A DNA stretch of 64,000 nucleotides from Arthrobacter sp. ISL-72 (GTDB taxonomy: Bacteria > Actinomycetota > Actinomycetes > Actinomycetales > Micrococcaceae): NCBI RefSeq assembly GCF_018613755.1, contig NZ_JAGGPP010000023.1:1-64000 (forward strand), in the 5' to 3' direction. A program made the translations under genes and the position numbers. This document shows positions 1-64,000 of this stretch, piece after piece; the stretch's first letter is position 1; each line of letters begins with the position of its first letter. The notes beneath the pieces were generated by a model. The model was not told the origin of the DNA. It did not search any database and saw only the letters and a program-made list of their open reading frames with translations.

Positions 1-628
1 ATGCCTTCTCGCCCAGGGCCAGGGTCTGCGCATAGGAAGTGCCCCAGTCCGGCACGTCCGTGTGATAGAAGGTCGGTTCGAAGAACTTGTACTCCAGCAC
101 CAGGCGCTGGTCCTCGCCCAGGGCCGCGTAAATCTCCCGCAGCGACTCCGCCAGCCGGTCCTGCCGGCCGCGCATGTCATCCTGGCCCGGGTAATTCGTG
201 CCGTCCGCGAGCCAGATCTTCAAATCCCTCGACCCCGTGGCATCCATGATCCCGATGCACTCCAAATGATGCTCAACCGCCCGGCGCCGCACCGCCTCAT
301 CCGAGGACGTCAGGGACCCGAACTTGTACTCATCATCCTGGAACGTGTTCGAATTAACCGTCCCCAACCCCACGCCCAACCCCGCCGCGTACTCCCGCAA
401 CGCGGCGTAGTCATCGACCTTGTCCCACGGAATATGCAGCGCCACCGTCGGCGCCAGACCCGTCAGCTCGTGCACCTTCGCCGCGTCCGCCAGCTTCTCC
501 TGCACCGTCCGCGGCGTCCCCGGAGTGCCAAACACCCGGAACCGCGTCCCCGAATTTCCATACGCCCACGAAGGGACCTCAATCGCAAGCTCCGAAAGCC
601 GGGCCAAGGCCGATGCTGTGTTGTTCAT
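1..628 (-). CDS. rhaI: L-rhamnose isomerase (3' end outside window)
   Basis: Partial gene, about 209 residues visible; the C-terminal part runs off the left edge. It should interconvert L-rhamnose and L-rhamnulose, the first cytoplasmic step of rhamnose use. The protein begins MNNTASALARLSEL and contains the TIM-barrel segments KIWLADGTNYPGQDD, LEYKFFEP and VPDWGTS. The Glu in LEYK and the Asp in VPDW match metal-binding positions of Pseudomonas/Rhizobium-type RhaI enzymes, which differ from E. coli RhaA. The ATG at 628 follows a weak purine-rich stretch (GAAAGA). It is the last visible gene of the rhamnose transport operon, which supports the substrate call. Confidence 0.88.
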   Translation of the reverse strand, partial: MNNTASALARLSELAIEVPSWAYGNSGTRFRVFGTPGTPRTVQEKLADAAKVHELTGLAPTVALHIPWDKVDDYAALREYAAGLGVGLGTVNSNTFQDDEYKFGSLTSSDEAVRRRAVEHHLECIGIMDATGSRDLKIWLADGTNYPGQDDMRGRQDRLAESLREIYAALGEDQRLVLEYKFFEPTFYHTDVPDWGTSYAQTLALGEKA

Positions 629-716
629 GATCTTTCTTTCTCGAGCAGCTCCGAGTGGACTGACGAGCGGAAACACGCCAGCGTGACCATCTTGTGGATT
701 ATTGAGTGAAGCCTGG

Positions 717-759
717 TTGCTGGTCCGGGATGCATTCCTGTCACCACACGGACCAGCAA
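717..759 (-). promoter_or_regulatory. Hairpin between rhaS and rhaI
   Basis: A perfect 11-bp inverted repeat (TTGCTGGTCCG at 717-727, CGGACCAGCAA at 749-759) has a 21-nt loop. It starts 5 nt after the rhaS stop and lies about 90 nt before rhaI. There is no T-tract. Such hairpins often stabilise or partly terminate the message after a binding-protein gene, so expression of RhaS could exceed that of RhaI. The structure is read from sequence; the role is inferred. Confidence 0.55.
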
Positions 760-763
760 TCAG

Positions 764-1858
764 TTAGAAGTTGAACTGATCAACGTTCTCTGCGGTGAAG
801 ACCGTGGGATCTCCGAGCAGGACAACCCCGTTGGCTCCCACTTCGAATTCGCCCATGTCGCCGGCCTTGAACTTTTCTCCTTCAGCGCCAGTGATCTGGC
901 CGGAAGCGAGGGCTGCACCGGCGTAGGCGGTGAGGTAGCCAAGCTTTTCGACGTCCCACAGGGCGAAGGACTTCATGGTGCCGTTCTTGACGAACTCCTT
1001 GAGGTGGCTGGGGAAGCCGAGCCCGGTGAGCTGGACCTTGCCCTTGTATTCGGATCCGGAGAGGTACTGTGCTGCGGCGGCTACACCCACTGTGGTGGGG
1101 GAGATGATTCCCTTGAGGGTGGGGTGCTGCTGCAGCAGCGCCTGGACTTCCTGCTGGGACTTCTGGGCGTTGTCATCACCGTAAACCGTGGCCACCAGCT
1201 TCAGCTTGGAGTACTCCGGCTTTTCGAGTTCCTTCTTCATCAGCTCGATCCAGGCGTTCTGGTTCGTCGCGTTGGCAGTGGCGGACAGGATGGCGATGTC
1301 GCCGCCGTCGGCTCCGATGGCTTCGGAGATGAGCTTCACCTGGGTTGAGGCGATGCCTTCTGCCGTTGCCTGGTTGACATAGATGTCGCGGCATTCCGGG
1401 TCGGTGTCGGAATCGAAGGTCACAACCTTGGCCCCGCCGTTGCGTGCCTCGTCCAAGGCGGAGCAGATGGCCTTGGGGTCGTTGGCGGAGGTTGCGATGA
1501 TATCCGCTCCCTGCTGGGTGAGCGTGTTGATGTAGCTGACCTGGCTCGAGGCGCTGGCCTCGGACGGCCCGACCTCGGAGAAGGTGCCCTTGAACTCAGA
1601 TACGGCAGTCTTGCCACCACGGTCTGTGACCGTGAAGTAGGAGTTGTTCAGCTGCTTCGGAAGGAAGGCGACCTTCAGGCCTTCCTTCAGCGGCGCATCC
1701 GGGTTCGCCGACGCCGACGCGGTGTTCTCGCCGCCGCCGCTGGATCCTGAATTGACGGTCGTGCCGCCGCACGCTGTGAGTGCCAAAGACAGCCCGGTGA
1801 CGAGGGTGACGAAAACCGGGGCGGCCTTGCGCGTTCCGGACTTGGAACTGAGTTTCAT
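764..1858 (-). CDS. rhaS: Rhamnose ABC transporter substrate-binding lipoprotein
   Basis: A 364-residue periplasmic-binding protein of the CUT2 class. The N-terminus has a basic stretch, a hydrophobic segment and the lipobox LTAC with the lipidated Cys at about residue 30, followed by a Ser/Gly-rich linker, so it should be a membrane-anchored extracytoplasmic lipoprotein. The body has the RhaS-like segments VAFLPKQLNNSYF and LGFPSHLKEFVKNGT. The ATG at 1858 is preceded by AAAGG at 7 nt; a TTG 15 nt upstream is less likely. It follows two permeases and an ATPase and precedes rhaI, which makes rhamnose the probable ligand. Confidence 0.88.
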   Translation of the reverse strand: MKLSSKSGTRKAAPVFVTLVTGLSLALTACGGTTVNSGSSGGGENTASASANPDAPLKEGLKVAFLPKQLNNSYFTVTDRGGKTAVSEFKGTFSEVGPSEASASSQVSYINTLTQQGADIIATSANDPKAICSALDEARNGGAKVVTFDSDTDPECRDIYVNQATAEGIASTQVKLISEAIGADGGDIAILSATANATNQNAWIELMKKELEKPEYSKLKLVATVYGDDNAQKSQQEVQALLQQHPTLKGIISPTTVGVAAAAQYLSGSEYKGKVQLTGLGFPSHLKEFVKNGTMKSFALWDVEKLGYLTAYAGAALASGQITGAEGEKFKAGDMGEFEVGANGVVLLGDPTVFTAENVDQFNF

Positions 1859-1909
1859 TGGTTTGCCTTTCAACTGAACGTCGTTGTTGTTGTGGGTGGT
1901 GGGGTGGTC

Positions 1910-2923
1910 TCAGGTGATGCGGGGGTGCCGGGAAAGCGTGCGGGCCCAGGTGATTGCGTTGGGGGCCACAACCGCCAGAATCAGGAGGCCTCCAGTCAGC
2001 ATGGACAGCGTGTCTTCGGGGACGCTGGCCAGCTGGAGCGCGTTCCGGAGTATGGCGAGCAGCGCGACGCCGGCGATGACGCCGGGAAGGTTGCCCTTGC
2101 CGCCAAAGATGGAGACACCGCCGAGGAGAACGGCTGCGATGACGGACAGCTCCAGGCCCGTGGCGTTGTCACCGCGGGCGCTGCCGTAGCGCAGGGTCCA
2201 CCAGATGCCCACCAGCGCGGCTACTGCGCCGGAGACGAGGAAGAGCCAGAACTTGGTTTGCGCCACCCGGATGCCGGCGAAGCGGGCCGCCTCTTCGCTG
2301 TAGCCGATGGCAAACAGTGACCGGCCGAATCCGGTGAAGTGGAGGATGATTCCGAAGATGATGGCGAGGATTATTACCGGGATGATCCAGACCGGTATGC
2401 CTGTCGCTCCGATTTTGGCCTGCAGGCCGCTGGTGATGGCCCGGGGGAAGCTGGTGACAGCTTGATCGCCCAGGACGACGAATGCCAGCCCGCGGTACAG
2501 TGCCAGGGTTCCAATCGTGACTGCGAGGGAGGGCAGCCCCAGCACGGAAACCAGGAGGCCGTTCACCGCACCTGAGATGGCTCCCAGGACGAGGCACAGG
2601 GGGACGATGACTTCCAGCGACAACCCTGCATTCCACAGTGCACCGAAGACGCAGCTGACAAATCCTGCGATGCTGGCCACCGACAGGTCAATCTCCCCGG
2701 TGAGGATGATCAGCGTCATGGGTAAGGCGAGCAGGAGGATGGGGATCAGGTCGATAAGGAGGAAGCCGGCGTTGCGGGGGGAGGCGAACCCTGCCACCGT
2801 TGCTGCCGCGACCGCGATGCTGAGGAGGACGGCGATGATGATCGCGGTGTCCCAGCTGCGGAGGAAGCCGAGGCGGGGGGCTGCTTCACGGACGGGGACG
2901 GGCCGTGTGCTTTCAGCCAGCAT
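1910..2923 (-). CDS. rhaQ: Rhamnose ABC transporter permease (second)
   Basis: A 337-residue integral membrane protein of the BPD_transp_2 (RbsC/RhaP/Q) family with about eight to ten hydrophobic segments. The family motif region is GEIDLSVASIAGF, and a second conserved stretch GGVSIFGGKGN lies near residue 270. It should form half of the membrane channel with the neighbouring permease. Its ATG lies 11 bp inside the end of the upstream permease, so the two are probably translationally coupled. P and Q are assigned by gene order only. Confidence 0.85.
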   Translation of the reverse strand: MLAESTRPVPVREAAPRLGFLRSWDTAIIIAVLLSIAVAAATVAGFASPRNAGFLLIDLIPILLLALPMTLIILTGEIDLSVASIAGFVSCVFGALWNAGLSLEVIVPLCLVLGAISGAVNGLLVSVLGLPSLAVTIGTLALYRGLAFVVLGDQAVTSFPRAITSGLQAKIGATGIPVWIIPVIILAIIFGIILHFTGFGRSLFAIGYSEEAARFAGIRVAQTKFWLFLVSGAVAALVGIWWTLRYGSARGDNATGLELSVIAAVLLGGVSIFGGKGNLPGVIAGVALLAILRNALQLASVPEDTLSMLTGGLLILAVVAPNAITWARTLSRHPRIT

Positions 2924-3935
2924 GTTTGTCGTGTCCTCTCAGGCGGCGCTCGGTGCGCAGAGCCAGGTATCGGTCGAGGGCGATGGACGCCAGGATGAGG
3001 GCGCCGATCATAGCTCGCTGCCAGAACGGTGAGACTCCCAGAACCGGCAGTGCCGAGGTGATGGTCGTCAGGAGGACGGCACCAATCGCCGCCCCGTAGA
3101 CGGTGCCAACGCCGCCCGCGATGGCTACGCCTCCGACGACGGCCGCTGCGACGACGTTGAGCTCAAGGCCTTGGCCTGCCGTGGCGTCGAGGTTGCCGTA
3201 CTTTGCCGCATAGATGACGCCGGCTAGTCCGGCCAGGGCTCCGGAGATGGCGAAGGCGGCGAAGACTTTCCGGCCGACGCCGATTCCGTACAGCCGTGCT
3301 GCCATAACATCTGAGCCGATGGCGTAGAACTCGCGTCCTGACCGATAGTTCCGCAGGTAGAGTCCGAAGGCGATGACGACAACGAGGGCAATAAGGGCCA
3401 GGTAGGGCAGGCCGAGCACGGCGCCGCTGCCGAGGGCCAGGAAGGCCTCGGGCAGGTTGGACGGGCTGATCTGCTGGCCCTGTGCCCAGGCGAAATCGAC
3501 GCCGCGGAAGATGTACAGGGTTCCGAGCGTGACGACCAGGGACGGCACCTTAGCCACCGCGATCAGGGCGCCGTTGACTGCTCCGAGGAGGGCTCCAAGG
3601 CCGATGCCTATGGCCAGCATGGCGATGACTGGAAGGTCAGGCAGTACGACGAAGATCTTGCCGGTCGCGAAGGCAGTCAGCCCCAGAACAGAGCCGACGG
3701 AAAGGTCGACGTTCTTGGTGACGATCACGATGGCCTGCCCAACGGCGAGGATGACAAGGATCGAGGAATTGAGGAGCAGGTCCTTGGTGCTTTGTGCGCT
3801 GAGGAACCGCGGATTGGCCGCCACTGTTGCGGCGATAAGGATCGCAAGGGCCAGGAACACGCTGAACTCCCGGGAGCGGGTCAGCGTTCCAAGCCACGCC
3901 ATCGAGGGCTGGCGGTTCAGGGCTAGTGTTGTCAC
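2913..3935 (-). CDS. rhaP: Rhamnose ABC transporter permease (first)
   Basis: A 340-residue membrane protein, paralogous to the next permease, with the conserved stretch KNVDLSVGSVLGLTAF and the loop GGVAIAGGVGTVYGA typical of CUT2 sugar permeases. The start codon overlaps the end of the ATPase gene by 4 bp, so ATPase, permease and permease are made from one coupled message. It should carry rhamnose across the membrane together with rhaQ, energised by the double-domain ATPase. The P/Q distinction is arbitrary. Confidence 0.85.
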   Translation of the reverse strand: MTTLALNRQPSMAWLGTLTRSREFSVFLALAILIAATVAANPRFLSAQSTKDLLLNSSILVILAVGQAIVIVTKNVDLSVGSVLGLTAFATGKIFVVLPDLPVIAMLAIGIGLGALLGAVNGALIAVAKVPSLVVTLGTLYIFRGVDFAWAQGQQISPSNLPEAFLALGSGAVLGLPYLALIALVVVIAFGLYLRNYRSGREFYAIGSDVMAARLYGIGVGRKVFAAFAISGALAGLAGVIYAAKYGNLDATAGQGLELNVVAAAVVGGVAIAGGVGTVYGAAIGAVLLTTITSALPVLGVSPFWQRAMIGALILASIALDRYLALRTERRLRGHDKHAG

Positions 3936-5497
3936 GCGGGTGTCTCCTTGCCGGATGACTCAGCTCCGGTGGCAGCAGTCATCACCGTTTCCTCTGTCGC
4001 TTCGCTGCGGCTCAGCTCCGCGGTAATCATTCCTTCGTGCATGACCAGCACGCGGTCGGACATGCCCAGGATTTCCGGAAGTTCGGAGGAGATCATCAGG
4101 ACTGCCAGACCTGTGCCGGCGAGCTCCGAGATGAGTCTGTGCACCTCGGATTTGGTGCCGACATCGATGCCGCGGGTGGGCTCGTCGATGATCAGGATCC
4201 TGGGCCCGGTGGCGAGCCATTTTCCGAGCACCACCTTCTGCTGGTTGCCGCCCGAGAGCGTCGAGATCGGGGAAGTGGGCGCTCCTGCCTTGATCTGCAG
4301 TTTCCTGGCCCATTCCTTGGTGGACTGGGCCTCGGCCTGGTTGGTTAGGAGCCCGAACCGGCTGAGTTTCTTGCGCAGCGTCAGGGTCAGGTTGCGGCTG
4401 ACGTTCAGTTCCATGACCAAGCCCTGCTTGCGCCGGTCTTCGGGAACGAAGCCCAGGCCGGCCGCCATGGAGTCGCGCGGGGAGAGCGGTTTCAGGTTCT
4501 GGTTGCGGACCAGGATTTCGCCGGAATCGTATTTGTCGATGCCGAAGATGGCGCGGGCAACCTCAGATCGCCCGGCGCCGACGAGGCCACTCAGCCCCAC
4601 GATCTCGCCGGCCTTGACGTTGAAGGAGATGTCGGAGAACACGCCCTTCCGGCTGAGCCCCCTGACCTCAAGGGCGACGTCGCCGATGACGGTTTCCTGT
4701 TTGGGGAACAGTGATGCGACGTCGCGCCCGACCATTTGCCTGATGACCTCGTCGACGGCAAGCTCAGCCGCCGGAGAGGTTGCCACGTGGGCGCCGTCGC
4801 GCATTACGGTGATCCAGTCCGCCAGCGCGAAGACCTCTTCGAACCGGTGCGAAATGAAGAGAACCGCCGCCCCTCGTTCCTGCAGGGTGCGCGTCACGGC
4901 AAAGAGTCGGTCCACCTCCACTCCGCTGAGCGCCGCCGTCGGCTCGTCCATGATCAGGACCCGGGCATTGAGGCTGATGGCCTTGGCGATTTCCACGACC
5001 TGCTGGTCAGCGATGGACAAACCCTGTGCGGCCCGGTCGGGATCGATTTTGACGCCGAGCTGGCGGAACAGCTCAAGGGCCTGCTGGTGCATTGCTTTCC
5101 GGTCGATGCGCCGAAGAGACCGGACAGGCTGACGGCCCATGAAGATGTTTTCGGCGACCGTTAGATCGGGAAACATTGTCGGTTCCTGGTAGATCACTGC
5201 AATTCCGGCCTCACGGGAATGGAGCGGGTCGCGGAAGGACACCTCTTCACCGTCCAGGAAGACCTGTCCGCGGTCCTGCTGATGAAGGCCGGCGAGTGTC
5301 TTGACCATGGTTGACTTGCCGGCGCCGTTCTCGCCGACCAGCGCCGTGACCTGTCCCTTGTGAAGGCTGAGATTTGCGCCCTGCAGCGCCTTAACGGCGC
5401 CGAATGACTTATGGATATCGCGCAGCTCCAGCACGGGGACCCCGGGGGCTGCGGTTTTCGGGCTGCTTTGGAGGTCGACGTCGTAGGTGTCGTCCAT
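3932..5497 (-). CDS. rhaT: Rhamnose ABC transporter ATP-binding protein, double nucleotide-binding domain
   Basis: A 521-residue CUT2 ATPase with two ABC cassettes in tandem. The first cassette has a normal Walker A (GENGAGKS), a signature of the form LSIADQQ and Walker B VLIMDEPTAALS. The second has the degenerate Walker A region GLVGAGRSE, the signature LSGGNQQK and Walker B ILIIDEPTRGID. This asymmetry is normal for RbsA/RhaT proteins. The ATG at 5497 has AGGAG at 7 nt; an upstream in-frame ATG at 5527 lies inside the operator palindrome and is rejected. It is the first gene of the operon, directly behind the operator at 5514-5527. Confidence 0.9.
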   Translation of the reverse strand: MDDTYDVDLQSSPKTAAPGVPVLELRDIHKSFGAVKALQGANLSLHKGQVTALVGENGAGKSTMVKTLAGLHQQDRGQVFLDGEEVSFRDPLHSREAGIAVIYQEPTMFPDLTVAENIFMGRQPVRSLRRIDRKAMHQQALELFRQLGVKIDPDRAAQGLSIADQQVVEIAKAISLNARVLIMDEPTAALSGVEVDRLFAVTRTLQERGAAVLFISHRFEEVFALADWITVMRDGAHVATSPAAELAVDEVIRQMVGRDVASLFPKQETVIGDVALEVRGLSRKGVFSDISFNVKAGEIVGLSGLVGAGRSEVARAIFGIDKYDSGEILVRNQNLKPLSPRDSMAAGLGFVPEDRRKQGLVMELNVSRNLTLTLRKKLSRFGLLTNQAEAQSTKEWARKLQIKAGAPTSPISTLSGGNQQKVVLGKWLATGPRILIIDEPTRGIDVGTKSEVHRLISELAGTGLAVLMISSELPEILGMSDRVLVMHEGMITAELSRSEATEETVMTAATGAESSGKETPA

Positions 5498-5513
5498 AGC
5501 CTTACTCCTTTTT

Positions 5514-5527
5514 ATGAATCGATTCAT
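5514..5527. promoter_or_regulatory. LacI-type operator upstream of the rhamnose operon
   Basis: Perfect 14-bp palindrome ATGAATCGATTCAT with a central CG, 16 bp upstream of the rhaT start and just ahead of its ribosome binding site. A near-identical copy lies 130 bp away beside the divergent LacI gene. The central CG and arm length are typical of LacI-family sites. Confidence 0.8.
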
Positions 5528-5657
5528 CTGTGAATCTCCTCACACGCTAGGGCACCTCTCGTGCGCCTGTCAAGAGTCCGGACATCAGGGGAATCGGCAG
5601 CGATTTTCGGCGGCTCTATCGGGAAAGCGATTGCCCGTGCTTACTATGGTGCGCAGA

Positions 5658-5671
5658 ATGATTCGATTCAT
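5658..5671. promoter_or_regulatory. LacI-type operator upstream of the divergent regulator
   Basis: ATGATTCGATTCAT differs by one base from the perfect palindrome at 5514-5527. It ends next to the AAAGGAG ribosome binding site of the LacI gene, so bound repressor would block its own transcription. Two sites about 144 bp apart would allow looping; that is inference. Confidence 0.75.
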
Positions 5672-5685
5672 AAAGGAGTTTGCCG

Positions 5686-6696
5686 ATGTCGACGGGGCCG
5701 AGCGTGAAAGACGTTGCAGCGCTGGCGCAGGTCTCGGTGGGAACGGTTTCGAATGTGCTGAACCGTCCCGATCAGGTCACGCCGGACAAGAGGAAGCGCG
5801 TTCAGGCGGCCATCGCCCAATTGGGTTTCGTTCGCAACGAGTCTGCAAGGTCCCTCCGCTCGGGCTCGAGCCGAAGCCTGGGAATGCTGGTTCTGGATGT
5901 GCGCAATCCGTTTTTCACCGATGTTGCCCTGGGCGCCGAGGATGTTGCGGAGGACCACAAGTACTCGTTCATTCTGGCCAACAGCAGTGAGGACGCGCGA
6001 AGGGAGCAGACCTACCTGGATTTGTTCGAGGAACAGCGTGTACAGGGCATCCTGATTACTCCTTTTGGAGATGTTCTCCAGCGATTGGAGGCGATGCGTG
6101 CGCGGGGCATACCGTCGGTGCTGGTGGACCGGTTGGCGGGTTCCGAAGATTTCTGCTCCGTGTCCGTCGATGATGAAGCCGGGGGCAGGACAGCCATGGA
6201 ACATCTCATCGCTAGCGGAGCCGAGCGGCCGGCCTTCGTGGGGGGTCCCTTCACGCTCCAGCAGGTGGCCGACCGCCACGCCGGCGCCCTTGCGGCCGCG
6301 GAAGCCGCCGGTGTCGCTTTACAGGTGTTTGAAACCCCGAACCTGAAATTTGAACGCGGGCGGCAGATTGGCGACATCATCGGCGATCTTCGCCAGTCCA
6401 GACGCCCCGATGCTGTTTTTGCCGCAAATGACCAGCTCGCGCTGGGCCTCCTCCAATCCTTTACGGCCAAGGGAATACGGGTACCTGACGAGATTGCCCT
6501 TATCGGGTTTGACGACATCGACTTCGCTTCGCAATCAAGCATTCCGCTGTCCTCAATACGGCAGCCGCGGCAGCTGATAGGGGAGCGGGCCGCCCAGTTG
6601 CTGTTCGATGAGATCGAGAACCCGGGCGGGCACGGACACCAACAGATCGTGTTCACACCCGAACTCGTTGTGCGGGCAAGCAGCCGCCAGGGGTAG
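5686..6696 (+). CDS. rhaR: LacI-family regulator of rhamnose genes
   Basis: A 336-residue LacI repressor. The N-terminal helix-turn-helix reads VKDVAALAQVSVGTVSNVLN and is followed by the hinge helix (SARSLRSGSS) and a periplasmic-binding-like sensor domain ending in the usual IGFDDIDFA and ISSIRQP-like segments. ATG 5686 has AAAGGAG at 7 nt; a TTG two codons earlier is rejected. It is divergent from the rhamnose transport operon and both promoters carry the same palindrome, so it most likely represses both until rhamnose or a product binds. The gene name is inferred from context. Confidence 0.85.
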   Translation: MSTGPSVKDVAALAQVSVGTVSNVLNRPDQVTPDKRKRVQAAIAQLGFVRNESARSLRSGSSRSLGMLVLDVRNPFFTDVALGAEDVAEDHKYSFILANSSEDARREQTYLDLFEEQRVQGILITPFGDVLQRLEAMRARGIPSVLVDRLAGSEDFCSVSVDDEAGGRTAMEHLIASGAERPAFVGGPFTLQQVADRHAGALAAAEAAGVALQVFETPNLKFERGRQIGDIIGDLRQSRRPDAVFAANDQLALGLLQSFTAKGIRVPDEIALIGFDDIDFASQSSIPLSSIRQPRQLIGERAAQLLFDEIENPGGHGHQQIVFTPELVVRASSRQG

Positions 6697-6743
6697 GGCC
6701 ACCAAGGATCAGCTACTGCGGGTCCGGAGTCACGGCCCGGCAC

Positions 6744-7445
6744 CTACACGAGCGGCCACGGGTAACGCATGCCGGTCGGGTCAACAGGCAGCACCCCTTC
6801 CTGCAGCAGGCGCCGCACCCGCCGCTTCAGGGCGGTCACCTCCGCGTCGTCGAGGAGCCCGGCCACCGCGGGCGGCACGGCCTCCGCGAGCGGGGTGATG
6901 TCCTCGAGCAGCGCACCGGGGATGGGTTCGCCCGCGAAGTCCCAGATCACGGTGCGGAGTTTGAAGCCCGCCGAGAAGCACAACCCGTGGTCGATGCCCC
7001 ATACCCGTCCGTCGTCGCCGCGCAGGACGTGTCCGCTCTTGCGGTCCGTGTTGTTGGTGACGCAATCGAACAGGGCGATCTGCAGCAGGATGCGGTGGGT
7101 CTCGGGTGAGTCTGCGTAGAGGGTGAAGTAGTGCTCATGCTGGTCGCCTGCAACGAACCACTGCAACGATCCGATCCCCAAGGGAGCTTCAGCGCGGATC
7201 ACGGTGGGCGGCACGATTCCCCACTCCAGGTACTCACTCAGCAGGTAGGCAGCGCGTTCCCGACGGTACAGCCCCGGCTCGAAATCGTAGAGCGGCCGTT
7301 CCCCGGCCTCCGGCTTGTACACCGCCCACGCTGCCTCGTCGCCGCAGGAGACCTGGGCGAGGAGCGTCGCATTGCTGCCGCGCGGGATGCGTCCGAGCAG
7401 CTCGACACGGCCCTCGGTGAGCAGCGTCAGCTCCCGCCCGGACAC
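6744..7445 (-). CDS. SCO1664-family conserved actinobacterial protein (PI3/PI4-kinase-like fold)
   Basis: A 233-residue cytoplasmic protein matching the conserved actinobacterial SCO1664 family, which has remote similarity to phosphatidylinositol 3/4-kinase-like proteins. Visible family stretches are VYKPEAGERPLYDF near the N-terminus, DRKSGHVLRGDDG and the HG-containing WGIDHGLCF, which resemble kinase catalytic-loop and metal-binding segments. It starts at GTG 7445 behind GAGAGG. It lies 27 bp downstream of the histidine phosphatase gene, the usual partner. The third member of the known actinobacterial trio, DUF3090, is not between them. Function is unknown. Confidence 0.75.
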   Translation of the reverse strand: MSGRELTLLTEGRVELLGRIPRGSNATLLAQVSCGDEAAWAVYKPEAGERPLYDFEPGLYRRERAAYLLSEYLEWGIVPPTVIRAEAPLGIGSLQWFVAGDQHEHYFTLYADSPETHRILLQIALFDCVTNNTDRKSGHVLRGDDGRVWGIDHGLCFSAGFKLRTVIWDFAGEPIPGALLEDITPLAEAVPPAVAGLLDDAEVTALKRRVRRLLQEGVLPVDPTGMRYPWPLV

Positions 7446-7472
7446 CGTCTGCCTCTCGTCACGGCGCCCTCT

Positions 7473-8132
7473 TCACGAGGCCCTCAGCCGACTCAGGGGT
7501 TCCGACGTCGAATTCACCATGAGCACGGCGGGCGCCTGACCCTCCACATACGAGATGGCCGAAACCGACCCGGGGCTAATGACAATCCGCTGGAAGAGGT
7601 CCAGATGAGTGCCCAGGGCGTGGGCGACGGCGGCCTTGATCGGGTCGGCGTGCGAAAAGCACGCAACCACGCCTCCGGCGTGGGCCGCACACACTGCCTC
7701 GAGCGTTCCGACCATCCGCGCCTGCATCTGGGCGAAGCTTTCCCCGTTCGGGAAGCGGAAGGCTGACGGCGTGTGTTGCACGGTCTGCCACTCCGGAAGG
7801 CTCACCAGTTCCGCGAGCGCGGCGCCGGTCCACTCGCCGAAGTCGCACTCGATCAGGCCGGCGTTTTCGTTCACCCCGAGCCCGGCGGAGGTTGCGGCGG
7901 GCTCTGCAGTCTCCCGGGTGCGCTCCAGTGGTGAGGAGTAGACGGCGTCGACCGTAAGGCCCAGAAGCCGTTCCGCGACCCGTTCGGCCTGGGCCCGGCC
8001 CCGGTCGGACAGATGCAGTCCCGGTGCCCGCCCGGGCAGCACCGCGCCCGTGGTGGGAGTTTCCCCGTGGCGCACCAGAAGGAGGAGGGTGCTCTCCGGT
8101 CTCCGGGGTGCCGGCGCTGTTGGTGCAGTCAT
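7473..8132 (-). CDS. MSMEG_4193-type histidine phosphatase
   Basis: A 219-residue member of the phosphoglycerate-mutase-like histidine phosphatase superfamily. The catalytic RHG motif is in LLVRHGETPTTG near residue 20, the second Arg/Glu part in SSPLERTRETA, and the second catalytic His in CFSHADPIKAAVAH. Start is ATG 8132; a longer open frame upstream overlaps the divergent AAA+ gene and has no support. The family occurs with SCO1664-type proteins across Actinobacteria. The substrate is not known. Confidence 0.8.
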   Translation of the reverse strand: MTAPTAPAPRRPESTLLLLVRHGETPTTGAVLPGRAPGLHLSDRGRAQAERVAERLLGLTVDAVYSSPLERTRETAEPAATSAGLGVNENAGLIECDFGEWTGAALAELVSLPEWQTVQHTPSAFRFPNGESFAQMQARMVGTLEAVCAAHAGGVVACFSHADPIKAAVAHALGTHLDLFQRIVISPGSVSAISYVEGQAPAVLMVNSTSEPLSRLRAS

Positions 8133-8228
8133 CAGAATCAAGCGTAGCGGCTCTGTTGCAGCAGCCCGGGCGGGGGAATCTTGGGGATTTCCTCGATTCG
8201 CCGCACGTTCGAGGACTACCGTAGAGGG

Positions 8229-9617
8229 GTGAGTGATCGTCCCGATATCTTCACCGTTGGAGAACTGCGTGCGGCCGGCCACGTCCACAAGGACCTGCGC
8301 CACGAAATCCGCGATAACCTGCTCGCCGCGCTCGCCGGCGGCCGCGATCCCTGGCCCGGAATGTTCGGGTTCAGCCGGACCGTCCTGCCGCAGCTCGAGC
8401 GTGCCTTGATCGCCGGGCACGACGTCGTCCTGCTCGGCGAACGGGGGCAGGGCAAGACCCGGCTGCTCCGCACCCTGGCCGGGCTGCTGGACGAGTGGTC
8501 GCCGGTGATCGAGGAATCGGAGCTCAACGAGCACCCGTACGAACCAATCACCGAGCAGTCCCGCGCCCGCGCCCTCACCGAAGGGGACCGGATGCGCGTG
8601 GCCTGGCGCCACCGCACGGAACGCTACGTCGAAAAGCTCGCGACGCCGGACACCTCTGTTGCCGACCTTATCGGCGACGTCGACCCCATGCGCGTGGCCG
8701 AGGGCCGCCGGCTCGGGGACCCCGAAACCATCCACTACGGCCTCGTCCCGCGCTCCAACCGGGGGATCATCGCCATCAACGAGCTGCCCGATCTCGCAGA
8801 GCGGATCCAGGTGGCGATGCTCAACGTGATGGAGGAACGCGATATCCAGATCCGCGGCTACGTGCTGCGGCTGCCGCTTGATGTGCTCGTCGTCGCGTCC
8901 GCCAACCCGGAGGACTACACGAACCGCGGCCGGATCATCACGCCCCTGAAAGACCGCTTCGGCGCGGAGATCCGTACGCACTACCCGATCGAACTTGAAG
9001 ACGAGGTGTCCGTCATCCGGCAGGAGGGGAAGCTGGTGGCCGACGTCCCGCCCGTCATCCTCGAGATCCTGGCCCGCTACACACGGGCGCTGCGGCAGTC
9101 CCCGGCCATCAACCAGACCTCCGGGGTCTCCGCACGGTTCGCCATCGCGGGCGCCGAAACCGTCGCCGCGGCGGCCCTGCGCCGGGCAAGCATACGCGGC
9201 GAGGACGAGGCCGTGGCGCGGATCATCGACCCGGAGCCCGCAGCCGAAGTCCTCACAGGGAAGATCGAGTTCGAGTCAGGTGAGGAAGGACGCGAGCAGG
9301 GCATCCTCGACCACCTCCTGCGCACAGCCACCGCCGAAGCCGTGCGGGCGCACTTCCACGGCATCGACATGGGCCCACTCGTCGCGGCACTCGACGGCCA
9401 CACGACCGTGACCACCGGGGAACAGGTCACGGCACGGGAGTTCCTCGAGAATCTCCCGCCCCTCAACGGATCCACTCTCTACGACAAAATCAGTGAGCGC
9501 CTTGGCGCGAAAAACGACGGACAGCGCGCCGCCGCCGTCGAACTTGCATTGGAAGGGCTTTACCTCGCCCGGCGGATCTCCAAGGAGTCCGACGACGAGG
9601 AAACGGTCTACGGCTAA
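8229..9617 (+). CDS. Magnesium-chelatase-like AAA+ ATPase
   Basis: A 462-residue AAA+ protein. Walker A is GERGQGKT at residues 70-77. The Walker B region reads IIAINEL (N184, E185), with Asn where most AAA+ proteins have Asp; my recollection is that the Rv0958-like family shares this. The sensor-1 stretch VVASANPEDYTNRGRI and arginine-containing LKDRFGAEIRTH follow. I chose GTG 8229 because it gives the family-like start VSDRPDIFTVGELRAAGH; a TTG 48 bp upstream is possible. The VWA gene follows 30 bp downstream, as in ChlI/ChlD-like pairs. It is not a chlorophyll enzyme; a protein-remodelling role is inferred. Confidence 0.8.
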   Translation: MSDRPDIFTVGELRAAGHVHKDLRHEIRDNLLAALAGGRDPWPGMFGFSRTVLPQLERALIAGHDVVLLGERGQGKTRLLRTLAGLLDEWSPVIEESELNEHPYEPITEQSRARALTEGDRMRVAWRHRTERYVEKLATPDTSVADLIGDVDPMRVAEGRRLGDPETIHYGLVPRSNRGIIAINELPDLAERIQVAMLNVMEERDIQIRGYVLRLPLDVLVVASANPEDYTNRGRIITPLKDRFGAEIRTHYPIELEDEVSVIRQEGKLVADVPPVILEILARYTRALRQSPAINQTSGVSARFAIAGAETVAAAALRRASIRGEDEAVARIIDPEPAAEVLTGKIEFESGEEGREQGILDHLLRTATAEAVRAHFHGIDMGPLVAALDGHTTVTTGEQVTAREFLENLPPLNGSTLYDKISERLGAKNDGQRAAAVELALEGLYLARRISKESDDEETVYG

Positions 9618-9647
9618 CTACAGTTTCGGCTCGGTACAGGAGGCATC

Positions 9648-11651
9648 ATGAGCGTTCACAACCGGTCCAGATACGGCCGGTACGCCGGAGGGCCGGACCC
9701 GCTCGCACCGCCGGTCGACCTGGCAGAGGCGCTGGACGCGATCGCCGAGGACGTCATGGCAGGGTACTCGCCCCGGCATGCCCTGCAGGAGTTCCTGCGG
9801 CGCGGCGGCCGGGACCGCGAAGGGCTCGACGACCTGTCCAGGCGCGTTCAGCAGCGCCGGAGTGAACTGCTGGGCCGCCACCGGCTGGACGGCACCCTCA
9901 ACGAAGTCCGGAAGCTGCTGGACACTGCGGTGCTGGAGGAGCGCAAGCAGCTGGCCCGCGACGCCATGATGGACAACACCGACCGCGCCTTCCGGGAGCT
10001 GCAGCTGCAGAACCTGCCCAAATCCACGGCAGCGGCGGTCAACGAACTGGCCTCCTATGACTGGCAGTCGAGCACCGCCCGGGAAGCCTACGAGCGGATC
10101 AAGGACCTGCTGGGCCGCGAAGTCCTTGACCAGCGGTTTGCCGGCATGAAGCAGGCGCTGGAGAACGCCACCGACGAGGACCGCGCGGCCGTGAGCGAGA
10201 TGCTGCGCGACCTCAACGAGCTGCTCGGCAAGCACCGGCGCGGTGAAGACACCGACGCCGATTTCCAGGAGTTCATGGCCAAGCACGGCAGCTTCTTCCC
10301 GGAGAATCCGCAATCAGTCGAGGAGCTGGTGGACGCCCTCGCCAAGCGCGCGGCCGCAGCCCAGCGGCTCCTGCAATCCATGTCCCCCGAGCAGCGCGAT
10401 GAGCTGATGCGGCTGTCCGCCGAGGCGTTCGGCTCACCCGAGCTGATGGCCCAGCTCAATCAGCTCGACGACAGCCTGAGGGCGCTTCGCCCAGGCGAGG
10501 ACTGGTCCGGCTCCGAGCGGTTCGAAGGCCAGGAAGGACTCGGGCTGGGTGACGGAACCGGGGTGCTGCAGGACGTGGCCGAGCTCGACGAGCTGGCTGA
10601 ACAGCTCTCGCAGTCGTATAACGGTTCGCGGCTCGACGACCTGGACCTGGATGCCCTCGCCCGCCAGCTGGGGCAGAACGCCGCCGTCACCGCACGTACC
10701 CTCGCTGACATTGAGCGGGCCATGCAGGACGGCGGCTACCTGCGGCGCGGTGCGGACGGCGATCTCCGGTTGTCCCCGCAGGCCATGCGGCGGCTCGGAA
10801 GGTCACTGTTACGGGACACTGCGAAGCAGCTGTCCGGGCGGCAGGGGCGCCGGGACACGCGCGTCGCGGGCGCCGCCGGTGAGCAGACCGGCTCCAGCCG
10901 CCAGTGGGAGTTCGGCGACGCCGAACCGTGGGACGTCACCCGCACCATGACAAACGCGATCCGCCGCACGATGGCAGACGGCGGTGATCCCGGACGCGGA
11001 GTGCGCCTGGGGGTGGGTGACATCGAAGTGGCCGAGACCGAGGCGCACACCCAGGCCGCCGTCGTCCTGCTTGCTGATGTGTCGTTCTCGATGGCCGCGG
11101 AGGGGCGGTGGGTGCCGATGAAACGCACCGCGCTTGCCCTGCACCATCTCGTCTCAACGCGGTTCCGCGGGGACCGGCTGCAGCTGATCACGTTCGGCCG
11201 TTACGCGCAGTCCATGGACATCGGCGAGCTCACGGCCCTGCCGGCCCTGCGGGAGCAGGGGACCAATTTGCATCACGGCTTACTGCTGGCCAGCCGTTTC
11301 TTCCGCCAGCACCCGTCGATGCAGCCTGTCCTCCTCGTCGTGACCGACGGCGAACCCACCGCGCACCTGCTGGCCGACGGCGAATCCTGGTTCTCCTGGC
11401 CACCCGACACGGAGACCATCCGGGTCACGGTTGCCGAGCTCGACCGCCTCGGGCGGGCCGGTACGCAGGCCACCTTCTTCCGGCTCGGCGATGACCCCGG
11501 CCTCGAGCGGTTCGTCCAGCGCATGGCCCGCCGGATCGACGGCCGGGTTGTTACGCCGGAGGCCGGGGACCTGGGGGCGGCCGTTGTGGGGGAGTACCTC
11601 CGCGCTCATTTCCGCGGCCGCCCGTACGACGACGCCGACTGGGCTTTATAG
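9648..11651 (+). CDS. VWA-domain partner of the AAA+ ATPase
   Basis: A 667-residue protein with a long, charged, mostly helical N-terminal region and a C-terminal von Willebrand A domain. The MIDAS motif DVSFS begins at D476, and the later VVTDGEPTAH supplies the MIDAS aspartate. A good GGAGG precedes ATG 9648. It is co-transcribed with the AAA+ gene (30-bp gap) and probably acts as the metal-ion-dependent adaptor for it, like ChlD/CobT for their ATPases. It resembles mycobacterial Rv0959. The 3' end overlaps the convergent aminotransferase gene by 6 bp. The substrate is unknown. Confidence 0.78.
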   Translation: MSVHNRSRYGRYAGGPDPLAPPVDLAEALDAIAEDVMAGYSPRHALQEFLRRGGRDREGLDDLSRRVQQRRSELLGRHRLDGTLNEVRKLLDTAVLEERKQLARDAMMDNTDRAFRELQLQNLPKSTAAAVNELASYDWQSSTAREAYERIKDLLGREVLDQRFAGMKQALENATDEDRAAVSEMLRDLNELLGKHRRGEDTDADFQEFMAKHGSFFPENPQSVEELVDALAKRAAAAQRLLQSMSPEQRDELMRLSAEAFGSPELMAQLNQLDDSLRALRPGEDWSGSERFEGQEGLGLGDGTGVLQDVAELDELAEQLSQSYNGSRLDDLDLDALARQLGQNAAVTARTLADIERAMQDGGYLRRGADGDLRLSPQAMRRLGRSLLRDTAKQLSGRQGRRDTRVAGAAGEQTGSSRQWEFGDAEPWDVTRTMTNAIRRTMADGGDPGRGVRLGVGDIEVAETEAHTQAAVVLLADVSFSMAAEGRWVPMKRTALALHHLVSTRFRGDRLQLITFGRYAQSMDIGELTALPALREQGTNLHHGLLLASRFFRQHPSMQPVLLVVTDGEPTAHLLADGESWFSWPPDTETIRVTVAELDRLGRAGTQATFFRLGDDPGLERFVQRMARRIDGRVVTPEAGDLGAAVVGEYLRAHFRGRPYDDADWAL

Positions 11652-12956
11652 ATACGTATCGGCCACAGAGAGTGCTTCGTCGAGGATGGTCAGGCCCGCG
11701 GCGGCGTCGGAGTCGGTCACGTTGAGGGGCGGGGCGACATGGAGGCGGTTGCCCAGGACCAGCGGCAGCAGCCCCCGTTCCCTGCACGCTTTGGCCACGG
11801 CGACCATCGGCGCGTTCCCGGCTGCCGTGGCGCCTGCGGGCACGAGCGGCTCCTTGGTCAGTCGGTTACGGACCAGCTCGAGGCTCCAGAGGCCGCCGAT
11901 GCCGCGCACGTCCCCGACGGATTCGTGCTTCCCCGCAAGCTCCCGCAGTGCCGGCCCCAGGATGTCAGTGCCGAGACGGGCAGCTGCCGCAATGGTGTGT
12001 TCTTCGTGCATGGCGTTGATGGCGCCGACGGCTGCCGCGCAGGCAAGGGGGTGGCCGCTGTAGGTCATGCCTGCCGGGTAGGGGCGTTTGGTGAACAGCT
12101 CGTAGATCGCGTCGCTGACCAGTACGCCTCCCAGTGGAACGTACCCGGAATTTACACCCTTCGCGAACGCCATGAGGTCAGGTGCCACACCATCGTGGTC
12201 CACGCCGAACCATGCTCCCGTGCGCCCGAAGCCGACCATCACCTCATCGGCGATGTAGACCATGCCGTGGCGGTCGCACAGCTCGCGAACCCCGCGCAGG
12301 TAGCCGGGCGGCGGCACAAGAACACCCGAACTGCCGACGACCGATTCCAGGACCAGGCCTGCGATCGTCGAAGGGCCTTCCAGGAGGATCACCTGCTCCA
12401 GATGGGCCAATGCGCGCTCGCACTCTTCCTCGGGAGTCCTTGACCCGAACGCCGATCTGTACAGGAAAGGACCAAAGAAGTGGACGGCGCCCGCCGCGCC
12501 CGTGTCGGAGGCCCAGCGGCGCGGATCGCCCGTGAGATGAATCGAGGTGGTCGTCGAGCCGTGATAGGAGCGGTAAGCCGCGAGCACCTTGGGCCGGCCG
12601 GTGTAAAGACGCGCCATCCGCACCGCATGCTCAATGGCCTCCGTGCCGCCGGTGGTGAACAGCACGTGCCCCAGGCGCTCCGGTGCGACCTCAACGATCA
12701 GCCGTGCTGCTTCGCTCCGGATATCCGAGGCGTGGCCGGGTGCAAGGGTGCACAGACGGTCAGCCTGCGCCTTGATCGCCGCGACGATGCGCGGATGCTG
12801 GTGACCGAGGCTGGTGAACACCAGCTGCGAGCTGAAATCCAGGTAGCGCCTGCCGCTTTCGTCGACGACGTAGCTCCCGGAGCCGCCGACCAACGTGGGC
12901 ACGTCGCGCGGCCCCTGCACAGCCCAGGGATGGAAGACCAGATCATCCGGATCCAT
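11646..12956 (-). CDS. Class III pyridoxal-phosphate aminotransferase
   Basis: A 436-residue omega-transaminase-type enzyme. Visible motifs are the N-terminal VDESGRRYLDFSSQ, the cofactor phosphate loop TTGGTEAIEHAVRMAR, IADEVMVGFGRTG with the PLP-binding Asp, and AKGVNSGYVPLGG with the Schiff-base Lys. The ATG at 12956 has GGAGG at 5 nt. It resembles taurine/beta-alanine:pyruvate aminotransferases, but the amino donor cannot be told from sequence. It stands alone: a divergent fructan regulator lies upstream and a convergent VWA gene downstream. Confidence 0.8.
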   Translation of the reverse strand: MDPDDLVFHPWAVQGPRDVPTLVGGSGSYVVDESGRRYLDFSSQLVFTSLGHQHPRIVAAIKAQADRLCTLAPGHASDIRSEAARLIVEVAPERLGHVLFTTGGTEAIEHAVRMARLYTGRPKVLAAYRSYHGSTTTSIHLTGDPRRWASDTGAAGAVHFFGPFLYRSAFGSRTPEEECERALAHLEQVILLEGPSTIAGLVLESVVGSSGVLVPPPGYLRGVRELCDRHGMVYIADEVMVGFGRTGAWFGVDHDGVAPDLMAFAKGVNSGYVPLGGVLVSDAIYELFTKRPYPAGMTYSGHPLACAAAVGAINAMHEEHTIAAAARLGTDILGPALRELAGKHESVGDVRGIGGLWSLELVRNRLTKEPLVPAGATAAGNAPMVAVAKACRERGLLPLVLGNRLHVAPPLNVTDSDAAAGLTILDEALSVADTYL

Positions 12957-13112
12957 GACATCCTCCGTTGCTTGAGGGCCGCACCGTTCACCCCATTGCT
13001 TCACATTCGCACCTCCCGCCAGCAGCGTCCAGAGCATAGTTGTCCTGATCCCGCCGGCCTGGCGAGACGCGCGAAGCGCAGGCCACCCAACGCAATGCAC
13101 CGACCACCCCTG

Positions 13113-13180
13113 TTGACGCCGGGCTGTAACGCAGGTTACAGTTTCACCTGTCGGTTATACGAATAACTGATACGAATAAC
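13113..13180 (+). promoter_or_regulatory. Promoter and operators of the fructan operon
   Basis: A -35 box TTGACG (13113-13118) and a -10 box TACAGT (13137-13142) are 18 bp apart. An 18-bp palindrome CTGTAACGCAGGTTACAG (13124-13141) covers the spacer and -10. Downstream are two direct copies of ATACGAATAAC (13157-13167 and 13170-13180); the first sits in the palindrome GTTATACGAATAAC (13154-13167). Repressor bound at either place would block transcription. LacI autoregulation is inferred. Confidence 0.6.
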
Positions 13181-13201
13181 CCGAGGCCCGAGGAGGTGCC
13201 C

Positions 13202-14245
13202 ATGGCCCGCATTAAACGATCGTCAGGCCCCACGATGCATGACGTGGCGGCCGCGGCTGGCGTGTCGCAGGCCACCGTGTCCCTGGTCCTGAACTCCGCC
13301 TCGGGTGCCCGCTTTTCCGAGGACACGAGGCAGCGGGTGAAGGACGCCGTGCAGCAGCTCGGTTACCGGACCAACGCCCACGCCAAAACCCTGCGCGAGG
13401 GAGTGTCGGGCATCATCGGCTTTGTAGGTGACGCCGTCGCCACCACGCCCTTCGCCGGAAAAATCATCGAGGGCGCCCAGGAACGGGCCTGGGAGGACGG
13501 GCTTCTCCTGCTCACCATGAACACGGGCGGCGATAAGGCGCTGGAGGCAGCCTCGCTGGATTCCATGCTGTCCTACAAGGTCGCAGGAGTGGTCTATGCA
13601 GCCATGTATCACCGCCGCCTTGAAGTCCCGAAAGCACTGGCCGGCGTACCTTCGGTGGTGCTGAACTCGCAGGACAGGGACCGCCGGCTGCCGAGCGTGG
13701 CACCGGACGAGGAGCTGGGCGGCTACGCCGCTACCCGCCGCCTGCTCCAGGCGGGGCATGAGCGGGTGGGGATGATCAACATTGAAACGCTGGAAAGCGG
13801 CCTTCCTGCCGCCGTCGGACGTTACGCCGGCTACGTGAAGGCAATGACCGAAGCGGGCCTCCCGGTCCGGCCGGAACTGGTGCGGTTCGGCAGCGGCAAC
13901 GAACTGGACGGTTTCACGCATGGCACCGAACTGCTGAGCGCCGGCGACCCGCCCACCGCCATCTTCTGCGCAAACGACCGCACCGCCTGGGGCGCCTACC
14001 AGGCCGCCACCGAGCTGCATATTTCGATTCCGCGTGATGTATCCATTATCGGCTTCGACAACCAGGAGACCCTGGCCCAGCACCTGCGGCCGGGGCTCAC
14101 AACCCTCGAGCTGCCCTTCGTGGAAATGGGGCGGCGCGCGGTTGACCTCATACTGCAGGGCGCCGAGCCCGACGGGCGGGTCGAGTTCATGACCTGCCCG
14201 CTGATTGAACGAAATTCAGTGACACATCCAAAGGAGAAGCAATGA
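13202..14245 (+). CDS. LacI-family regulator of the fructan operon
   Basis: A 347-residue LacI protein with the N-terminal helix-turn-helix MHDVAAAAGVSQATVSLVLN and the C-terminal sensor-domain segments IFCANDRTAWGAY, IIGFDNQET and LTTLELPF. A strong GAGGAGG precedes ATG 13202. It is the first gene of a five-gene unit, and its stop overlaps the start of the permease gene (ATGA). This arrangement suggests it represses its own operon and is induced by a fructo-oligosaccharide or a breakdown product. Confidence 0.85.
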   Translation: MARIKRSSGPTMHDVAAAAGVSQATVSLVLNSASGARFSEDTRQRVKDAVQQLGYRTNAHAKTLREGVSGIIGFVGDAVATTPFAGKIIEGAQERAWEDGLLLLTMNTGGDKALEAASLDSMLSYKVAGVVYAAMYHRRLEVPKALAGVPSVVLNSQDRDRRLPSVAPDEELGGYAATRRLLQAGHERVGMINIETLESGLPAAVGRYAGYVKAMTEAGLPVRPELVRFGSGNELDGFTHGTELLSAGDPPTAIFCANDRTAWGAYQAATELHISIPRDVSIIGFDNQETLAQHLRPGLTTLELPFVEMGRRAVDLILQGAEPDGRVEFMTCPLIERNSVTHPKEKQ

Positions 14246-15222
14246 TCCGCACATTGGCTGGGCGCACACCGGCATCGCCGCCGGCGTCCCCGCCGGGGCC
14301 GAGGAGCAGGAAGCCTCTTTCGCTGCGCCTAAAAAGGGCCGGCAGGTCGTGGCAGTTATACGTATTACTAGTTCCGGCGCTGGTCTACATCGCAGTCTTC
14401 AAGTACTGGCCTATGTACGGGGTGCAGATCGCCTTCCGCAACTACAACCCCGTGGACGGTTTCACCGAAAGCCCCTGGGTGGGCCTGCAGCACTTCGTCC
14501 GGTTCATCAACTCGTACCAGTTCGGCCAGGTAGTGGGGAACACGCTCTGGATCGCCGTCCTCGGACTGCTGGTCGCCTTTCCCATTCCCATCATTCTTGC
14601 CCTCCTGGTCAACCAGCTGCAAAGCGAGCGGTTCAAGAAGTTCACCCAGACGGTCCTGTACTCGCCGGCGTTCATCTCGACGGTGGTTGTGGTCGGCATC
14701 ATGTTCGTGCTCCTTTCACCGCGGTCGGGTCTGGTAAACAACGCCATCCAGCTCGCAGGAGGCGAGCCCGTCTTCTTCATGGGTTCCGCCGAGTGGTTCA
14801 GGCCCATCTATGTGATCTCGGATGTCTGGCAGAACGCCGGCTTTGCCATGATCGTCTACCTCGCGGCACTGTCAGGGATCGACCCCGCGCTGCACGACGC
14901 CGCCAAGGTGGACGGCGCCTCCAAGCTGCAGCGGATCCGCCACATCGACCTGCCAGGCATCATGCCGGTCATCACGGTCCTGTTCATCCTGGCCATCGGC
15001 AACCTTCTCAACGTGGGTTTCGAAAAGGCCCTGCTGATGCAGACCAACCTGAACCTGCCGACGTCGGAAATCATCCAGACGTACGTTTACCATGCGGGCC
15101 TGCAGCAGGCGCAGTTCAGCTACTCGGCCGCCATCGGCCTGTTCAATTCCGTCCTCAACCTCGTGTTGCTGCTGACCTTCAACTGGGTAGCGCGCCGGGC
15201 CAACCAAGCAACCCTCTGGTGA
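14242..15222 (+). CDS. CUT1 sugar ABC permease, LplB-like
   Basis: A 326-residue membrane protein with about six hydrophobic segments and the EAA-type loop DPALHDAAKVDGASKLQRIRHI, where the ATPase docks. The first 45 residues are Pro/Arg-rich and cytoplasmic. It pairs with the permease at 15230. AAAGGAG lies just upstream of ATG 14242, inside the regulator gene. A cluster of codons rare in this DNA (TTA, GTA, TTA, CTA) occurs near residue 40 within a palindrome (see 14355-14368). No ATPase gene is present, so a shared MsiK/MsmX-type ATPase encoded elsewhere is expected. Confidence 0.85.
   Translation: MIRTLAGRTPASPPASPPGPRSRKPLSLRLKRAGRSWQLYVLLVPALVYIAVFKYWPMYGVQIAFRNYNPVDGFTESPWVGLQHFVRFINSYQFGQVVGNTLWIAVLGLLVAFPIPIILALLVNQLQSERFKKFTQTVLYSPAFISTVVVVGIMFVLLSPRSGLVNNAIQLAGGEPVFFMGSAEWFRPIYVISDVWQNAGFAMIVYLAALSGIDPALHDAAKVDGASKLQRIRHIDLPGIMPVITVLFILAIGNLLNVGFEKALLMQTNLNLPTSEIIQTYVYHAGLQQAQFSYSAAIGLFNSVLNLVLLLTFNWVARRANQATLW
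14355..14368. promoter_or_regulatory. Operator-like palindrome inside the permease gene
   Basis: GTTATACGTATTAC lies about 115 bp inside the first permease gene. It matches the operator-like GTTATACGAATAAC at 13154-13167 in 12 of 14 bases. The reading frame through it uses TTA TAC GTA TTA CTA, codons rare in this G+C-rich DNA. This suggests the bases are kept for DNA binding. No experimental support. Confidence 0.45.
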
Positions 15223-15229
15223 TGCCGCT

Positions 15230-16195
15230 ATGTCTCTGAACACCAAACCGCTGGCCGCCCCGGCCCCCGCCACCCAGGCCGCTCCTGCCCCGAAGCGCAC
15301 CTTCTCGTTCCGCGACAGGTGGGCGGACTCGGCCTTCAACGTTGCCGCTGTCACCATCCTCACGGCGTCGATCATCGCGGTGGTCTACCCGCTGTATTTC
15401 ATCGTCATCGCGTCCGTCAGCGACCCCAACGCCGTCTATGAAGGCAAGGTGTGGCTGTTCCCCTCCGGCGTCACCCTTGAGGGATACCAGCGGATCTTCG
15501 CGGACAGCCGGATCTGGAACGGGCTGGGCAACACCATCGTCTACACCGTCCTGGGCTCGGCGATCAGCGTGACCACCATCCTTTTCGGTGCCTACGCCCT
15601 GTCCCGCAAGGACATGCCCGGGCGGAAGATCCTCATGCTGCTGTTCGTCATCACGATGTTCTTCGACGGCGGCCTGATCACCAAGTACCTGGTGGTCCGT
15701 GACCTGGGCATGCTGGACACGGTCTGGGCGGTTGTCCTGCCCGGAGCGGTGGGCGTGTGGAACCTGATTATTGCCAGGTCGTTCTTCGAGCACACTATCC
15801 CCGGTGAGCTCCGGGAGGCCGCCCAGATGGACGGCGCCAACGATTTCACCTTCTTCTTCAAGATGGTTCTGCCACTGTCCAAACCGCTGATCATGCTGAT
15901 GATCATGGTCCATGTGGTGGCGCACTGGAACTCGTTCTTCGACGCCCTGATCTTCCTTAACGACGACACCAAATACCCCCTGCAGCTGGTGCTGCGAAAC
16001 ATCCTCATCCAGTCCGATGTCTCCTCTGCCGGCACCACCGGCGGCGACATCGAGTCCTACGCGGCGGCGCAGAGAATTGCCGAACTGACCAAGTACGCCA
16101 TGATCGTCGTCTCCAGCCTTCCGCTGATGATCGCGCTTCCGTTCATGCAGAAGCACTTCACCAAGGGCACCATGATCGGTGCCGTCAAGAGCTAG
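15230..16195 (+). CDS. CUT1 sugar ABC permease, YtcP/LplC-like
   Basis: A 321-residue membrane protein with six predicted transmembrane segments and the EAA loop PGELREAAQMDGANDFTFFF. It has an Ala/Pro-rich cytoplasmic N-terminus. It ends in the motif KGTMIGAVKS, typical of LplC/YtcP-like permeases that pair with LplB-like partners for oligosaccharide or uronide uptake. It starts 7 bp after the first permease stop and no strong ribosome binding site is visible, so reinitiation is likely. Confidence 0.85.
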   Translation: MSLNTKPLAAPAPATQAAPAPKRTFSFRDRWADSAFNVAAVTILTASIIAVVYPLYFIVIASVSDPNAVYEGKVWLFPSGVTLEGYQRIFADSRIWNGLGNTIVYTVLGSAISVTTILFGAYALSRKDMPGRKILMLLFVITMFFDGGLITKYLVVRDLGMLDTVWAVVLPGAVGVWNLIIARSFFEHTIPGELREAAQMDGANDFTFFFKMVLPLSKPLIMLMIMVHVVAHWNSFFDALIFLNDDTKYPLQLVLRNILIQSDVSSAGTTGGDIESYAAAQRIAELTKYAMIVVSSLPLMIALPFMQKHFTKGTMIGAVKS

Positions 16196-16221
16196 CGCTC
16201 AGCCTTAATAGAACGCCCGAC

Positions 16222-16239
16222 GGCGGAACCGCTTCCGCC
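16222..16239 (+). promoter_or_regulatory. Small intergenic hairpin before the binding-protein gene
   Basis: GGCGGAA and TTCCGCC form a perfect 7-bp stem with a CCGC loop in the 87-bp gap between the second permease and the binding lipoprotein. There is no T-tract. It may tune expression by protecting the downstream message or attenuating upstream transcription. Confidence 0.35.
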
Positions 16240-16282
16240 ACCACCCCACCCTCCTCCCCGCAACCCAGAAAAGGAACGACCC

Positions 16283-17893
16283 ATGGCTACCAGCCGCAAA
16301 CTCGCCGTCCTCGGCGCCGTAATGGCAGGAACAATGCTGTTCACCGCCTGTTCAGGCAGCTCCAAGGGCACAGCCGAAATCCAGGACGCGTCCGCCGACT
16401 TCGGTTTTCAGGAAACCGGCCTCCCGATCGTCAAGGACACGCTGACCCTCAAGTTCTCCGGCACGAAATCAGCCCTCGCCCCCGACTACAACACCATGTC
16501 CCTGGTGCAGCAGTGGGAGAAGGACACCAACATTCACGTCGACTGGGAGAACCTCCCGGAGACCGTGTTCAAGGAAAAGAAGAACCTTATCCTCGCGAGC
16601 GGAGACCTGCCGGACGCCTTCTTCAACAGCGGCCTCACTGATGCGGAAATCGGCACCTACTCCGCCAGCGGCACGCTGATTCCCCTCGAAGGCCTGCTCG
16701 AGAAGAACGCCCCCAACCTCTCGAAAATCCTCGCAGACCGGCCGGACATCAAGGCCGCCATCACCTCCTCTGACGGGCACATCTACTCCCTGCCCTCCAT
16801 CGAGGAGCTGGGCCTGGTCCAGTTCCCCAACGAGATGGCCATCAACACCGCCTGGCTGGACAAGCTGGGCATCGCCATGCCCAAGACCGTGGATGAGCTA
16901 CACGATGCCCTGCTGGCCTTCAAGACCCAGGATGCGTCCGGCACCGGCAAGACAATCCCGTTGAGCTTCATGCCCGGATCCTGGTGCGGGGACATCGTTG
17001 ACCTGATTGCCGCCTTGGGCGGTGTCCCGGACAATATGGACCACCGCATTGTCCAGGACGGAAAGGTCATCTACACGGCCACGCAGGACGGGTACAAGAA
17101 GGCCATCCAGACCCTGCACGAGTGGTACCAGGAGGGCCTGATCGACCCGGAGTCCTTCTCCCAGGATGACAAGGCCTACCTGGCCAAGGGCAAGGCAAGC
17201 ACTGAAAACCTCGGCTCCTTCGTCTGGTGGGAAATCAAGGAAATGGTCGGCGCCGACCGGGCCGGCAACTACGGGCTGCTGCCAGTGCTTGAGGGTGTGG
17301 ACGGCAAGCGGCTCGCCAGCCAGTCCAACAACCAGGAAATCGCGCGCGGCGCCTTCGCCGTTACCCGTGCCAACAAGTACCCGGCCGCAACCGTCCGTTG
17401 GGCCGACAACCTGTACGACCCCATCCAGTCCGCGCAGGCCAACTGGGGCCCCATCGGCGAAACCCTGCAGAAGGACGCAGCCACGGGACTGCTGACCCAG
17501 ATCCCCGCCCCGGCAGGGACCAGTGAAGGCGAGCGCCGCCAGAAGGTGGCGCCGGGCGGGCCCAAAGCCAACACGGCCGAAAACTTCGAGAAGGTAGTGG
17601 CTCCCGAGCCCCGGGCGGCCGAGCGGCAAAAGACCGTTGAGGACAACTACAAGCCCTTCGCAGCCAACGACGCCTACCCGCCCGTTCCCCTCTCCAACGA
17701 AGAACTCCAGCAGATCGGCACCATCGAGACGGACGTCGCAGCCCTGGTGAAGCAGAACACGGCCAAGTGGATCGTTTCGGGCGGCATCGACGGCGAGTGG
17801 GACGGGTACGTCTCCCAGCTGAAGAACATTGGCGTCGACACGATGATCGAGGCCTACCAGCAGGCTTACGACCGGTTCCAGCAGAACTCCTGA
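16283..17893 (+). CDS. Extracellular sugar-binding lipoprotein (LipO-like)
   Basis: A 536-residue family 1 solute-binding protein. The signal peptide ends in the lipobox LFTAC (Cys about residue 23), so it is lipid-anchored outside the membrane. The length and the sequence PLSFMPGSWCGDIVDLIAALGG fit the large LipO/YtcQ-type binding proteins that work with LplB/LplC permeases. An AAAAGGA precedes the ATG at 16283. The intracellular GH32 gene 29 bp downstream suggests a short fructan or sucrose-like oligosaccharide as ligand; the exact ligand is inferred. Confidence 0.83.
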   Translation: MATSRKLAVLGAVMAGTMLFTACSGSSKGTAEIQDASADFGFQETGLPIVKDTLTLKFSGTKSALAPDYNTMSLVQQWEKDTNIHVDWENLPETVFKEKKNLILASGDLPDAFFNSGLTDAEIGTYSASGTLIPLEGLLEKNAPNLSKILADRPDIKAAITSSDGHIYSLPSIEELGLVQFPNEMAINTAWLDKLGIAMPKTVDELHDALLAFKTQDASGTGKTIPLSFMPGSWCGDIVDLIAALGGVPDNMDHRIVQDGKVIYTATQDGYKKAIQTLHEWYQEGLIDPESFSQDDKAYLAKGKASTENLGSFVWWEIKEMVGADRAGNYGLLPVLEGVDGKRLASQSNNQEIARGAFAVTRANKYPAATVRWADNLYDPIQSAQANWGPIGETLQKDAATGLLTQIPAPAGTSEGERRQKVAPGGPKANTAENFEKVVAPEPRAAERQKTVEDNYKPFAANDAYPPVPLSNEELQQIGTIETDVAALVKQNTAKWIVSGGIDGEWDGYVSQLKNIGVDTMIEAYQQAYDRFQQNS

Positions 17894-17922
17894 CCAGCCC
17901 CCACGAAACGAGATACCGATCC

Positions 17923-19428
17923 ATGAACACCGTCACGTCCACCCTTGAGGCTTATCGGCCGGCGATGCACTACGCCAGCAAGGACACTTGGCTGAACGAC
18001 CCCAACGGCCTGGTCTTCCACGAGGGCATTTACCACCTGTACTACCAGAACAACCCGTTCGGGAACGTCCACGGCAACCTGTCCTGGGGCCACGCCACGT
18101 CTACTGACCTGGTGAGCTGGGAGGAACAGCCGGTGGCCATCCTGTGCGACGAAACGGAAGAGATTTTCTCCGGCAGCATCGTGGTGGACCACGGCAACAC
18201 CTCGGGCTTCGGGGAGGACGGCACTGCGCCGCTGGTTGCCGTTTACACGAGCGCCTACAAACCCGGCTCCCTCCACCAGGGCACGCAGGCCCAGTCGATC
18301 GCCTGGAGCACCGACGGCGGCTACACCTGGACCAAGTACGCCGGAAACCCGGTCCTGACCAGGAACTCCCCGGAATTCCGCGACCCCAAAGTCTTCCGCT
18401 ATGAAGGCCCGGCGGGCAGCTACTGGGTGATGGCCGCCGTCGAAGCACTGGACTTTGCGGTGCTGCTCTACCGTTCCGATGACCTCAGGAACTGGAGCTA
18501 CCTCAGCACGTTCGGTCCGGCGAACGGCACCGGAGGCGTCTGGGAATGCCCGGACCTCTTTCCGCTTCCGGTGGACGGTGACGCAGCAAACACCAAGTGG
18601 GTCCTCACCGTCAACATGAATCCCGGCGGCCCCAACGGGGGATCGGCCGGCCAGTACTTCGTGGGGGAGTTCAACGGCGTGAGGTTCACCTCCGAAACGA
18701 CAGTCACCGAAGGACTTCAGGACGACGCCCGCCTGGCTGAGTACGACTGGCTCGACTGGGGCCGGGACTACTACGCCGCAGTGTCATTCAGCAACGTCCC
18801 GGACGGACGCCGGCTCATGATCGGATGGATGAACAACTGGCAGTATGCGAACCACATTCCCACCGCCCCGTGGCGCAGCCCCATGAGCCTGGTGCGGGAA
18901 ATCTCCCTCACCTCTGCGGACGGTCGGCCGCGGCTGGTACAGCAGCCCGTGCATGAAGGCGCCGCCGGTTCAACGGCCGGACAGGCGCAGTTCCTGAGCG
19001 TGGACGGTAGCCGCACGCTCGACGGCGGCACGGCGGTGCAGCTTCTGGAGGTCGCCTTCACGCCCGGAACAGCAGGCGAGTTCGGCCTGGTGGTCCGCGG
19101 CTCCGGCGACGGATCCACGGGAACCCGGATCGGGATCCGGCCCGGCGCCCACCAGCTCTTCGTGGACCGGACCGCTTCCGGAGACACCGCCTTCCACGAT
19201 GCCTTCGCTTCAGTGGATAGCGCTCCGCTGCGCCTCGTGGATGGGCAGTACGCCCTGCGGATCTTCGTCGACCACTGTTCGGTGGAGATCTTCGCCGAGA
19301 ACGGGCAGGTGGCCCTGACCGACTTGATCTTCCCGGATCCGGCGAACACGGCCGTTTCGCTGTACTCCACGGGAGGCACCACCGAAGCGTCCCTGAAGCT
19401 CACCGCACTCGCATCAGGACGGTACTGA
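17923..19428 (+). CDS. Glycoside hydrolase family 32 (fructan hydrolase)
   Basis: A 501-residue beta-fructosidase. All three catalytic motifs are present: WLNDPNG with nucleophile D26, RDP with transition-state stabiliser D154, and ECP with acid/base E208. The N-terminal five-bladed propeller is followed by a beta-sandwich domain containing IFVDHCSVEIFAENG. No signal peptide is seen, so it should cut imported levan- or inulin-type oligosaccharides or sucrose in the cytoplasm. It is the last gene of the operon, before the terminator at 19439. Levanase, inulinase and invertase cannot be separated from sequence. Confidence 0.88.
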   Translation: MNTVTSTLEAYRPAMHYASKDTWLNDPNGLVFHEGIYHLYYQNNPFGNVHGNLSWGHATSTDLVSWEEQPVAILCDETEEIFSGSIVVDHGNTSGFGEDGTAPLVAVYTSAYKPGSLHQGTQAQSIAWSTDGGYTWTKYAGNPVLTRNSPEFRDPKVFRYEGPAGSYWVMAAVEALDFAVLLYRSDDLRNWSYLSTFGPANGTGGVWECPDLFPLPVDGDAANTKWVLTVNMNPGGPNGGSAGQYFVGEFNGVRFTSETTVTEGLQDDARLAEYDWLDWGRDYYAAVSFSNVPDGRRLMIGWMNNWQYANHIPTAPWRSPMSLVREISLTSADGRPRLVQQPVHEGAAGSTAGQAQFLSVDGSRTLDGGTAVQLLEVAFTPGTAGEFGLVVRGSGDGSTGTRIGIRPGAHQLFVDRTASGDTAFHDAFASVDSAPLRLVDGQYALRIFVDHCSVEIFAENGQVALTDLIFPDPANTAVSLYSTGGTTEASLKLTALASGRY

Positions 19429-19438
19429 CCGAGACCGG

Positions 19439-19482
19439 AAGTCAGCTCTTGATGGTTTTCATGGTGAATCGGGAGCTGACTT
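19439..19482. terminator. Bidirectional terminator between GH32 and the biotin operon
   Basis: AAGTCAGCTC (19439-19448) and GAGCTGACTT (19473-19482) form a perfect 10-bp stem with a 24-nt loop, followed by TTTC. It lies in the 60-bp gap between two convergent genes and can serve both operons. Confidence 0.6.
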
Positions 19483-19488
19483 TCGGGA

Positions 19489-20688
19489 TCAAAGCGGGGG
19501 CCGGTCCACGGTGACCGTCCGCGGCGCCTGGAAGGACAGAAGCCTGATCCACTCGGGCTGGTGGTCCCGCAACCGGATCCCGGGCAGCGCAGCAGACGCT
19601 TCCTGGACGATCACCGCCGCTTCCAGTTCCGCAAGCTTGGCTCCGAGGCAGCGGTGGATACCGGAGCCAAAAACCAGACCGTACGCCGCTTTTTCAGCGC
19701 TCCCGGCCGCCTGCCCGGGCGGCCAGGAACGACCCTGTCCTGGAGCCGTTACCTGGTTGCCACTCAGCTCGAGGAGGATCTCGGTGCCGGCCCCTACCGG
19801 CATGCCGCCAAGGTCCGTCTCGAGGGCTGCCACGCGGCGCCAAGTGGGAACGGATGATTCGGTGATGAGCACGTGCCGGACCACGGACCGGGAGCCCGCC
19901 TCCGTGGCGGCGTCATCCCAGCCAACCGGCGCTGATCCCTCCAAGAGCCGGAACAGGGCGGTGCTGATCAGCTGGGTGGTTGTTTCCTGGCCGGCGATCA
20001 GCAGGAAGTAGCCGAGCGAACACATCTCCGGCCCGGACAGGCCGTGCTCCGCCAGTGATTTGAACAGGTTGCGCCCCGGAGCAGCCAGGGATTCTGCCAC
20101 GAGCTTGCGCAGCCAGACGTAGAAATCGGCCGCGCTGCGGGCCAGTTCCAATTGCCGGTCCTTGCCGGGCCAGCCCCAGAACAGTTCCATGGAATCCAGA
20201 CCCCACCGCTTGAGTGCCGGAATATCGCGGACGGGCAGGCCGAGGAGTTCGAGCATCACGACCGCCGGGGGAAACGCCGCCACTGCCTGGACGAGGTCCG
20301 CGTGGCCGGACCCGTCGAGCTGATCGGCCGCATTGTGCGCCGCTTCCCGGGCAAGTTCCCGGATCCGCGGCTCCATGCCGGCCACTGTGGCCGGCGTGAA
20401 GAATCCCGCCACCACCTTGCGGATCCCGGCGTGCGTCCCGGTGTCATTGCTGGCCAGCACCGGAGGCAACGCAAAGCCCACCCGCTGCAGCACGCGCAGG
20501 GCCGGCCCTTCCAGCGGGGTCACCGCCTCGAGCGCATTGGCGGGACTGAAGTCCGCGGCCCGGTGCAGGACTTCCCGCACCGTGTCCGGCTCACGCACCA
20601 CCAGGTAGGGGCACCGGGCCTCGCCCGGACTTTCAGTCAGCTTCTCTGCGGGTCCCGCCGACCCGACAGCGGTCATCGCCGGGTTCAT
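19489..20688 (-). CDS. Cytochrome P450 at the end of the biotin operon (BioI-like role proposed)
   Basis: A 399-residue soluble P450. The heme loop FGSGIHRCLG is canonical (ligand C347), the I-helix has LIAGQETTT, and HAGIR in the C-helix matches the heme-propionate HxxxR pattern. The K-helix is abnormal. Aligned on the downstream VPTWRR, the position of the near-universal ExxR motif reads HVLI (residues 272-275), and the nearest alternative, SVVR, also lacks Glu. The start overlaps the bioD stop by 4 bp. No pimeloyl-supplying gene (bioC, bioH, bioW) is visible. In Bacillus subtilis, bioI encodes the P450 that cleaves acyl-ACP to pimeloyl-ACP and is also near the end of the bio operon. That role is inference. 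Confidence 0.82.
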   Translation of the reverse strand: MNPAMTAVGSAGPAEKLTESPGEARCPYLVVREPDTVREVLHRAADFSPANALEAVTPLEGPALRVLQRVGFALPPVLASNDTGTHAGIRKVVAGFFTPATVAGMEPRIRELAREAAHNAADQLDGSGHADLVQAVAAFPPAVVMLELLGLPVRDIPALKRWGLDSMELFWGWPGKDRQLELARSAADFYVWLRKLVAESLAAPGRNLFKSLAEHGLSGPEMCSLGYFLLIAGQETTTQLISTALFRLLEGSAPVGWDDAATEAGSRSVVRHVLITESSVPTWRRVAALETDLGGMPVGAGTEILLELSGNQVTAPGQGRSWPPGQAAGSAEKAAYGLVFGSGIHRCLGAKLAELEAAVIVQEASAALPGIRLRDHQPEWIRLLSFQAPRTVTVDRPPL

Positions 20689-21389
20689 GCGGGCAGGCCG
20701 TTCAGCCAGGCTGCTGCGCCGGCACGGAAGTCAACCGGGGACAGTTCCGAGGCCCGCTCGGGGAGGGCTCCGAGAAGGGGCACCGGCAGCGACCCGAGCA
20801 CCTGCCGGTTGCTGTGGTGCACGGTGTCCGGGATGCCCGGCCAGGCTCCCAGGACGACGCCCAGCACCTTCAGCTTCCGCGCCTTCAGTGCTTCGAGGGT
20901 CAGGGCCGTGTGGTTCAGGGTGCCGAGGGCCGGCCGGGCGACGAGCACAAATGCCGCCGCCAGGAGCGAGCCAGCCAGCGAGCCGGCCAGGACGGTTCCA
21001 AGGTCAGCGAGGGTCCCGCCGTCGGAATCCAGCTCCACCAGCAGGCCGCCGGCGCCCTCCACCAGGACGTGGTCGTGGGATCCGGCAAGTTCGCGCACCC
21101 GCCGGGCGTGCGCCGCCACCGCGGGGAGCAGGGTTCCGTCGACGGCCGCAGCGGCCACGGGCGCCAGGGGCTCCTGCAGCACAACACCCGCTTCTGCTGT
21201 CACGACGCCGGCGAGCCGGACAATTTCGGCCGCGTCGGAATCGCCGGCCGCAGCACCTGACTGGCACGGCTTGTATACCGCGACGCTGCGCCCAATTCCG
21301 CGGAGGACGGCGGCGAGCGCGGCCGTCGTGATGGTTTTGCCGACGCCGGTGTCCGTCCCGGTGACCAGGATGATGGGGGGCAGTTTCAT
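20685..21389 (-). CDS. bioD: Dethiobiotin synthetase
   Basis: A 234-residue ATP-dependent enzyme that closes the ureido ring of 7,8-diaminopelargonate with CO2. The P-loop GTDTGVGKT is at residues 11-19, YKPCQSGA supplies the catalytic Lys region, and EGAGGLLVELD carries the conserved Glu. Length is normal. Start and stop overlap bioF and the P450 gene by 4 bp each, giving tight translational coupling. Confidence 0.93.
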   Translation of the reverse strand: MKLPPIILVTGTDTGVGKTITTAALAAVLRGIGRSVAVYKPCQSGAAAGDSDAAEIVRLAGVVTAEAGVVLQEPLAPVAAAAVDGTLLPAVAAHARRVRELAGSHDHVLVEGAGGLLVELDSDGGTLADLGTVLAGSLAGSLLAAAFVLVARPALGTLNHTALTLEALKARKLKVLGVVLGAWPGIPDTVHHSNRQVLGSLPVPLLGALPERASELSPVDFRAGAAAWLNGLPA

Positions 21390-22555
21390 GAAAGTTCCTC
21401 CAAAATACCGCGCAGCACTGCGCAGCTCTCTTCGATTTCCTCGGGCTTCAGGGTGGCGCGGGCGGTGAGCCGCAGCCGCGAAATTCCGTCGGGAACGGAC
21501 GGCGGGCGGAAGCAGCCGATCCGGACGCCGGCAGCATGCGCGGCCTCAGCGGCGGCGAACGCCGATTCAGCCGACGGCATCGCGATGGACTGGACAGCCC
21601 CCGCTGTCCGCTCGGCATTGGCGCCGAGGACTGCGAGTGCCGGAGCGAGCCCGGCGGCAAGCGCCGCGGCGTTGGCTTGGACGGACGCCGCCCGCCAGGG
21701 TTCGTCGCGGACGATCCGCACGCCGGCGAGGGCCGCTGCGGCGGAGGCGGGCGCCAGGCCGGTGTCGAAAATGAAGCTGCGGGCCCGGTTGACGAGGTGT
21801 TCGCGCAGCAGGGCGGACCCCAGCACAGCTCCGCCCTGGCTGCCCAAAGCCTTGGACAGCGTCACCGTAACGATCACGTTCGGATGCCCGGCAAGGACAG
21901 TTCCCGCCACGGACCCGCGGCCCTGAAACTCACCGATGCCGGTGATTCCGAGGCTGTGGGCCTCGTCGATGAGCAGCACGGCGTCGTACTCCTCGGCCAC
22001 GGCCAGCAGGTCAACGAGCGGTGCTTCATCGCCGAGAACGCTGTAGAGGGATTCGACGGCGATGACGGCCCGCGGTTCCGACCGGCCGGCCAGCAGGCGG
22101 CGGGCTTCCGCCACGCCGTTGTGCGGGAACGATTCGATGCGGGAGCGGCTGAGCCGGAACCCGTCGATCATCGAGGCGTGGCAGTGTTCGTCCGCGATGA
22201 TCAGGGTCCCGGGTCCGCCGAGTGCCGTGATCACACCGATGTTTGCCAGATACCCGGACGAGAACACCAGCGCGGCCTCCATGCCCGTCAGCCTGGCCAG
22301 TTCCTGCTCCAGGTCCAGATGCAGCCGGGTGGTTCCGGCCACCAGGCGCGAGGAGGTTGCGCCGGTTCCCCACAGCGAGGCAGCCGCCGCGGCCGCCCCG
22401 GTGAGGCGCGGATCCGCGGACAGGCCCAGATAGTCGTTGCTGGCCAGATCGATGGAGCGATCGTCGGCAGCCCGGGTGAGCGGGCTGCGGACCAGGCCGC
22501 GGCGGTCGCGGACTGCGGCCTGCCGCACCAGCCATTGGTTCATCGAGGCACTCAT
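21386..22555 (-). CDS. bioF: 8-amino-7-oxononanoate synthase
   Basis: A 389-residue alpha-oxoamine synthase that condenses pimeloyl-ACP (or CoA) with L-alanine. Visible motifs are LASNDYLGLS near residue 36, FSSGYLANIG, LIDEAHSLGITG and the PLP-lysine stretch VTLSKALGSQGG around residue 235. ATG 22555 overlaps the bioA stop by 4 bp. It is normal in length and fully collinear with the family. Confidence 0.93.
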   Translation of the reverse strand: MSASMNQWLVRQAAVRDRRGLVRSPLTRAADDRSIDLASNDYLGLSADPRLTGAAAAAASLWGTGATSSRLVAGTTRLHLDLEQELARLTGMEAALVFSSGYLANIGVITALGGPGTLIIADEHCHASMIDGFRLSRSRIESFPHNGVAEARRLLAGRSEPRAVIAVESLYSVLGDEAPLVDLLAVAEEYDAVLLIDEAHSLGITGIGEFQGRGSVAGTVLAGHPNVIVTVTLSKALGSQGGAVLGSALLREHLVNRARSFIFDTGLAPASAAAALAGVRIVRDEPWRAASVQANAAALAAGLAPALAVLGANAERTAGAVQSIAMPSAESAFAAAEAAHAAGVRIGCFRPPSVPDGISRLRLTARATLKPEEIEESCAVLRGILEELS

Positions 22556-23913
22556 GCCGCGCCCCCTGACCGGGCCGGGACGCGCTCGTGGACTTCGGCG
22601 ACGGCCGCTGTCATGCCCGCCGTGATCTGCTCAACATCCGCTGCGCTGCTGATGTACGGGGGCATGGTGTAGACGAGGTTCCGGAACGGCCGGACCCAGA
22701 CACCGTGCCGAATGGCGGCAGCGGTGACCGCGGTGACGTCCACGGCGTCGTGCAGTTCGATGACCCCGACGGCGCCCACCGTGCGGACATCCCGGACGGC
22801 CTCCAGTTCCCGCGCGGGGGCGAGCCCCGAGGCCAGGCCGGCGTTGATCCTGGCAACCTGTGTCCGCCAGCCGCCGTCGCCGATGATGCCCAGGCTCGCG
22901 TTGGCCACCGCACACGCCAGCGGGTTGCCCATGAAGGTCGGGCCGTGCAGCAGGGCTCCCGCACCGCCGTTGGTGACTGCCATAGCAACGTCTGCGGTGC
23001 AGAGCATGGCTGCGAGGGTCAGGTACCCGCCGGTCAGGGCCTTGCCCACGCACATGATGTCGGGAACGACGCCGGCATGATCGGCCGCGAACAGCTCGCC
23101 GGTGCGCCCGAAACCGGTGGCGATCTCATCGAAGATGAGCAGCAGACCGTGCCGGTCCGCCACCTGCCGCAGCGTTGTCAGGCATTCCGCCGGGTACGCG
23201 TGCATCCCGCCGGCGCCCTGGAGGACCGGCTCGACGATGATCGCGGCCAGCTCCCCGGAATGCGCTGCCGCGATATCCCCGAGCTCTGACGCCCATGCCC
23301 GCACGGTATCCGGCGTCGCGGTCGCCGCCGCCGGGGGACGGGGAGCAAATACGTTGCCGGCCAGCAGCCCCGGGAAAGCGGAGTGCATGCCGTCCACGGG
23401 GTCGCAGACCCCCATCGCGGCGACGGTGTCGCCGTGGTATCCGCCGCGGATGGTCAGGAACCGCTGGCGCCGCGGATACCCGGACGCGGTCTGGAACTGC
23501 ACGGCCAGCTTCAGCGCGACCTCCACGGCGACCGAGCCCGAGTCCGCCAGGAACACCCGCTCCAGGCGGGACCGTCCCGGCGCGGCAGGAACCATCTCCA
23601 CCAGCCGCTCGGCCAGTTCCACCGCCGGCGCATGCGTAAGCCCACCGAACATGACGTGGCTGAACCTCTCCAGCTGCGCCTTGGCAGCAGCATCCAGCAC
23701 CGGGTGGCGGTAGCCGTGGACCACCGACCACCACGAGGACATCGCATCGACCACCTCGTGGCGGGTGCCGTCCTCGCCGCGGAGCCGGAGCCGCACGCCG
23801 TCGGCCGCCTCCACCTCCCACAGCGGAAGGTCCGGCGACGCCGGCGCGTACGGGTGCCACAACCGTGCGCGGTCCCGCTGGATCAGGTCCGTCTGCTGCG
23901 CATCCTGCGTCAC
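22552..23913 (-). CDS. bioA: Adenosylmethionine-8-amino-7-oxononanoate transaminase
   Basis: A 453-residue class III aminotransferase that makes 7,8-diaminopelargonate with S-adenosylmethionine as donor. The N-terminus [15 protein letters not shown] and the motif [11 protein letters not shown] are diagnostic of BioA, with [14 protein letters not shown] and the PLP-lysine stretch [13 protein letters not shown] further on. I place the start at GTG 23913, which overlaps the upstream bsaP stop in a GTGA junction like the other junctions of this operon; ATG 23940 is an alternative. Confidence 0.92.
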
Positions 23914-24155
23914 GGGACCAGCACCCCGTGGCGGGAGCATTCCGCCGACCAGCCCAGCGGCGTGACCTGGACCTTCATCCGACGGCGGCAGCTGGGGCAG
24001 TAGCGCGGAGGTTCCAGCGCCATGAGCTCACCGCAGCGGCGGTGAATGCACGACGCCGGACCGGTGCCGCCGTCGTCGGGCTCGCCGCAGTGACCGCAGA
24101 AGCCGCCGGCTTGGCTCCCGGCGGTGGTTCGTTTGGGGAGGGCTGCCGCGTTCAT
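23910..24155 (-). CDS. bsaP: Biotin synthase auxiliary protein, cysteine-rich
   Basis: An 81-residue cysteine-rich protein between bioB and bioA. It has FCGHCG, CIHRRCG and [13 protein letters not shown] motifs, then [12 protein letters not shown], giving seven cysteines and clustered histidines suited to a metal or iron-sulfur site. Position and the EPPRYCPSC stretch match what I recall of BsaP, reported in mycobacteria to be needed for BioB activity. ATGA and GTGA overlaps couple it to bioB and bioA, consistent with one-to-one production with BioB. The identity rests on motif and context, not a search. Confidence 0.8.
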
Positions 24156-25222
24156 AGCGTCTTCTGGAGTTCCTTGATGGGCATGTTCAGTTCGACGAGC
24201 AGGTTCAGGTCCGCCGTCGCCGGGCGGCCCAGCGTGGTGAGGTAGTTGCCGACGATGACCGCGTTGATGCCGCCGAGGAGGCCTTCGCGGGTGCCCAGGT
24301 CGCCGAGGGTCAGTTCACGGCCGCCGGCATAGCGCAGAACAGTCCTGGGCATGGCGAGGCGGAAGGCGGCGATGGCGCGCAGGGCGTCCCTGCCGTCCAT
24401 GATGCCCTGGTTCTCGAGCGGCGTCCCGGGGCGCGGGTTGAGGAAGTTCAAGGGGACTTCGTGGGGTTCCAGCGCCGCGAGCTGGGCGGCGAGTTCGGCG
24501 CGCTGCTCGAGGGTTTCGCCCATGCCGATCAGGGCGCCGCAGCACAGCTCCATACCGGCGGCCTTGACCATGTTGCAGGTCTCCAGGCGTTCTTCGTAGC
24601 TGTGCGTCGTCACGACTTCAGGAAAGTAGCTGCGGGCTGTTTCCAGGTTGTGGTTGTAGCGGTGCACCCCCCACTCAGCGAGCTGGTCCACCTGGCGCTG
24701 CGTCAGCATGCCGAGTGAGCAGGCGATGTTGATGTCCACGGCTTCGTTGATGCGGTCGATCGCGAACTTGATCTGGTTCATCAGCTTGATGTCGGGCCCG
24801 CGGACGGCGGCGACGATGCAGAACTCGGTAGCGCCGGTCGCGGCCGTCTCCTTGGCCGCATTCACGAGTTCGGGGATGTCGAGCCACACACCGCGGACGG
24901 GGGAGTCGAACAGGCCGGACTGGCTGCAGAAGTGGCAGTCCTCCGGGCAGCCGCCGGTCTTGATCGAAATGATGCCTTCCACTTCGACGTCCTCGCCGCA
25001 GTGCTTCAGGCGTACTTCGTGGGCCAGTTGGAGGGCTGCGGGCAGTGCCTCGTCCGGGAGGCGGAGCACCTCCACGAGCTGTTCCTGGGTCAGGCCTATG
25101 CCGTCTTCCAGGACCTGCCGGCGGGCGGTGTCCAGGATTTCATAGCGGGCCTCAGTGGTGTTCGCGTCGCCTGTGTTTTTACTTGTGTTTTCGCTTGTGG
25201 GGGCGTTGGCCTGGATCGTCAT
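24152..25222 (-). CDS. bioB: Biotin synthase (radical SAM)
   Basis: A 356-residue radical SAM enzyme that inserts sulfur into dethiobiotin. The CxxxCxxC motif CPEDCHFC uses C92, C96 and C99. The cysteines in NIACSLGML and [14 protein letters not shown] match positions that hold the auxiliary cluster in E. coli-type BioB. The first 25 residues are Thr/Asn-rich and less conserved. AAAGGA lies 8 nt before ATG 25222. It is the first gene of the biotin operon. Confidence 0.93.
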
Positions 25223-25297
25223 TGATGGGGTCCTTTGCGCTTGCTGGCTGCGGATGTTTCCTCCGAACCGACGCTAGTTCCCCGTTTGGGGCAAGAT

Positions 25298-25316
25298 TTT
25301 GTCGGGTCCCGACAAA
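25298..25316. promoter_or_regulatory. Candidate operator of the biotin operon
   Basis: A perfect 19-bp palindrome, TTTGTCGGG then T then CCCGACAAA, lies 76 bp upstream of the bioB start, in the only non-coding gap able to hold the biotin promoter. It does not look like the BioQ (TGAAC-type) or BioR sites I remember, so the regulator is unknown. A CCCC-AAAC-GGGG repeat lies between it and bioB on the minus strand. Confidence 0.6.
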
Positions 25317-25346
25317 CAGAGGGACCTGACATTGGACGGACTGACC

Positions 25347-25382
25347 GGCCGCCCGGGCGGATGCCCTGCCGCCGGGGCGGCC
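25347..25382 (-). terminator. Terminator hairpin after the old yellow enzyme gene
   Basis: GGCCGCCCGGGCGG (25347-25360) pairs with CCGCCGGGGCGGCC (25369-25382) with one mismatch and an 8-nt loop, directly after the stop at 25390 in the direction of transcription. No T-tract, as is common in Actinobacteria. It separates this operon from the biotin promoter. Confidence 0.6.
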
Positions 25383-25389
25383 CCCACAG

Positions 25390-26460
25390 TCAGGCGCGGG
25401 CCAGCGCCGGGTAGTCGGTGTAGCCGGTTGCGTCTCCCCCGTAGAACGTGGCGGGGTCCGGTTCATTAAGCGGCGCGTCGCTGAAGATACGCTCGGCGGC
25501 GTCGGGGTTGGCGAGGGCCCACCGGCCCAGCGGCACAACGTCGGCGAGGCCGTTTTCAACGTCGTGGGCGAGTTCTTCGCGCGAGCGGCCCACCCGGACC
25601 ACAAGCAGGGCGGTGGGCCAGGCGGCGCGGAACTCGCGCAGGAGTTCGTCGTCGCCCACGTGGAAGACATCGAGGAAGGCCAGATTCAGCTTGGCAAGTT
25701 CGGGTACCAGATGGCGGTATTGGTCCCGGACGCCGTCGCCCTCCTGGATACCGCCCAGTGGCATGCCGGGGGAGAGGCGGATCCCCACGCGGTCGGCGCC
25801 TATCTCGTCTGCAACGGCCGTTGCCAGTTCGATGATGAACCGGGACCGGTTTTCGACAGAGCCGCCATAGGCGTCCGTGCGGTGGTTGGCGTTGGGTGAG
25901 AGGAACTGATGGAGGAGGTAGCCGTTGGCCCCGTGGATTTCGACGCCGTCTGCACCGGCGGCGATCGCCGAGGCCGCAGCATGGCGGAAGTCGGCGATGG
26001 TCTGCCGGATGTCCTCGAGGGACATTTCCCGCGGCAAGGCGGACTTTTTCGCGCCGTCCGCCGTGTACATGTCCTGGTTGGCTTTAATGGCCGATGGCGC
26101 CAGCGGCGGGCGGTGGTGCGGAGTGTTGTCCGGGTGGGACATGCGCCCTGCATGCATGAGCTGAATGAAGAGGGATCCGCCGCCCGCGTGAACGGCATCG
26201 GCCACTGTCCGCCACCCGTCGATATGGGCCTGGGTGTAGATACCAGGGGTGTTCGGGTAGCCCTGGCCGTCGCCCGACGGCTGGCTTCCTTCGGTGATGA
26301 CCATGCCCAAGGAAGCCCGTTGTCCGTAATAGGCCGCGGCGAGCGGGCCCGGGGTGCCGTCCCTTTGCGCCCGGTTGCGGGTCATGGGTGCCATCGCAAG
26401 GCGGTGCGGTAGCTCCACTCGGCCGACGGTGAGGGGCTGCTGGAGGTGCTTGGTGGTCAT
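25390..26460 (-). CDS. Old yellow enzyme family NADH:flavin oxidoreductase
   Basis: A 356-residue FMN-dependent ene-reductase. Motifs are MAPMTRNRAQRDG near the N-terminus, LMHAGRMSHP, and GVEIHGANGYLLHQFLSP followed by NHRTDAYGGSVENRSRF, the classic NemA/OYE signature. The native start is probably ATG 26460, with AAAGGA at 8 nt. However, the frame stays open upstream through a hydrolase remnant to ATG 26664, so a 424-residue fusion could also be made. It is the last gene of a probable TetR-controlled detoxification operon and should reduce activated C=C bonds; the natural substrate is unknown. Confidence 0.87.
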   Translation of the reverse strand: MTTKHLQQPLTVGRVELPHRLAMAPMTRNRAQRDGTPGPLAAAYYGQRASLGMVITEGSQPSGDGQGYPNTPGIYTQAHIDGWRTVADAVHAGGGSLFIQLMHAGRMSHPDNTPHHRPPLAPSAIKANQDMYTADGAKKSALPREMSLEDIRQTIADFRHAAASAIAAGADGVEIHGANGYLLHQFLSPNANHRTDAYGGSVENRSRFIIELATAVADEIGADRVGIRLSPGMPLGGIQEGDGVRDQYRHLVPELAKLNLAFLDVFHVGDDELLREFRAAWPTALLVVRVGRSREELAHDVENGLADVVPLGRWALANPDAAERIFSDAPLNEPDPATFYGGDATGYTDYPALARA

Positions 26461-26484
26461 GCTGAAGTTCCTTTGGTTAGTGAG

Positions 26485-26664
26485 GTTCAAGCCGTCGACG
26501 AGACGGGGATCCCAGTTGTCGAGGTTGGCGGCCAGATGAGTCAGGAAAACGACCGGGACGCCGGTGCCGGTGCCCAGTTCACCGTAGGCGTAGTCCACTC
26601 CGCCGGCCGTCACGGTCTTGGTTGTGGCGTGCTGATAGGAGGTGGTGCTGGCATTGGTGCTCAT
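26485..26664 (-). pseudogene. 5' remnant of an alpha/beta hydrolase gene
   Basis: About 60 codons matching only the N-terminus of an alpha/beta hydrolase: a beta-strand region, then GVPVVFLTHLAANLDNWDPR, which carries the oxyanion-hole area. Everything after residue 60 (nucleophile elbow, Asp, His) is missing. It has its own ribosome binding site (AAAGGA before ATG 26664), and its frame continues without a stop into the old yellow enzyme gene. A deletion that removed most of the hydrolase explains this. The right boundary is approximate. Confidence 0.7.
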
Positions 26665-26713
26665 GGCAGTTTCCTTTAGATGGCCGGTCGGGGCCCCGGC
26701 GCGGGAGGGTGGG

Positions 26714-27402
26714 TCAGCTGGCGTAGTGGGCGGTGACGGGGCCAGCCAACGCTGCCCTCACCTGACGGGTAAGGGCATCGGCAAGTACCTCGTCTGCACC
26801 TTGCAGCAGCCCCGCAAGGATGTCGCGCACCACATCAGCGGGGTCATTCACGTCGGCGGAGTTGCCGGGGTTCATGGCCGTGTCCGTCTGGGCAAGGTAG
26901 GCGCCAAGCACCTGCACTCCGAAGGGTGCCAGCTCAAGACGCATGGCATTGGTCGCGGACCAGAGGGCGGCCTTGGACGTGCTGTAGCCCTGTCCGACGG
27001 CGTACCAGCTCAGCACGGAACCGATGTTGATCAGGGCGCCCTTGCGCTCGCGGAGCTGCCCGGCGAAGGCACGTGCCACCAGGACAGGGCCGAAGAAGTT
27101 CGTTTCCATCTGGTCCCGAGTATCTTCGATGGGGCCGCCGAGCAGCCCACCCGGGCGGCGATTCCCGCGTTGTTGATGACAATCGACGCGTCATGGGCGG
27201 TGGCAGCAGCGGCCGCAATGGATTCGGAGTCGGTGACATCCAGCGGCAAGGGGATAATGCGGGAGTCGTCCCCGTCCCGCGGCGTGCGTGCCGCCGCGTA
27301 GACGCGGGACGCCCCCAAGGCGAGGGCCTGGTTCACGAACTGGGTGCCCGGTCCGCCGTTGGCGCCCGTCACGAGGACAACCGCACCGGATATTTCAGTC
27401 AT
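26714..27402 (-). pseudogene. Short-chain dehydrogenase with a frameshift
   Basis: Two frames together make one SDR of about 229 residues. The 5' part (from ATG 27402) has the NAD(P) motif TGANGGPG and the NNAG motif; the 3' part has GSVLSWY and the catalytic YSTSK. Near 27146 one base is missing in a run of C (plus strand), so the frame is lost just after NNAGIAARVG. The downstream frame restores the expected LGGPIEDTRDQMETNFFG. It is either a true inactivating mutation or a sequencing error; no other damage is visible. Confidence 0.8.
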
Positions 27403-27476
27403 GTCACGTACTCACTTTCAATGCCGGCCCTTGGCCGACTTCGAGATGATGCGTTGGGAACGGAAGTTAACGAGAG

Positions 27477-28676
27477 TCAGGGCTGGACCGCTTCATGGAT
27501 GCCAGCCTGCTGTGCTCCCTGAAGAAGGGTGTTCAGGCCGAATCCCGCGACGGGTCCGTGAACCCCTGGAGTAAGCCCGGTGGCTGGGCTGGCGGCATGG
27601 ATGGCGCCCCAGGCCAGCAGGGAGCCCGTCATGACATAGGGGTCAGGGCCGGTCAGCGCCGTGGTCGCGAGCTTGCGGCCGCTGTGGTCGCGGGCCACGG
27701 CAATGATGAGGGAGCGTCCGTCGCCGTCCGGTTCCCGGCTGGCGCCGGGCAGGTTCTCGGCCATCTTCGCCAGGCGCAGTTCGGACTTGGTGAGCCGCAC
27801 CAGAGGGGTAGTCAGAGCGGCGGCTGCCCGCATCACCCTGGTCCAGCGGCCGAACCAGCCGAGGTTCACGTCCACGCTCTCGAGGCCCGGGAAGACCTCC
27901 GGTAGGCCAAAGTGCTCCGAACCGCCCACGGTCATGGCAGTTCGCTTCACTCCGGCAAAGTCGAAAGTGTGGACCCGTCTGCCTGCCGGTTCCTCGATGA
28001 GTGCGGCGGGAGCCCCGGGACGGGGAGCGCGGTAGCCGAGGACGTTTTCAGCGGAGGATGCCGCGATGGTTTGACGGGTGCCTCCGGTGGTCAGGGTGTA
28101 AGCGTCGCGGAGGGTGCTCTTGTACTGAAGCTCGTCGCCGTGTCCGGGCCTCGTAAGGAAGTACCCGATTTCCACGTGGCGCGCCTCCGCCCCGGCTCTA
28201 TTGAGGGCCAAGGCGCCGGCCAGGTTCCCTGGCACGTAGTCGTAACCAAAGGCCGGGACGATGCTTGCGCCACGGGACGCAGCGATGGAGTCCAGCTCGA
28301 AGGCGCGGCGAACAAACTGCGCCTCGCCGGCAGAGTCGAAATAGTGTGCACCGGCGTGCGCGGCTGCGGTAACCGTTTCCAGTCCCAGCTTCATGAACGG
28401 ACCAACAGTGGAGATCACTACATCGTTGCCATTGAAGAGCCGCCCCAGGCTGTCAGCGGAGCTGACATCGACCTGGGCGACAGGGAGGTCCACCCCGTGT
28501 GATTCGGCAAGCGTCTTCATTTTTGATTCGTTGCGACCGGCGAGCGTGGGGCGCTCTCCCTTGGCCAACAGCTCGATGAGGACCTTGTTGCCGGTGTAAC
28601 CGGTGGCCCCTACAAGTACTATCCGTCGCTTGGGCACGATCTTGACCTGCTCCTCAGTTGACTCGGGTTCATTCAT
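27477..28676 (-). CDS. Saccharopine-dehydrogenase-like NAD(P)-binding enoyl reductase family protein
   Basis: A 399-residue protein with an N-terminal Rossmann fold (IVLVGATGYTGNKVLIEL near residue 20) and the conserved STVGPF, DSAGE and PAFGYDYVPG segments of the saccharopine-reductase/trans-acting enoyl reductase family. ATG 28676 is only 33 bp from the divergent TetR gene, with no clear ribosome binding site. A much longer open frame overlaps the TetR gene on the other strand and is rejected. The substrate is unknown; the neighbours (SDR, old yellow enzyme) suggest redox detoxification. Confidence 0.75.
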   Translation of the reverse strand: MNEPESTEEQVKIVPKRRIVLVGATGYTGNKVLIELLAKGERPTLAGRNESKMKTLAESHGVDLPVAQVDVSSADSLGRLFNGNDVVISTVGPFMKLGLETVTAAAHAGAHYFDSAGEAQFVRRAFELDSIAASRGASIVPAFGYDYVPGNLAGALALNRAGAEARHVEIGYFLTRPGHGDELQYKSTLRDAYTLTTGGTRQTIAASSAENVLGYRAPRPGAPAALIEEPAGRRVHTFDFAGVKRTAMTVGGSEHFGLPEVFPGLESVDVNLGWFGRWTRVMRAAAALTTPLVRLTKSELRLAKMAENLPGASREPDGDGRSLIIAVARDHSGRKLATTALTGPDPYVMTGSLLAWGAIHAASPATGLTPGVHGPVAGFGLNTLLQGAQQAGIHEAVQP

Positions 28677-28683
28677 TGACCCG

Positions 28684-28696
28684 TAGTCACTGACTA
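28684..28696. promoter_or_regulatory. TetR-type operator
   Basis: TAGTCA-C-TGACTA, a perfect 6-bp inverted repeat around one base, fills the 33-bp gap between the two divergent genes. Placement over both start regions suggests joint repression by the TetR protein. A -10-like TATACA (28695-28700) lies 9 nt before the TetR ATG. Confidence 0.6.
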
Positions 28697-28709
28697 TACA
28701 ATTGGATCC

Positions 28710-29318
28710 ATGAAGCTGACAACCAGGCGGCAGATGTATGCCGACCAGACCCGCGAAGCGCTGCTGGCATCCTCCCGTGAGCTTTTCGTGAGCAACGGCT
28801 TCACGGCCACTTCCGTGGAGGCAATCACGCAGCGGGCCTTGGTCAGCAAGGGCACGTTTTATCACCACTTCAAGGACAAGAAGGCGATTTTCGCCGAGCT
28901 CTATGCCGAGCAGCTGCAGCACATTGCCGCAGTAGGCGAAGAAGCTGCCGGTGCTATTGCGGCGTCCCCGGAGGCGCCGGCGCTTGCCGCTGTTGCCGAG
29001 CTCACCTTGAAGGTCCTGCGCCGCACCGTGGACGATTCCCTGCACCGGGAGGTGATGGCCCTTGCACCGTCCGTGCTAGGCGAACAGTTCCGCCGGATCA
29101 ACGAGGAAGTGGTACTTCCGCCGCTGGAGCGCCTGCTGGAGGTGCTCTCAGACCGGGGTGATTTGAAGCCCGATGTGCCGCTGGCGACAATGGCGCAGCT
29201 CCTGCTGGCCAGTCTGTGCGAGGGCAACCACATCATCGCAGGGTCCGCCGACGCCGAACTGGAACTGGAAAGGACAAGCCGCGCCCTCAATCTCATGGTG
29301 TCGGGCATCGCCAACTAG
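28710..29318 (+). CDS. TetR-family transcriptional regulator
   Basis: A 202-residue regulator with a TetR helix-turn-helix at residues 10-56, including TSVEAITQRALVSKGTFYHHFKDKK. The C-terminal ligand domain is variable, rich in Ala and Leu. It is divergent from the saccharopine-dehydrogenase-like gene. No Shine-Dalgarno sequence is visible, and the -10-like TATACA ends 9 nt before the ATG, so the message may be leaderless. It probably represses the redox operon on its left. Confidence 0.85.
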   Translation: MKLTTRRQMYADQTREALLASSRELFVSNGFTATSVEAITQRALVSKGTFYHHFKDKKAIFAELYAEQLQHIAAVGEEAAGAIAASPEAPALAAVAELTLKVLRRTVDDSLHREVMALAPSVLGEQFRRINEEVVLPPLERLLEVLSDRGDLKPDVPLATMAQLLLASLCEGNHIIAGSADAELELERTSRALNLMVSGIAN

Positions 29319-29538
29319 CACTGGCTGCTGGCGCCCCGGCACCTCCGCATCGCTGCCGCCCGTTTCCCTGCCGCCGTCTCACCGCCGCCGGCCCGGCGGC
29401 ATCAGGTTCCGTCCAGCCACATCCGGGATACTGGAAAGTTGTGGGCCTCGACTGCCTGACATTCATGCCAACAGGCAACTGCCGGTTCTTGCCTAGTTCA
29501 GCTGGCACGCGGACCGGCGGGAGAGACCAGGAGGTCAT

Positions 29539-30684
29539 GTGACATTGCTGATTGCTGATCCCGTTGTGAAGGCCGACCGGAAAGACACCCGGCCGGGGCG
29601 GTTGGACGGCCTGGATGTTCTCCGGGGCGCTGCCGTGGGTGCCGTTTTGCTGGGACATTCCTGGCCTGGGGTATTTCAAGGTGCCGGAATCGTCGGCGTC
29701 ATCGTCTTCTTCGTGCTGAGCGGTTACCTGATCACGGGCGTACTGGCCAACGACGTCGAACGGCATGGCAAAGTGCGGTACGGCCGTTTTTACGCACACC
29801 GCGCCTTGCGCCTGTTGCCGGCCCTCATTGCGTTTCTTGGCGTGTATGCGATGGTGGAATTTGCGGCCGACGTCCTCGGCGATCGCTCCAAGGGAATCAT
29901 CGGATATACCCTTCTTGCCGGCTTCGGCTACCTGAAAGACCTACCGTTGCCGTTTGATGTCAGCATGGCCATCGGGCCGCTGTGGACGCTGGCCGTCGAA
30001 GAACAGTTCTATCTCGTCTGGCCGGCACTGTTGGTGCTCGCCCTGCGGCGGAACCGCCAGTCGCGCCTGATCGGCTGGTCCGCCGCCGTCGTGTACTCCC
30101 TTATGGCCGCGAGCGTGCTGGGGATGCTGATCCTGGCGCCGCACCTTCACTCCCTGGTCTACGCTCTTCCGACGACGTGGGGCCTTGGGCTGATCATCGG
30201 TTCCGGACTGCGCCTGTTCAGGGAGCGAGTGTTCAGCTGCTTCGCCGGGCCTCGTGCCCGGTCGGCGGCTTGGTTTGGCTCGGTCCTTGTCCTGGCCGCC
30301 TTGGCGTTCGTTCCCCGGGCCAACGAATCACCGGCCTTCTTCTTCGTGGGAGGCCCGCTGGCCATGGCTGCCGCCGGCGTCCTGGTGGTACTGGCTGCCT
30401 CCCGTACACGCGCCATGCCGAAGTGGACGCGCACGCTGCAGCTCCTGGGCACGGTTTCCTACGCTGCCTACCTTTGGAACTACATCGTCATTCTCTGGCT
30501 CAACGGCGGATCCACGGCTGATCTGCCGCCCGGGGTGGCCGTGTCCGCAATCCTGCTGACGCTGCTGCTGGCGGTCATCAGCTGGCACACGGTCGAAAAG
30601 CTGGGACGCAGGGGCCGCGACCGCTTCGATAGGTACTATCAGGAACGGATCGACGACGGCGACACTACGTTTCGTGGGTCGTAG
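29539..30684 (+). CDS. Membrane acyltransferase (acyltransferase 3 family)
   Basis: A 381-residue protein with about ten transmembrane segments. The family start is LDGLDVLRGAAVGAVLLGHS, with the conserved Arg and His, followed by FFVLSGYLI, RFYAHRALRLLPAL and AVEEQFYLVWP. Such proteins move acetyl or other acyl groups onto surface carbohydrates or peptidoglycan. GTG 29539 follows AGGAGG. The 220 bp before it hold no gene. The 3' end overlaps the convergent VWA gene by 20 bp. The acceptor is unknown. Confidence 0.85.
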   Translation: MTLLIADPVVKADRKDTRPGRLDGLDVLRGAAVGAVLLGHSWPGVFQGAGIVGVIVFFVLSGYLITGVLANDVERHGKVRYGRFYAHRALRLLPALIAFLGVYAMVEFAADVLGDRSKGIIGYTLLAGFGYLKDLPLPFDVSMAIGPLWTLAVEEQFYLVWPALLVLALRRNRQSRLIGWSAAVVYSLMAASVLGMLILAPHLHSLVYALPTTWGLGLIIGSGLRLFRERVFSCFAGPRARSAAWFGSVLVLAALAFVPRANESPAFFFVGGPLAMAAAGVLVVLAASRTRAMPKWTRTLQLLGTVSYAAYLWNYIVILWLNGGSTADLPPGVAVSAILLTLLLAVISWHTVEKLGRRGRDRFDRYYQERIDDGDTTFRGS

Positions 30685-31861
30685 CGATGTCGTGCGAGGC
30701 GGCCCATTCGCTGACGTCCCGGCGCTCGATCGCGGCTGCCATCAGCTCGGGAAACAGATCCGGGGTGCAGGCGAAAGCGGGGACGCCGATTCCGGCGAGG
30801 GCCGCGGCGTGGTTCGAATCGAACGTGGGATGGCCGCTGTCGCTCAGGGCCAGCAGCGCGATCAAGCTGGCCCCGGATTCGACGATTTCGGCGGCACGCC
30901 GCAGCATCTCCTCCGCTATTCCGCCCTCGTAGAGATCGCTGATCAATACCAGAATCGTCTCCGCCGGCCGGGTGATCTGCGCCTGGCAATAGGCCAGCGC
31001 CCGGTTGATATCGGTACCGCCGCCGAGCTGCACGCCAAAGAGCACGTCCACCGGATCATCCATTTCATCAGTCAGGTCCACCACCTCGGTGTCAAAGACC
31101 ACCAGCCGGGTGCGCACCGCCGACAGCGAGCTCAACACGGCGCCAAACACGCTCGAATACACCACCGATTCGGCCATGGAACCGGACTGGTCGATGCACA
31201 GGATGATCTCACGCTGCACCTCGGTGCTGCGCCGGGCGTAGCCGACCAGCCGCTCGGGCACAACTGTGCGGTAGTCGGGCTGGTAGTTCTTGAGGTTCGC
31301 CGCGATGGTGCGGTTCCAGTCAATGTCCCGCTGCCGGGGCCGCCGGGTGCGGGCCGCCCGGTTCAATGCTCCCTCGACAGCCTGAACCGTCTTGGCGCGC
31401 AGGCGTTCCTCCAACTCACTGGTCACCTGCCGGACCACCGCCCGGGCAGTCTCGCGGGAATGCTCGGGGATAACCCGGCCCAATCCGACCAGCGTGGTGA
31501 CCAGGCTGATATCGGGCTGCACTGTGCGCAGCATCTCCGGTTCGAGGAGGAGCTGCCGCAGGCCGAGCCGCTCCATGGCGTCGGCCTGCATCACCTGAAC
31601 CACGGTGGAGGGGAAATAGCCCCGGATGTCGCCAAGCCACCGGGCTACCCTCGGGCTGGACGCGCCGAGTCCTCCCGGTCCCGTTTTCGTGGTCCCGTAC
31701 AGGTCCTCCAAGGCACTGTCGCGGCGGGCATCGGCGGCGGAGAGCTCCACGTACTGACCGTCCTCCGTGGTGATGCCGTCCGCCTCGTGCGCGCCGAGCA
31801 CCAGGCGCCAGCGGCTCAGCCGGTCGCGGCCGTCACGTCCATCAGTGTCCGCGTCGGTCAC
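30665..31861 (-). CDS. VWA-domain protein of the five-gene MoxR operon
   Basis: A 398-residue protein with an Arg-rich helical N-terminal half and a C-terminal VWA domain. The MIDAS is complete: DQSGS (D224, S226, S228), GGGTD (T283) and ISDLYEGG (D309). I chose GTG 31861, because GGAGG lies 7 nt upstream and it forms a GTGA overlap with the preceding gene; ATG 31876 is the alternative. It is the last gene of the operon. With the MoxR ATPase it should act as a metal-dependent adaptor for a remodelling machine, inferred from other MoxR-VWA pairs. Confidence 0.78.
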   Translation of the reverse strand: MTDADTDGRDGRDRLSRWRLVLGAHEADGITTEDGQYVELSAADARRDSALEDLYGTTKTGPGGLGASSPRVARWLGDIRGYFPSTVVQVMQADAMERLGLRQLLLEPEMLRTVQPDISLVTTLVGLGRVIPEHSRETARAVVRQVTSELEERLRAKTVQAVEGALNRAARTRRPRQRDIDWNRTIAANLKNYQPDYRTVVPERLVGYARRSTEVQREIILCIDQSGSMAESVVYSSVFGAVLSSLSAVRTRLVVFDTEVVDLTDEMDDPVDVLFGVQLGGGTDINRALAYCQAQITRPAETILVLISDLYEGGIAEEMLRRAAEIVESGASLIALLALSDSGHPTFDSNHAAALAGIGVPAFACTPDLFPELMAAAIERRDVSEWAASHDIATTHET

Positions 31862-34140
31862 GCGATCGCCTCCCATCCCAGATACCCGGCCATTCTGCGG
31901 ACAGCCGGGCCCGCACCTTGCAGATCAAGCGTGGCCTCACCCGGGCCTTGCGCGGGTCCGGGTCCGCGGCTCACCTGCTCGCCGATCTCCCGCCGCTCAG
32001 GACGGCTGAACGCGGAAAATGTCCTGCGCAGCAGTGGAAGGACGTCGTCGAAGACTTCGTCCCGCACTCCGGTAAGCCAATCATCAACGATCTGCAGGAT
32101 GTGTCGATCGTGAATCAGCAGCACTGCGTCGCCGGACAAAAGTCCGTCCAGCCACGCCGCGGCTTCGGGGGCAGGCGTGGCGACCGACAGCCGGCGACTG
32201 AGCCGGGCTGCAACCTCATCACGCTCGACCAGGCCCGCGTCCAGGAGCAGGCGCGTGGCCCGGCCGGCGATCGACCCGTGGATCCGGTCCGAACCGGCAA
32301 CGGCAGCCAACGCCCGGTGCCAGTCATCCAGGGTCAGCTCCGATAACAACGACAGGCCGTACTGCGCGGAGTCGACAGCGCGCCGCATGGCTGTCGCGGC
32401 GGCATCGTCCAGCCCGGCGCAGGCAACGGGCAGGCCGACGCAGGCCCGTATCAGTGTCGCGTCCAGGATTCTTTGCACCCCGGTGACGTCCACTCCGCGC
32501 ACATTGCCGTACCGGAGGGTCCGGGCAAGCGGGGCTATGGTTTCCAGCAGCGGGCCCACATCCTGCTGCAGCGCTGTCCGTTCTGCCAGCACCGCTACCA
32601 CGGCGCTGATTCCGTCCGGCAGGTCGGCGAGCAGGCAACTGGCGAGCAGTTCGCTGAGGTCGGCCAGGCTTCCGGCAACCCGGGCGCGTTCCGCCACACA
32701 GGCCGCCGCTGCCGCCGCCAGGGTGGTGCCGTAGCGGCTGGCGTCCACTACAGCGACAGTCAGTTCCGGCTGCCAGAGGAGAGTCCACACTTCCTTGAAG
32801 GTCCCCGTGGTCCGGCCGGTGTCCGCAGGCGTGCCCCAGTTCACCCCGAGCAGGGCCAACCGGTGCAGCAGGACCGAACGGGCCAGCTGAGCCGGCTTGC
32901 GGAGGTCGATCGTGAGGAACTCCTCCAGCGCACTGGGTTGCAGGCGCAGCCTGCGCTGGGTCGCGGCGAGGTCAGCGGCCAACGGGACGCTGGGCGTGGA
33001 CTCCGGCACGCTGCCTAGACCGTGCCCAACGGCAAGCTCGCGGTGCACTAATGCCAGGGGAAGAGCTGAGCCGTCGCAGAGAACGGCTTGGGCGGCGTCG
33101 TCCAGCTCCGCCAGGCCAGGGCTGGGCCGGCCGCGGACGGCGGCCAGCGCGTTCGCCATGCGGCTGGCCTCCACCACCGAAGCCGTCGAAGCGTCGAGCT
33201 TTTCCCGACGCAGCGTTTGTGCGACCCGGACCAGCCAGGTGGTGGCCACATCAGCCGTGGAATCCGGGGCCGTCCAATGGGCGAACAGATGCTGATACCA
33301 GCCGGGTGCGGCGACGCCTGCACCGTACCCGGTCTGCAGGCGGAGCCGATCCGAGGTCCACGGCACCCACGTGACAGCGACCTTGGTCCTGGGCAGACCG
33401 GCCAGGACCTTGTTGTCTGCGGACGCCGGGGGGAAGTGCGCCGGAACCAGCGCGGGGGCGTGATAGGCCCCGCACACCACGGCTATGCGCGCATGCCCTT
33501 CGCGCATGGCGGCCCGCAGCAGCCGCCGCATCCCGGCTTCGCGCCGGTTGTTCTCGACGACGTCCGGGTGGTCGGCGGGCCGGTTGTTCTCGACGACGTC
33601 CGGGTGGTCGGCGGGCCGGTCGTCAACCGCGCGGATTTCCGCGATGGCCTCGGTAATGGCCGCGAACCTCTCGAGGGGGTCGGCAGTGCGGTGCTCGACG
33701 GCGTCCTCCCACCAACGCTCGGCGTCGCCGTACCCCGCAGCCTGGGCCATCATCGCAATCGCATCGGGCCGGTAGGGCTGCTGCGGCGACGCAGCGGGTT
33801 CGGCGGCGGCGGCCAGGTCCAGCGCGAAGCTGTGCCCCGCGGCAAGGTCGATGGTCCGCGCCGGAGTTCCCGTCGAAGCAGCCCAGCGGAAAGCCACCCA
33901 CTCCGGGGAGAAGTCCGCCAGCGGGTAGAACGAGGCCAGCCTGGGCTGGTCGGACACATAGATGAGCCCCGCCACGGGCGGCACCATCGCCGGATCGGAA
34001 AGCAACGGAACAACCTGGTCGAGCTCGGGCGGGCCTTCGATCAGCACCAAGTCCGGGCGGAGGGTTGACAGGGCCTCCGCTACAGAGCGCGCTGAACCGG
34101 GCCCATGGTGCCGGATCCCTAGGACGTGGACGTCTGTCAT
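31858..34140 (-). CDS. DUF5682-family protein, possibly related to TraB/EreA/ChaN enzymes
   Basis: A 760-residue soluble protein. The first 40 residues hold LGIRHHGPGSARS (H11, H12) and LVLIEGPPE (E35), and near residue 223 is VVCGAYHAP. The order HHG, EGPxE, GxxH resembles the TraB/Tiki/EreA/ChaN superfamily, so a hydrolase or esterase activity is possible; this is my inference. The C-terminal two thirds are Ala/Leu-rich and helical. A 36-bp tandem duplication adds 12 residues near position 180-200. It lies 3 bp after the MoxR gene. The family is of unknown function. Confidence 0.72.
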   Translation of the reverse strand: MTDVHVLGIRHHGPGSARSVAEALSTLRPDLVLIEGPPELDQVVPLLSDPAMVPPVAGLIYVSDQPRLASFYPLADFSPEWVAFRWAASTGTPARTIDLAAGHSFALDLAAAAEPAASPQQPYRPDAIAMMAQAAGYGDAERWWEDAVEHRTADPLERFAAITEAIAEIRAVDDRPADHPDVVENNRPADHPDVVENNRREAGMRRLLRAAMREGHARIAVVCGAYHAPALVPAHFPPASADNKVLAGLPRTKVAVTWVPWTSDRLRLQTGYGAGVAAPGWYQHLFAHWTAPDSTADVATTWLVRVAQTLRREKLDASTASVVEASRMANALAAVRGRPSPGLAELDDAAQAVLCDGSALPLALVHRELAVGHGLGSVPESTPSVPLAADLAATQRRLRLQPSALEEFLTIDLRKPAQLARSVLLHRLALLGVNWGTPADTGRTTGTFKEVWTLLWQPELTVAVVDASRYGTTLAAAAAACVAERARVAGSLADLSELLASCLLADLPDGISAVVAVLAERTALQQDVGPLLETIAPLARTLRYGNVRGVDVTGVQRILDATLIRACVGLPVACAGLDDAAATAMRRAVDSAQYGLSLLSELTLDDWHRALAAVAGSDRIHGSIAGRATRLLLDAGLVERDEVAARLSRRLSVATPAPEAAAWLDGLLSGDAVLLIHDRHILQIVDDWLTGVRDEVFDDVLPLLRRTFSAFSRPERREIGEQVSRGPGPAQGPGEATLDLQGAGPAVRRMAGYLGWEAIA
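33544..33615. repeat. Two tandem 36-bp units inside the DUF5682 gene
   Basis: Two identical 36-bp copies (33544-33579 and 33580-33615), with a short partial third, encode the 12-residue unit RPADHPDVVENN twice. The frame is kept. The region lies in a charged loop between the EGPxE and GxxH motifs. It looks like a recent slippage duplication. Confidence 0.9.
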
Positions 34141-34143
34141 GAA

Positions 34144-35253
34144 TCAGTTCGGGGTCTCGAAGTCGCGGCAGGCCCTGTAGAGGTCCTTCCACTCGGGTCG
34201 GTTGCGGACCACGGTTTCCAGGTATTCCTGCCAGATCACCCGGTCCTGAACCGGGTCCTTAATCACCGCTCCGACCAGGCTGGCCGCCACGTCCTCGGCG
34301 CGGACGCTGCCGTCGCCGAAGTGGGCTGCCAGAGCCAGGCCGTTCGTCATGACCGAGATCGCTTCCGCTGTGGACAGGGTTGCTGACGGCGATTTGAGGG
34401 TGGTGCGCTGGTCCTGGGTCACGCCGGCGCGCAGTTCCCGCATCACTATGACCACCCGGCGGATCTCCGAGAGCGCCGAAAGATCAGCCGGAAGCTCGAG
34501 TGCTGCGCCAAGGCTGCGCACCCGGGTGGTGACAATCTCGACCTCCTGGTCAAGGCTGTCCGGCAGCGGCAGCACCACGGTGTTGAACCGGCGGCGCAGC
34601 GCAGATGACAGGTCGTTGACGCCCTTGTCGCGGTTGTTCGCGGTGGCGATCACATTGAATCCCTTGATCGCCTGCACCTCCGTATTAAGTTCGGGGATGG
34701 GCAGGGTCTTCTCGCTCAGGATCGTGATGAGGGAATCCTGTACGTCCGACGGGATCCGGGTGAGCTCTTCCACGCGCACCAGGCTGCCGGACTCCATGGC
34801 ACGCATCACCGGACCTGCCACCAAAGCCGCCCGGGATGGGCCGTCAGCGAGCAGTCGTGCATAGTTCCAGCCGTACCTCAGCGCCTCTTCCGGCGTGCCT
34901 GCTGTGCCCTGCACCACCAGCGTGGAGGTGCCCGAGATTGCCGCCGCAAGATGCTCGCCGAGCCAGGTCTTCGCGGTACCCGGCACGCCGAGCAGCAGCA
35001 GCCCGCGATCGGTCGCAAGGGACGCCACGGCCATTTCCACCAGCCGGGCCGAGCCCAGGTATTTCGGGCTGACCTGGGTGCCGTCCGGCAGCGTGCCGCC
35101 AAGGATGTAAGTGGCCACTGCCCAAGGGGAAAGCCGCCAGCTGGGCGGCCGGGGACGATCGTCGACGGCGGCAAGGGCCCGGAGTTCGTCGGCGTAGGCG
35201 GTTTCCGCGTGGGCGCGGAGAATCCCCGGAGCAGCAGTCTGGGCATCGGTCAT
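34144..35253 (-). CDS. MoxR-type AAA+ ATPase of the five-gene operon
   Basis: A 369-residue MoxR-group AAA+ protein. Walker A is GVPGTAKT at residues 89-96. The Walker B region reads SLVRVEEL (E162, E163), with Glu where Asp is usual. Sensor 1 is NVIATANNRDKG, and an arginine-rich ALRRRFNTVVLP follows. ATG 35253 overlaps the DUF5691 stop by 4 bp, and it is followed after 3 bp by DUF5682. MoxR ATPases are chaperones that usually work with VWA proteins; one is encoded at the end of this operon. Confidence 0.83.
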   Translation of the reverse strand: MTDAQTAAPGILRAHAETAYADELRALAAVDDRPRPPSWRLSPWAVATYILGGTLPDGTQVSPKYLGSARLVEMAVASLATDRGLLLLGVPGTAKTWLGEHLAAAISGTSTLVVQGTAGTPEEALRYGWNYARLLADGPSRAALVAGPVMRAMESGSLVRVEELTRIPSDVQDSLITILSEKTLPIPELNTEVQAIKGFNVIATANNRDKGVNDLSSALRRRFNTVVLPLPDSLDQEVEIVTTRVRSLGAALELPADLSALSEIRRVVIVMRELRAGVTQDQRTTLKSPSATLSTAEAISVMTNGLALAAHFGDGSVRAEDVAASLVGAVIKDPVQDRVIWQEYLETVVRNRPEWKDLYRACRDFETPN

Positions 35254-36746
35254 CGGAAGGCCTCCGTCAGCGATTGTCGGAACGATTGGTATTGCACGAC
35301 GTCACGAAACACGCGGCGCCGCGGGGCGTAGTCGTCGGAACGTTGGAGCAAGCGGCGGCACTGATCGGCCGTGTCCGACGGCAGCGCCGTCGGCAGGACC
35401 GCGGACAGCATTGTCGCCAGCTGGGCGCCGTTCTTTGCGGCGAGCAGCTCGAGGACCGCGTTGGCAAGTGGCGCGCTCCACGGCCTCTGCAAGTCGCGCA
35501 GCAACGGGACCAGTGCCATCGGCTGGGCCGTTCCGCTGCGGATATGGCGCAGCAGCGCCTGCTCGCGTTCGGCCGGCGCCAGGCAACCAAGCAGCCGCGC
35601 GTCGGTGCGGACACCGAGCAGCGCGCGCACCCACTCGGCGTCGTCGCGGAGGGCCGCTGTCGCGACTATTGTGTCGATGACGCGCGTTTCGCCGTCGAGC
35701 ATTGCCAGCGTCGCGGCAGTGCTGCGGTCGGCCGCCGCCGTCCAAACCTCGAGCGGGGCCCCGCGGATGATCGTGGCCAGCCGCCCCAGCCGGTCGGGTT
35801 CGCCGGTTCCGGGGGCAGGGGAAATCCCGTCGCGCAGGCCTGAGGGGTCAGGATCGGGCGGCAGGTCGATCTCGAACTGCTTCCGCAGCAAGCCTTTGAC
35901 GCGCAACAGTGTTTTGAGCCGGGCGGCCATGCGGCTGGCCCGGGCGCTCGTCGGGAGCCGGTCGAGCAGGCCGGCGGCGACATCCCGCACGCTCTTTGCC
36001 TTGTCGTCCAAGGCTTTTTCCAGCAGGTCTTCGTCGGCGGGTTCGAGGTTGATGGCGAAGACGGCCAGATGGGCGGCGCGTTCCCTGGCGCCGAGCGTAT
36101 CCCAGTGGGTGTGCAGCCGGTCGCGGGCGGCGGACGGGTCGCTGCCCCGGAGCCGTTCCAGTTCCGCAGTGGCGTCAGCCGTCCTCAGCCCGGCCCAGTC
36201 GACCGTCGCCGTGGGATTCGCGCCGGAGTCCCCGGGCCCGGAACCGTCTGGAGCGGGCCCCTGCCGCCCGGAGCCCTTTTGCCGGAGGCCCTGGAGCCAG
36301 CGGCCCCGGACTCCGATGGCCGGATGTGCATGCTCCGCCACGGACGGCCTTGCGTCAGCCAGGGCGAGCAGTGCAGGGAGCAAGCCGTGTGGAACCCGCT
36401 GTCCGGACGCAGCCGCGAGCTGCAGCCAGTCTGCCACCAGCTGCGTGCGTAGCTCGGGTCCAACCGGGGGCTGGTTGAGCAGCAGGTCCAACAGCCGCGC
36501 GGCGTCAGCGGAGGCCAGCGGGGCATCGTCCGGGGGTGCCGGATCAGGCAGCCTGCCGGTATCCAGCAGATCGGGGCGGCGGGCAGCACGGGTGGCGACA
36601 TCGACCAGTGCCGCCTGGTCCAGCAAAAGCTCCTCGCGCGAAAGGCCCTCGGGCGGGCGGAACTCCAACTCCGAGGGTGGAGCCGGCACCGGGTGCCGGC
36701 CGGTGCCAACGAGCGCCGAACTGCGGATGTCTGCCAGCCAGGTCAC
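35250..36746 (-). CDS. DUF5691-family protein, helical repeat-like
   Basis: A 498-residue Ala/Leu/Arg-rich protein, probably all helical and HEAT-like. The N-terminus LADIRSSALVGTGRHP is the most family-like part. A Gly/Pro-rich linker occurs around residue 160-185. No catalytic motif is visible. GTG 36746 forms a GTGA overlap with the SWIM gene, and its stop overlaps the MoxR start. It is best seen as a scaffold of the MoxR/VWA system, but that is a guess from context. Confidence 0.7.
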   Translation of the reverse strand: MTWLADIRSSALVGTGRHPVPAPPSELEFRPPEGLSREELLLDQAALVDVATRAARRPDLLDTGRLPDPAPPDDAPLASADAARLLDLLLNQPPVGPELRTQLVADWLQLAAASGQRVPHGLLPALLALADARPSVAEHAHPAIGVRGRWLQGLRQKGSGRQGPAPDGSGPGDSGANPTATVDWAGLRTADATAELERLRGSDPSAARDRLHTHWDTLGARERAAHLAVFAINLEPADEDLLEKALDDKAKSVRDVAAGLLDRLPTSARASRMAARLKTLLRVKGLLRKQFEIDLPPDPDPSGLRDGISPAPGTGEPDRLGRLATIIRGAPLEVWTAAADRSTAATLAMLDGETRVIDTIVATAALRDDAEWVRALLGVRTDARLLGCLAPAEREQALLRHIRSGTAQPMALVPLLRDLQRPWSAPLANAVLELLAAKNGAQLATMLSAVLPTALPSDTADQCRRLLQRSDDYAPRRRVFRDVVQYQSFRQSLTEAFR

Positions 36747-38041
36747 GGCGTCACCACCGCTCCCTCGATGACCACGGACAGGGGCCGCACGCGGCCCTCC
36801 TCGAGTTCTCCAAAAACGTTGACCGGGTGGCTGCCGGTGAGCGCCAGCAGGGAGTCCATGGCCGCGCCGACCAGCGGGAGGGCGTCGCCGGAACCATCCC
36901 GGAGCCAGCCAGCCTCACCCGGGCAGACGCGGACTCCGGCGAACAGCACAGGGTGGCGCTCGCGCCAGGGTGACAGCGCCACCGCGGCCGATTCCATATC
37001 CAACGCTTCGGCAATGCTGCAACCCTCACCGAGGCTGCCGGCCAGTCCACGCGGGGCCAGGGGACTGGTGAACATTGCCCGCTGCGGCGCGGAGCCGGGA
37101 TACCGCGCCACCGTGACGTCCAACAGGGCGCCCGCGAGCTGGGGTGTCGCGAGTGCTTGACCCTGGGCAGCGAAATCGAGCACGACCACCACCGTTCCGT
37201 CCGGGCCGCGAAGCCAGGTGCGCTGCTGCTGGAGCCGTCCGTCATCGCTGCGGTGGGCGCCGAGCACCAGCCATGGACCGGGAAGTGATTCTGCGGCATG
37301 GACCTCGGCCGACGCCGTCGCCCATCCGACTGCCACCCGGAGATCGGCAAACTCGTCGGGGGTCAGTTGGTCCCGTCTGCTCCAGGCCTTGGTCATTGCC
37401 CACCAGCGGCCGCTCCGCAAGAGCAGGTGGTCCGCCCAGTCGGCCCGCGCATGGATGTCCGAACCCATGGCCCGCACCTGTTCGGCCAGGCCCGGGAGCT
37501 GGGCGTCGACCAAGCGCCCGGCGACGCCGTCCCACCAGGAGTACGGCTGGTTGTGCGCAGAGGCCAGCCCGGTCCGGACGAGATCGGTCAACCAGCGGGC
37601 GAAGTCGGCGATCCCCGCGTCCATCAGCGTGAGCCTGTCGGAAAGCCGCTTGGCCTGTGCCACGGGATCCGTCTGCTGCTCCGACTGGCGGCGCTCCCGG
37701 GTGGCGGCCCGGTCTGCACGCTGGGCTGCCCATTCCTCAGCGAAGCCGGCAGTCTCCACGCCGGCGGCGGCAGCTTCCTCCCGGGCCCACAGAAGGAGGA
37801 GCGCCAGCGCGTGTTTGCACGGGAACTTCCGGCTGGGGCACGAGCATCGGTAGGCGGGGGCGGCAATGTCGACGCTCACCTGATAGGGAGTCTTTCCGCT
37901 GCCCTGGCACTTACCCCAGACCAGGACGTCATTGCTGCCCGTATCGGACCAGGGGCCCGGACGTGCCAGCTTTCGGGCGGCCGCCAAGGAAGATGCGTCG
38001 GGCGCTGCGCCGATCACCCTCTCCTCGCTCCAACGCCCCAT
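36743..38041 (-). CDS. SWIM zinc-finger protein, first gene of the five-gene operon
   Basis: A 432-residue protein with a SWIM finger near the N-terminus: CSCPSRKFPCKH uses C66, C68, C75 and H77 (CxC-x6-CxH). The rest is Ala/Trp-rich without known motifs. I use ATG 38041, giving the family-like start MGRWSEERVIG; an ATG three codons upstream (38050) is possible. Neither has a strong ribosome binding site. SWIM fingers bind DNA or proteins, so this may be the target-recognition part. It is divergent from an exonuclease-like gene with a 76-bp gap. Confidence 0.72.
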   Translation of the reverse strand: MGRWSEERVIGAAPDASSLAAARKLARPGPWSDTGSNDVLVWGKCQGSGKTPYQVSVDIAAPAYRCSCPSRKFPCKHALALLLLWAREEAAAAGVETAGFAEEWAAQRADRAATRERRQSEQQTDPVAQAKRLSDRLTLMDAGIADFARWLTDLVRTGLASAHNQPYSWWDGVAGRLVDAQLPGLAEQVRAMGSDIHARADWADHLLLRSGRWWAMTKAWSRRDQLTPDEFADLRVAVGWATASAEVHAAESLPGPWLVLGAHRSDDGRLQQQRTWLRGPDGTVVVVLDFAAQGQALATPQLAGALLDVTVARYPGSAPQRAMFTSPLAPRGLAGSLGEGCSIAEALDMESAAVALSPWRERHPVLFAGVRVCPGEAGWLRDGSGDALPLVGAAMDSLLALTGSHPVNVFGELEEGRVRPLSVVIEGAVVTP

Positions 38042-38117
38042 AAAACACATTCTGCCCGACGTCCGGCGCTATGCAAGATATACGTTGCAACCACACGAAT
38101 CCGTGTCAGGATCAGTT

Positions 38118-39056
38118 ATGCCACACCGCCTGATGCTGCTTGATACCGCGTCGTTGTACTTTCGTGCCTTCTACGGCGTGCCGGATACGATCCGCCGCCC
38201 GGACGGCACGCCGGTGAACGCCGTCCGCGGCCTGCTGGACATGATCGCCCGGCTCACCACCGACTACGGGGCAACGCACCTTGTGGCGTGCTGGGACGAT
38301 GACTGGCGTCCGCAATGGCGTGTGGACCTCCTCCCGAGCTACAAATCCCATCGGGTCGCGGAGGTGGTGGCAGGAGCGCCTGATGTGGAGGTGGTGCCGG
38401 ATGCGCTTGAGGCGCAGCTTCCGATGATCCGCCGGGTGCTCTATCTTGCCGGCATCGCCGTCGTGGGGGCTGCTGAACACGAGGCCGACGACGTCGTCGG
38501 AACCTATGCGAGCCACGCCCGGCTCCCGGTCGACGTCGTAACGGGGGACCGCGATCTCTTCCAGGTCGTTGACGACGCCCGGCAGGTGCGGGTCATTTAC
38601 ACTGCGCGCGGCATGAAGAACCTTGAAGTCATCACGGACGTTGTCGTCGTCGGCAAATACCGCGTGCTGCCCCAGCAGTACGCGGACTATGCGACCCTTC
38701 GGGGCGACGCCTCCGACGGGCTGCCGGGTGTCGCCGGGATCGGCGAGAAGACCGCCGCCTCGCTGCTCGCCGAGTACGGCACCCTTGACGGGCTGCTTGC
38801 GGCGGCCTCGGCTCCCGACCGCGGACTGTCCGCATCTGTGCGGTCCAAACTTGCTGCGGCTGCCGATTACCTCGCCGTCGCCCCGGCGGTTGTGAAGGTG
38901 GTGCGCGACCTCGAACTGCCCACGCTCGAAGAGGCCGGTGCGCAGCTGCATCCTGTCGCGGCGGGTTCGCGCGCCGAACTTGAACGCCTAGCGACCGAGT
39001 GGAACCTCGGGGGCTCGGTCAGGCGGCTCCTCGCGGCCCTCGACTCACGGAACTGA
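38118..39056 (+). CDS. 5'-3' exonuclease, polymerase I N-domain type
   Basis: A 312-residue stand-alone FEN/PIN-like nuclease resembling the 5'-nuclease domain of DNA polymerase I. Conserved acidic sites occur in LLDTASLYFRAFYG, CWDDDWRPQWR, EHEADDVVGTYA and VVTGDRDLFQVV; the helix-hairpin-helix is DGLPGVAGIGEKTAASLL. AGGA lies 6 nt before ATG 38118. Such proteins remove RNA primers or flaps in Actinobacteria. It shares its 76-bp upstream region with the five-gene operon on the other strand. Confidence 0.85.
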   Translation: MPHRLMLLDTASLYFRAFYGVPDTIRRPDGTPVNAVRGLLDMIARLTTDYGATHLVACWDDDWRPQWRVDLLPSYKSHRVAEVVAGAPDVEVVPDALEAQLPMIRRVLYLAGIAVVGAAEHEADDVVGTYASHARLPVDVVTGDRDLFQVVDDARQVRVIYTARGMKNLEVITDVVVVGKYRVLPQQYADYATLRGDASDGLPGVAGIGEKTAASLLAEYGTLDGLLAAASAPDRGLSASVRSKLAAAADYLAVAPAVVKVVRDLELPTLEEAGAQLHPVAAGSRAELERLATEWNLGGSVRRLLAALDSRN

Positions 39057-39116
39057 CACTGGGTGGACTCTCCGGGCTGGCTCCGGAGTGTGTGACTCGT
39101 GGTCCCACAAGGGGTA

Positions 39117-39149
39117 GACGCCGCGGGCCCTGCTTGGGCCCGCGGCGTC
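39117..39149. terminator. Strong bidirectional terminator hairpin
   Basis: GACGCCGCGGGCCC (39117-39130) and its exact complement (39136-39149) form a 14-bp perfect stem with a TGCTT loop. It sits in the 102-bp gap between the convergent exonuclease and DUF2382 genes. Confidence 0.85.
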
Positions 39150-39158
39150 TGGCGGGTA

Positions 39159-39980
39159 CTAGCGGCGGGTGTCCCTGTCCCTGATGCCGTCGGTGTCGAC
39201 CTGCTCCTTGCGGACCTGTTCCGTGACTGTTTCCTCGTCCGTGACAGTTTCCTTGCCGAGGCGGACCCGTTCGACCGGAACGGTTTCCTTTTCGACCACC
39301 GGGCGCTCTTCGTGGAGGGTCACCTCGTGCTCCTCCTCGCTGATGTCAGGGCCGGAGAGGGCATCGCCGCGGTTGGCGTCGGTGATCGGTTCCCGGTCGA
39401 TCCTGACTTCCTCCCGGCTGACGGGTACGGTTTGGGTCACGTTCTCGGTGACCACATATTTGCGCAGCCTGGCCCGGCCGGTGGCTTGCCGTTCGGTGCC
39501 GACATTCACGCGTTCCTCCGAGCGGGTCATGGCGTCGTCCGTCGTGGGGCCGGAAGTATCCCGGCCGACAGTGCCCGCAGCGTCCCGGTCATCAAAGCCC
39601 GTGCCGCGCCCTGTGGCGTAGTCATCGTCCCGTCCCTCGACCGCGTCGGTGTAGGAGCGGCCGCCGCCGAGCTCGTAGTGCTGGTAGAGCCGGTCCTCTT
39701 CGCCGGGTTCGAGGTGTCCGTCGACCTCTACCCGGGGAGCGTCCTTGACCTGTTCCTTGGTGTAGGGGACCACGACGTCGTTGCCTTCGGTCCGCGCGGC
39801 AGTAAGCGGAACGAATGATTCGGAAGTCCCGAACAGTCCGGTCTTGACGGTTACCCAGTTGGGTTCGCCGGTTTCGTCGTCGATGTAGACCTGGCCGATG
39901 GAACCGATCTTGTCCCCGTCCTGGGAGAGGACGTTTCCGCCCTTTTCGAGCAGACTGTCAATGTTTTCCCTGGTGAACAT
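39159..39980 (-). CDS. PRC-barrel and DUF2382 stress-type protein
   Basis: A 273-residue very charged protein. Residues 1-80 form a PRC-barrel (DKIGSIGQVYIDDETGEPNW), followed by a Gly/Asp/Arg-rich linker and a C-terminal DUF2382 domain of alternating acidic and basic beta-like repeats (EEHEVTLHEERPVVEKE). AAGGAG lies 5 nt before ATG 39980. Similar proteins are common in desiccation- and radiation-tolerant Actinobacteria and are often stress-induced; function is unknown. It stands alone with a 427-bp upstream region. Confidence 0.83.
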   Translation of the reverse strand: MFTRENIDSLLEKGGNVLSQDGDKIGSIGQVYIDDETGEPNWVTVKTGLFGTSESFVPLTAARTEGNDVVVPYTKEQVKDAPRVEVDGHLEPGEEDRLYQHYELGGGRSYTDAVEGRDDDYATGRGTGFDDRDAAGTVGRDTSGPTTDDAMTRSEERVNVGTERQATGRARLRKYVVTENVTQTVPVSREEVRIDREPITDANRGDALSGPDISEEEHEVTLHEERPVVEKETVPVERVRLGKETVTDEETVTEQVRKEQVDTDGIRDRDTRR

Positions 39981-40354
39981 GGTGTCTCCTTCTGATCTTG
40001 GTGATGAACTGGCCTGAACGGCCCGCAGGCCTGGAAGGGTGGTGCGCTGGCCGGGTGCTGGCATTCCCGCTGTTAGCAGTGGCGGGCTCCGGACGTTGGA
40101 CCTCTGCTTGATCCATCCGCCGCCCGCACTCACGGGGTGTCTTCCGCATGTGCCTTGGATCACCTTCCAGTCATCTACTTAGCCATACATTCCACCCAAA
40201 TAGCAAGCATGCTTATTGATTTTCTGGGCGGGCCGTTACGTGGCGTCTGCTGCAACTGGTTGCAACGGCCAAGGCGATGCCCAGCGGGATGCCAGCCTGG
40301 TTCCGAAGGGCTTCTCATGGGGGTCGGAAGAAGAGGATGCGCTCGATCTCGCCG
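39981..40354. other. Non-coding region upstream of the DUF2382 gene
   Basis: About 370 bp without a supported gene. It is locally A+T-rich at 40170-40225, which probably holds the promoter of the DUF2382 gene on the minus strand. Two palindromes are visible: AAGCATGCTT (40205-40214, with imperfect extension) and TGCAAC-TG-GTTGCA (40251-40264). The second looks like a LacI-family operator without an adjacent promoter. Short open frames here have no start signals or motifs. Confidence 0.5.
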
Positions 40355-40395
40355 GGGCGTCCCGTTGATTGGGCTGCCCTGCTGGCGGGACGCCC
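40355..40395 (-). terminator. Terminator hairpin of the LacI gene
   Basis: GGGCGTCCCG (40355-40364) pairs perfectly with CGGGACGCCC (40386-40395); the loop is 21 nt. It lies 13 nt after the stop of the LacI gene on the minus strand. Confidence 0.6.
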
Positions 40396-40407
40396 TGCGT
40401 TAGCTGC

Positions 40408-41445
40408 TCAGGCCGTCGGTGCCGGAGCGGTGCTCCTGCGGACCACCAGCCGGGGGGGCAGTACGTGGGTGCGTTGCGGCAACGAGGGATCATCCATGCG
40501 TTCGAGGAGCAGTTGGGCGGCCCGGATGCCGACGTCGCGGCTTACGGGGTCCACGCTGGTCAGCGAAAGGTGCCGGATTGCGGCCAAGTAGGTGTTGTCG
40601 TACCCGATCAGCGAGAGCTGTGAAGGAACGTCGATGCCGTGATCGTCAGCAGCCGAAAGTGCTCCGACGGCCAGGATGTCGTTGGCGGCGAGGACCGCGG
40701 TTGGCGTGCGGCCGCCGTCGATGAGGCTGTTCATCGCCTCAAAACCGGAATGTTCGCTCAGGTCCGTCTGCACCACCCGGATGAACTCTTCGAGGCCCTG
40801 GCGACGCATAATGTCCTGATAGGCGCTGGCCCGCAAGGCAGCGGAGCCGGTGGGCGCGCTTAAGTACGCAATGTCGCGGTGGCCGAGACCGATCAGGTGT
40901 TCCACCGCCGAGCGTGCGCCGGCGACGTCGTCGTTGGTCACCAGATCCGCCGTCGGTAGTTCGAAGGCGCGGACCCCGGCGACTACCGTCGGTGTGTGTG
41001 CGGTGGCGCGCAGAAGGTTGTCATCGGGCCGGACGTCCCCGGCGATGATGAGGCCGTCCACGCGCAGTTCCATGAAGGCGGACACCGGACTCTCACCGGG
41101 CCTGGCAAGGTACGTCGGGTCGCCGAGGACCATCCTGAGGTTCTTTTCGCCGAGGACGCTCTGCAGCCCGTCGAGCATCTCGACGAACCAGGGATTCGCC
41201 AGGTCGTCGAGCAGAACTCCCACAATCCGGGTGCGCCCGCTGGCGAGCCAGCGGGCCGCATTGCTGGGCCGGTAGTCTAGTGCCGCTATCGCCTCCTCAA
41301 CCGCCTGCTTTCGTTCGGCGCTGACCTTGGGGGAGCCGCGCAGCACCAGCGAAACGAGGGCTCGCGAGACGCCGGCTACCCGTGCGACGTCGTTGATGGT
41401 GGCGCGTTTGGCCGCTTCCTGGCGTTTCAATTCACTTTCCGACAA
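40408..41445 (-). CDS. LacI-family regulator, next to a sugar porter
   Basis: A 345-residue LacI protein with helix-turn-helix TINDVARVAGVSRALVSLVL, then a hinge (SNAARWLASGRT) and a sensor domain ending in LIGYDNTYLA and LTSVDPVSRDVG. No ATG fits. TTG 41445 behind GGGGG gives 15 residues before the helix-turn-helix and is my choice; confidence in the start is moderate. It lies downstream of the sugar porter gene on the same strand, separated by a long hairpin, and may bind the palindrome in the porter promoter at 43095-43110. Confidence 0.82.
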   Translation of the reverse strand: MSESELKRQEAAKRATINDVARVAGVSRALVSLVLRGSPKVSAERKQAVEEAIAALDYRPSNAARWLASGRTRIVGVLLDDLANPWFVEMLDGLQSVLGEKNLRMVLGDPTYLARPGESPVSAFMELRVDGLIIAGDVRPDDNLLRATAHTPTVVAGVRAFELPTADLVTNDDVAGARSAVEHLIGLGHRDIAYLSAPTGSAALRASAYQDIMRRQGLEEFIRVVQTDLSEHSGFEAMNSLIDGGRTPTAVLAANDILAVGALSAADDHGIDVPSQLSLIGYDNTYLAAIRHLSLTSVDPVSRDVGIRAAQLLLERMDDPSLPQRTHVLPPRLVVRRSTAPAPTA

Positions 41446-41470
41446 CTGGCCCCCGTTCTGCCAGCAAGCG

Positions 41471-41521
41471 TATCGCGGATGGGACGGCTGGCTGTGGCAG
41501 CCTGCCGTCCCATCCGCGATA
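41471..41521 (-). terminator. Very long hairpin between the sugar porter and LacI genes
   Basis: An 18-bp perfect outer stem (41471-41488 with 41504-41521) encloses a single T-T mismatch and a further GGCTG/CAGCC stem with a TGG loop, 51 nt in all. It follows the sugar porter stop by 28 nt. There is no T-tract, but its stability suggests efficient termination or protection of the 3' end. Confidence 0.7.
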
Positions 41522-41548
41522 TTCGTGTGCAGAGGTGTTACGTCAATT

Positions 41549-43009
41549 TCACCGGGTTGACGCCTTCTCGCCCGACGACGCCGGGGGTGTGATGACGGGG
41601 AGGCTGCCAGTGCGGAAGTGCACCTCGAGTTCTTCCAGCGACTGCCCCTTGGTCTCGGGAACGAACTTGGCCACAAAGAACAGGGACACGATGTTCACCA
41701 GGACGAAGACGGTGAAGGTTCCGGTCGAGCCGAGGGCGACGACAAGGATCGGGAAGACGAAGGAGATGGCCGCATTGACCGTCCACAGGGCAAAGACGGC
41801 GATGCCCATGGCGAAACCGCGGATGGCCATCGGGAAGATTTCCGAAAGAAGAAGCCACACGCACGTGCCGATGAAGCACTGCACGAAAGCGACGAACAGC
41901 ATCATGGCGCCGAGGATGGTGTAGCTGACGAAGTCTGACTGGGGCAGTGTGAAAACGACGGCGAGGAGCGCCTGGGAGCCGACGACGCCGGAGAACCCGA
42001 TGACCAGCATGCGGCGCCGCCCGACAAAGCCGAGCAGGTAGATGCCCAGGATCGTCATGACCACTGAGGTCACGCCGACGGCGATGGTGGCTACCAGTGA
42101 TGCACTGACGCCCAGTCCGCTGCGTTCCAGGATCGAGGGCGCGTAGTAGTTCACGGTGTTGATGCCCGTGGCCTGCTGGACTACTGCGAGGCCGATGCCG
42201 ATCCACAGGAGCTTGCGCATCCAGGGATTGTTCTTGAGGTCACGCCAGGCATGGGACCGCTCATTCCGGGCAGTGTTGGCGGCGTCCACGATCTCCCTGT
42301 ATTCGAAATCGGCTTCCTCCGGGCTGCGGCTGAGGTCAAGGATGCGCCGGCTGTCCGCAAAGCGGTCCCGGATCGCGAACCAGCGGGGCGATTCGGGCAG
42401 GAGGAGCATGCCGATCAGCAGCGCGATCGCAGGAATGGATGCCACGCCCAGCATGAAGCGCCAGACCTGGGGATCATGGATGAGGGCGTCGAGCAGTGCG
42501 TTGATGGCAAAGGCGAGCATCTGCCCGGTCACGATCATGAGTTCGTTGATGGTGACCATCCGGCCGCGAAGATGTGCCGGGGCCATTTCGGCCAGGTAGA
42601 GGGGACAGGTGACGGCTGCGGCGCCAACGCCGAGGCCGAGGATGACGCGTGCCACCACCATGAAGCCGACTGTCGGTGCGACTGCACAGCCAAGTGCGCC
42701 CACCAGGAAGAGCAGCGCGCAGATGAGGAGCGTGCCGCGGCGGCCAAGGCTATCAGCCAGCCGGCCGCCGCTGAGTGCGCCGACAGCCGCACCGGGGAAC
42801 AGCAGGGCGCTGACCACGGTGGCTTCCTCGACAGGGTTCATGTTCAGCGAGTCCTGCATGTAGAGCAGGGCACCGGAGATGACGCCGGTGTCGTAGCCGA
42901 ACAGGAGTCCGCCGAGAGTGGAGATAACAGTGAGGCGGGCGAGATACCCGCGATGTTTGGAGCCCGGTTTGTTGTGCTGGGCACTGGGGCTTGCTGCATG
43001 CAACGACAT
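41549..43009 (-). CDS. Sugar porter family MFS transporter
   Basis: A 486-residue, 12-segment proton-coupled sugar or inositol transporter. Sugar-porter signatures are GGLLFGYDTGVISGAL in segment 1, GRLADSLGRRGTL, PESPRWF after segment 6, QQATGINTVNYYAPSI in segment 7 and VPETKGQSLEELE at the C-terminus. GAGGA precedes ATG 43009. A promoter with an embedded operator lies upstream. The substrate is not determinable; xylose/glucose/myo-inositol-type transporters are the close relatives. Confidence 0.88.
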   Translation of the reverse strand: MSLHAASPSAQHNKPGSKHRGYLARLTVISTLGGLLFGYDTGVISGALLYMQDSLNMNPVEEATVVSALLFPGAAVGALSGGRLADSLGRRGTLLICALLFLVGALGCAVAPTVGFMVVARVILGLGVGAAAVTCPLYLAEMAPAHLRGRMVTINELMIVTGQMLAFAINALLDALIHDPQVWRFMLGVASIPAIALLIGMLLLPESPRWFAIRDRFADSRRILDLSRSPEEADFEYREIVDAANTARNERSHAWRDLKNNPWMRKLLWIGIGLAVVQQATGINTVNYYAPSILERSGLGVSASLVATIAVGVTSVVMTILGIYLLGFVGRRRMLVIGFSGVVGSQALLAVVFTLPQSDFVSYTILGAMMLFVAFVQCFIGTCVWLLLSEIFPMAIRGFAMGIAVFALWTVNAAISFVFPILVVALGSTGTFTVFVLVNIVSLFFVAKFVPETKGQSLEELEVHFRTGSLPVITPPASSGEKASTR

Positions 43010-43092
43010 TGTTGATTCCTCGGATCGTTCGGCCCGAACGTCTTGGACCTTGGGTAGGGGATTCCGGCGAGTGCGCCAGGTCACGTGCAACT

Positions 43093-43121
43093 ACGTTAGA
43101 GCGCTCTAACGCGAGAGTCAA
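43093..43121 (-). promoter_or_regulatory. Promoter with internal LacI operator for the sugar porter
   Basis: On the minus strand a TTGACT -35 box (43121-43116) is 17 bp from a TAACGT -10 box (43098-43093). The perfect 16-bp palindrome GTTAGAGCGCTCTAAC (43095-43110) fills the spacer and overlaps the -10. The central CG pattern is typical of LacI proteins, and the gene at 40408 is the natural candidate. Confidence 0.75.
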
Positions 43122-43240
43122 TACTTTGTTCTGACATAAGGTCAAAGTTGCGGCCGGTTCCACTCAGACCGGGGACTCCGAGGCGGCCTGCCGGTCCGGA
43201 CCGGGGGACAATGGAAGCAAAGCCAACGAAACGAGACATC

Positions 43241-43705
43241 ATGAGCACCCTGAAAGAACGCCTCCACGGCGACGTTGTGATCCATATGAAAGACCGGAAC
43301 AAGGTAGCCCTCACCACGGTGCGCAACGTCCTCGGTGAGATTGAAACGCGTGAGAAGTCCGGCAAGGAACCCGTCGAGCTGGACGATGCCCAGGTGACGG
43401 GCCTGCTCCAGAAGGAAGCCGCCAAGCGCCGCGACACCGCGAAGACTTACACCGAAGCCGGCGAAGCCGACCGCGCGGCCGCAGAAATCGCCGAAGCCGA
43501 GGTCATCGAGGCCTACCTGCCCAAAGCCCTGACCCGGGATGAGGTCGAGGCCATCGTCGACGAAGCCATCGCGGCGCTGAAGGCCGAGGGCCAGGAGCCG
43601 TCCATGCGCCAGATGGGCGCGGTGATGAAGCCGGTCACAGCCAAGGTGGCCGGACGCTTTGACGGCAAGACCGTCAGTGAGATCGTCCGGAGCCGCCTGG
43701 CCTAG
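43241..43705 (+). CDS. GatB/YqeY domain protein
   Basis: A 154-residue YqeY-like protein: MSTLKERLHGDVVIHMKDRNK at the N-terminus, LTTVRNVLGEIETREK, and a C-terminal helical domain with MGAVMKPVTAKVAGRFDGKTVSEIV. The C-terminal fold is shared with the tail of GatB, which binds tRNA in the amidotransferase; YqeY itself has no firm function. An ATG at 43211 could add 10 residues, but the family start favours 43241. The last codons and stop lie in the first copy of a 33-bp tandem repeat. Confidence 0.85.
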   Translation: MSTLKERLHGDVVIHMKDRNKVALTTVRNVLGEIETREKSGKEPVELDDAQVTGLLQKEAAKRRDTAKTYTEAGEADRAAAEIAEAEVIEAYLPKALTRDEVEAIVDEAIAALKAEGQEPSMRQMGAVMKPVTAKVAGRFDGKTVSEIVRSRLA

Positions 43706-43786
43706 TCAGCACGTGTTTACCGGAGCCGCCTGGCCTAGTCAGCACGTGTTTACCGGAGCCGCCTGGCCTAGTCAGCACGTGTTCTC
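43688..43786. repeat. 33-bp tandem repeat, about three copies, over the yqeY stop
   Basis: Three head-to-tail 33-bp units (43688-43720, 43721-43753, 43754-43786). The first two are identical; the third differs only in its last bases. Each encodes the yqeY C-terminus RSRLA and TAG, followed by CAGCACGTGTT. The duplication is after the first stop and so does not alter the protein. Each unit contains a CACGTG palindrome. Confidence 0.92.
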
Positions 43787-43857
43787 TGGTGCCGGCAGGC
43801 TCGCGGGGCGAGAATGGAGTCGTGTTCACGCCGCGCACCAGCGGGGACGACGTCACG

Positions 43858-45141
43858 ATGAACGCCGGCGCCCGAAAGATTCAGCGCATCTACCTTACGT
43901 TGACGCTGGGCAATACGGTTGCCGCCTCCTTCATCTGGGGGATTAACACGCTCTTCCTGCTCGACGCCGGGCTCAGCAATTTCGAAGCGTTTGCCGCCAA
44001 CGCCTTTTTCACGGCAGGCATGGTGGTGTTTGAGGTGCCGACCGGTGTGGTCGCGGACGGCTGGGGTCGGCGCGTTTCCTTCCTGCTGGGCACCTTGACG
44101 CTGGCCGTCTCGACCTACCTGTACTTCCTGCTGTGGCAGCTATCCGCCCCGTTCCTGTGGTGGGCGGTGGTGTCCGTTTTGCTCGGCCTTGGCTTCACTT
44201 TCTTCTCGGGGGCGGTGGAGGCCTGGCTGGTGGACGCGTTGCGCTTCTCCGGCTACGAGGGCGGGCTGGAAGCAGTGCTCGGCCGCGGGGTCATGGTGTC
44301 GGGTGTCGCGATGCTGGTGGGCTCGGTGGCCGGCGGCGTGATCGCGCAGGCAACCAACCTGGGCCTGCCGTTCCTGTTTCGTGTGGGCGTGCTTGTGGCC
44401 ATGTTCGTCGTGGCTTTCTGGCTGATGCACGACGTCGGTTTCACCCCCGAGCGCTCGTCCCATCCCCTTCGGGCGACCCGCGCTGTACTCTCCGCCTCCA
44501 TCGAGAATGGCCTGAAGAATCCGCCGGTGCGCTACGTGATGCTGGCGGCGCCGTTCAGTGCCGGCGTCGGAATTTATGTGTTCTACGCCCTGCAGCCCTA
44601 CCTGCTTGAGCTTTTCGGCGATCCCCGCGCGTACTCCATCGCGGGGCTCGCCGCGGCCATCGTGGCCGGCGCAGAGGTGGCCGGCGGGTGGCTGGCGCCC
44701 CGGATCCGGCGCCTCGTCCGCAAGCGCACAACGGTGCTGATCCTGAGCATGGGCGTGGGCGCACTGATTCTGGTCCTGCTTGGTTTCACCCGGGTGTTCT
44801 GGGTGGCTCTGGCGCTGCTGGCACTCTGGTCCGTGATCGACGCAGCCGGCCTCCCCGTGCGGCAGGCCTACCTGAACGACATGATTGCCTCGAAGCAGCG
44901 GGCCACTGTCCTCAGCTTCGACTCGCTCATCGGATCAAGCGGCGGCGTAGTGGTGCAGCCGCTGCTCGGCCGCGCAGCCGACGCCTACGGCTACGCTGCC
45001 TCGCTGGCGATCGGCGGCGTGATCCAGTTGGTTGCCGTGCCGTTCCTGCTGGCGAGTCGCCGGCAGCAGGCCCGGGCCGACCTGGCGAACACGCCGGCTG
45101 GTACCCCGGAACAGGAGTCCCCGCCGTCGTCACTCAGTTGA
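43858..45141 (+). CDS. MFS transporter
   Basis: A 427-residue major facilitator protein with about 12 hydrophobic segments. The loop between segments 2 and 3 reads GVVADGWGRRVSFLLG, the MFS signature. It resembles drug/proton antiporters of the YfcJ/TetA-like type. ATG 43858 gives a standard cytoplasmic start of about 12 residues; GTG 43822 is possible but its GGAG is only 2 nt away. It lies 71 bp after the yqeY repeats. The substrate is unknown. Confidence 0.8.
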   Translation: MNAGARKIQRIYLTLTLGNTVAASFIWGINTLFLLDAGLSNFEAFAANAFFTAGMVVFEVPTGVVADGWGRRVSFLLGTLTLAVSTYLYFLLWQLSAPFLWWAVVSVLLGLGFTFFSGAVEAWLVDALRFSGYEGGLEAVLGRGVMVSGVAMLVGSVAGGVIAQATNLGLPFLFRVGVLVAMFVVAFWLMHDVGFTPERSSHPLRATRAVLSASIENGLKNPPVRYVMLAAPFSAGVGIYVFYALQPYLLELFGDPRAYSIAGLAAAIVAGAEVAGGWLAPRIRRLVRKRTTVLILSMGVGALILVLLGFTRVFWVALALLALWSVIDAAGLPVRQAYLNDMIASKQRATVLSFDSLIGSSGGVVVQPLLGRAADAYGYAASLAIGGVIQLVAVPFLLASRRQQARADLANTPAGTPEQESPPSSLS

Positions 45142-45198
45142 CCGGTGCAACGGCAGCTAACCGCGGTTAACCGGCGCTCGGGGCGGTTCAGTTTGCTG

Positions 45199-45227
45199 TT
45201 GAGTGTCACTCTGGGGCGGAGTATGGT
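45199..45227 (+). promoter_or_regulatory. Promoter of the gamma-glutamyltransferase gene
   Basis: TTGAGT (45199-45204) and TATGGT (45222-45227) are 17 bp apart, about 43 bp before the ATG at 45271. Upstream is a 12-bp palindrome TAACCGCGGTTA (45158-45169), a possible regulator site. Confidence 0.55.
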
Positions 45228-45270
45228 GACCCTCACCTCAACCTTGCAGCACGCTGACTCGGGAGCGACC

Positions 45271-47112
45271 ATGCCTAACGTGAGACGTCCAATTGCTGCC
45301 CTCACGGCGGCTCTGGCCATGACAGTGACGGGCGGTGCGGTCATGAACCCCGCATCAGCCGGTTCGCTGGAGATTGAAAAGAAGGCGACGGCCACCGGGT
45401 ACGGCGGGGCGGTAAGCACCGTTGATCCGGAGGCATCCGCTGCCGCGATCGAAGTCCTTCGCGAGGGCGGCAATGCGGCGGACGCCGCCGTCGCCGCGGC
45501 GGCCACCCTGGGCGTCACCGAACCGTACAGCGCTGGAATCGGCGGTGGCGGCTACTTCGTCTTCTACGATGCGGAGACCGGCGATGTCAGCACCATCGAC
45601 GGCCGTGAAACTGCACCGGCAGCCATGCCGAACGATGCGTTCATCGATCCTGTAACCAAAGAGCCCTACCCGTTCACGCCGGAGCTCGTCACAAGCGGCG
45701 TCTCGGTGGGCGTTCCCGGCACGCCGGCCACCTGGGAGCGTGCGCTCGAGCGCTGGGGCACTCTGGACCTCGGCGAGGCCCTGGAACCGGCCATCGACGT
45801 CGCCAGCCGGGGCTTCCTGGTAGACGAAACATTCCGCCAGCAGACCCTGGAAAACAAAGTCCGCTTCGAGGCGTTCACCTCGACCAGCAGCCTCTTCCTC
45901 CCGGGCGGCGACGCCCCCGCCGTCGGCAGTGTCTTCCGAAACCCCGATATTGCCGAGACCTACGGGCTCCTCGCCAACGAGGGCACGGACGGCTTCTACA
46001 GCGGACCGCTCGCGGAAGAAATCGTTGCCGCTGTGCAGAACCCGCCCAAGACCGCCACGACAACGCTACCGATACCGGCCGGTCACATGACGACGGCGGA
46101 CCTGGCGGCCTACGCGGCCCTTGACCAGGATCCCACGCACGTCGAGTATCGCGGCCTGGACGTGTATGGCATGGCACCCTCAAGCAGTGGCGGCACCACG
46201 GTGGGCGAGGCGCTGAACATCCTCGAAACGTTCGGCCCTTCCGAGATGCGCAAGCCCAACCGCAGCGATCCTGGCGCCCTGCACCCCTACCTTGAGGCGA
46301 GCGCTCTCGCCTTCGCGGACCGCGGCAAGTACGTGGGCGATCCGGCGTTCGTCGACGTTCCCACCGAAGAACTCACCGACCCGGTATTCGGCAAGGAACG
46401 CGCCTGCCTGATCGACCCGCTGAAGGCGGCCACGAAGCCCGTCCCGGCGGGTGATGTCTCCTCGTACGACGGCGCGTGCCCGGCATCGCCGGCAGCGCTC
46501 GCCGACGAAAAGGATACCGAGAACATCTCCACGACAAACCTGACGGTCGCGGACAAGTGGGGCAACGTGGTGGAGTACACCCTCACCATCGAGCAGACCG
46601 GCGGGTCCGGAATTGTCGTCCCGGGTCGCGGCTTCATCCTCAACAATGAGCTCACGGACTTCTCCACCGTCTACAGCGAGACCGACCCGAACCGGATCCA
46701 GCCGGGGAAGCGCCCCCGGTCCTCGATGTCGCCCACCATCATCCTGAAGGACGGCGAGCCGTTCCTCGCGCTGGGCTCGCCCGGCGGATCGACGATCATC
46801 ACCACCGTCCTGCAGACCATCCTGAACCGTGTAGATCTGGGCATGAACATCTCCGAGGCGATTGCGGCGCCGCGTGCCTCGCAACGGAACACGGCCAAAA
46901 TCAGCGCCGAGCAAGAGTTCATCGACGCCTATGCTGCCGTCCTGGAGCCACTCGGCCATGTGTTCACCAAGGCGGGGGATTCATTCACCTCGCTACCGGA
47001 GATCGGCGCGGCGACCGCAATTGAGTTCAGGCCCGACGGCCGGATGGTGGCTGCGGCTGAGCCCGTGAGGCGCGGCGGCGGTTCGGCAATGGTGGTCAAA
47101 GAACGGCGCTGA
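45271..47112 (+). CDS. ggt: Gamma-glutamyltransferase, secreted
   Basis: A 613-residue Ntn-hydrolase precursor. A Sec signal peptide ends near NPASA. The propeptide would be cut before the catalytic Thr in ISTTNLTVADKWGN, where the usual TTH reads TTN. Downstream LALGSPGGSTIITTVLQ and the GSGIVV segment match the small subunit. It should hydrolyse or transfer the gamma-glutamyl group of glutathione outside the cell. GGGAG lies 5 nt before ATG 45271. Confidence 0.87.
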   Translation: MPNVRRPIAALTAALAMTVTGGAVMNPASAGSLEIEKKATATGYGGAVSTVDPEASAAAIEVLREGGNAADAAVAAAATLGVTEPYSAGIGGGGYFVFYDAETGDVSTIDGRETAPAAMPNDAFIDPVTKEPYPFTPELVTSGVSVGVPGTPATWERALERWGTLDLGEALEPAIDVASRGFLVDETFRQQTLENKVRFEAFTSTSSLFLPGGDAPAVGSVFRNPDIAETYGLLANEGTDGFYSGPLAEEIVAAVQNPPKTATTTLPIPAGHMTTADLAAYAALDQDPTHVEYRGLDVYGMAPSSSGGTTVGEALNILETFGPSEMRKPNRSDPGALHPYLEASALAFADRGKYVGDPAFVDVPTEELTDPVFGKERACLIDPLKAATKPVPAGDVSSYDGACPASPAALADEKDTENISTTNLTVADKWGNVVEYTLTIEQTGGSGIVVPGRGFILNNELTDFSTVYSETDPNRIQPGKRPRSSMSPTIILKDGEPFLALGSPGGSTIITTVLQTILNRVDLGMNISEAIAAPRASQRNTAKISAEQEFIDAYAAVLEPLGHVFTKAGDSFTSLPEIGAATAIEFRPDGRMVAAAEPVRRGGGSAMVVKERR

Positions 47113-47133
47113 GTTAGTAGGTTGGCGGTCGTC

Positions 47134-47688
47134 ATGGGCAGCGCGGACTATGAATTCCTGACCGTCTGGCGGGTTGCCGGCACGTCCGATGACGTGGTGG
47201 CCATCCTTGGCGACGCCAGCTTGCTTCCCCGTTGGTGGCCGTCGGTCTATCTTGCCGTCGAACCCGTGGGCGCGATATCGAAGAGCAGCCTGGCCCCCGG
47301 CATCCCAAGTCCCGTGCTCCTGCATACGAAAGGCTGGCTGCCCTACACACTTCGCTGGACCATGACGGTCACTGAGCCTGTCACCAACCACGGGTTCGCC
47401 CTTGCCGCGGCCGGGGACCTGAATGGAACAGGCCGCTGGACGTTCGAGCAGGACGGGCCGGAAACAGTGATCACCTACGATTGGCGGGTCAGTGCCGCAA
47501 AACCGCTACTGCGGCGGTTGAGTTGGCTGCTGAAACCGGCCTTCGCCGCCAACCACCGCTGGGCCATGGCCCGCGGCCAAGAGAGTCTCGCTCTTGAGCT
47601 GCGTCGACGGCGGCACCGCGATGACCCGCAGTCCGTTCCGCCGCCGCCCCGCGCCACGTTCCGGCAGCTGTCGCACAATAAAACCTAG
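47134..47688 (+). CDS. SRPBCC (polyketide cyclase/START-like) family protein
   Basis: A 184-residue protein with START/SRPBCC-like features: a start YEFLTVWRVAG, helix DDVVAILGDASLLPRWWPSVYLAVE, strands such as GRWTFEQDGPETVITYDWRV, and a long C-terminal helix ending in a basic Arg/His-rich tail. It should form a hydrophobic ligand cavity; the ligand is unknown. ATG 47134 lacks a strong ribosome binding site and is 21 bp after ggt, so it may be read from the ggt message. TTG 47122 is an alternative. Confidence 0.72.
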   Translation: MGSADYEFLTVWRVAGTSDDVVAILGDASLLPRWWPSVYLAVEPVGAISKSSLAPGIPSPVLLHTKGWLPYTLRWTMTVTEPVTNHGFALAAAGDLNGTGRWTFEQDGPETVITYDWRVSAAKPLLRRLSWLLKPAFAANHRWAMARGQESLALELRRRRHRDDPQSVPPPPRATFRQLSHNKT

Positions 47689-47761
47689 CGGCGCGGGCGC
47701 TGCCGACGTCCAGTGCGTGACTGCGGGAGTAGGGTTTGCCTTAGCTGACGAAGGGGTCCAT

Positions 47762-47974
47762 ATGAGCTACAAATTCCGTACCGTCCGGGTTCGCGGCACC
47801 GACCTGGTTGGAACCATTGCGCGCAAACACGGGAGCGGGTCCGAGATCTACGAAACCTCAAAGGATCCGAGCACTTCAGTTGTTCCGGTGTTCTTCCAGG
47901 CAACGGGCGAAGTCCGTTTCTTCGACAGGTCAATCCTCGAGGACGTGGTGACGCCTGCCGGCGAGCACTCCTAA
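47762..47974 (+). CDS. Small conserved-looking protein of unknown function
   Basis: A 70-residue protein without a family I recognise. It has a good GAAGGGG site 5 nt before ATG 47762, codon use like the neighbours, and alternating beta-like stretches (KFRTVRVRGTDLVGTIAR, VVPVFFQATGEVRFFD) that suggest a small beta-barrel. No cysteines, signal peptide or membrane segment. Confidence 0.6.
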   Translation: MSYKFRTVRVRGTDLVGTIARKHGSGSEIYETSKDPSTSVVPVFFQATGEVRFFDRSILEDVVTPAGEHS

Positions 47975-48198
47975 GGCATCCTCAGGCCCGGCACCACGGC
48001 ACGTAGCGTGGCCGTCATGACGGAATCTGCCGGAAGCTCCAGGGCGGCGATGGCATCCCACAGTCATCTTTCCCCAGGTGCAGTCATCCGTGGATTGTCG
48101 CCGAGAGATCTTTCCGCCAAGGCGCCCTGAACCTTCGCATCGGCCGCAGGCTTCCCCTTGCTATTCCCGGGGACCCGATCTGAGTACATAATGACGGT
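47975..48198. other. Non-coding gap of 224 bp
   Basis: No supported gene. A 37-codon open frame from ATG 48017 has no ribosome binding site or motif. Locally A+T-rich sequence around 48180-48198 (GAGTACATAATGACGG) may hold a promoter for the genes at 48199 and 48376. Confidence 0.4.
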
Positions 48199-48363
48199 AT
48201 GAACGCCGGGAAGACTCTCGTGCAGGCCGTTGCCAAGGCCGCGAAGAACCCCGGCGGCTGTCCCGGTGCCGCGCGACGATTGCGTGAGCCGGGCGCCGGC
48301 GAGGGCCGGCAAAGCTGCCTCGCAGGCGCCGCCTTCGGGGCGGGTATCTCCACCTTCAGATGA
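48199..48363 (+). CDS. Possible 54-residue peptide before the VOC gene
   Basis: A short frame starting MNAGKTLVQAVAKAAKNPGG with a basic helical N-terminus. The stop TGA overlaps the ribosome binding site of the VOC gene 12 bp downstream. No clear Shine-Dalgarno sequence. It may be a leader peptide, a gene remnant or chance. Confidence 0.25.
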   Translation: MNAGKTLVQAVAKAAKNPGGCPGAARRLREPGAGEGRQSCLAGAAFGAGISTFR

Positions 48364-48375
48364 GGAGAATTCGAA

Positions 48376-48756
48376 ATGCTCAAGGACTGTGAAGTGGCCG
48401 CGGTGCTCCCTGCCAAGGACATTGCCAGGGCACGTGATTTCTATCAGAACGTGCTGGGACTCGATGAACCGCAGGTCATGGACAACGAAAACCTGATGTA
48501 TCGCTGCGGGAACGGAACAGGTTTCCTGCTCTATCAGACCGATAACGCGGGCACCGCGAAAAACACCCAGATGGGCTGGCTCACGGACAACCTCGAAGCC
48601 GAGATGGAAGAACTGCGGGGCCGCGGCCTCACCTTCGAGGAATACGACTTTCCCGGCCTGAAAACTGAGAACGGCATCGCCACCAACGCCGTGGGCAAGG
48701 GCGCCTGGTTCACGGATCCGGAGGGAAACATCTTCAGTATCTACCAGAACCTGTAG
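48376..48756 (+). CDS. VOC (glyoxalase/bleomycin-resistance) family protein
   Basis: A 126-residue protein of one vicinal-oxygen-chelate module pair: VAAVLPAKDIARARDFYQNVLGLDEP at the start, MYRCGNGTGFLLYQT in the middle, and AWFTDPEGNIFSIYQNL at the end with the last metal-ligand Glu/Asp region. GAGGAG precedes ATG 48376 at 8 nt. It probably works as a dimer. Substrate unknown; glyoxalase-like or resistance proteins are the usual annotations. Confidence 0.82.
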   Translation: MLKDCEVAAVLPAKDIARARDFYQNVLGLDEPQVMDNENLMYRCGNGTGFLLYQTDNAGTAKNTQMGWLTDNLEAEMEELRGRGLTFEEYDFPGLKTENGIATNAVGKGAWFTDPEGNIFSIYQNL

Positions 48757-48799
48757 CCGTATTGCCCTGCGTCCGGCGTTCCAGGGGAATTTCCCCGGG

Positions 48800-49017
48800 T
48801 CACGCCTCCCGCCAGAGAGGCAGGGGCACCACACTGCGGCTGCGCCCGGACTCGTCCAGCAGGTGGCCGAGCCTCTTGTAGGTGCGCACCACTGCCTGGC
48901 GGGCAACCACCGTACTTCCCGGCGCCCTGGCTGCGAGTTCACGTTCGTGCCCTTGGACCTCCAAGTAGTCCCGGACCCACAGCGTGACCACCAGGTTCTG
49001 GGCACCCAGAACCTGCT
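48800..49017 (-). pseudogene. 3' remnant of an Lrp/AsnC-family regulator
   Basis: About 70 codons resembling only the C-terminal effector part of an Lrp/AsnC regulator: QQVLGAQNLVVTLWVRDYLE, then VVRTYKRLGHLLDESGRS. The helix-turn-helix half is missing. The frame ends abruptly near 49017, where homology to a hydroxyacid dehydrogenase on the opposite strand begins. A GTG at 48991 could start a 63-residue peptide, but there is no ribosome binding site. Confidence 0.65.
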
Positions 49018-49023
49018 GGCCGC

Positions 49024-49587
49024 TGGCAGTCCACTGTCGGCTTTGAGCTTGCCGGCAAGACCCTAGGGGTCCTTGGTTTGGGCAAAATCGGGACCCGGAT
49101 CGCCGCCTACGGCCGGGCCTTCGGCATGGACGTCGTCGCCTGGAACCCCAATCTCACCGGCGAGACAGCCTCCCAGGCCGGCGCCACGAAAGTTGACAAG
49201 GACGCACTCTTCCGGGATTCGGACGTGGTCTCGGTGCACGTGCGTCTTTCGGAGCGCTCGCGCGGAGTCGTCGGCGAAGACGAACTCCGGCTCCTGGGGC
49301 CAACGGGCATACTGGTCAACACCTCCCGTGGACCCCTCGTCGACGAGGATGCCCTGGTCCGCGGACTGAACGATGGCTGGCTCGGCGGCGCCGCCCTCGA
49401 CGTCTACGACGTCGAGCCGTTGCCCGCCGGCCATCGCCTGCTGTCTGCACCGCGGACTGTCCTGACGCCACACTTGGGATACGTTACGGAGCAAAGCTAC
49501 CGGCAGTTCTACGGCGGCGCGTTCGAGGACGTGCTGGCCTGGCTCAAAGGCAGTCCGATACGGCTGCTGACGGCTTCGGACCGCTGA
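49024..49587 (+). pseudogene. 3' remnant of a D-2-hydroxyacid dehydrogenase
   Basis: The frame from WQSTVGFELAGKTLGVLGLG onward encodes the NAD-binding domain (GLGKIG motif) and the C-terminal catalytic segment (LVNTSRGPLVDE, DVYDVEPLP, LTPHLGY with the catalytic His). The N-terminal 100 or so residues are absent and the frame opens in the middle of a gene without start signal. It is collinear and undamaged after the break. Confidence 0.8.
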
Positions 49588-49606
49588 TGCCGGGTTACTG
49601 TCACCC

Positions 49607-50370
49607 ATGACGGAGGTTCGGCTGGCCTCGGTTCTGCTGGGCGTGATCATCCTGTGGATCTGCGAACCGGTGCCCGTCCCCGTGGGAGGCCTGGGGGTGG
49701 CCGCCGTGGTGATCCTCGGTGTGGCCCCGGCCAGTGCAGCCGTGGCCCCGTTCGGCTCTACGACGATCTTCACCTTCATCGGCGCGCTCATCCTCGCCCA
49801 GGCGATGCTCAACACGGCATCGCGCAACGGCTCGCTTTTGCCGTGCTCTCCATCCCGGGCGTGGCCAGGTCCACCTATCGCGTGATCCTCGCCTTCGGCG
49901 TCATCACCTGCCTGTTGTCCGCCTTCGTGTCGAACACGGCAACTGTGGCCATGCTCAAGCCCACCGCCCTGGGCATCCTCGCGGTCATCAACTCATGCAG
50001 GACCGCGGCATGGTCCGGGCCGACTTTGATCCGCTTCAACTGCGGGTCGGAGCGGCGCTGATGCTGATGCTGGCCTACGGCGCCAGCGTCGGAGGCCTAC
50101 TCACGCCGGTGGGGTCGCCGCCCAACCTCATCGGCCGGGGCCTCATCGAGGAGGCCACCGGGGAACGCATTTCCTTCGCCCAGTGGACCGCCACTGCAGC
50201 CCCCAGAACCTCAACATCACCAACCTCGTAGCCATCACCGCCTTCTCCGCGATTTTGGCCGTCCTCATCTCTGAAACGAACAGCAACACTGCCTCCGCCG
50301 CCGTCGTCGTACCGATCGTCATTCCGCTGTGCCAAGCGATGGGGATTGATCCGTTCGTGCCCGCGCTGGG
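49607..50370 (+). pseudogene. Broken SLC13/DASS-family carboxylate transporter gene
   Basis: Three frames together give pieces of one DASS anion:sodium symporter. The start (ATG 49607) encodes VRLASVLLGVIILWICEPVPVPV. A frameshift near 49820 is followed by LAFGVITCLLSAFVSNTATVAM; another near 49990 leads into LMLAYGASVGGLLTPVGSPP; then about 200 codons appear to be lost at 50200 before NLVAITAFSAILAVLISETNS. The 3' end is cut off next to the glycerate kinase gene. At least two frameshifts and two deletions make it non-functional. Confidence 0.8.
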
Positions 50371-50380
50371 CGACGACCCG

Positions 50381-51535
50381 TTACAGGAGGCTGGATGCGA
50401 TGTCTTTGCCGATCCGGCGGAGCAGCGCGGCCGAAAGTCGGGAGTCCTTGGAGGAGTCCTGATCGGTGTATTCAGCCAGCGTGTACACCCGGGTGAGGGC
50501 CATTTCGGACCACCGCTCCTCCGGGAGCAGGGAGCGTCCGGCGACGCCGATGATCGGCAGGGTTCCGGACCGGCGGGCGACGGCGGCGGGCAGCTTCCCG
50601 GCCAGCGTCTGTTCGTCGATGCTGCCCTCGCCGGTGATGACGACGGCGCAGCCGTCCATGCGCGCGTCAAAGTCCAGCAGGTCCAGGAAGTAGTCCGCCC
50701 CGGAGACCTGCTGTGCGCCCAGCAGCAGGCAGGCATAGCCAATGCCGCCGGCGCTTCCAGCGCCTTCGTGCCCTGCCAACGCCGCGGCATCCGTGAATCC
50801 GGCGCCGGACAATGCGGAAACCAGGTGCTCCAGCCCGGTGTCGAGCGCTGAAACGTCCGCAGCCGAGGCGCCTTTCTGGGGTCCGAACACCGCCGGTGCT
50901 CCCTGCGGGCCGGTCAGCGGGTTGTGGACGTCACTGGCAAGGATGAGTTCCGTGCTGGCAAGCTCGGGAAGGACGCTGCCCGATAGCGAGTGAATCAGGC
51001 ACAGGTTCCGGCCGCTGCCCTCGAGGGTGTGGCCGTCCGCGTCATGGAAGCTGTAGCCGAGTGCCGTGAGCATTCCCATCCCGCCGTCGGTGCTGGCGCT
51101 GCCGCCCAGGGCCAGGACGATCCTGGCAGGGTTCAGGCTGAGGGCGAACAGGACGGCCTCGCCGAATCCGCGGCTCGAGGCGTCCAGCGGCTGGGGCTTT
51201 CCGTCCGGGAAGAGCCCAAGGCCGCAGGTGTTGGCGACCTCAACGACGGCGGTGACGCCGTCGAACGCGATACTGGCTGGCACGTGCTGGCCGGTGGGGC
51301 CGGCGACGGTGTAGCTGCGCCGGGTGAAGCCGGAGGCGACGGCGGCGTCAACGCTGCCGTCACCCCCGTCTGCGAGAGGAAGGATCTCGCAGTGCACCGT
51401 CCCGTTCCCGGTTCCGGCGGCGGAGCGGAGGCCCGCTGCCAGGGCGTCCGCTACTTCGCCGGCGGTGAGGCTGCCTTTGAATTTATCGGGGGCGATGAGA
51501 GCCCGCACGGTTTTGGGGGTGGTTGTGTTGGTCAT
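50381..51535 (-). CDS. garK: Glycerate 2-kinase
   Basis: A 384-residue glycerate kinase of the GarK/GlxK type: LIAPDKFKGSLTAGEVADAL at the N-terminus, PLADGGDGSVDA, LALGGSASTDGGMGML with the conserved Gly-rich loop, and VITGEGSIDEQT near the C-terminus. It phosphorylates D-glycerate to 2-phosphoglycerate. The ATG at 51535 is 1 nt after the dctA stop, so the two are coupled. It completes a tartrate-to-glycolysis route with the dehydrogenase at 53167. Confidence 0.88.
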   Translation of the reverse strand: MTNTTTPKTVRALIAPDKFKGSLTAGEVADALAAGLRSAAGTGNGTVHCEILPLADGGDGSVDAAVASGFTRRSYTVAGPTGQHVPASIAFDGVTAVVEVANTCGLGLFPDGKPQPLDASSRGFGEAVLFALSLNPARIVLALGGSASTDGGMGMLTALGYSFHDADGHTLEGSGRNLCLIHSLSGSVLPELASTELILASDVHNPLTGPQGAPAVFGPQKGASAADVSALDTGLEHLVSALSGAGFTDAAALAGHEGAGSAGGIGYACLLLGAQQVSGADYFLDLLDFDARMDGCAVVITGEGSIDEQTLAGKLPAAVARRSGTLPIIGVAGRSLLPEERWSEMALTRVYTLAEYTDQDSSKDSRLSAALLRRIGKDIASSLL

Positions 51536-51536
51536 G

Positions 51537-53021
51537 TCAAACGGTTTCCGAGTACGCGCGGCGGCGGTCAGCGGAGGGGGAAGGTTCGACGTCGGCAGCG
51601 TGCCTGGGTGTCGGATCTGCGGTTCCATGGGGGTTCCGTGAGTGATGCCCATACTCTGTCAGGTCATCGTCGATGTCGGTCACCTCGTCGAGGTGGATGG
51701 GGTCCTCTGCCGGCATGGGCTCGACGGTTTCGCCGTTGAAGACGCGGCGGGCCCGGTCGGCGTCGAGGGTGCGGTCCCACCAGGCGATGAACAGGGTGGC
51801 CACGGCGTTGCCGGTGAAGTTCACGATGGCGCGGCACTCGGACATGAACTTGTCGATGCCGAAGATGAGCATGATGCCGGCGGCGGGGATGGTACCGATG
51901 GTGGTCAGCGTGGCGGTCAGGGCGATGAAGCCGCCGCCGGCGACGCCCGCCGCACCTTTGGAGGTCAGCAGCATGACGGCGAGCAGGCCCAGTTGCTGGC
52001 CGAGGGTCAGGTCCGTGTTGGTAGCCTGGGCAATGTAGAGGGCAGCGAGGGAGAGGTAGATGGCGGCGCCGTCAAGGTTGAAGCTGTAGCCGGTGGGGAC
52101 GACGAGGCCGACGGTTTCCTTCTTGACGCCGGCGTGCTCGAGCTTGCGCATCAGGCCCGGGAGGGCCGGTTCGGCGGTGGAGGTGCCCAGGATGAGCATG
52201 TATTCCTCTTTGAGGTGGCGGATCATCTTGAAGATGTTCAGCTTGAGGAAGGCCATGACGGAGCCGAGGACCACCACGATGAAGAGGATGGAGGTGATGT
52301 AGAACAGTGCGATAAGCCCGCCCATGCTGGTGAGCGAGGAGACGCCGTACTTGCCCACAGCAAAGGCCATGGCGCCGAAGGCGCCGAGCGGGGCAGCCTT
52401 CATGATGAAGCCCAGGATCTTGAACATCACGCCGGTCAGGCGCTGCACGCCGTCCAGGACCGGTGCTCCCACCTTCCCCATGGCGTTCAGGGCGATGCCG
52501 AAGACGACGGCGATGAAGATGATCTGGAGGATGTCGCCTTCGACGAAGGGGCCGACGATGCTGTTCGGAATGATGTGGGTGAGGAACTGCCACCATTCCT
52601 GGTGGGCGCCGGCGTCGATCAGCTTCGCTGCGGAGTCCGACGTCTTGATGGTGCTGGCGTCAGCGTTGACGCCGTCTCCGAGGCGGAAGATGTTGATGGC
52701 CACCAGGCCGAAGATCATGGCGAAGATGGTGCCGATCTGGAAGTACGTGAGGGCTTTCAGACCCGTCATGCCGACCTTTTTCAGGTCGGCGACGCTGGCG
52801 ATGCCGCCGACGATGGTCAGGAACACAATTGGTCCGATGAGCATCTTCATCGAGTTCACGAAGGTGGTGCCGATTGGTTCCATGGCGATGCCGGCGGTCG
52901 GTGCGAGCCAGCCGACGAGAATGCCGATGAGGATGGCAGTCAGTACCCAGAAGTACAGCTGCTTGTACCAGCGTGTCTTGGGGGCCGGTGTTACGGTGCC
53001 GGCCGTGGTGATGTGGTCCAT
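51537..53021 (-). CDS. dctA: C4-dicarboxylate:cation symporter DctA
   Basis: A 494-residue glutamate/aspartate-transporter-fold protein. DctA motifs are FLTIVGGIASVADLKKVG, VPTGYSFNLDGAAIYL, LLTSKGAAGVAGGGFIAL and DKFMSECRAIVNFTGNAVATL. The C-terminal about 60 residues after the last helix are long, acidic and His/Pro-rich, beyond the usual end of DctA. AGGA lies before ATG 53021. It probably imports tartrate, succinate, malate or related acids, given the tartrate genes on both sides. Confidence 0.9.
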   Translation of the reverse strand: MDHITTAGTVTPAPKTRWYKQLYFWVLTAILIGILVGWLAPTAGIAMEPIGTTFVNSMKMLIGPIVFLTIVGGIASVADLKKVGMTGLKALTYFQIGTIFAMIFGLVAINIFRLGDGVNADASTIKTSDSAAKLIDAGAHQEWWQFLTHIIPNSIVGPFVEGDILQIIFIAVVFGIALNAMGKVGAPVLDGVQRLTGVMFKILGFIMKAAPLGAFGAMAFAVGKYGVSSLTSMGGLIALFYITSILFIVVVLGSVMAFLKLNIFKMIRHLKEEYMLILGTSTAEPALPGLMRKLEHAGVKKETVGLVVPTGYSFNLDGAAIYLSLAALYIAQATNTDLTLGQQLGLLAVMLLTSKGAAGVAGGGFIALTATLTTIGTIPAAGIMLIFGIDKFMSECRAIVNFTGNAVATLFIAWWDRTLDADRARRVFNGETVEPMPAEDPIHLDEVTDIDDDLTEYGHHSRNPHGTADPTPRHAADVEPSPSADRRRAYSETV

Positions 53022-53166
53022 GATTCCTACCTCGTTGTGGAATGTAACTGGAGCGGGCTTGATGATGGGAGCATGACGGAGTGGACGGCGGCGGTGTGTT
53101 GAACCGCCGTCCACTCCGGGCTGTGTACTGACCGCCGGGATTGGTCCGGCTGGTCGCGCGTTCTGG

Positions 53167-54264
53167 CTAGACGGGGGCCAGGGTGTGGGTGAGGGCCTTG
53201 ATGATGGCCTCGGTGACGTCATCGGTGTTGGCTTCGCCGCCGACGTCGCGGGACAGGTACCCGGCGGCCGTGGTCTGCTCGATGGCGGCCTCTACCTGGC
53301 GGGCTTCCTCGTGCAGGCCGAAGTGGTCCAGCATCAGGGCGGCGCTGGCGATCGCACCGATCGGGTTGCTGATTCCCTTGCCGGCAATGTCCGGGGCCGA
53401 GCCGTGGACCGGTTCGAACATGGACGGGAAGCGGCGCTCCGGGTTCAGGTTCGCGCTGGCCGCCAGGCCGAGGCTTCCGGCCAGCGCCGAGCCCAGGTCC
53501 GAGAGGATGTCGGCGTTCAGGTTCGATGCCACGACGACGGAGAGGTCTTCGGGACGCAGGATGAACTTGGCGCTCATGGCGTCCACCAGGACGCTTTCGG
53601 TCTGCACGTCCGGGTAGTCCAGCGCGATGCGGTTGAAAACTTCGTCCCAGAGGACCATGCCGTACTGCTGGGCGTTGGACTTGGTGACCGAGGAGACCTT
53701 TTTGACGGTGCGGGTCCGGGCGAGGTCGAACGCGAAGCGCATAATCCGCTCGCAGCCCTTTTCGGTGAACAGGGCGGTCTGCAGGGCGACCTCGTTGCCG
53801 GGGCCGCGGCCGCTGAGGTTCCGGCCGCCGAGGCCCGCGTACTCGCCTTCGCTGTTCTCGCGGACAACGATCCAGTCGAGTTCGGTGTTGTCGGCCTTTC
53901 GGAGCGGTGACTGGATGCCGGGAAGGAACTTCACCGGGCGGATGTTGGCCCACTGGTCAAAGTTCTGCGTGATGTTCAGGCGCAGGCCCCACAGGCTGAT
54001 GTGGTCCGGAACGTTTTCCCAACCGACCGCGCCGAAGTAGATGGCGTCGAAGTCCTTGAGGGCCTCCAGCCCCTGGGGGTCCATCATCTGGCCGGTCTTT
54101 TCGTAGTAGCCGCAACCCCACGGGAACTCCGTCCATTCAAAGCCGAACTTGCCGTTGGAGTTCTCTGCCAGGGCATCCAGGACGCGGCGGCCAGCGGAAA
54201 CGACTTCCTTGCCGACTCCGTCTGCGGGGATTGAAGCGATGCTGAATTTCTGGGTGGCGCTCAT
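53167..54264 (-). CDS. Tartrate dehydrogenase/decarboxylase family (isocitrate/isopropylmalate dehydrogenase fold)
   Basis: A 365-residue beta-decarboxylating dehydrogenase. Segments GVGKEVV, IVVRENSEGEYAGLGG and SALAGSLGLAASANLNPE, then FEPVHGSAPDIAGKG, match the TtuC/YeaU group, in which the same enzyme handles tartrate, malate and related acids with NAD and a divalent metal. GAGGAGG lies before ATG 54264. The neighbours DctA and glycerate kinase fit conversion of tartrate to D-glycerate and then 2-phosphoglycerate. Confidence 0.82.
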   Translation of the reverse strand: MSATQKFSIASIPADGVGKEVVSAGRRVLDALAENSNGKFGFEWTEFPWGCGYYEKTGQMMDPQGLEALKDFDAIYFGAVGWENVPDHISLWGLRLNITQNFDQWANIRPVKFLPGIQSPLRKADNTELDWIVVRENSEGEYAGLGGRNLSGRGPGNEVALQTALFTEKGCERIMRFAFDLARTRTVKKVSSVTKSNAQQYGMVLWDEVFNRIALDYPDVQTESVLVDAMSAKFILRPEDLSVVVASNLNADILSDLGSALAGSLGLAASANLNPERRFPSMFEPVHGSAPDIAGKGISNPIGAIASAALMLDHFGLHEEARQVEAAIEQTTAAGYLSRDVGGEANTDDVTEAIIKALTHTLAPV

Positions 54265-54369
54265 GTGCCTACCTCCTCGTTGAGTCTGTTAGCAGCGTCA
54301 CACTGCCCTTCCTCTTCAAGTAGAAGGCCTGCCCCTATACGGCGTCCAAGACCAAGATTCGATACGGCA

Positions 54370-54386
54370 AATAGGTTGAGCCTATT
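54370..54386. promoter_or_regulatory. Inverted repeat at the end of the LysR gene
   Basis: AATAGG-TTGAG-CCTATT, a 6-bp inverted repeat with a 5-nt spacer, overlaps the LysR stop codon and lies about 106 bp upstream of the tartrate dehydrogenase gene. Spacing and A+T content suit a LysR recognition site (T-N11-A type) or a small terminator. Confidence 0.4.
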
Positions 54387-55314
54387 GGTCGGACGCGTTA
54401 TGGGACCGGACCGGTGCATCCCCAGGGCCGGCTGCAACGTGGAGCTCCGCCACCTTCAGGAACGCCCGGGCAGCGGGCGTCAGGTCTTCCTTGCGGCTCA
54501 GGATGGCGACGTCGAGCTGGGAGACCGGTTCGATCAGGAGCGTGCGCAGCCCGGCCTTCTGCGCCGTGGGCGCCCATGAGGAAGGCATCACGGCATGTCC
54601 CACGCCGGCGAGCACCAGCGGCAGGATTGAGGTCCGGTGCGCGACCTCGACGACGATCTCCGCGTTGACGCCGTGCGCCAGCGCGTCGTCCACGAGCCAC
54701 CGCATCAGCGATCCACGCTGGCTGACGATCAGCCGGTGCCCGCCCAGGTCCTGCCGCTGGATCCCGGCTCCGGGCTGGAAGGTGTCGGCCTGCGGATTGA
54801 CGATGAGGATCAGCGGCTGGCGCTCCAGGTCCAGGACCTGGACCCCCGGGACACGGATGGGCGTTGAGGACCCTGCCAGTCCAATTTCGGTGCTGCCCGT
54901 GCGGACGGACTCAATCACTTCCTCCGGCGTAAAGGCGGCGCTGATGTTGAGCCGGATGGAGGGATGCAATCGAGTGAAGCCGGCGATCATCGAGGTCAGC
55001 GGCTCGATTCCCGGTGAGGGCATGGTGATGATGTCCAGGCGGCCGCTGCGTACCCCCTGCAGTGCCCGCACCGCGGACTGTGCGGCGTCAAGGTCCCGCA
55101 TCACCAGGCGCGCCGGCCCCACGAGTTCCTTGCCGGCCTCGCTGAGGACCGCCCTGCGGCCGATACGGTGGAAGAGCGGCACGCCGAGGTCCTTCTCCAG
55201 GCCGGCGATGGTCTGCGACAGGGAAGGCTGGGCGATGAGTAGATGCTCGGCCGCACGGTTGAATCCGTCATGGTCAACAACGGCCAGGAAATACTTCAGC
55301 TTCCGTGTGTCCAC
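54382..55314 (-). CDS. LysR-family regulator of the tartrate-type genes
   Basis: A 310-residue LysR protein with the N-terminal helix-turn-helix KLKYFLAVVDHDGFNRAAEHL, then AQPSLSQTIAGLEKDLG, and a ligand-binding domain with LLIEP and IALPV-like strands. GTG 55314 follows AAGGGG at 5 nt and gives the usual short lead before the helix; the longer in-frame ATG 55362 adds 16 residues. It lies upstream of the dehydrogenase on the same strand, so it may activate that gene or the whole DctA/GarK unit. The effector is inferred to be a hydroxy-dicarboxylate. Confidence 0.83.
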   Translation of the reverse strand: MDTRKLKYFLAVVDHDGFNRAAEHLLIAQPSLSQTIAGLEKDLGVPLFHRIGRRAVLSEAGKELVGPARLVMRDLDAAQSAVRALQGVRSGRLDIITMPSPGIEPLTSMIAGFTRLHPSIRLNISAAFTPEEVIESVRTGSTEIGLAGSSTPIRVPGVQVLDLERQPLILIVNPQADTFQPGAGIQRQDLGGHRLIVSQRGSLMRWLVDDALAHGVNAEIVVEVAHRTSILPLVLAGVGHAVMPSSWAPTAQKAGLRTLLIEPVSQLDVAILSRKEDLTPAARAFLKVAELHVAAGPGDAPVRSHNASDQ

Positions 55315-55419
55315 GCCGGCCCCTTCATTGATTAGCTCCTTTGGGCTCCCCGCGCGACGCACCGGATGGTTACGTGCGCGCCGCGCGGAAGCATAGACAG
55401 CCTACGCCCGGCGGAACGG

Positions 55420-56934
55420 CTACACGATGAGCCCGCCCAGGTCCCGGTATTTTGCCAGCCGACGCGGCAGCAGTTGGTGTATTCCGGCGGAGGACAGGCT
55501 GGCGAGCTCATACTCGATGGCCTGTCCCATCCGCTGGCAAAATGCTTTTCCCTCGAGGGAGGCGTCGCCGCGTTCGTCCACGATGTGCTCCACCAGGCCG
55601 CTGGCGTGGAGCGACGCGACGTTGACGCCCTGGGCTTCGGACATGGCAGCCGCGAAGGCGGTGCTCCGATGGACGATGGCACTTGCGCCTTCGGGCGGCA
55701 GCGGGGACAGCCACGCGTGCTGGGCTGCGATGGTGCGGTCCGCGGGCAGGAGGGCAAGCGCCCCGCCCCCGGCACCCTGGCCCAGGAGAACCGACACAGT
55801 GGGCGACTTGAGTCCGATGAGGTCGTGCAGGGACCGGGCGATCTCGCCGGCCAGCCCGCCTTCCTCGGCTTCCTTGGACAGTGCCGCCCCGCCGGTGTCG
55901 ATGACCGTCAGCAGAGGCAGTCCCAGTTCCTCGGCCAGCCGCATCCCGCGCCGGGCCTCCCGCAGGGATGCGGGTCCCATCGCCGTCTGCTGCGAGGGCC
56001 TGGGCCGGGTGTGGCCGATGACGACGCAGGACTCCCGCCCGAAGCGGGCCAGCGCAAGCTGAAGGCCGGGGTCTTTTTCCCCCTGCCCGGTGCCGTTGAG
56101 CGGCAGCACGTCACGGGCGCCGTGGGCGAGCAGTTGACGAAGGTCCGGCCTGCGCGGGTTCCGGGAGATTTCGATTGATTCCCATGCGCCGGCGCCGGAC
56201 GGTTTGACCGACAGGCTGGCGGGACGCGCCGGCCGCCCGGGCGCGCCCGTGACCAGGATGCTCAACGCGCGGTCGACGACGTCGGACAGTTGCCAGGGCG
56301 GGACCACCGCGTCGATGAGCCCCTTGTCGAAGAGGTTCTCGGCCACCTGGACATTCTCCGGAAACTTTTTGCCGTACAGGGCCTCGTAGACGCGCGGCCC
56401 GAGGAAGCCGAGCAGGGCGCCGGGTTCGGCGACAGTAATGTGGCCCAGCGATCCCCACGACGCCATGACCCCTCCTGTGGCGGGGTGCCGGAGGTACACG
56501 AGGTAGGGCAGCCCGGCCTGGCGGTGGGCACGCACTGCCGCGCTTATTTTCACCATCGAGAGGAAGGCGATGGTTCCTTCCTGCATGCGCGTGCCGCCCG
56601 ACGCCGGTCCCGCCAGGAGCGGCAGTCCCTCCCGGGTTGCCCGTTCGACGGCGGTGGTAATGCGTTCCGCTGCGGCGAGGCCAATGGAACCGGCCAGGAA
56701 ACGGAATTCACTGACGATGACGGCCACCCGGCGTCCGCGGATGAGGCCCTCGCCGGTGAGGACGGATTCGTCCACACCGGTTTTTGCCCGGGCTTCTTCC
56801 AGTTCCTGCCGGTATTCCGGGCTCGGATCGGGGTCCGCCACGGGTGCGTCCCAGCTGCGGTACGAACCCGGATCGAGCACGGCAGTGATAAGTTCCGTTG
56901 CGTCCAGGTGCCGGACCTTTTGTTCCGTCAGCAT
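55420..56934 (-). CDS. Acetyl-CoA carboxylase-type carboxyltransferase (beta-alpha fusion, AccDA-like)
   Basis: A 504-residue protein with an AccD-like half (SYRSWDAPVAD, then GPASGGTRMQEG, GHITVAEPGALLGFLG) fused to an AccA-like half (LPLLTVIDTGGAALSKEAEEGG, LLGQGAGGGALALLPADR). The four-cysteine zinc ribbon at the start of bacterial AccD is missing. No biotin carboxylase or biotin-carrier gene is nearby. It is 2 nt after a CaiB CoA-transferase gene. Either it joins carrier subunits encoded elsewhere or it decarboxylates a dicarboxyl-CoA, as MdcD/MdcE do in malonate decarboxylase; the second is inference from context. Confidence 0.78.
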   Translation of the reverse strand: MLTEQKVRHLDATELITAVLDPGSYRSWDAPVADPDPSPEYRQELEEARAKTGVDESVLTGEGLIRGRRVAVIVSEFRFLAGSIGLAAAERITTAVERATREGLPLLAGPASGGTRMQEGTIAFLSMVKISAAVRAHRQAGLPYLVYLRHPATGGVMASWGSLGHITVAEPGALLGFLGPRVYEALYGKKFPENVQVAENLFDKGLIDAVVPPWQLSDVVDRALSILVTGAPGRPARPASLSVKPSGAGAWESIEISRNPRRPDLRQLLAHGARDVLPLNGTGQGEKDPGLQLALARFGRESCVVIGHTRPRPSQQTAMGPASLREARRGMRLAEELGLPLLTVIDTGGAALSKEAEEGGLAGEIARSLHDLIGLKSPTVSVLLGQGAGGGALALLPADRTIAAQHAWLSPLPPEGASAIVHRSTAFAAAMSEAQGVNVASLHASGLVEHIVDERGDASLEGKAFCQRMGQAIEYELASLSSAGIHQLLPRRLAKYRDLGGLIV

Positions 56935-56936
56935 GT

Positions 56937-58184
56937 TCAGCGCCCTTCCCTGGCCGACCCTGCGGCTGTGCCGGTAACGGCGGCCGGCACCAGTCCGAGC
57001 CACTGCCGGATCTGCTCGCCGTCCTGGTCCAGCAACGGCGGCGCGGTGTGAGTTTTCACTGTGGTTTCCGCAGCATCGGCGGAGCTGAAGAACCGCAGCG
57101 GCGGACCGGGCAGGCTCACGGTGCCCAGGATCCTGTGGTCGACATTGATCACCAGCCCCTGCGAATGGACCTGCTCCCACTCGTACACTTCGTCCAGGGT
57201 GCGGACCTTGCCTGCGGGGATGCCCGCATCGTCGAGCTTGGCGAGGAGCGGCCCGGCCTCGACATCGGAGAAGGCACGCTCCACTTCTTCGATGACCTTT
57301 TCGCGATTGCGCACGCGGTCCGCGTTGGTGGCGAACTCGGGCCGGGCGGCATCGATTCCAAAGGTCGTGGCGAAGGTGTTCCAGAGTTTTTCGCTGCCCA
57401 CGCTGATCTGGACCCGGCCCTGCCGGCAGTGGAACAGGCCGTACGGGGCGATGGAGGGGTGATGGTTGCCCTGTGCCCGGGGGACTTCGCCGGCAACTGT
57501 GGCCCTGGTGCCTTGGAACGCGTGCACCCCGATAAGCGCGGCGAGCAGTGACGTGCGGACAATCTGGCCCTGGCCCGTCCGCTCGCGCTGCAGCAGCGCC
57601 GCCAGCGTACCGAATGCGCCGTACATGCCGGACAAAAGATCGGCGATCGGAACTCCCACCCGCTGCGGGTCATCCGGGCCGGCCCCGGTAAGGGACATCA
57701 GGCCGGCTTCGCCCTGCAAGATCTGGTCGTAGCCGCTGCGCCGGGATTCCGGTCCGTCGTGCCCGAAGCCCGTGATGGAGAGGATTACAAGTGCCGGATT
57801 CAGGGCGTGCATTTCCGCTGCCGAGAAGCCTAGGCGGTCCAGGACACCGGGGCGGAAGTTCTCTATGACGACGTCGGCGCGTTCCAGCAGCTCGCGCAAA
57901 ACTGTCCGCCCGTCGTCGCTCTTCAAGTCCAGGGCGATGGATTCCTTATTCCGGTTGCAGGACAGGAAGTATGTTGCCTGCGGATCGTCCTCGGGGCCGA
58001 CGAAGGGCGGCCCCCAGCCGCGGGTATCGTCACCCGTTCCGGGGTTCTCCACTTTGATGACCCGGGCGCCAAGATCAGCCAGCATCATGCCGGCGTGAGG
58101 TCCTGCCAGGGCCCGGCTCAGGTCCACCACGAGGTAGCCCGAGAGGGGACCGTCGGTCCGGGGCGTGAATTCAGTGCTGTCCAT
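56937..58184 (-). CDS. CaiB/BaiF family (class III) CoA-transferase
   Basis: A 415-residue formyl-CoA-transferase-type enzyme. SGYLVVDLSRALAGPHAGMM is the N-terminal CoA-site pattern, GARVIKVENPGTGDDTR follows, and the catalytic Asp is D153 in SGYDQILQGEAG. AAGGA lies before ATG 58184. A longer open frame upstream overlaps the carrier gene in another frame and is rejected. It should move CoA onto a carboxylate, probably the one imported by the neighbouring carrier. Confidence 0.87.
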   Translation of the reverse strand: MDSTEFTPRTDGPLSGYLVVDLSRALAGPHAGMMLADLGARVIKVENPGTGDDTRGWGPPFVGPEDDPQATYFLSCNRNKESIALDLKSDDGRTVLRELLERADVVIENFRPGVLDRLGFSAAEMHALNPALVILSITGFGHDGPESRRSGYDQILQGEAGLMSLTGAGPDDPQRVGVPIADLLSGMYGAFGTLAALLQRERTGQGQIVRTSLLAALIGVHAFQGTRATVAGEVPRAQGNHHPSIAPYGLFHCRQGRVQISVGSEKLWNTFATTFGIDAARPEFATNADRVRNREKVIEEVERAFSDVEAGPLLAKLDDAGIPAGKVRTLDEVYEWEQVHSQGLVINVDHRILGTVSLPGPPLRFFSSADAAETTVKTHTAPPLLDQDGEQIRQWLGLVPAAVTGTAAGSAREGR

Positions 58185-58243
58185 GGGGTTTCCTTCTCTT
58201 GCTTGTTGGTGCCTGCGAATGCTCTGCGGATGAGGACGTCCGA

Positions 58244-59653
58244 TTACAGCCAGCCGGGAACAACCATGACCAGCCAGGCGATGGCGGGCCCAGCCACAAC
58301 GACGATGCCGCTGTACGCCAGGATCTGCTTGTAGAACCTGTCCTTGTCCACGTCTTCGGGCGCGTTTGCCAGCACCAGGGCTCCGTTGGTGGAGAACGGG
58401 GAGACGTCGACGATGGTGGAGGCCACGGCCAGCGCTGCGATGACGCCGACGGCACCGACTTCCCCCGTGGCCAGGAACGGCACAGCCAGGGGAATGAGGG
58501 CAGCCAGGATGGCGGTTGAGGAAGCGAAGGCAGAGACCACCCCGCCGATGTAGCAGATCAGCAGCGCTGCGAGCAGCGGCATGCCAAGCTGCGCAACGCC
58601 GTCGGACACGAACTTGATGGTGCCTGCTTCTTCGAGGACTCCGACAAAGGTGAGCATGCCGCAGAGCAGCAGCACCGTGGACCAGCTGATTTTGTTGACG
58701 GCGCCCTTCTGGGCCGCCGGCGATACCAGGGCCAGAACCATGGCGATGGTGATGGAGACGAATCCGACGTCCACCTTGAAACCCAGGGAGATCACGGCGA
58801 GGGCGATCAGGCCGAGGATGGTTACGAGCTGCGGAGCGGAGGCGCGTGCGTTGGCGACGGTCTGTTCGCCTGCCCCGGGAGAAGAATTCTTCGCCTCGCC
58901 GCTGCCTCCAGTGGTGCCTTTGGACGACACACGCGCGGAGGAAATGTCCGTTCCGGAGCCCTGCAGGGTAACACCGGCGGCGCGGGCGCCCACGCTCATG
59001 GCCATGCGCTTCTCGGCGGCCTGTTCCACCAGCCGGCTGCCGGTGGAAGACCGGAACTTGTTGCTGCCGAGAACGATGAACAGTACCAGTGCAATGGCCA
59101 GGTTGAAGATGAAGCTTGCCAGGAAGATCGCCATCGGGCTGGCTTCCAGCTCCGTCTTGGCAATGATGCCGTTGACAGTGACGCCGTAGACGGCGATGGG
59201 GGAGAACCCGCCGGCCTGCGCTCCATGGATCACCATCATGCCCATCATCAGCGGGTTGATTTTGTGCTTTGCCGCGAAGCTGAGAGCGATCGGCGCGATG
59301 ATCGCGACGGCTGCCGGCGAGAGGGCGCCAACTGCCGTGATGACGGCGGTGATTGCAAACATGATCCACGGGATCAGGGCCACTTTGCTGCCAACCAGGC
59401 GCACCGCGCCCCGGACCAAAAGGTCGATGGTGCCGTTGTTCTGCGCGATGGCGAACAAGTATGTGACGCCGACTATTGTCAGGAACAGTCCGCCGGGGAA
59501 ATTGGCGAGGATGTCGCTAGTGGACATTCCCAGGACTACGGAGCCCAGCAGGAATGCTCCGACAAAGGCCAGGGCGCCCATGTTGAGGGGCAGGACGGTG
59601 GCGAGCAGGAACATCACCGCCAGGATGATGATGGACAGGACAGGAGCGGACAT
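58244..59653 (-). CDS. Dicarboxylate carrier, MatC/SLC13-like
   Basis: A 469-residue membrane protein with 11-13 hydrophobic segments. The N-terminus (AVMFLLATVLPLNMGALAFVGAFLLG) and the HGAQAGGFSPIAVYGVTVNG stretch match MatC-type dicarboxylate/malonate carriers of the SLC13-related group. A 75-residue hydrophilic Ser/Gly-rich loop divides the halves. GGAGG lies before ATG 59653. It is followed by the CoA-transferase gene and is divergent from a GntR regulator. Malonate is the likeliest substrate by analogy with mat operons; not proven. Confidence 0.82.
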   Translation of the reverse strand: MSAPVLSIIILAVMFLLATVLPLNMGALAFVGAFLLGSVVLGMSTSDILANFPGGLFLTIVGVTYLFAIAQNNGTIDLLVRGAVRLVGSKVALIPWIMFAITAVITAVGALSPAAVAIIAPIALSFAAKHKINPLMMGMMVIHGAQAGGFSPIAVYGVTVNGIIAKTELEASPMAIFLASFIFNLAIALVLFIVLGSNKFRSSTGSRLVEQAAEKRMAMSVGARAAGVTLQGSGTDISSARVSSKGTTGGSGEAKNSSPGAGEQTVANARASAPQLVTILGLIALAVISLGFKVDVGFVSITIAMVLALVSPAAQKGAVNKISWSTVLLLCGMLTFVGVLEEAGTIKFVSDGVAQLGMPLLAALLICYIGGVVSAFASSTAILAALIPLAVPFLATGEVGAVGVIAALAVASTIVDVSPFSTNGALVLANAPEDVDKDRFYKQILAYSGIVVVAGPAIAWLVMVVPGWL

Positions 59654-59725
59654 CTTTGTACCTCCGGATCGGACATGCGGTTTTGGTTGGGGAAAGCTTC
59701 GACTGGCTTAGTGGCCTAGCCTCCT

Positions 59726-59740
59726 AGACACTAGGTGTCT
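59726..59740. promoter_or_regulatory. GntR operator in the divergent promoter region
   Basis: AGACAC-TAG-GTGTCT is a perfect 6-bp inverted repeat with 3 nt between, in the 141-bp gap between the carrier and the GntR gene. A TTGACA -35 box for the minus strand abuts it (revcomp at 59741-59746). Binding would block the dicarboxylate operon. Confidence 0.65.
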
Positions 59741-59794
59741 TTGTCAATAGTTCTCCGGTACTCTTGGGGTTCAGGACTCCGTGAAAGGATGCAC

Positions 59795-60502
59795 ATGGCA
59801 AAGCAGAGGGCAGCCCAGCAGATTGCCCGCGTTTCCCGGCCCCGGCTCTATGAGCAGCTGGTGGAGCAACTGCTGGACTTCATTGAAGCCGCCGAGTTGG
59901 GCCCTGGAGATACTTTGCCTGCCGAACGGGAGCTCGCCGAGCGGCTGGGCGTTTCGCGCGCAACGCTGGCGCAGGCCCTGGTGGCCTTGGAAGTGCTCGG
60001 CGTCATCGATGTCCAGCATGGCACCGGAGCGGTCCTGGTCTACCGGCCCAATGTTCCGTCCGTAATCAAGGGGCTGCGCGACCACCGCAATCGCCTCCCG
60101 GAGATCGTCGAGGCGCGAAGCACTCTTGAGGTGAAACTTGCTGAGCTGGCCGCGGTCAGGCGCAGCGACGAGGACATGAAGGCCATCGATAAGGCGCTGG
60201 AGGCGATGGCCGATGAAGTTGCCTCGGGGGCCCGGGGCGCCCACGGCGACGAGCTGTTCCACCAGGCCGTCACTGCCGCCGCACACTCCGCGGTGCTGGC
60301 CCAGTTAATGACCTTTATCGCCGGAATGGTCTTGGAAACGCGTCTCGAGTCGCTCGGCCAGCCGGGACGCCCGGAGCAGTCCCTCGCTTCCCACCGCAAG
60401 ATCGCCGACGCGATCCGGGACCAGGATCCGGACGCGGCTTCCGCGGCGATGCAGGAGCACATTGACCTCGTCTCTGATGTGGCGCTGCTGAAGAACGCGT
60501 AA
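59795..60502 (+). CDS. GntR-family (FadR subgroup) regulator
   Basis: A 235-residue regulator with a winged helix-turn-helix (PGDTLPAERELAERLGVSRAT at about 38-58) and an all-helical FCD-type ligand domain containing DELFHQAVTAAAHSAV and SLASHRKIADAIRDQD; the His residues are typical metal ligands. AAAGGA lies 5 nt before ATG 59795. It is divergent from the MatC-like carrier operon and most likely its repressor, responding to a dicarboxylate or its CoA ester. Confidence 0.87.
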   Translation: MAKQRAAQQIARVSRPRLYEQLVEQLLDFIEAAELGPGDTLPAERELAERLGVSRATLAQALVALEVLGVIDVQHGTGAVLVYRPNVPSVIKGLRDHRNRLPEIVEARSTLEVKLAELAAVRRSDEDMKAIDKALEAMADEVASGARGAHGDELFHQAVTAAAHSAVLAQLMTFIAGMVLETRLESLGQPGRPEQSLASHRKIADAIRDQDPDAASAAMQEHIDLVSDVALLKNA

Positions 60503-60540
60503 GTCGGCCTAGCCGCGGAGCCTATCCTGGCCGCCTTACG

Positions 60541-61032
60541 CTAGCCGGCGCCGCTGCGGGGGCAGCAGAAGGTGTCGATGGCGCGCATAATGCGGTCCCC
60601 GATGTGGCCGAGCTGCCGGCACTGCGCCTTGGTCAGGGGATCGAAGACAAGGTTACGCACAGCTTCGACATGCCCGGGGGCGGTGTGAACCACCTTCGCC
60701 CAGCCGTCCTCGGTGAGGATAGCCAAGGTAATGCGGCCGTCCGAGGGGTCCGGGGAACGGTGCACCCAGCCACGCTTTTCAAGGCGGCCGACGACCTGGG
60801 ACAGGCGGGGGAGGCCTGATTCGATGAAGCCGGCCAGTTCGCTCATCCGGCGGGTCCGGTCCGGGGCTTCGGACAGTCCGGCGAGGACCATGTACTCAAA
60901 GTGGCTTAGCCCGGCATCCCGCTGGAGCTGGGCGTCAAGGGCGGCAGGCAGCCGCATCATTACGCCCACCAGCGAACGCCAGGCCTGGCGCTCGTCGTCG
61001 CTCAGCCAGCGGGGTTCCGGAGTGGATTCCAT
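60541..61032 (-). CDS. MarR-family regulator
   Basis: A 163-residue winged-helix regulator. The MarR pattern LSHFEYMVLAGLSEAPDR, then MSELAGFIESGLPRLSQVVGRLEKRGWVHR and DPSDGRITLAILTEDG is clear. A CC pair near the C-terminus (TFCCPRSG) could be redox-sensitive. ATG 61032 has no strong ribosome binding site. It is divergent from ribA, with a perfect inverted repeat between, and should control that operon. Confidence 0.85.
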   Translation of the reverse strand: MESTPEPRWLSDDERQAWRSLVGVMMRLPAALDAQLQRDAGLSHFEYMVLAGLSEAPDRTRRMSELAGFIESGLPRLSQVVGRLEKRGWVHRSPDPSDGRITLAILTEDGWAKVVHTAPGHVEAVRNLVFDPLTKAQCRQLGHIGDRIMRAIDTFCCPRSGAG

Positions 61033-61051
61033 GACGCAAGAATACCCCAGT

Positions 61052-61069
61052 AACTTCAAGTGTGAAGTT
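61052..61069. promoter_or_regulatory. MarR operator between the MarR gene and ribA
   Basis: AACTTCA-AGTG-TGAAGTT is a perfect 7-bp inverted repeat with a 4-nt centre, 19 bp upstream of the MarR start. Related half-sites (ACTTTAATCTTCAAGT) occur at about 61119-61134, nearer ribA. The gap is A+T-rich, as expected for overlapping divergent promoters. Confidence 0.7.
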
Positions 61070-61169
61070 TTATCAGATCAAAATCACTTGCTTCCTTAAC
61101 TAATGGCCTGTACGGTTAACTTTAATCTTCAAGTAATTGCGATCCTTCCACATTGATTGAGGCCACGAG

Positions 61170-61874
61170 ATGACCGTTGTGTCAGAAACTCTCATGCCGC
61201 CGGCCAGCGCGTTGAACGCGGCAGCGGTGCGCAGCCGCGTCACCGTCCCCCTGCGGTTCCCGGACGGCTTCACGTCCACCGCAGAGGTGCTGACCTTCCA
61301 CGGGCTGGTCGACGGCAAGGAACACCTGCTGCTGGCCTTGGGCAGCTGGGAGCAGGCTCTGCTGGCTGCGGCGTCGGGAGGCCGCGGCCCGCTGGTCCGG
61401 CTGCACAGTGAGTGCCTGACCGGCGACGTCTTTGGCAGCGAACGCTGTGACTGCGGTCCACAACTGCGGGAAGCCGCGGAGGAAATCACGGCGGCCGGCG
61501 GGTTCCTGCTCTATCTCCGGCAGGAGGGACGGGGAATCGGCCTGTATTCCAAGCTTGACGCCTACGCCCTGCAGGACACCGGTCTTGACACCTACGAAGC
61601 GAACCTGGCCCTGGGCCACGGCGAGGACGAGCGCGACTACACGGCCGCGGCCCAGATGCTGGCTGCCCTGGGTGCCACCAATGTCCGGCTGCTGACCAAC
61701 AATCCGGACAAGAGCGCTCAGCTCACTGCACTGGGCATTGGCATTGCCGAACAGGTCCCTACCGGCGTTCATGTCTCGCCCGCCAATCACCGCTACCTGG
61801 CCGTCAAGCGCGACCACACCGCGCACACCCTTACCCTTCCGCACCTGGCCGGAAACCGGCAGGACAACGCATGA
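61170..61874 (+). CDS. ribA: GTP cyclohydrolase II
   Basis: A 234-residue GTP cyclohydrolase II, the first step of riboflavin synthesis. The zinc site is LHSECLTGDVFGSERCDCG (C82, C93, C95), and the catalytic loop RQEGRGIGL is at 117-125. Fusion to DHBP synthase is absent, so it is a stand-alone RibA. GAGG lies 7 nt before ATG 61170. Its stop overlaps the start of a flavin-monooxygenase-like gene by 4 bp (ATGA). Control by MarR instead of an FMN riboswitch suggests a specialised role. Confidence 0.88.
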   Translation: MTVVSETLMPPASALNAAAVRSRVTVPLRFPDGFTSTAEVLTFHGLVDGKEHLLLALGSWEQALLAAASGGRGPLVRLHSECLTGDVFGSERCDCGPQLREAAEEITAAGGFLLYLRQEGRGIGLYSKLDAYALQDTGLDTYEANLALGHGEDERDYTAAAQMLAALGATNVRLLTNNPDKSAQLTALGIGIAEQVPTGVHVSPANHRYLAVKRDHTAHTLTLPHLAGNRQDNA

Positions 61875-63085
61875 CCACCTTGCCCGCCGACGTCGTTACC
61901 TTTTGGGAGACTACTGCCGCCGGTCCTGTCCCCGGCCACGACGAAATTCTTGCCCGCGTGGACGCGCTCATTCCCCGCTTGCGCGACCGCGCCGAGGAGA
62001 CCGAGCACCTGCGCCGCCTTCCGGAAGCCACCATAAAGGACCTGAAAGAGGCGGGAGTCTTCAACGTGCTCTCGCCAAGGGCAGTCGGGGGATTCGGCAT
62101 GGGGGTGGAAACCTATGTTGAAGTTGTGCGCCGGCTTGCCCGGGGATGCCCTTCCACCGCGTGGACGGTCGGACACCTCATCGAGCACGTCTGGATGCTC
62201 GCCCGCTGGCCCGGCGAAGTGCAGGACGAGGTGTTTTCCGACGGGCCGGCTCCTCTGGCCGCCGCCACCGGCGCACCGGCGGGGCTGGCTGCCAAAATTC
62301 CGGGCGGTTATTCCATCACGGGCCGTTGGACTTTTGCCTCGGGAGTAATGCACTCGGACTGGGCACTGCTGGCCGCACAGCACGGGGACGTCCGCCTGCA
62401 GTGCCTGGTGCCGGTGTCCGACGTCGAGTTATTGGACGTGTGGCACACCGCCGGACTCAGGGGGACCGGCAGCAACGACATCCTGGCGGAGGAGCTGTTT
62501 GTCCCGGAGCATCGGACACTGCAGTGGTCCCTCCTGGCCGCCGCGGACAACCCCGGAAGCCGGATCCACCAGGACCCGATGATCCACACTCCCATGGCTA
62601 CGCTGCTGAACATGGTGGCGCCCGCCGCCGCCCTGGGGGCGGCGGAGCACGCCGTCGAATTGTTCCGCGAGCGGGTTCTGGTGCGGAAGGTCAAGAACTC
62701 CCGGGAGGACCGCCAGGCGGATTCGCCGCTCGCGCAGGCGCGCTTCTCGCACGCGTACGGGCTGGTCGCCACGGCGCGGCTGCACTGGGAAGAGGCGGTC
62801 CGGGTGGTGGCTGCCTCCTATCGTCGCCGGACCGGGACAATGTCTGATGAGGAGCGGGCCAGCTACCGCCTCTCGCTGGCGCTCAGCGGCGAGGCGTCTG
62901 CGGAAGCGGTGCGTCTCATCATGGCGGGATCGGGAGGAAGCGCGCACCGGCTGTCACATCCGCTCCAGCGGATCCAGCGCGACGTCGACGTTCTGCTGAA
63001 CCATCCGACACTGACCATGGACCCGATTCTCGAGCAGGCCGGCCGGGGACTGCTGGGACTCGGGTTCACGACTCCCGCGTTCTAG
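61871..63085 (+). CDS. Acyl-CoA-dehydrogenase-fold flavin-dependent monooxygenase (HsaA/DszC-like)
   Basis: A 404-residue protein of the acyl-CoA dehydrogenase/two-component monooxygenase superfamily. Segments are EAGVFNVLSPRAVGGFGMG, ARGCPSTAWTVGHL, GGYSITGRWTFASGVMHSDW and DVWHTAGLRGTGSNDI, closest in pattern to HsaA/DszC/HpaB-like oxygenases that use reduced FMN or FAD. It lacks the acyl-CoA dehydrogenase catalytic-Glu context. Coupled to ribA by a 4-bp overlap. No flavin reductase gene is in the window. The substrate is unknown. Confidence 0.8.
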   Translation: MTTLPADVVTFWETTAAGPVPGHDEILARVDALIPRLRDRAEETEHLRRLPEATIKDLKEAGVFNVLSPRAVGGFGMGVETYVEVVRRLARGCPSTAWTVGHLIEHVWMLARWPGEVQDEVFSDGPAPLAAATGAPAGLAAKIPGGYSITGRWTFASGVMHSDWALLAAQHGDVRLQCLVPVSDVELLDVWHTAGLRGTGSNDILAEELFVPEHRTLQWSLLAAADNPGSRIHQDPMIHTPMATLLNMVAPAAALGAAEHAVELFRERVLVRKVKNSREDRQADSPLAQARFSHAYGLVATARLHWEEAVRVVAASYRRRTGTMSDEERASYRLSLALSGEASAEAVRLIMAGSGGSAHRLSHPLQRIQRDVDVLLNHPTLTMDPILEQAGRGLLGLGFTTPAF

Positions 63086-63125
63086 CCGGGCCCGCTTCGG
63101 CAGCGCGGGTGAGCCGGGCCGCCGG

Positions 63126-63704
63126 CTATTGCCCGGGATCCGGGAGCAGCTGACGGTTACGGATTTGTGAGCGGCCAAATTCCATGGTCACAGGTTCAAT
63201 TTCCCACGAGCCGCGCCCCTTCGGGCTTCCGATGGCAACGTGCGGCAGCCAGTGCGGGGATCTGAAACCCAGGGAGCGCGAGCTGAGGATAAAGTCATCC
63301 ACGTTGTCCACCAGCAGCCCCGTCAAGAGGCCGTGGAGAGCCTGGACGAGGGAAACCTGAAAGTCATGCACGTGGTCCGGCACACTGACTTCAAGTCCGG
63401 CCACGCCGCCGCCGCCCAGCACGATCAGCCGGTCGGCGCTGCCGGAGAAGCCGTCCAGCACCGGCAAGCCGTCCAACCAGGCAACCGTGCTGCGCATGGC
63501 TGATGCAACGCCGGTAAAGCCCTTGGTCCACTCTGCGACGTCAACGGCGAACTCTTCAAGGACCCCGATGTGCAGCAGTGTCAGGTGGAGTCCCCGCTGC
63601 CTGCGCAGGGCACGGACGTAGTTGCCAAGTTCCTCGTAGTCGGAGGGGCCGGAGCCGATGCTGAGCACGGGCGCCTCCACCGTGATGCGCGGAATCGCAT
63701 TCAT
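63126..63704 (-). CDS. Possible 2H phosphoesterase-like protein
   Basis: A 192-residue protein. Near residue 40 is LHLTLLHIG (HxT pattern), and near residue 160 is PHWLPHVAIGSP, where the second HxT/S reads HVA. The spacing of two His motifs resembles the 2H phosphoesterase/RNA-ligase-like fold, but the second motif is altered, so activity is doubtful. AGGAGG lies before ATG 63704. Family assignment is tentative. Confidence 0.5.
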   Translation of the reverse strand: MNAIPRITVEAPVLSIGSGPSDYEELGNYVRALRRQRGLHLTLLHIGVLEEFAVDVAEWTKGFTGVASAMRSTVAWLDGLPVLDGFSGSADRLIVLGGGGVAGLEVSVPDHVHDFQVSLVQALHGLLTGLLVDNVDDFILSSRSLGFRSPHWLPHVAIGSPKGRGSWEIEPVTMEFGRSQIRNRQLLPDPGQ

Positions 63705-63785
63705 TCCGGCCCCTCCTGACTGCGCTCGCTGTGGGCTATCGATGCCATTATGCGCCGCGGCGCGGCTGCCTGCCCACGAAAGGGA

Positions 63786-64000
63786 TCAGCCGGCGAGTGG
63801 ACGCAGGCCCTCAAGCAGGGGAGTCGTGGGGCGCCCGGCCAGCCGCGAGAGGTCGCCGGTTGTCAGCTCGAGTGCTCCTTGCCGGATGTTCCCGTCGAGT
63901 GCGGCGAGGAATCCGGCCGTTGCGGGGTCAAGGCCTGCAGCCTCCAGTGCAAGGACATGTTCCTCGGACGTCACCGCGCCATAGCTGACGCTGCGCCCGA
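63786..64000 (-). CDS. NAD(P)-binding NmrA/SDR-like protein, 3' end only
   Basis: At least 71 residues, cut at the right edge. The segment GRSVSYGAVTSEEHVLALEAA and the end LSRLAGRPTTPLLEGLRPL match the C-terminal part of NmrA-like NAD(P)H-binding oxidoreductases, in which the GRPTTPL motif ends the substrate lobe. The nucleotide-binding N-terminus is outside the window. Confidence 0.7.
   Translation of the reverse strand, partial: GRSVSYGAVTSEEHVLALEAAGLDPATAGFLAALDGNIRQGALELTTGDLSRLAGRPTTPLLEGLRPLAG

Follow-up and report, generated by a model that had tools for sequence, protein, structure and literature searches.

A conserved five-gene operon of Arthrobacter sp. ISL-72 combines a MoxR–VWA pair with a DUF5682 protein of predicted TIKI/EreA/ChaN fold and is related by sequence to E. 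coli yehL, yehM and yehP

What might five adjacent genes without an assigned function do together, when they encode a SWIM zinc-finger protein, a DUF5691 protein, a MoxR-type AAA+ ATPase, a DUF5682 protein and a VWA protein? We examined such a set, all on the minus strand, in a 64,000-nucleotide stretch of the Arthrobacter sp. ISL-72 genome (the window; Table 1). Read from the DNA, the SWIM/DUF5691 and DUF5682/VWA junctions are GTGA overlaps, the DUF5691/MoxR junction is an ATGA overlap, and MoxR and DUF5682 are separated by a 3-bp gap (TGA-TTC-ATG), which confirms the one-direction, overlapping operon of the original prediction. Since the last junction reads GTGA, the VWA gene is taken to start with GTG at 31861 (the ORF is open over 30665-31876), and for the SWIM gene the start at MGRWSEE is made plausible by its homologues, whose consensus begins near that RW. 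A scan for promoters and terminators gave results near chance, with one promoter-like site (0.5 in shuffles) and four terminator-like sites (3.3 in shuffles).

Table 1. Features of the operon, with positions in the window
Feature	Position	Strand	Remarks
SWIM zinc-finger protein	36743..38041	-	ATG start 38041; ORF runs to 38050; Pfam SWIM 3.3e-07
DUF5691 protein, possibly HEAT-like scaffold	35250..36746	-	Pfam 1.8e-98
MoxR-type AAA+ ATPase, YehL homologue (40% identity)	34144..35253	-	Pfam AAA_5 1.1e-37
DUF5682 protein, YehM homologue	31858..34140	-	Pfam DUF5682 3.5e-235
VWA protein, CoxE-like, complete MIDAS, YehP homologue (34% identity)	30665..31861	-	VWA_CoxE 3.4e-54
DUF5682 motif GxRHHGPGS, residues 8-16, first GxxH, directly after strand 1	34093..34119	-	
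DUF5682 Glu35, where strand 2 ends; candidate partner of first His	34036..34038	-	
DUF5682 second GxxH, G224-H227, after strand 218-224	33460..33471	-	
Intergenic stretch between the divergent SWIM and 5'-3' exonuclease genes; presumed to contain the promoter	38042..38117	-	no consensus match there

The five genes form a real unit, with an order kept in several bacterial phyla. In a genome scan, all five were found in identical order and on the same strand in 75 of 80 loci (the best 80 of 455 confirmed relatives, a sample that for this reason favours close relatives), and short contigs account for three of the five loci without the full set. The three junctions that overlap in the window do so by 4 bp in 65, 66 and 64 of the 75 complete loci as well, counts that somewhat favour overlaps as the script picks the start nearest the upstream stop. 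Such agreement in order, strand and overlaps shows that the arrangement is not due to chance. All 18 sampled genomes with DUF5691 above cut-off also contain DUF5682 (18/0/3/275, Fisher p 4.7e-26). The joint conservation that had been anticipated for the five genes is thereby borne out.

Some variant loci carry fusions. DUF5682 and VWA are fused in L144 and L145, with both RHH and DxSGS retained, and SWIM and DUF5691 share one frame in L105, L140 and L147 (the L147 frame is without the zinc finger). Judged from these sequences, the fusions suggest that the machine has two physical submodules, DUF5682-VWA and SWIM-DUF5691.

By sequence comparison, the MoxR-DUF5682-VWA core is homologous to the products of E. 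coli yehL, yehM and yehP (DUF5682 shares 28% identity with YehM over 596 columns; Table 1 gives the other two values). Matches to the yehLMPQ segment occur in 5301 of 5426 complete genomes of E. coli, so that the locus is nearly universal in this species, and dispensable. The original prediction had not mentioned this homology.

We counted conserved residues over the window and the 75 complete loci, adding the E. coli protein for three families. The MoxR Walker A lysine, the E-E of Walker B, the sensor Asn and the RRF arginines are invariant in 77 of 77 sequences, the MIDAS residues of VWA are invariant over 76-77 sequences (the MIDAS is complete, as had been proposed), and so are the SWIM ligands CxCx6CxH in 76/76. 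The key residues of MoxR, VWA and DUF5682 hold from E. coli to an acidobacterium, and for SWIM the same is true across the 76 sequences of the window type. The nearest PDB sequence relative of MoxR is midasin (3e-19). DUF5691 is the fastest evolving of the five proteins; 6 of 18 members have weak HEAT matches (best 0.024) and 3 of 18 have HEAT_2 matches (best 0.0033), none of them being the window's own protein, and the family is possibly a HEAT-like scaffold.

DUF5682 was proposed to resemble TraB/EreA/ChaN enzymes, and here the evidence divides between predicted structure and sequence profiles. A second look at the full-length model with VIA placed the N-domain on 7w5z_E (Z 9.7), a chain that we infer to belong to the TIKI/EreA/ChaN superfamily, and matched the C-terminal part to HEAT/ARM solenoids (families missing from the VIA lists may still be related). 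Following this result, residues 1-300 were modelled alone (pLDDT 86.9, pTM 0.88). In the structure comparison of this N-domain model, 7w5z_E again comes first, and chains of the superfamily, among them ChaN (Z 8.5), HopBA1 (7.6), EreC (7.0), Bcr135 (6.5) and RRSP (5.3), take all places above the first unrelated chain, 9mmh (Z 4.6); most have Z below 8, only four chains reach that value and, as the tool warns, lower values may reflect merely a common arrangement. Foldseek with the N-domain against the PDB returned nothing at E <= 0.001 (best 7.8e-3, probability 0.97), and with the full-length model it was uninformative. DUF5682 is thus predicted to have a TIKI/EreA/ChaN fold at about residues 1-260 and a HEAT-like solenoid at about 490-753, a fusion that, together with the encoded MoxR-VWA pair, sets it apart from RRSP, EreC, HopBA1 and ChaN.

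At the level of profiles, DUF5682 is not a member of the TraB/GumN, ChaN or Ere families, as the matches lie within noise. Among 42 DUF5682 members (alignments A3/A4, i.e. the window and 41 of the 80 loci, omitting L046 and L098, where DUF5682 is split over two frames, and other loci, many of which are closely related to rows retained), Pfam TraB reached 0.014 in one member and ChaN 0.068 in one, Ere had no match up to E 1, and the unrelated DUF2868 scored better (0.0019). A sequence link to TraB was tried and rejected: YbaP against A4 gave E 0.041 with probability 1.3 over 29 columns at the second GxxH, which is not significant. PDB sequence searches returned only two weak matches with YbaP, both with E above 0.5, and only chance matches with A3.

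The placement of the candidate catalytic residues agrees with the predicted fold. G224 and H227 are invariant over 76-77 sequences, as are H11, H12 and E35 except in one gapped row. In the model these residues place a His-Glu pair and an additional His at the ends of core strands, where they were expected. In RRSP and Bcr135, according to passages of PMC6254334, a His follows strand 1, a Glu ends strand 2 and a His follows a later strand, a His-Glu-His layout that the DUF5682 N-domain matches. The catalytic Glu that RRSP has two residues before its first His is without an obvious equivalent in DUF5682, where Ile9/Arg10 are found. This is one reason to consider a catalytically dead DUF5682, in which the fold would do no more than bind a client or metal, leaving the machine a pure remodeller; PMT, described in the same paper, has a TIKI-type fold that has lost its catalytic residues, and the RHH motif is absent from the frame of one divergent copy, L146. 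We regard this as very unlikely, given that H11, H12, E35 and H227 are unchanged across Actinobacteria, Cyanobacteria, an acidobacterium and E. coli. In the divergent fused copies the narrow pattern CG[AG]xH, written for the second GxxH, had no match.

Taken together, the best reading of the operon, at a probability of about one half, is that of one cytoplasmic ATP-driven remodeller (MoxR-VWA) with a TIKI-fold hydrolase and a SWIM-DUF5691 recognition scaffold, serving ordinary or stress physiology; a remodeller acting with a putative hydrolase had been the original prediction as well, and the fusions tie the parts physically. This reading builds on the gene set and its order, the co-occurrence, the invariant residues, the fusions and the YehL/M/P homology. 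MoxR-vWA pairs are described as client-capturing remodellers in section 8 of Kaur et al. 2020 (PMC7159879). We infer a division of labour in which MoxR would form an AAA+ ring and work together with the VWA protein, whose MIDAS would capture an extended client segment. VWA would be tightly coupled to DUF5682, and the N-domain of the latter may hydrolyse a peptide or ester bond of the presented client by means of the His-Glu pair and the second GxxH His, with the C-terminal solenoid as a putative docking platform. A second submodule, evolving faster, would consist of SWIM and DUF5691 and serve client recognition and scaffolding. A string of genes without an assigned function is in this way turned into a testable machine with an AAA+ ring, a VWA adaptor, a TIKI-fold hydrolase whose candidate catalytic residues can be named, and two submodules.

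The operon could also encode an ATP-dependent protease of new architecture, an idea we hold to be unlikely, in which the MoxR ring and VWA adaptor would feed a TIKI-fold peptidase on the HEAT platform and client choice would lie with exchangeable zinc-finger/HEAT modules (SWIM-DUF5691 in one branch; in the yeh branch, DUF4132 together with a SWIM protein that is unrelated). Were the hydrolysis proteolytic, the operon would represent a kind of ATP-coupled protease not recognised so far, to be ranked with Clp, Lon, FtsH and the proteasome and carried by nearly every E. coli.

CoxD-CoxE, NorQ-NorD and RavA-ViaA share with the operon a MoxR protein and a VWA_CoxE-type VWA, and the operon might by comparison be a maturation chaperone, whose MoxR-VWA pair reshapes a metalloenzyme so that its cofactor can be inserted, while the ChaN-like domain of DUF5682 binds haem or metal without hydrolysis. 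The VWA_CoxE match of the VWA protein (Table 1) and a NorQ match of MoxR (2.3e-07) fit this explanation, as does the binding of haem by ChaN, a non-hydrolytic member of the fold (title of 2g5g). The yeh locus adjoins DUF4132/WGR genes, among them molR, which has been linked to the use of molybdate, and copper-evolved E. coli acquired mutations in yehM according to passages of PMC12409786. However, the operon differs from the three pairs in adding a hydrolase-fold subunit and SWIM-DUF5691, and no client metalloenzyme gene stands out among the flank clusters (taken without one-by-one annotation), nor are there molybdenum/copper hydroxylase genes among the eight window neighbours. A Deinococcus paper reports no change in moeA, moeB and other molybdate genes, and DUF5682 keeps the His-Glu-His set, like the hydrolytic members. 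We find a chaperone of this kind doubtful.

The operon had originally been framed as a biological-conflict system, in which SWIM/DUF5691 would sense, MoxR-VWA would switch and DUF5682 would be the effector, whether against phage or otherwise. MoxR-vWA pairs are indeed the core of proposed conflict systems (PMC7159879), and the distribution over the genus is patchy, with full-length copies in 9 of 61 genomes plus one relic. DUF5682 occurs on 36 of 72,556 plasmid records, some of them chromosome-sized, with L110 lying beside type I restriction genes, L105 beside a PDDEXK nuclease and a recombinase, and L108 near a toxin-antitoxin pair and transposases. Against this, PADLOC-DB 2023 gave no match above noise for the five proteins, the yeh-type proteins or the eight neighbours (best scores: IetA with E 0.013 on MoxR, REase_II with E 0.062 on YehL), and a viral_contigs scan had no relative among 35 candidate stretches. 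One of 50,697 phage records matched, a 14-kb scaffold from faeces, itself unverified, that carries MoxR-DUF5682-VWA. In the window, the operon has metabolic and regulatory genes of ordinary kinds as neighbours, and the operon or relic lies within 15 kb of one same gene in all 10 genus members having either. The homologous and near-universal yehLMPQ has 5320 chromosomal places in E. coli versus 2 on plasmids.

Composition argues in the same direction. The ternary systems of Kaur et al. likewise have a third partner with MoxR and VWA, here encoded between the two; in those systems it is VMAP, iSTAND, FtsH or a beta-propeller, none of which was found above cut-off in the five proteins by the Pfam scan, and the MoxR protein scores below the bpMoxR cut-off. 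Instead of the variable partner first proposed, the third partner is constantly DUF5682. No swapped effector was seen, the same five families being present in 75 of the 80 loci (best 80 of 455), and among the matches listed for flank ORFs of at least 120 aa no extra family occurs in more than 12 loci. Kaur's systems have variable effectors, whereas the five-gene operon shows none and has a homologous core in E. coli. After these searches we gave the conflict reading lower weight; it is not supported by them and appears improbable, and we favour ordinary or stress physiology over mobile anti-phage defence.

Among the literature matches listed, there was no functional study of DUF5682, yehM or the yehL-yehQ segment; "YEHP" in PMC8940909 is a growth medium, the YehQ of PMC8163845 was matched in an entrapment database, and PMC6442406 is a strain list. 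The E. coli operon shares the core order MoxR-DUF5682-VWA with the window's and also encodes a SWIM protein, but its SWIM gene (yehQ) comes last, and full homology of the two SWIM proteins is rejected by a sequence comparison that finds the zinc finger alone in common. DUF5691 is absent from E. coli in a control search, and DUF4132/WGR genes lie upstream. DUF5691 and DUF4132 were considered as homologous alternatives and rejected, with a profile comparison probability of 0.2 and no detectable kinship. In some loci the two hold a similar place upstream of MoxR.

The five genes on the minus strand of the window, in the order SWIM, DUF5691, MoxR, DUF5682 and VWA, were confirmed by ORF calling, Pfam searches and inspection of the junction DNA, in agreement with the original prediction of their families and junctions (GTGA or ATGA overlaps at three, and a 3-bp gap between MoxR and DUF5682). 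Using a seven-member DUF5682 alignment as the query of a genome scan, we obtained at least 594 pattern matches and at least 455 relatives confirmed by tblastn. When the loci of the best 80 of these relatives (71 actinobacterial, 8 cyanobacterial and 1 acidobacterial) were searched with the five window proteins, all five genes were found in 75, with identical order and strand in every one, as expected if the genes are conserved together. Three of the five exceptions (L055, L070 and L080) are short contigs. The three overlapping junctions of the window have 4-bp overlaps in 65, 66 and 64 of the 75 loci, and the gap between MoxR and DUF5682 is at most 30 bases in 54. In the DNA examined at two cyanobacterial loci (L101 and L102, the latter close to a contig end), DUF5682 is the only one of the five genes present.

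Coordinates of the operon and of related features (L-numbers are loci from other genomes)
Feature	Sequence	Coordinates	Remark
Five-gene operon	window	30665-38041	minus strand
MoxR gene	window	34144-35253	Walker B end at residues 162-163
Tandem duplication	window	33543-33620	in DUF5682 gene; 36-bp unit, 2.2 copies, 100%
Gene for extra 78-aa protein	L106, Deinococcus taeanensis	7765-8001	between MoxR and DUF5682; no Pfam family
Gene for extra 203-aa protein	L105, Hymenobacter	7371-7982	between MoxR and DUF5682
Operon relic	L022, genome G042 of the window's genus	8230-8843	DUF5682 608-675 and VWA 248-401 left

DUF5682 is found in 21 of 296 sampled genomes of the phylum, and DUF5691 exceeds the cut-off in 18 genomes of a same-sized draw, all among the 21 if the draws are taken as identical (Fisher p 4.7e-26, which overstates independence since the sampled genomes are related). 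Among 14 control genomes, E. coli and Deinobacterium chartae contain DUF5682, and only the latter contains DUF5691. Correlations between pairwise distances are 0.95-0.97 among SWIM, DUF5691 and DUF5682 and 0.75-0.87 for other gene pairs, values that shared descent alone can yield. No widely recurrent extra family was seen among flanking ORFs of at least 120 aa, a limit that small proteins would escape: no cluster listed exceeds 12 loci, and the one found in most groups comprises 6 loci from five of them. The five genes form a genuine, widely conserved set, whose MoxR-DUF5682-VWA core is homologous to an E. coli operon without assigned function.

In the full-length DUF5682 model (pLDDT 89.7, pTM 0.83), an alpha/beta N-domain is followed by a long helical stretch towards the C-terminus, and residues 1-300 modelled alone reach pLDDT 86.9 and pTM 0.88. 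The proposed resemblance to EreA and ChaN holds in the TIKI/EreA/ChaN fold of this predicted N-domain, with ChaN (2g5g, Z 8.5), HopBA1 (5t09, Z 7.6), EreC (6xcq and 6xcs, Z 7.0 and 6.6) and RRSP (5w6l, Z 5.3) all ranking above the first unrelated structure; the row after RRSP is 9mmh (Z 4.6). Other matches are 7w5z_E and two further Tetrahymena complex IV chains (Z 9.5-10.0), 2qgm (Z 6.7), Bcr135 (3b55 and 2rad, Z 6.5 and 6.4) and 6a7h (Z 5.9; a bacterial protein toxin with RRSP's numbering). Only four chains reach Z 8, and the Z values come from VIA, which examines Foldseek's own candidates only (best Foldseek E 7.8e-3). The available text of PMC6254334 places ChaN, HopBA1, Bcr135 and RRSP in the TIKI superfamily, and EreC can be added because the Ere family is named there; 7w5z_E and 2qgm probably belong to it as well. 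In the model, H11/H12 follow strand 3-9, E35 closes strand 31-35 and H227, the end of the second GxxH motif, follows strand 218-224, the same layout as the His-Glu pair and second His described for RRSP and Bcr135 in that text. For the Glu that precedes the first His of RRSP by two residues, DUF5682 shows no evident counterpart; the positions two before H11 and H12 hold Ile and an invariant Arg. The candidate residues H11/H12, E35 and H227 are invariant in all 42 aligned members and, bar one gapped row, over 77 sequences including YehM. Residues 490-753 of the full-length model match HEAT/ARM solenoids with middling Z values, such as are common for repeats. That DUF5682 is a non-catalytic scaffold seems to us quite improbable. 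The best-supported mechanism, to which we assign a probability of about 0.5, is a MoxR-VWA remodeller coupled to a predicted TIKI-fold hydrolase.

The MoxR protein has midasin and NorQ as its nearest PDB sequence relatives, and the operon might, though this is rather unlikely, encode a maturation chaperone. Walker B motifs usually end in Asp-Glu; here the ending is Glu-Glu, invariant in 77 of 77 sequences including YehL, and the MIDAS of VWA and the SWIM ligands are also invariant in the conservation alignment. Mean distances range from 0.27 in MoxR, the slowest-evolving protein, to 0.61 in DUF5691, the fastest, a pattern in keeping with a conserved motor and a recognition side that varies.

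Fusions provide the best evidence here that the proteins act as two physical submodules, DUF5682-VWA and SWIM-DUF5691. DUF5682 and VWA share one frame in second copies at L144 (1492 codons) and L145 (1355 codons); both keep the RHH motif (with H11/H12) and the DxSGS of MIDAS, and a narrow pattern did not find the second GxxH in them. A single frame encodes SWIM and DUF5691 in Hymenobacter (L105; E 3.5e-79 for its SWIM part by profile comparison), Nocardia farcinica (L140) and L147, the last with only the C-terminal portion of the SWIM protein, without the zinc finger. In two Streptomyces-like genomes (L142 and L143) SWIM-DUF5691 and MoxR-DUF5682-VWA are divergently transcribed. Such genomes also carry extra divergent copies, including the L144 and L145 fusions and L146, with the order VWA-MoxR-DUF5682 and a DUF5682 frame lacking the RHH motif.

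In E. coli K-12, MoxR, DUF5682, VWA and SWIM correspond to yehL, yehM, yehP and yehQ (yehL, yehM and yehP products 40%, 28% and 34% identical to the window proteins). A second architecture combines the core with DUF4132, which lies upstream in E. coli (yehK between), Iodobacter and two genomes of the window's order (L020 and L021), and between DUF5682 and VWA on a Sinorhizobium plasmid. HEAT_2 matches below cut-off occur in the L020 and L021 DUF4132 proteins and none in YehI; profile comparison detected no homology between DUF4132 and DUF5691.

Within the genus, 9 of 61 genomes carry full-length copies and one (G042) a relic about 4 kb from an exonuclease gene; this gene, which adjoins the operon, is no more than 15 kb away in all ten. 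The acyltransferase and exonuclease genes adjoin in 2 of 8 operon-free regions (about 0.9-1.0 kb between aligned parts, no recognisable operon relic), and the flanking acyltransferase could not be located in the other 6. The best fit is a conserved locus that was lost repeatedly, the alternative being a local hot-spot. Of 5426 E. coli genomes, 5301 match the yeh segment (5162 over at least 80%); according to the accessible part of PMC10652928, the reduced-genome strain DGF-298 lacks it through deletion, so it is dispensable there.

The five-gene set is also present on annotated plasmids of Deinococcus, Rhizobium, Methylosinus (VWA not annotated, HMM fragments spread over several frames) and Hymenobacter; the extra proteins of L106 and L105 are possible additional subunits. 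PADLOC models gave no match at E 0.001 to the eight neighbours of the window's operon (short-chain dehydrogenase, saccharopine-type dehydrogenase, TetR and LacI regulators, acyltransferase, 5'-3' exonuclease, PRC-barrel/DUF2382 protein and sugar transporter), and a conflict system appears doubtful. An E. coli conjugative resistance plasmid (L141) carries the chromosomal yehI-yohO stretch between two IS26 copies, which looks like incidental capture, and an unverified 'Bacteriophage sp.' faecal scaffold (L111, MT835988, 14,207 bases) with only MoxR-DUF5682-VWA may be a mislabelled bacterial fragment.

Full-text searches of partial literature (most subscription papers lie outside it) brought up, among the papers listed, no study that gives DUF5682, DUF5691 or yehLMPQ a function, and the words SWIM, EreA, TraB and yehM are absent from the available text of a 2020 MoxR-vWA census (PMC7159879). 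Excerpts of three papers report yehM mutations in copper-evolved E. coli (PMC12409786), 1.8-fold lower yehP in simulated microgravity (PMC3589462) and a DUF4132 protein and a WGR protein in the Deinococcus DdrO/IrrE DNA-damage regulon (PMC8533742); these are weak hints at physiology, and none yields a function. The window's genome is Arthrobacter-like, judged by its nearest named relatives. Its single DUF5682 copy contains a perfect tandem duplication repeating 12 residues (RPADHPDVVENN), which looks recent because in relatives its HPDV core is present once (L025, L027 and L053) or not at all (L024, L026 and L052).
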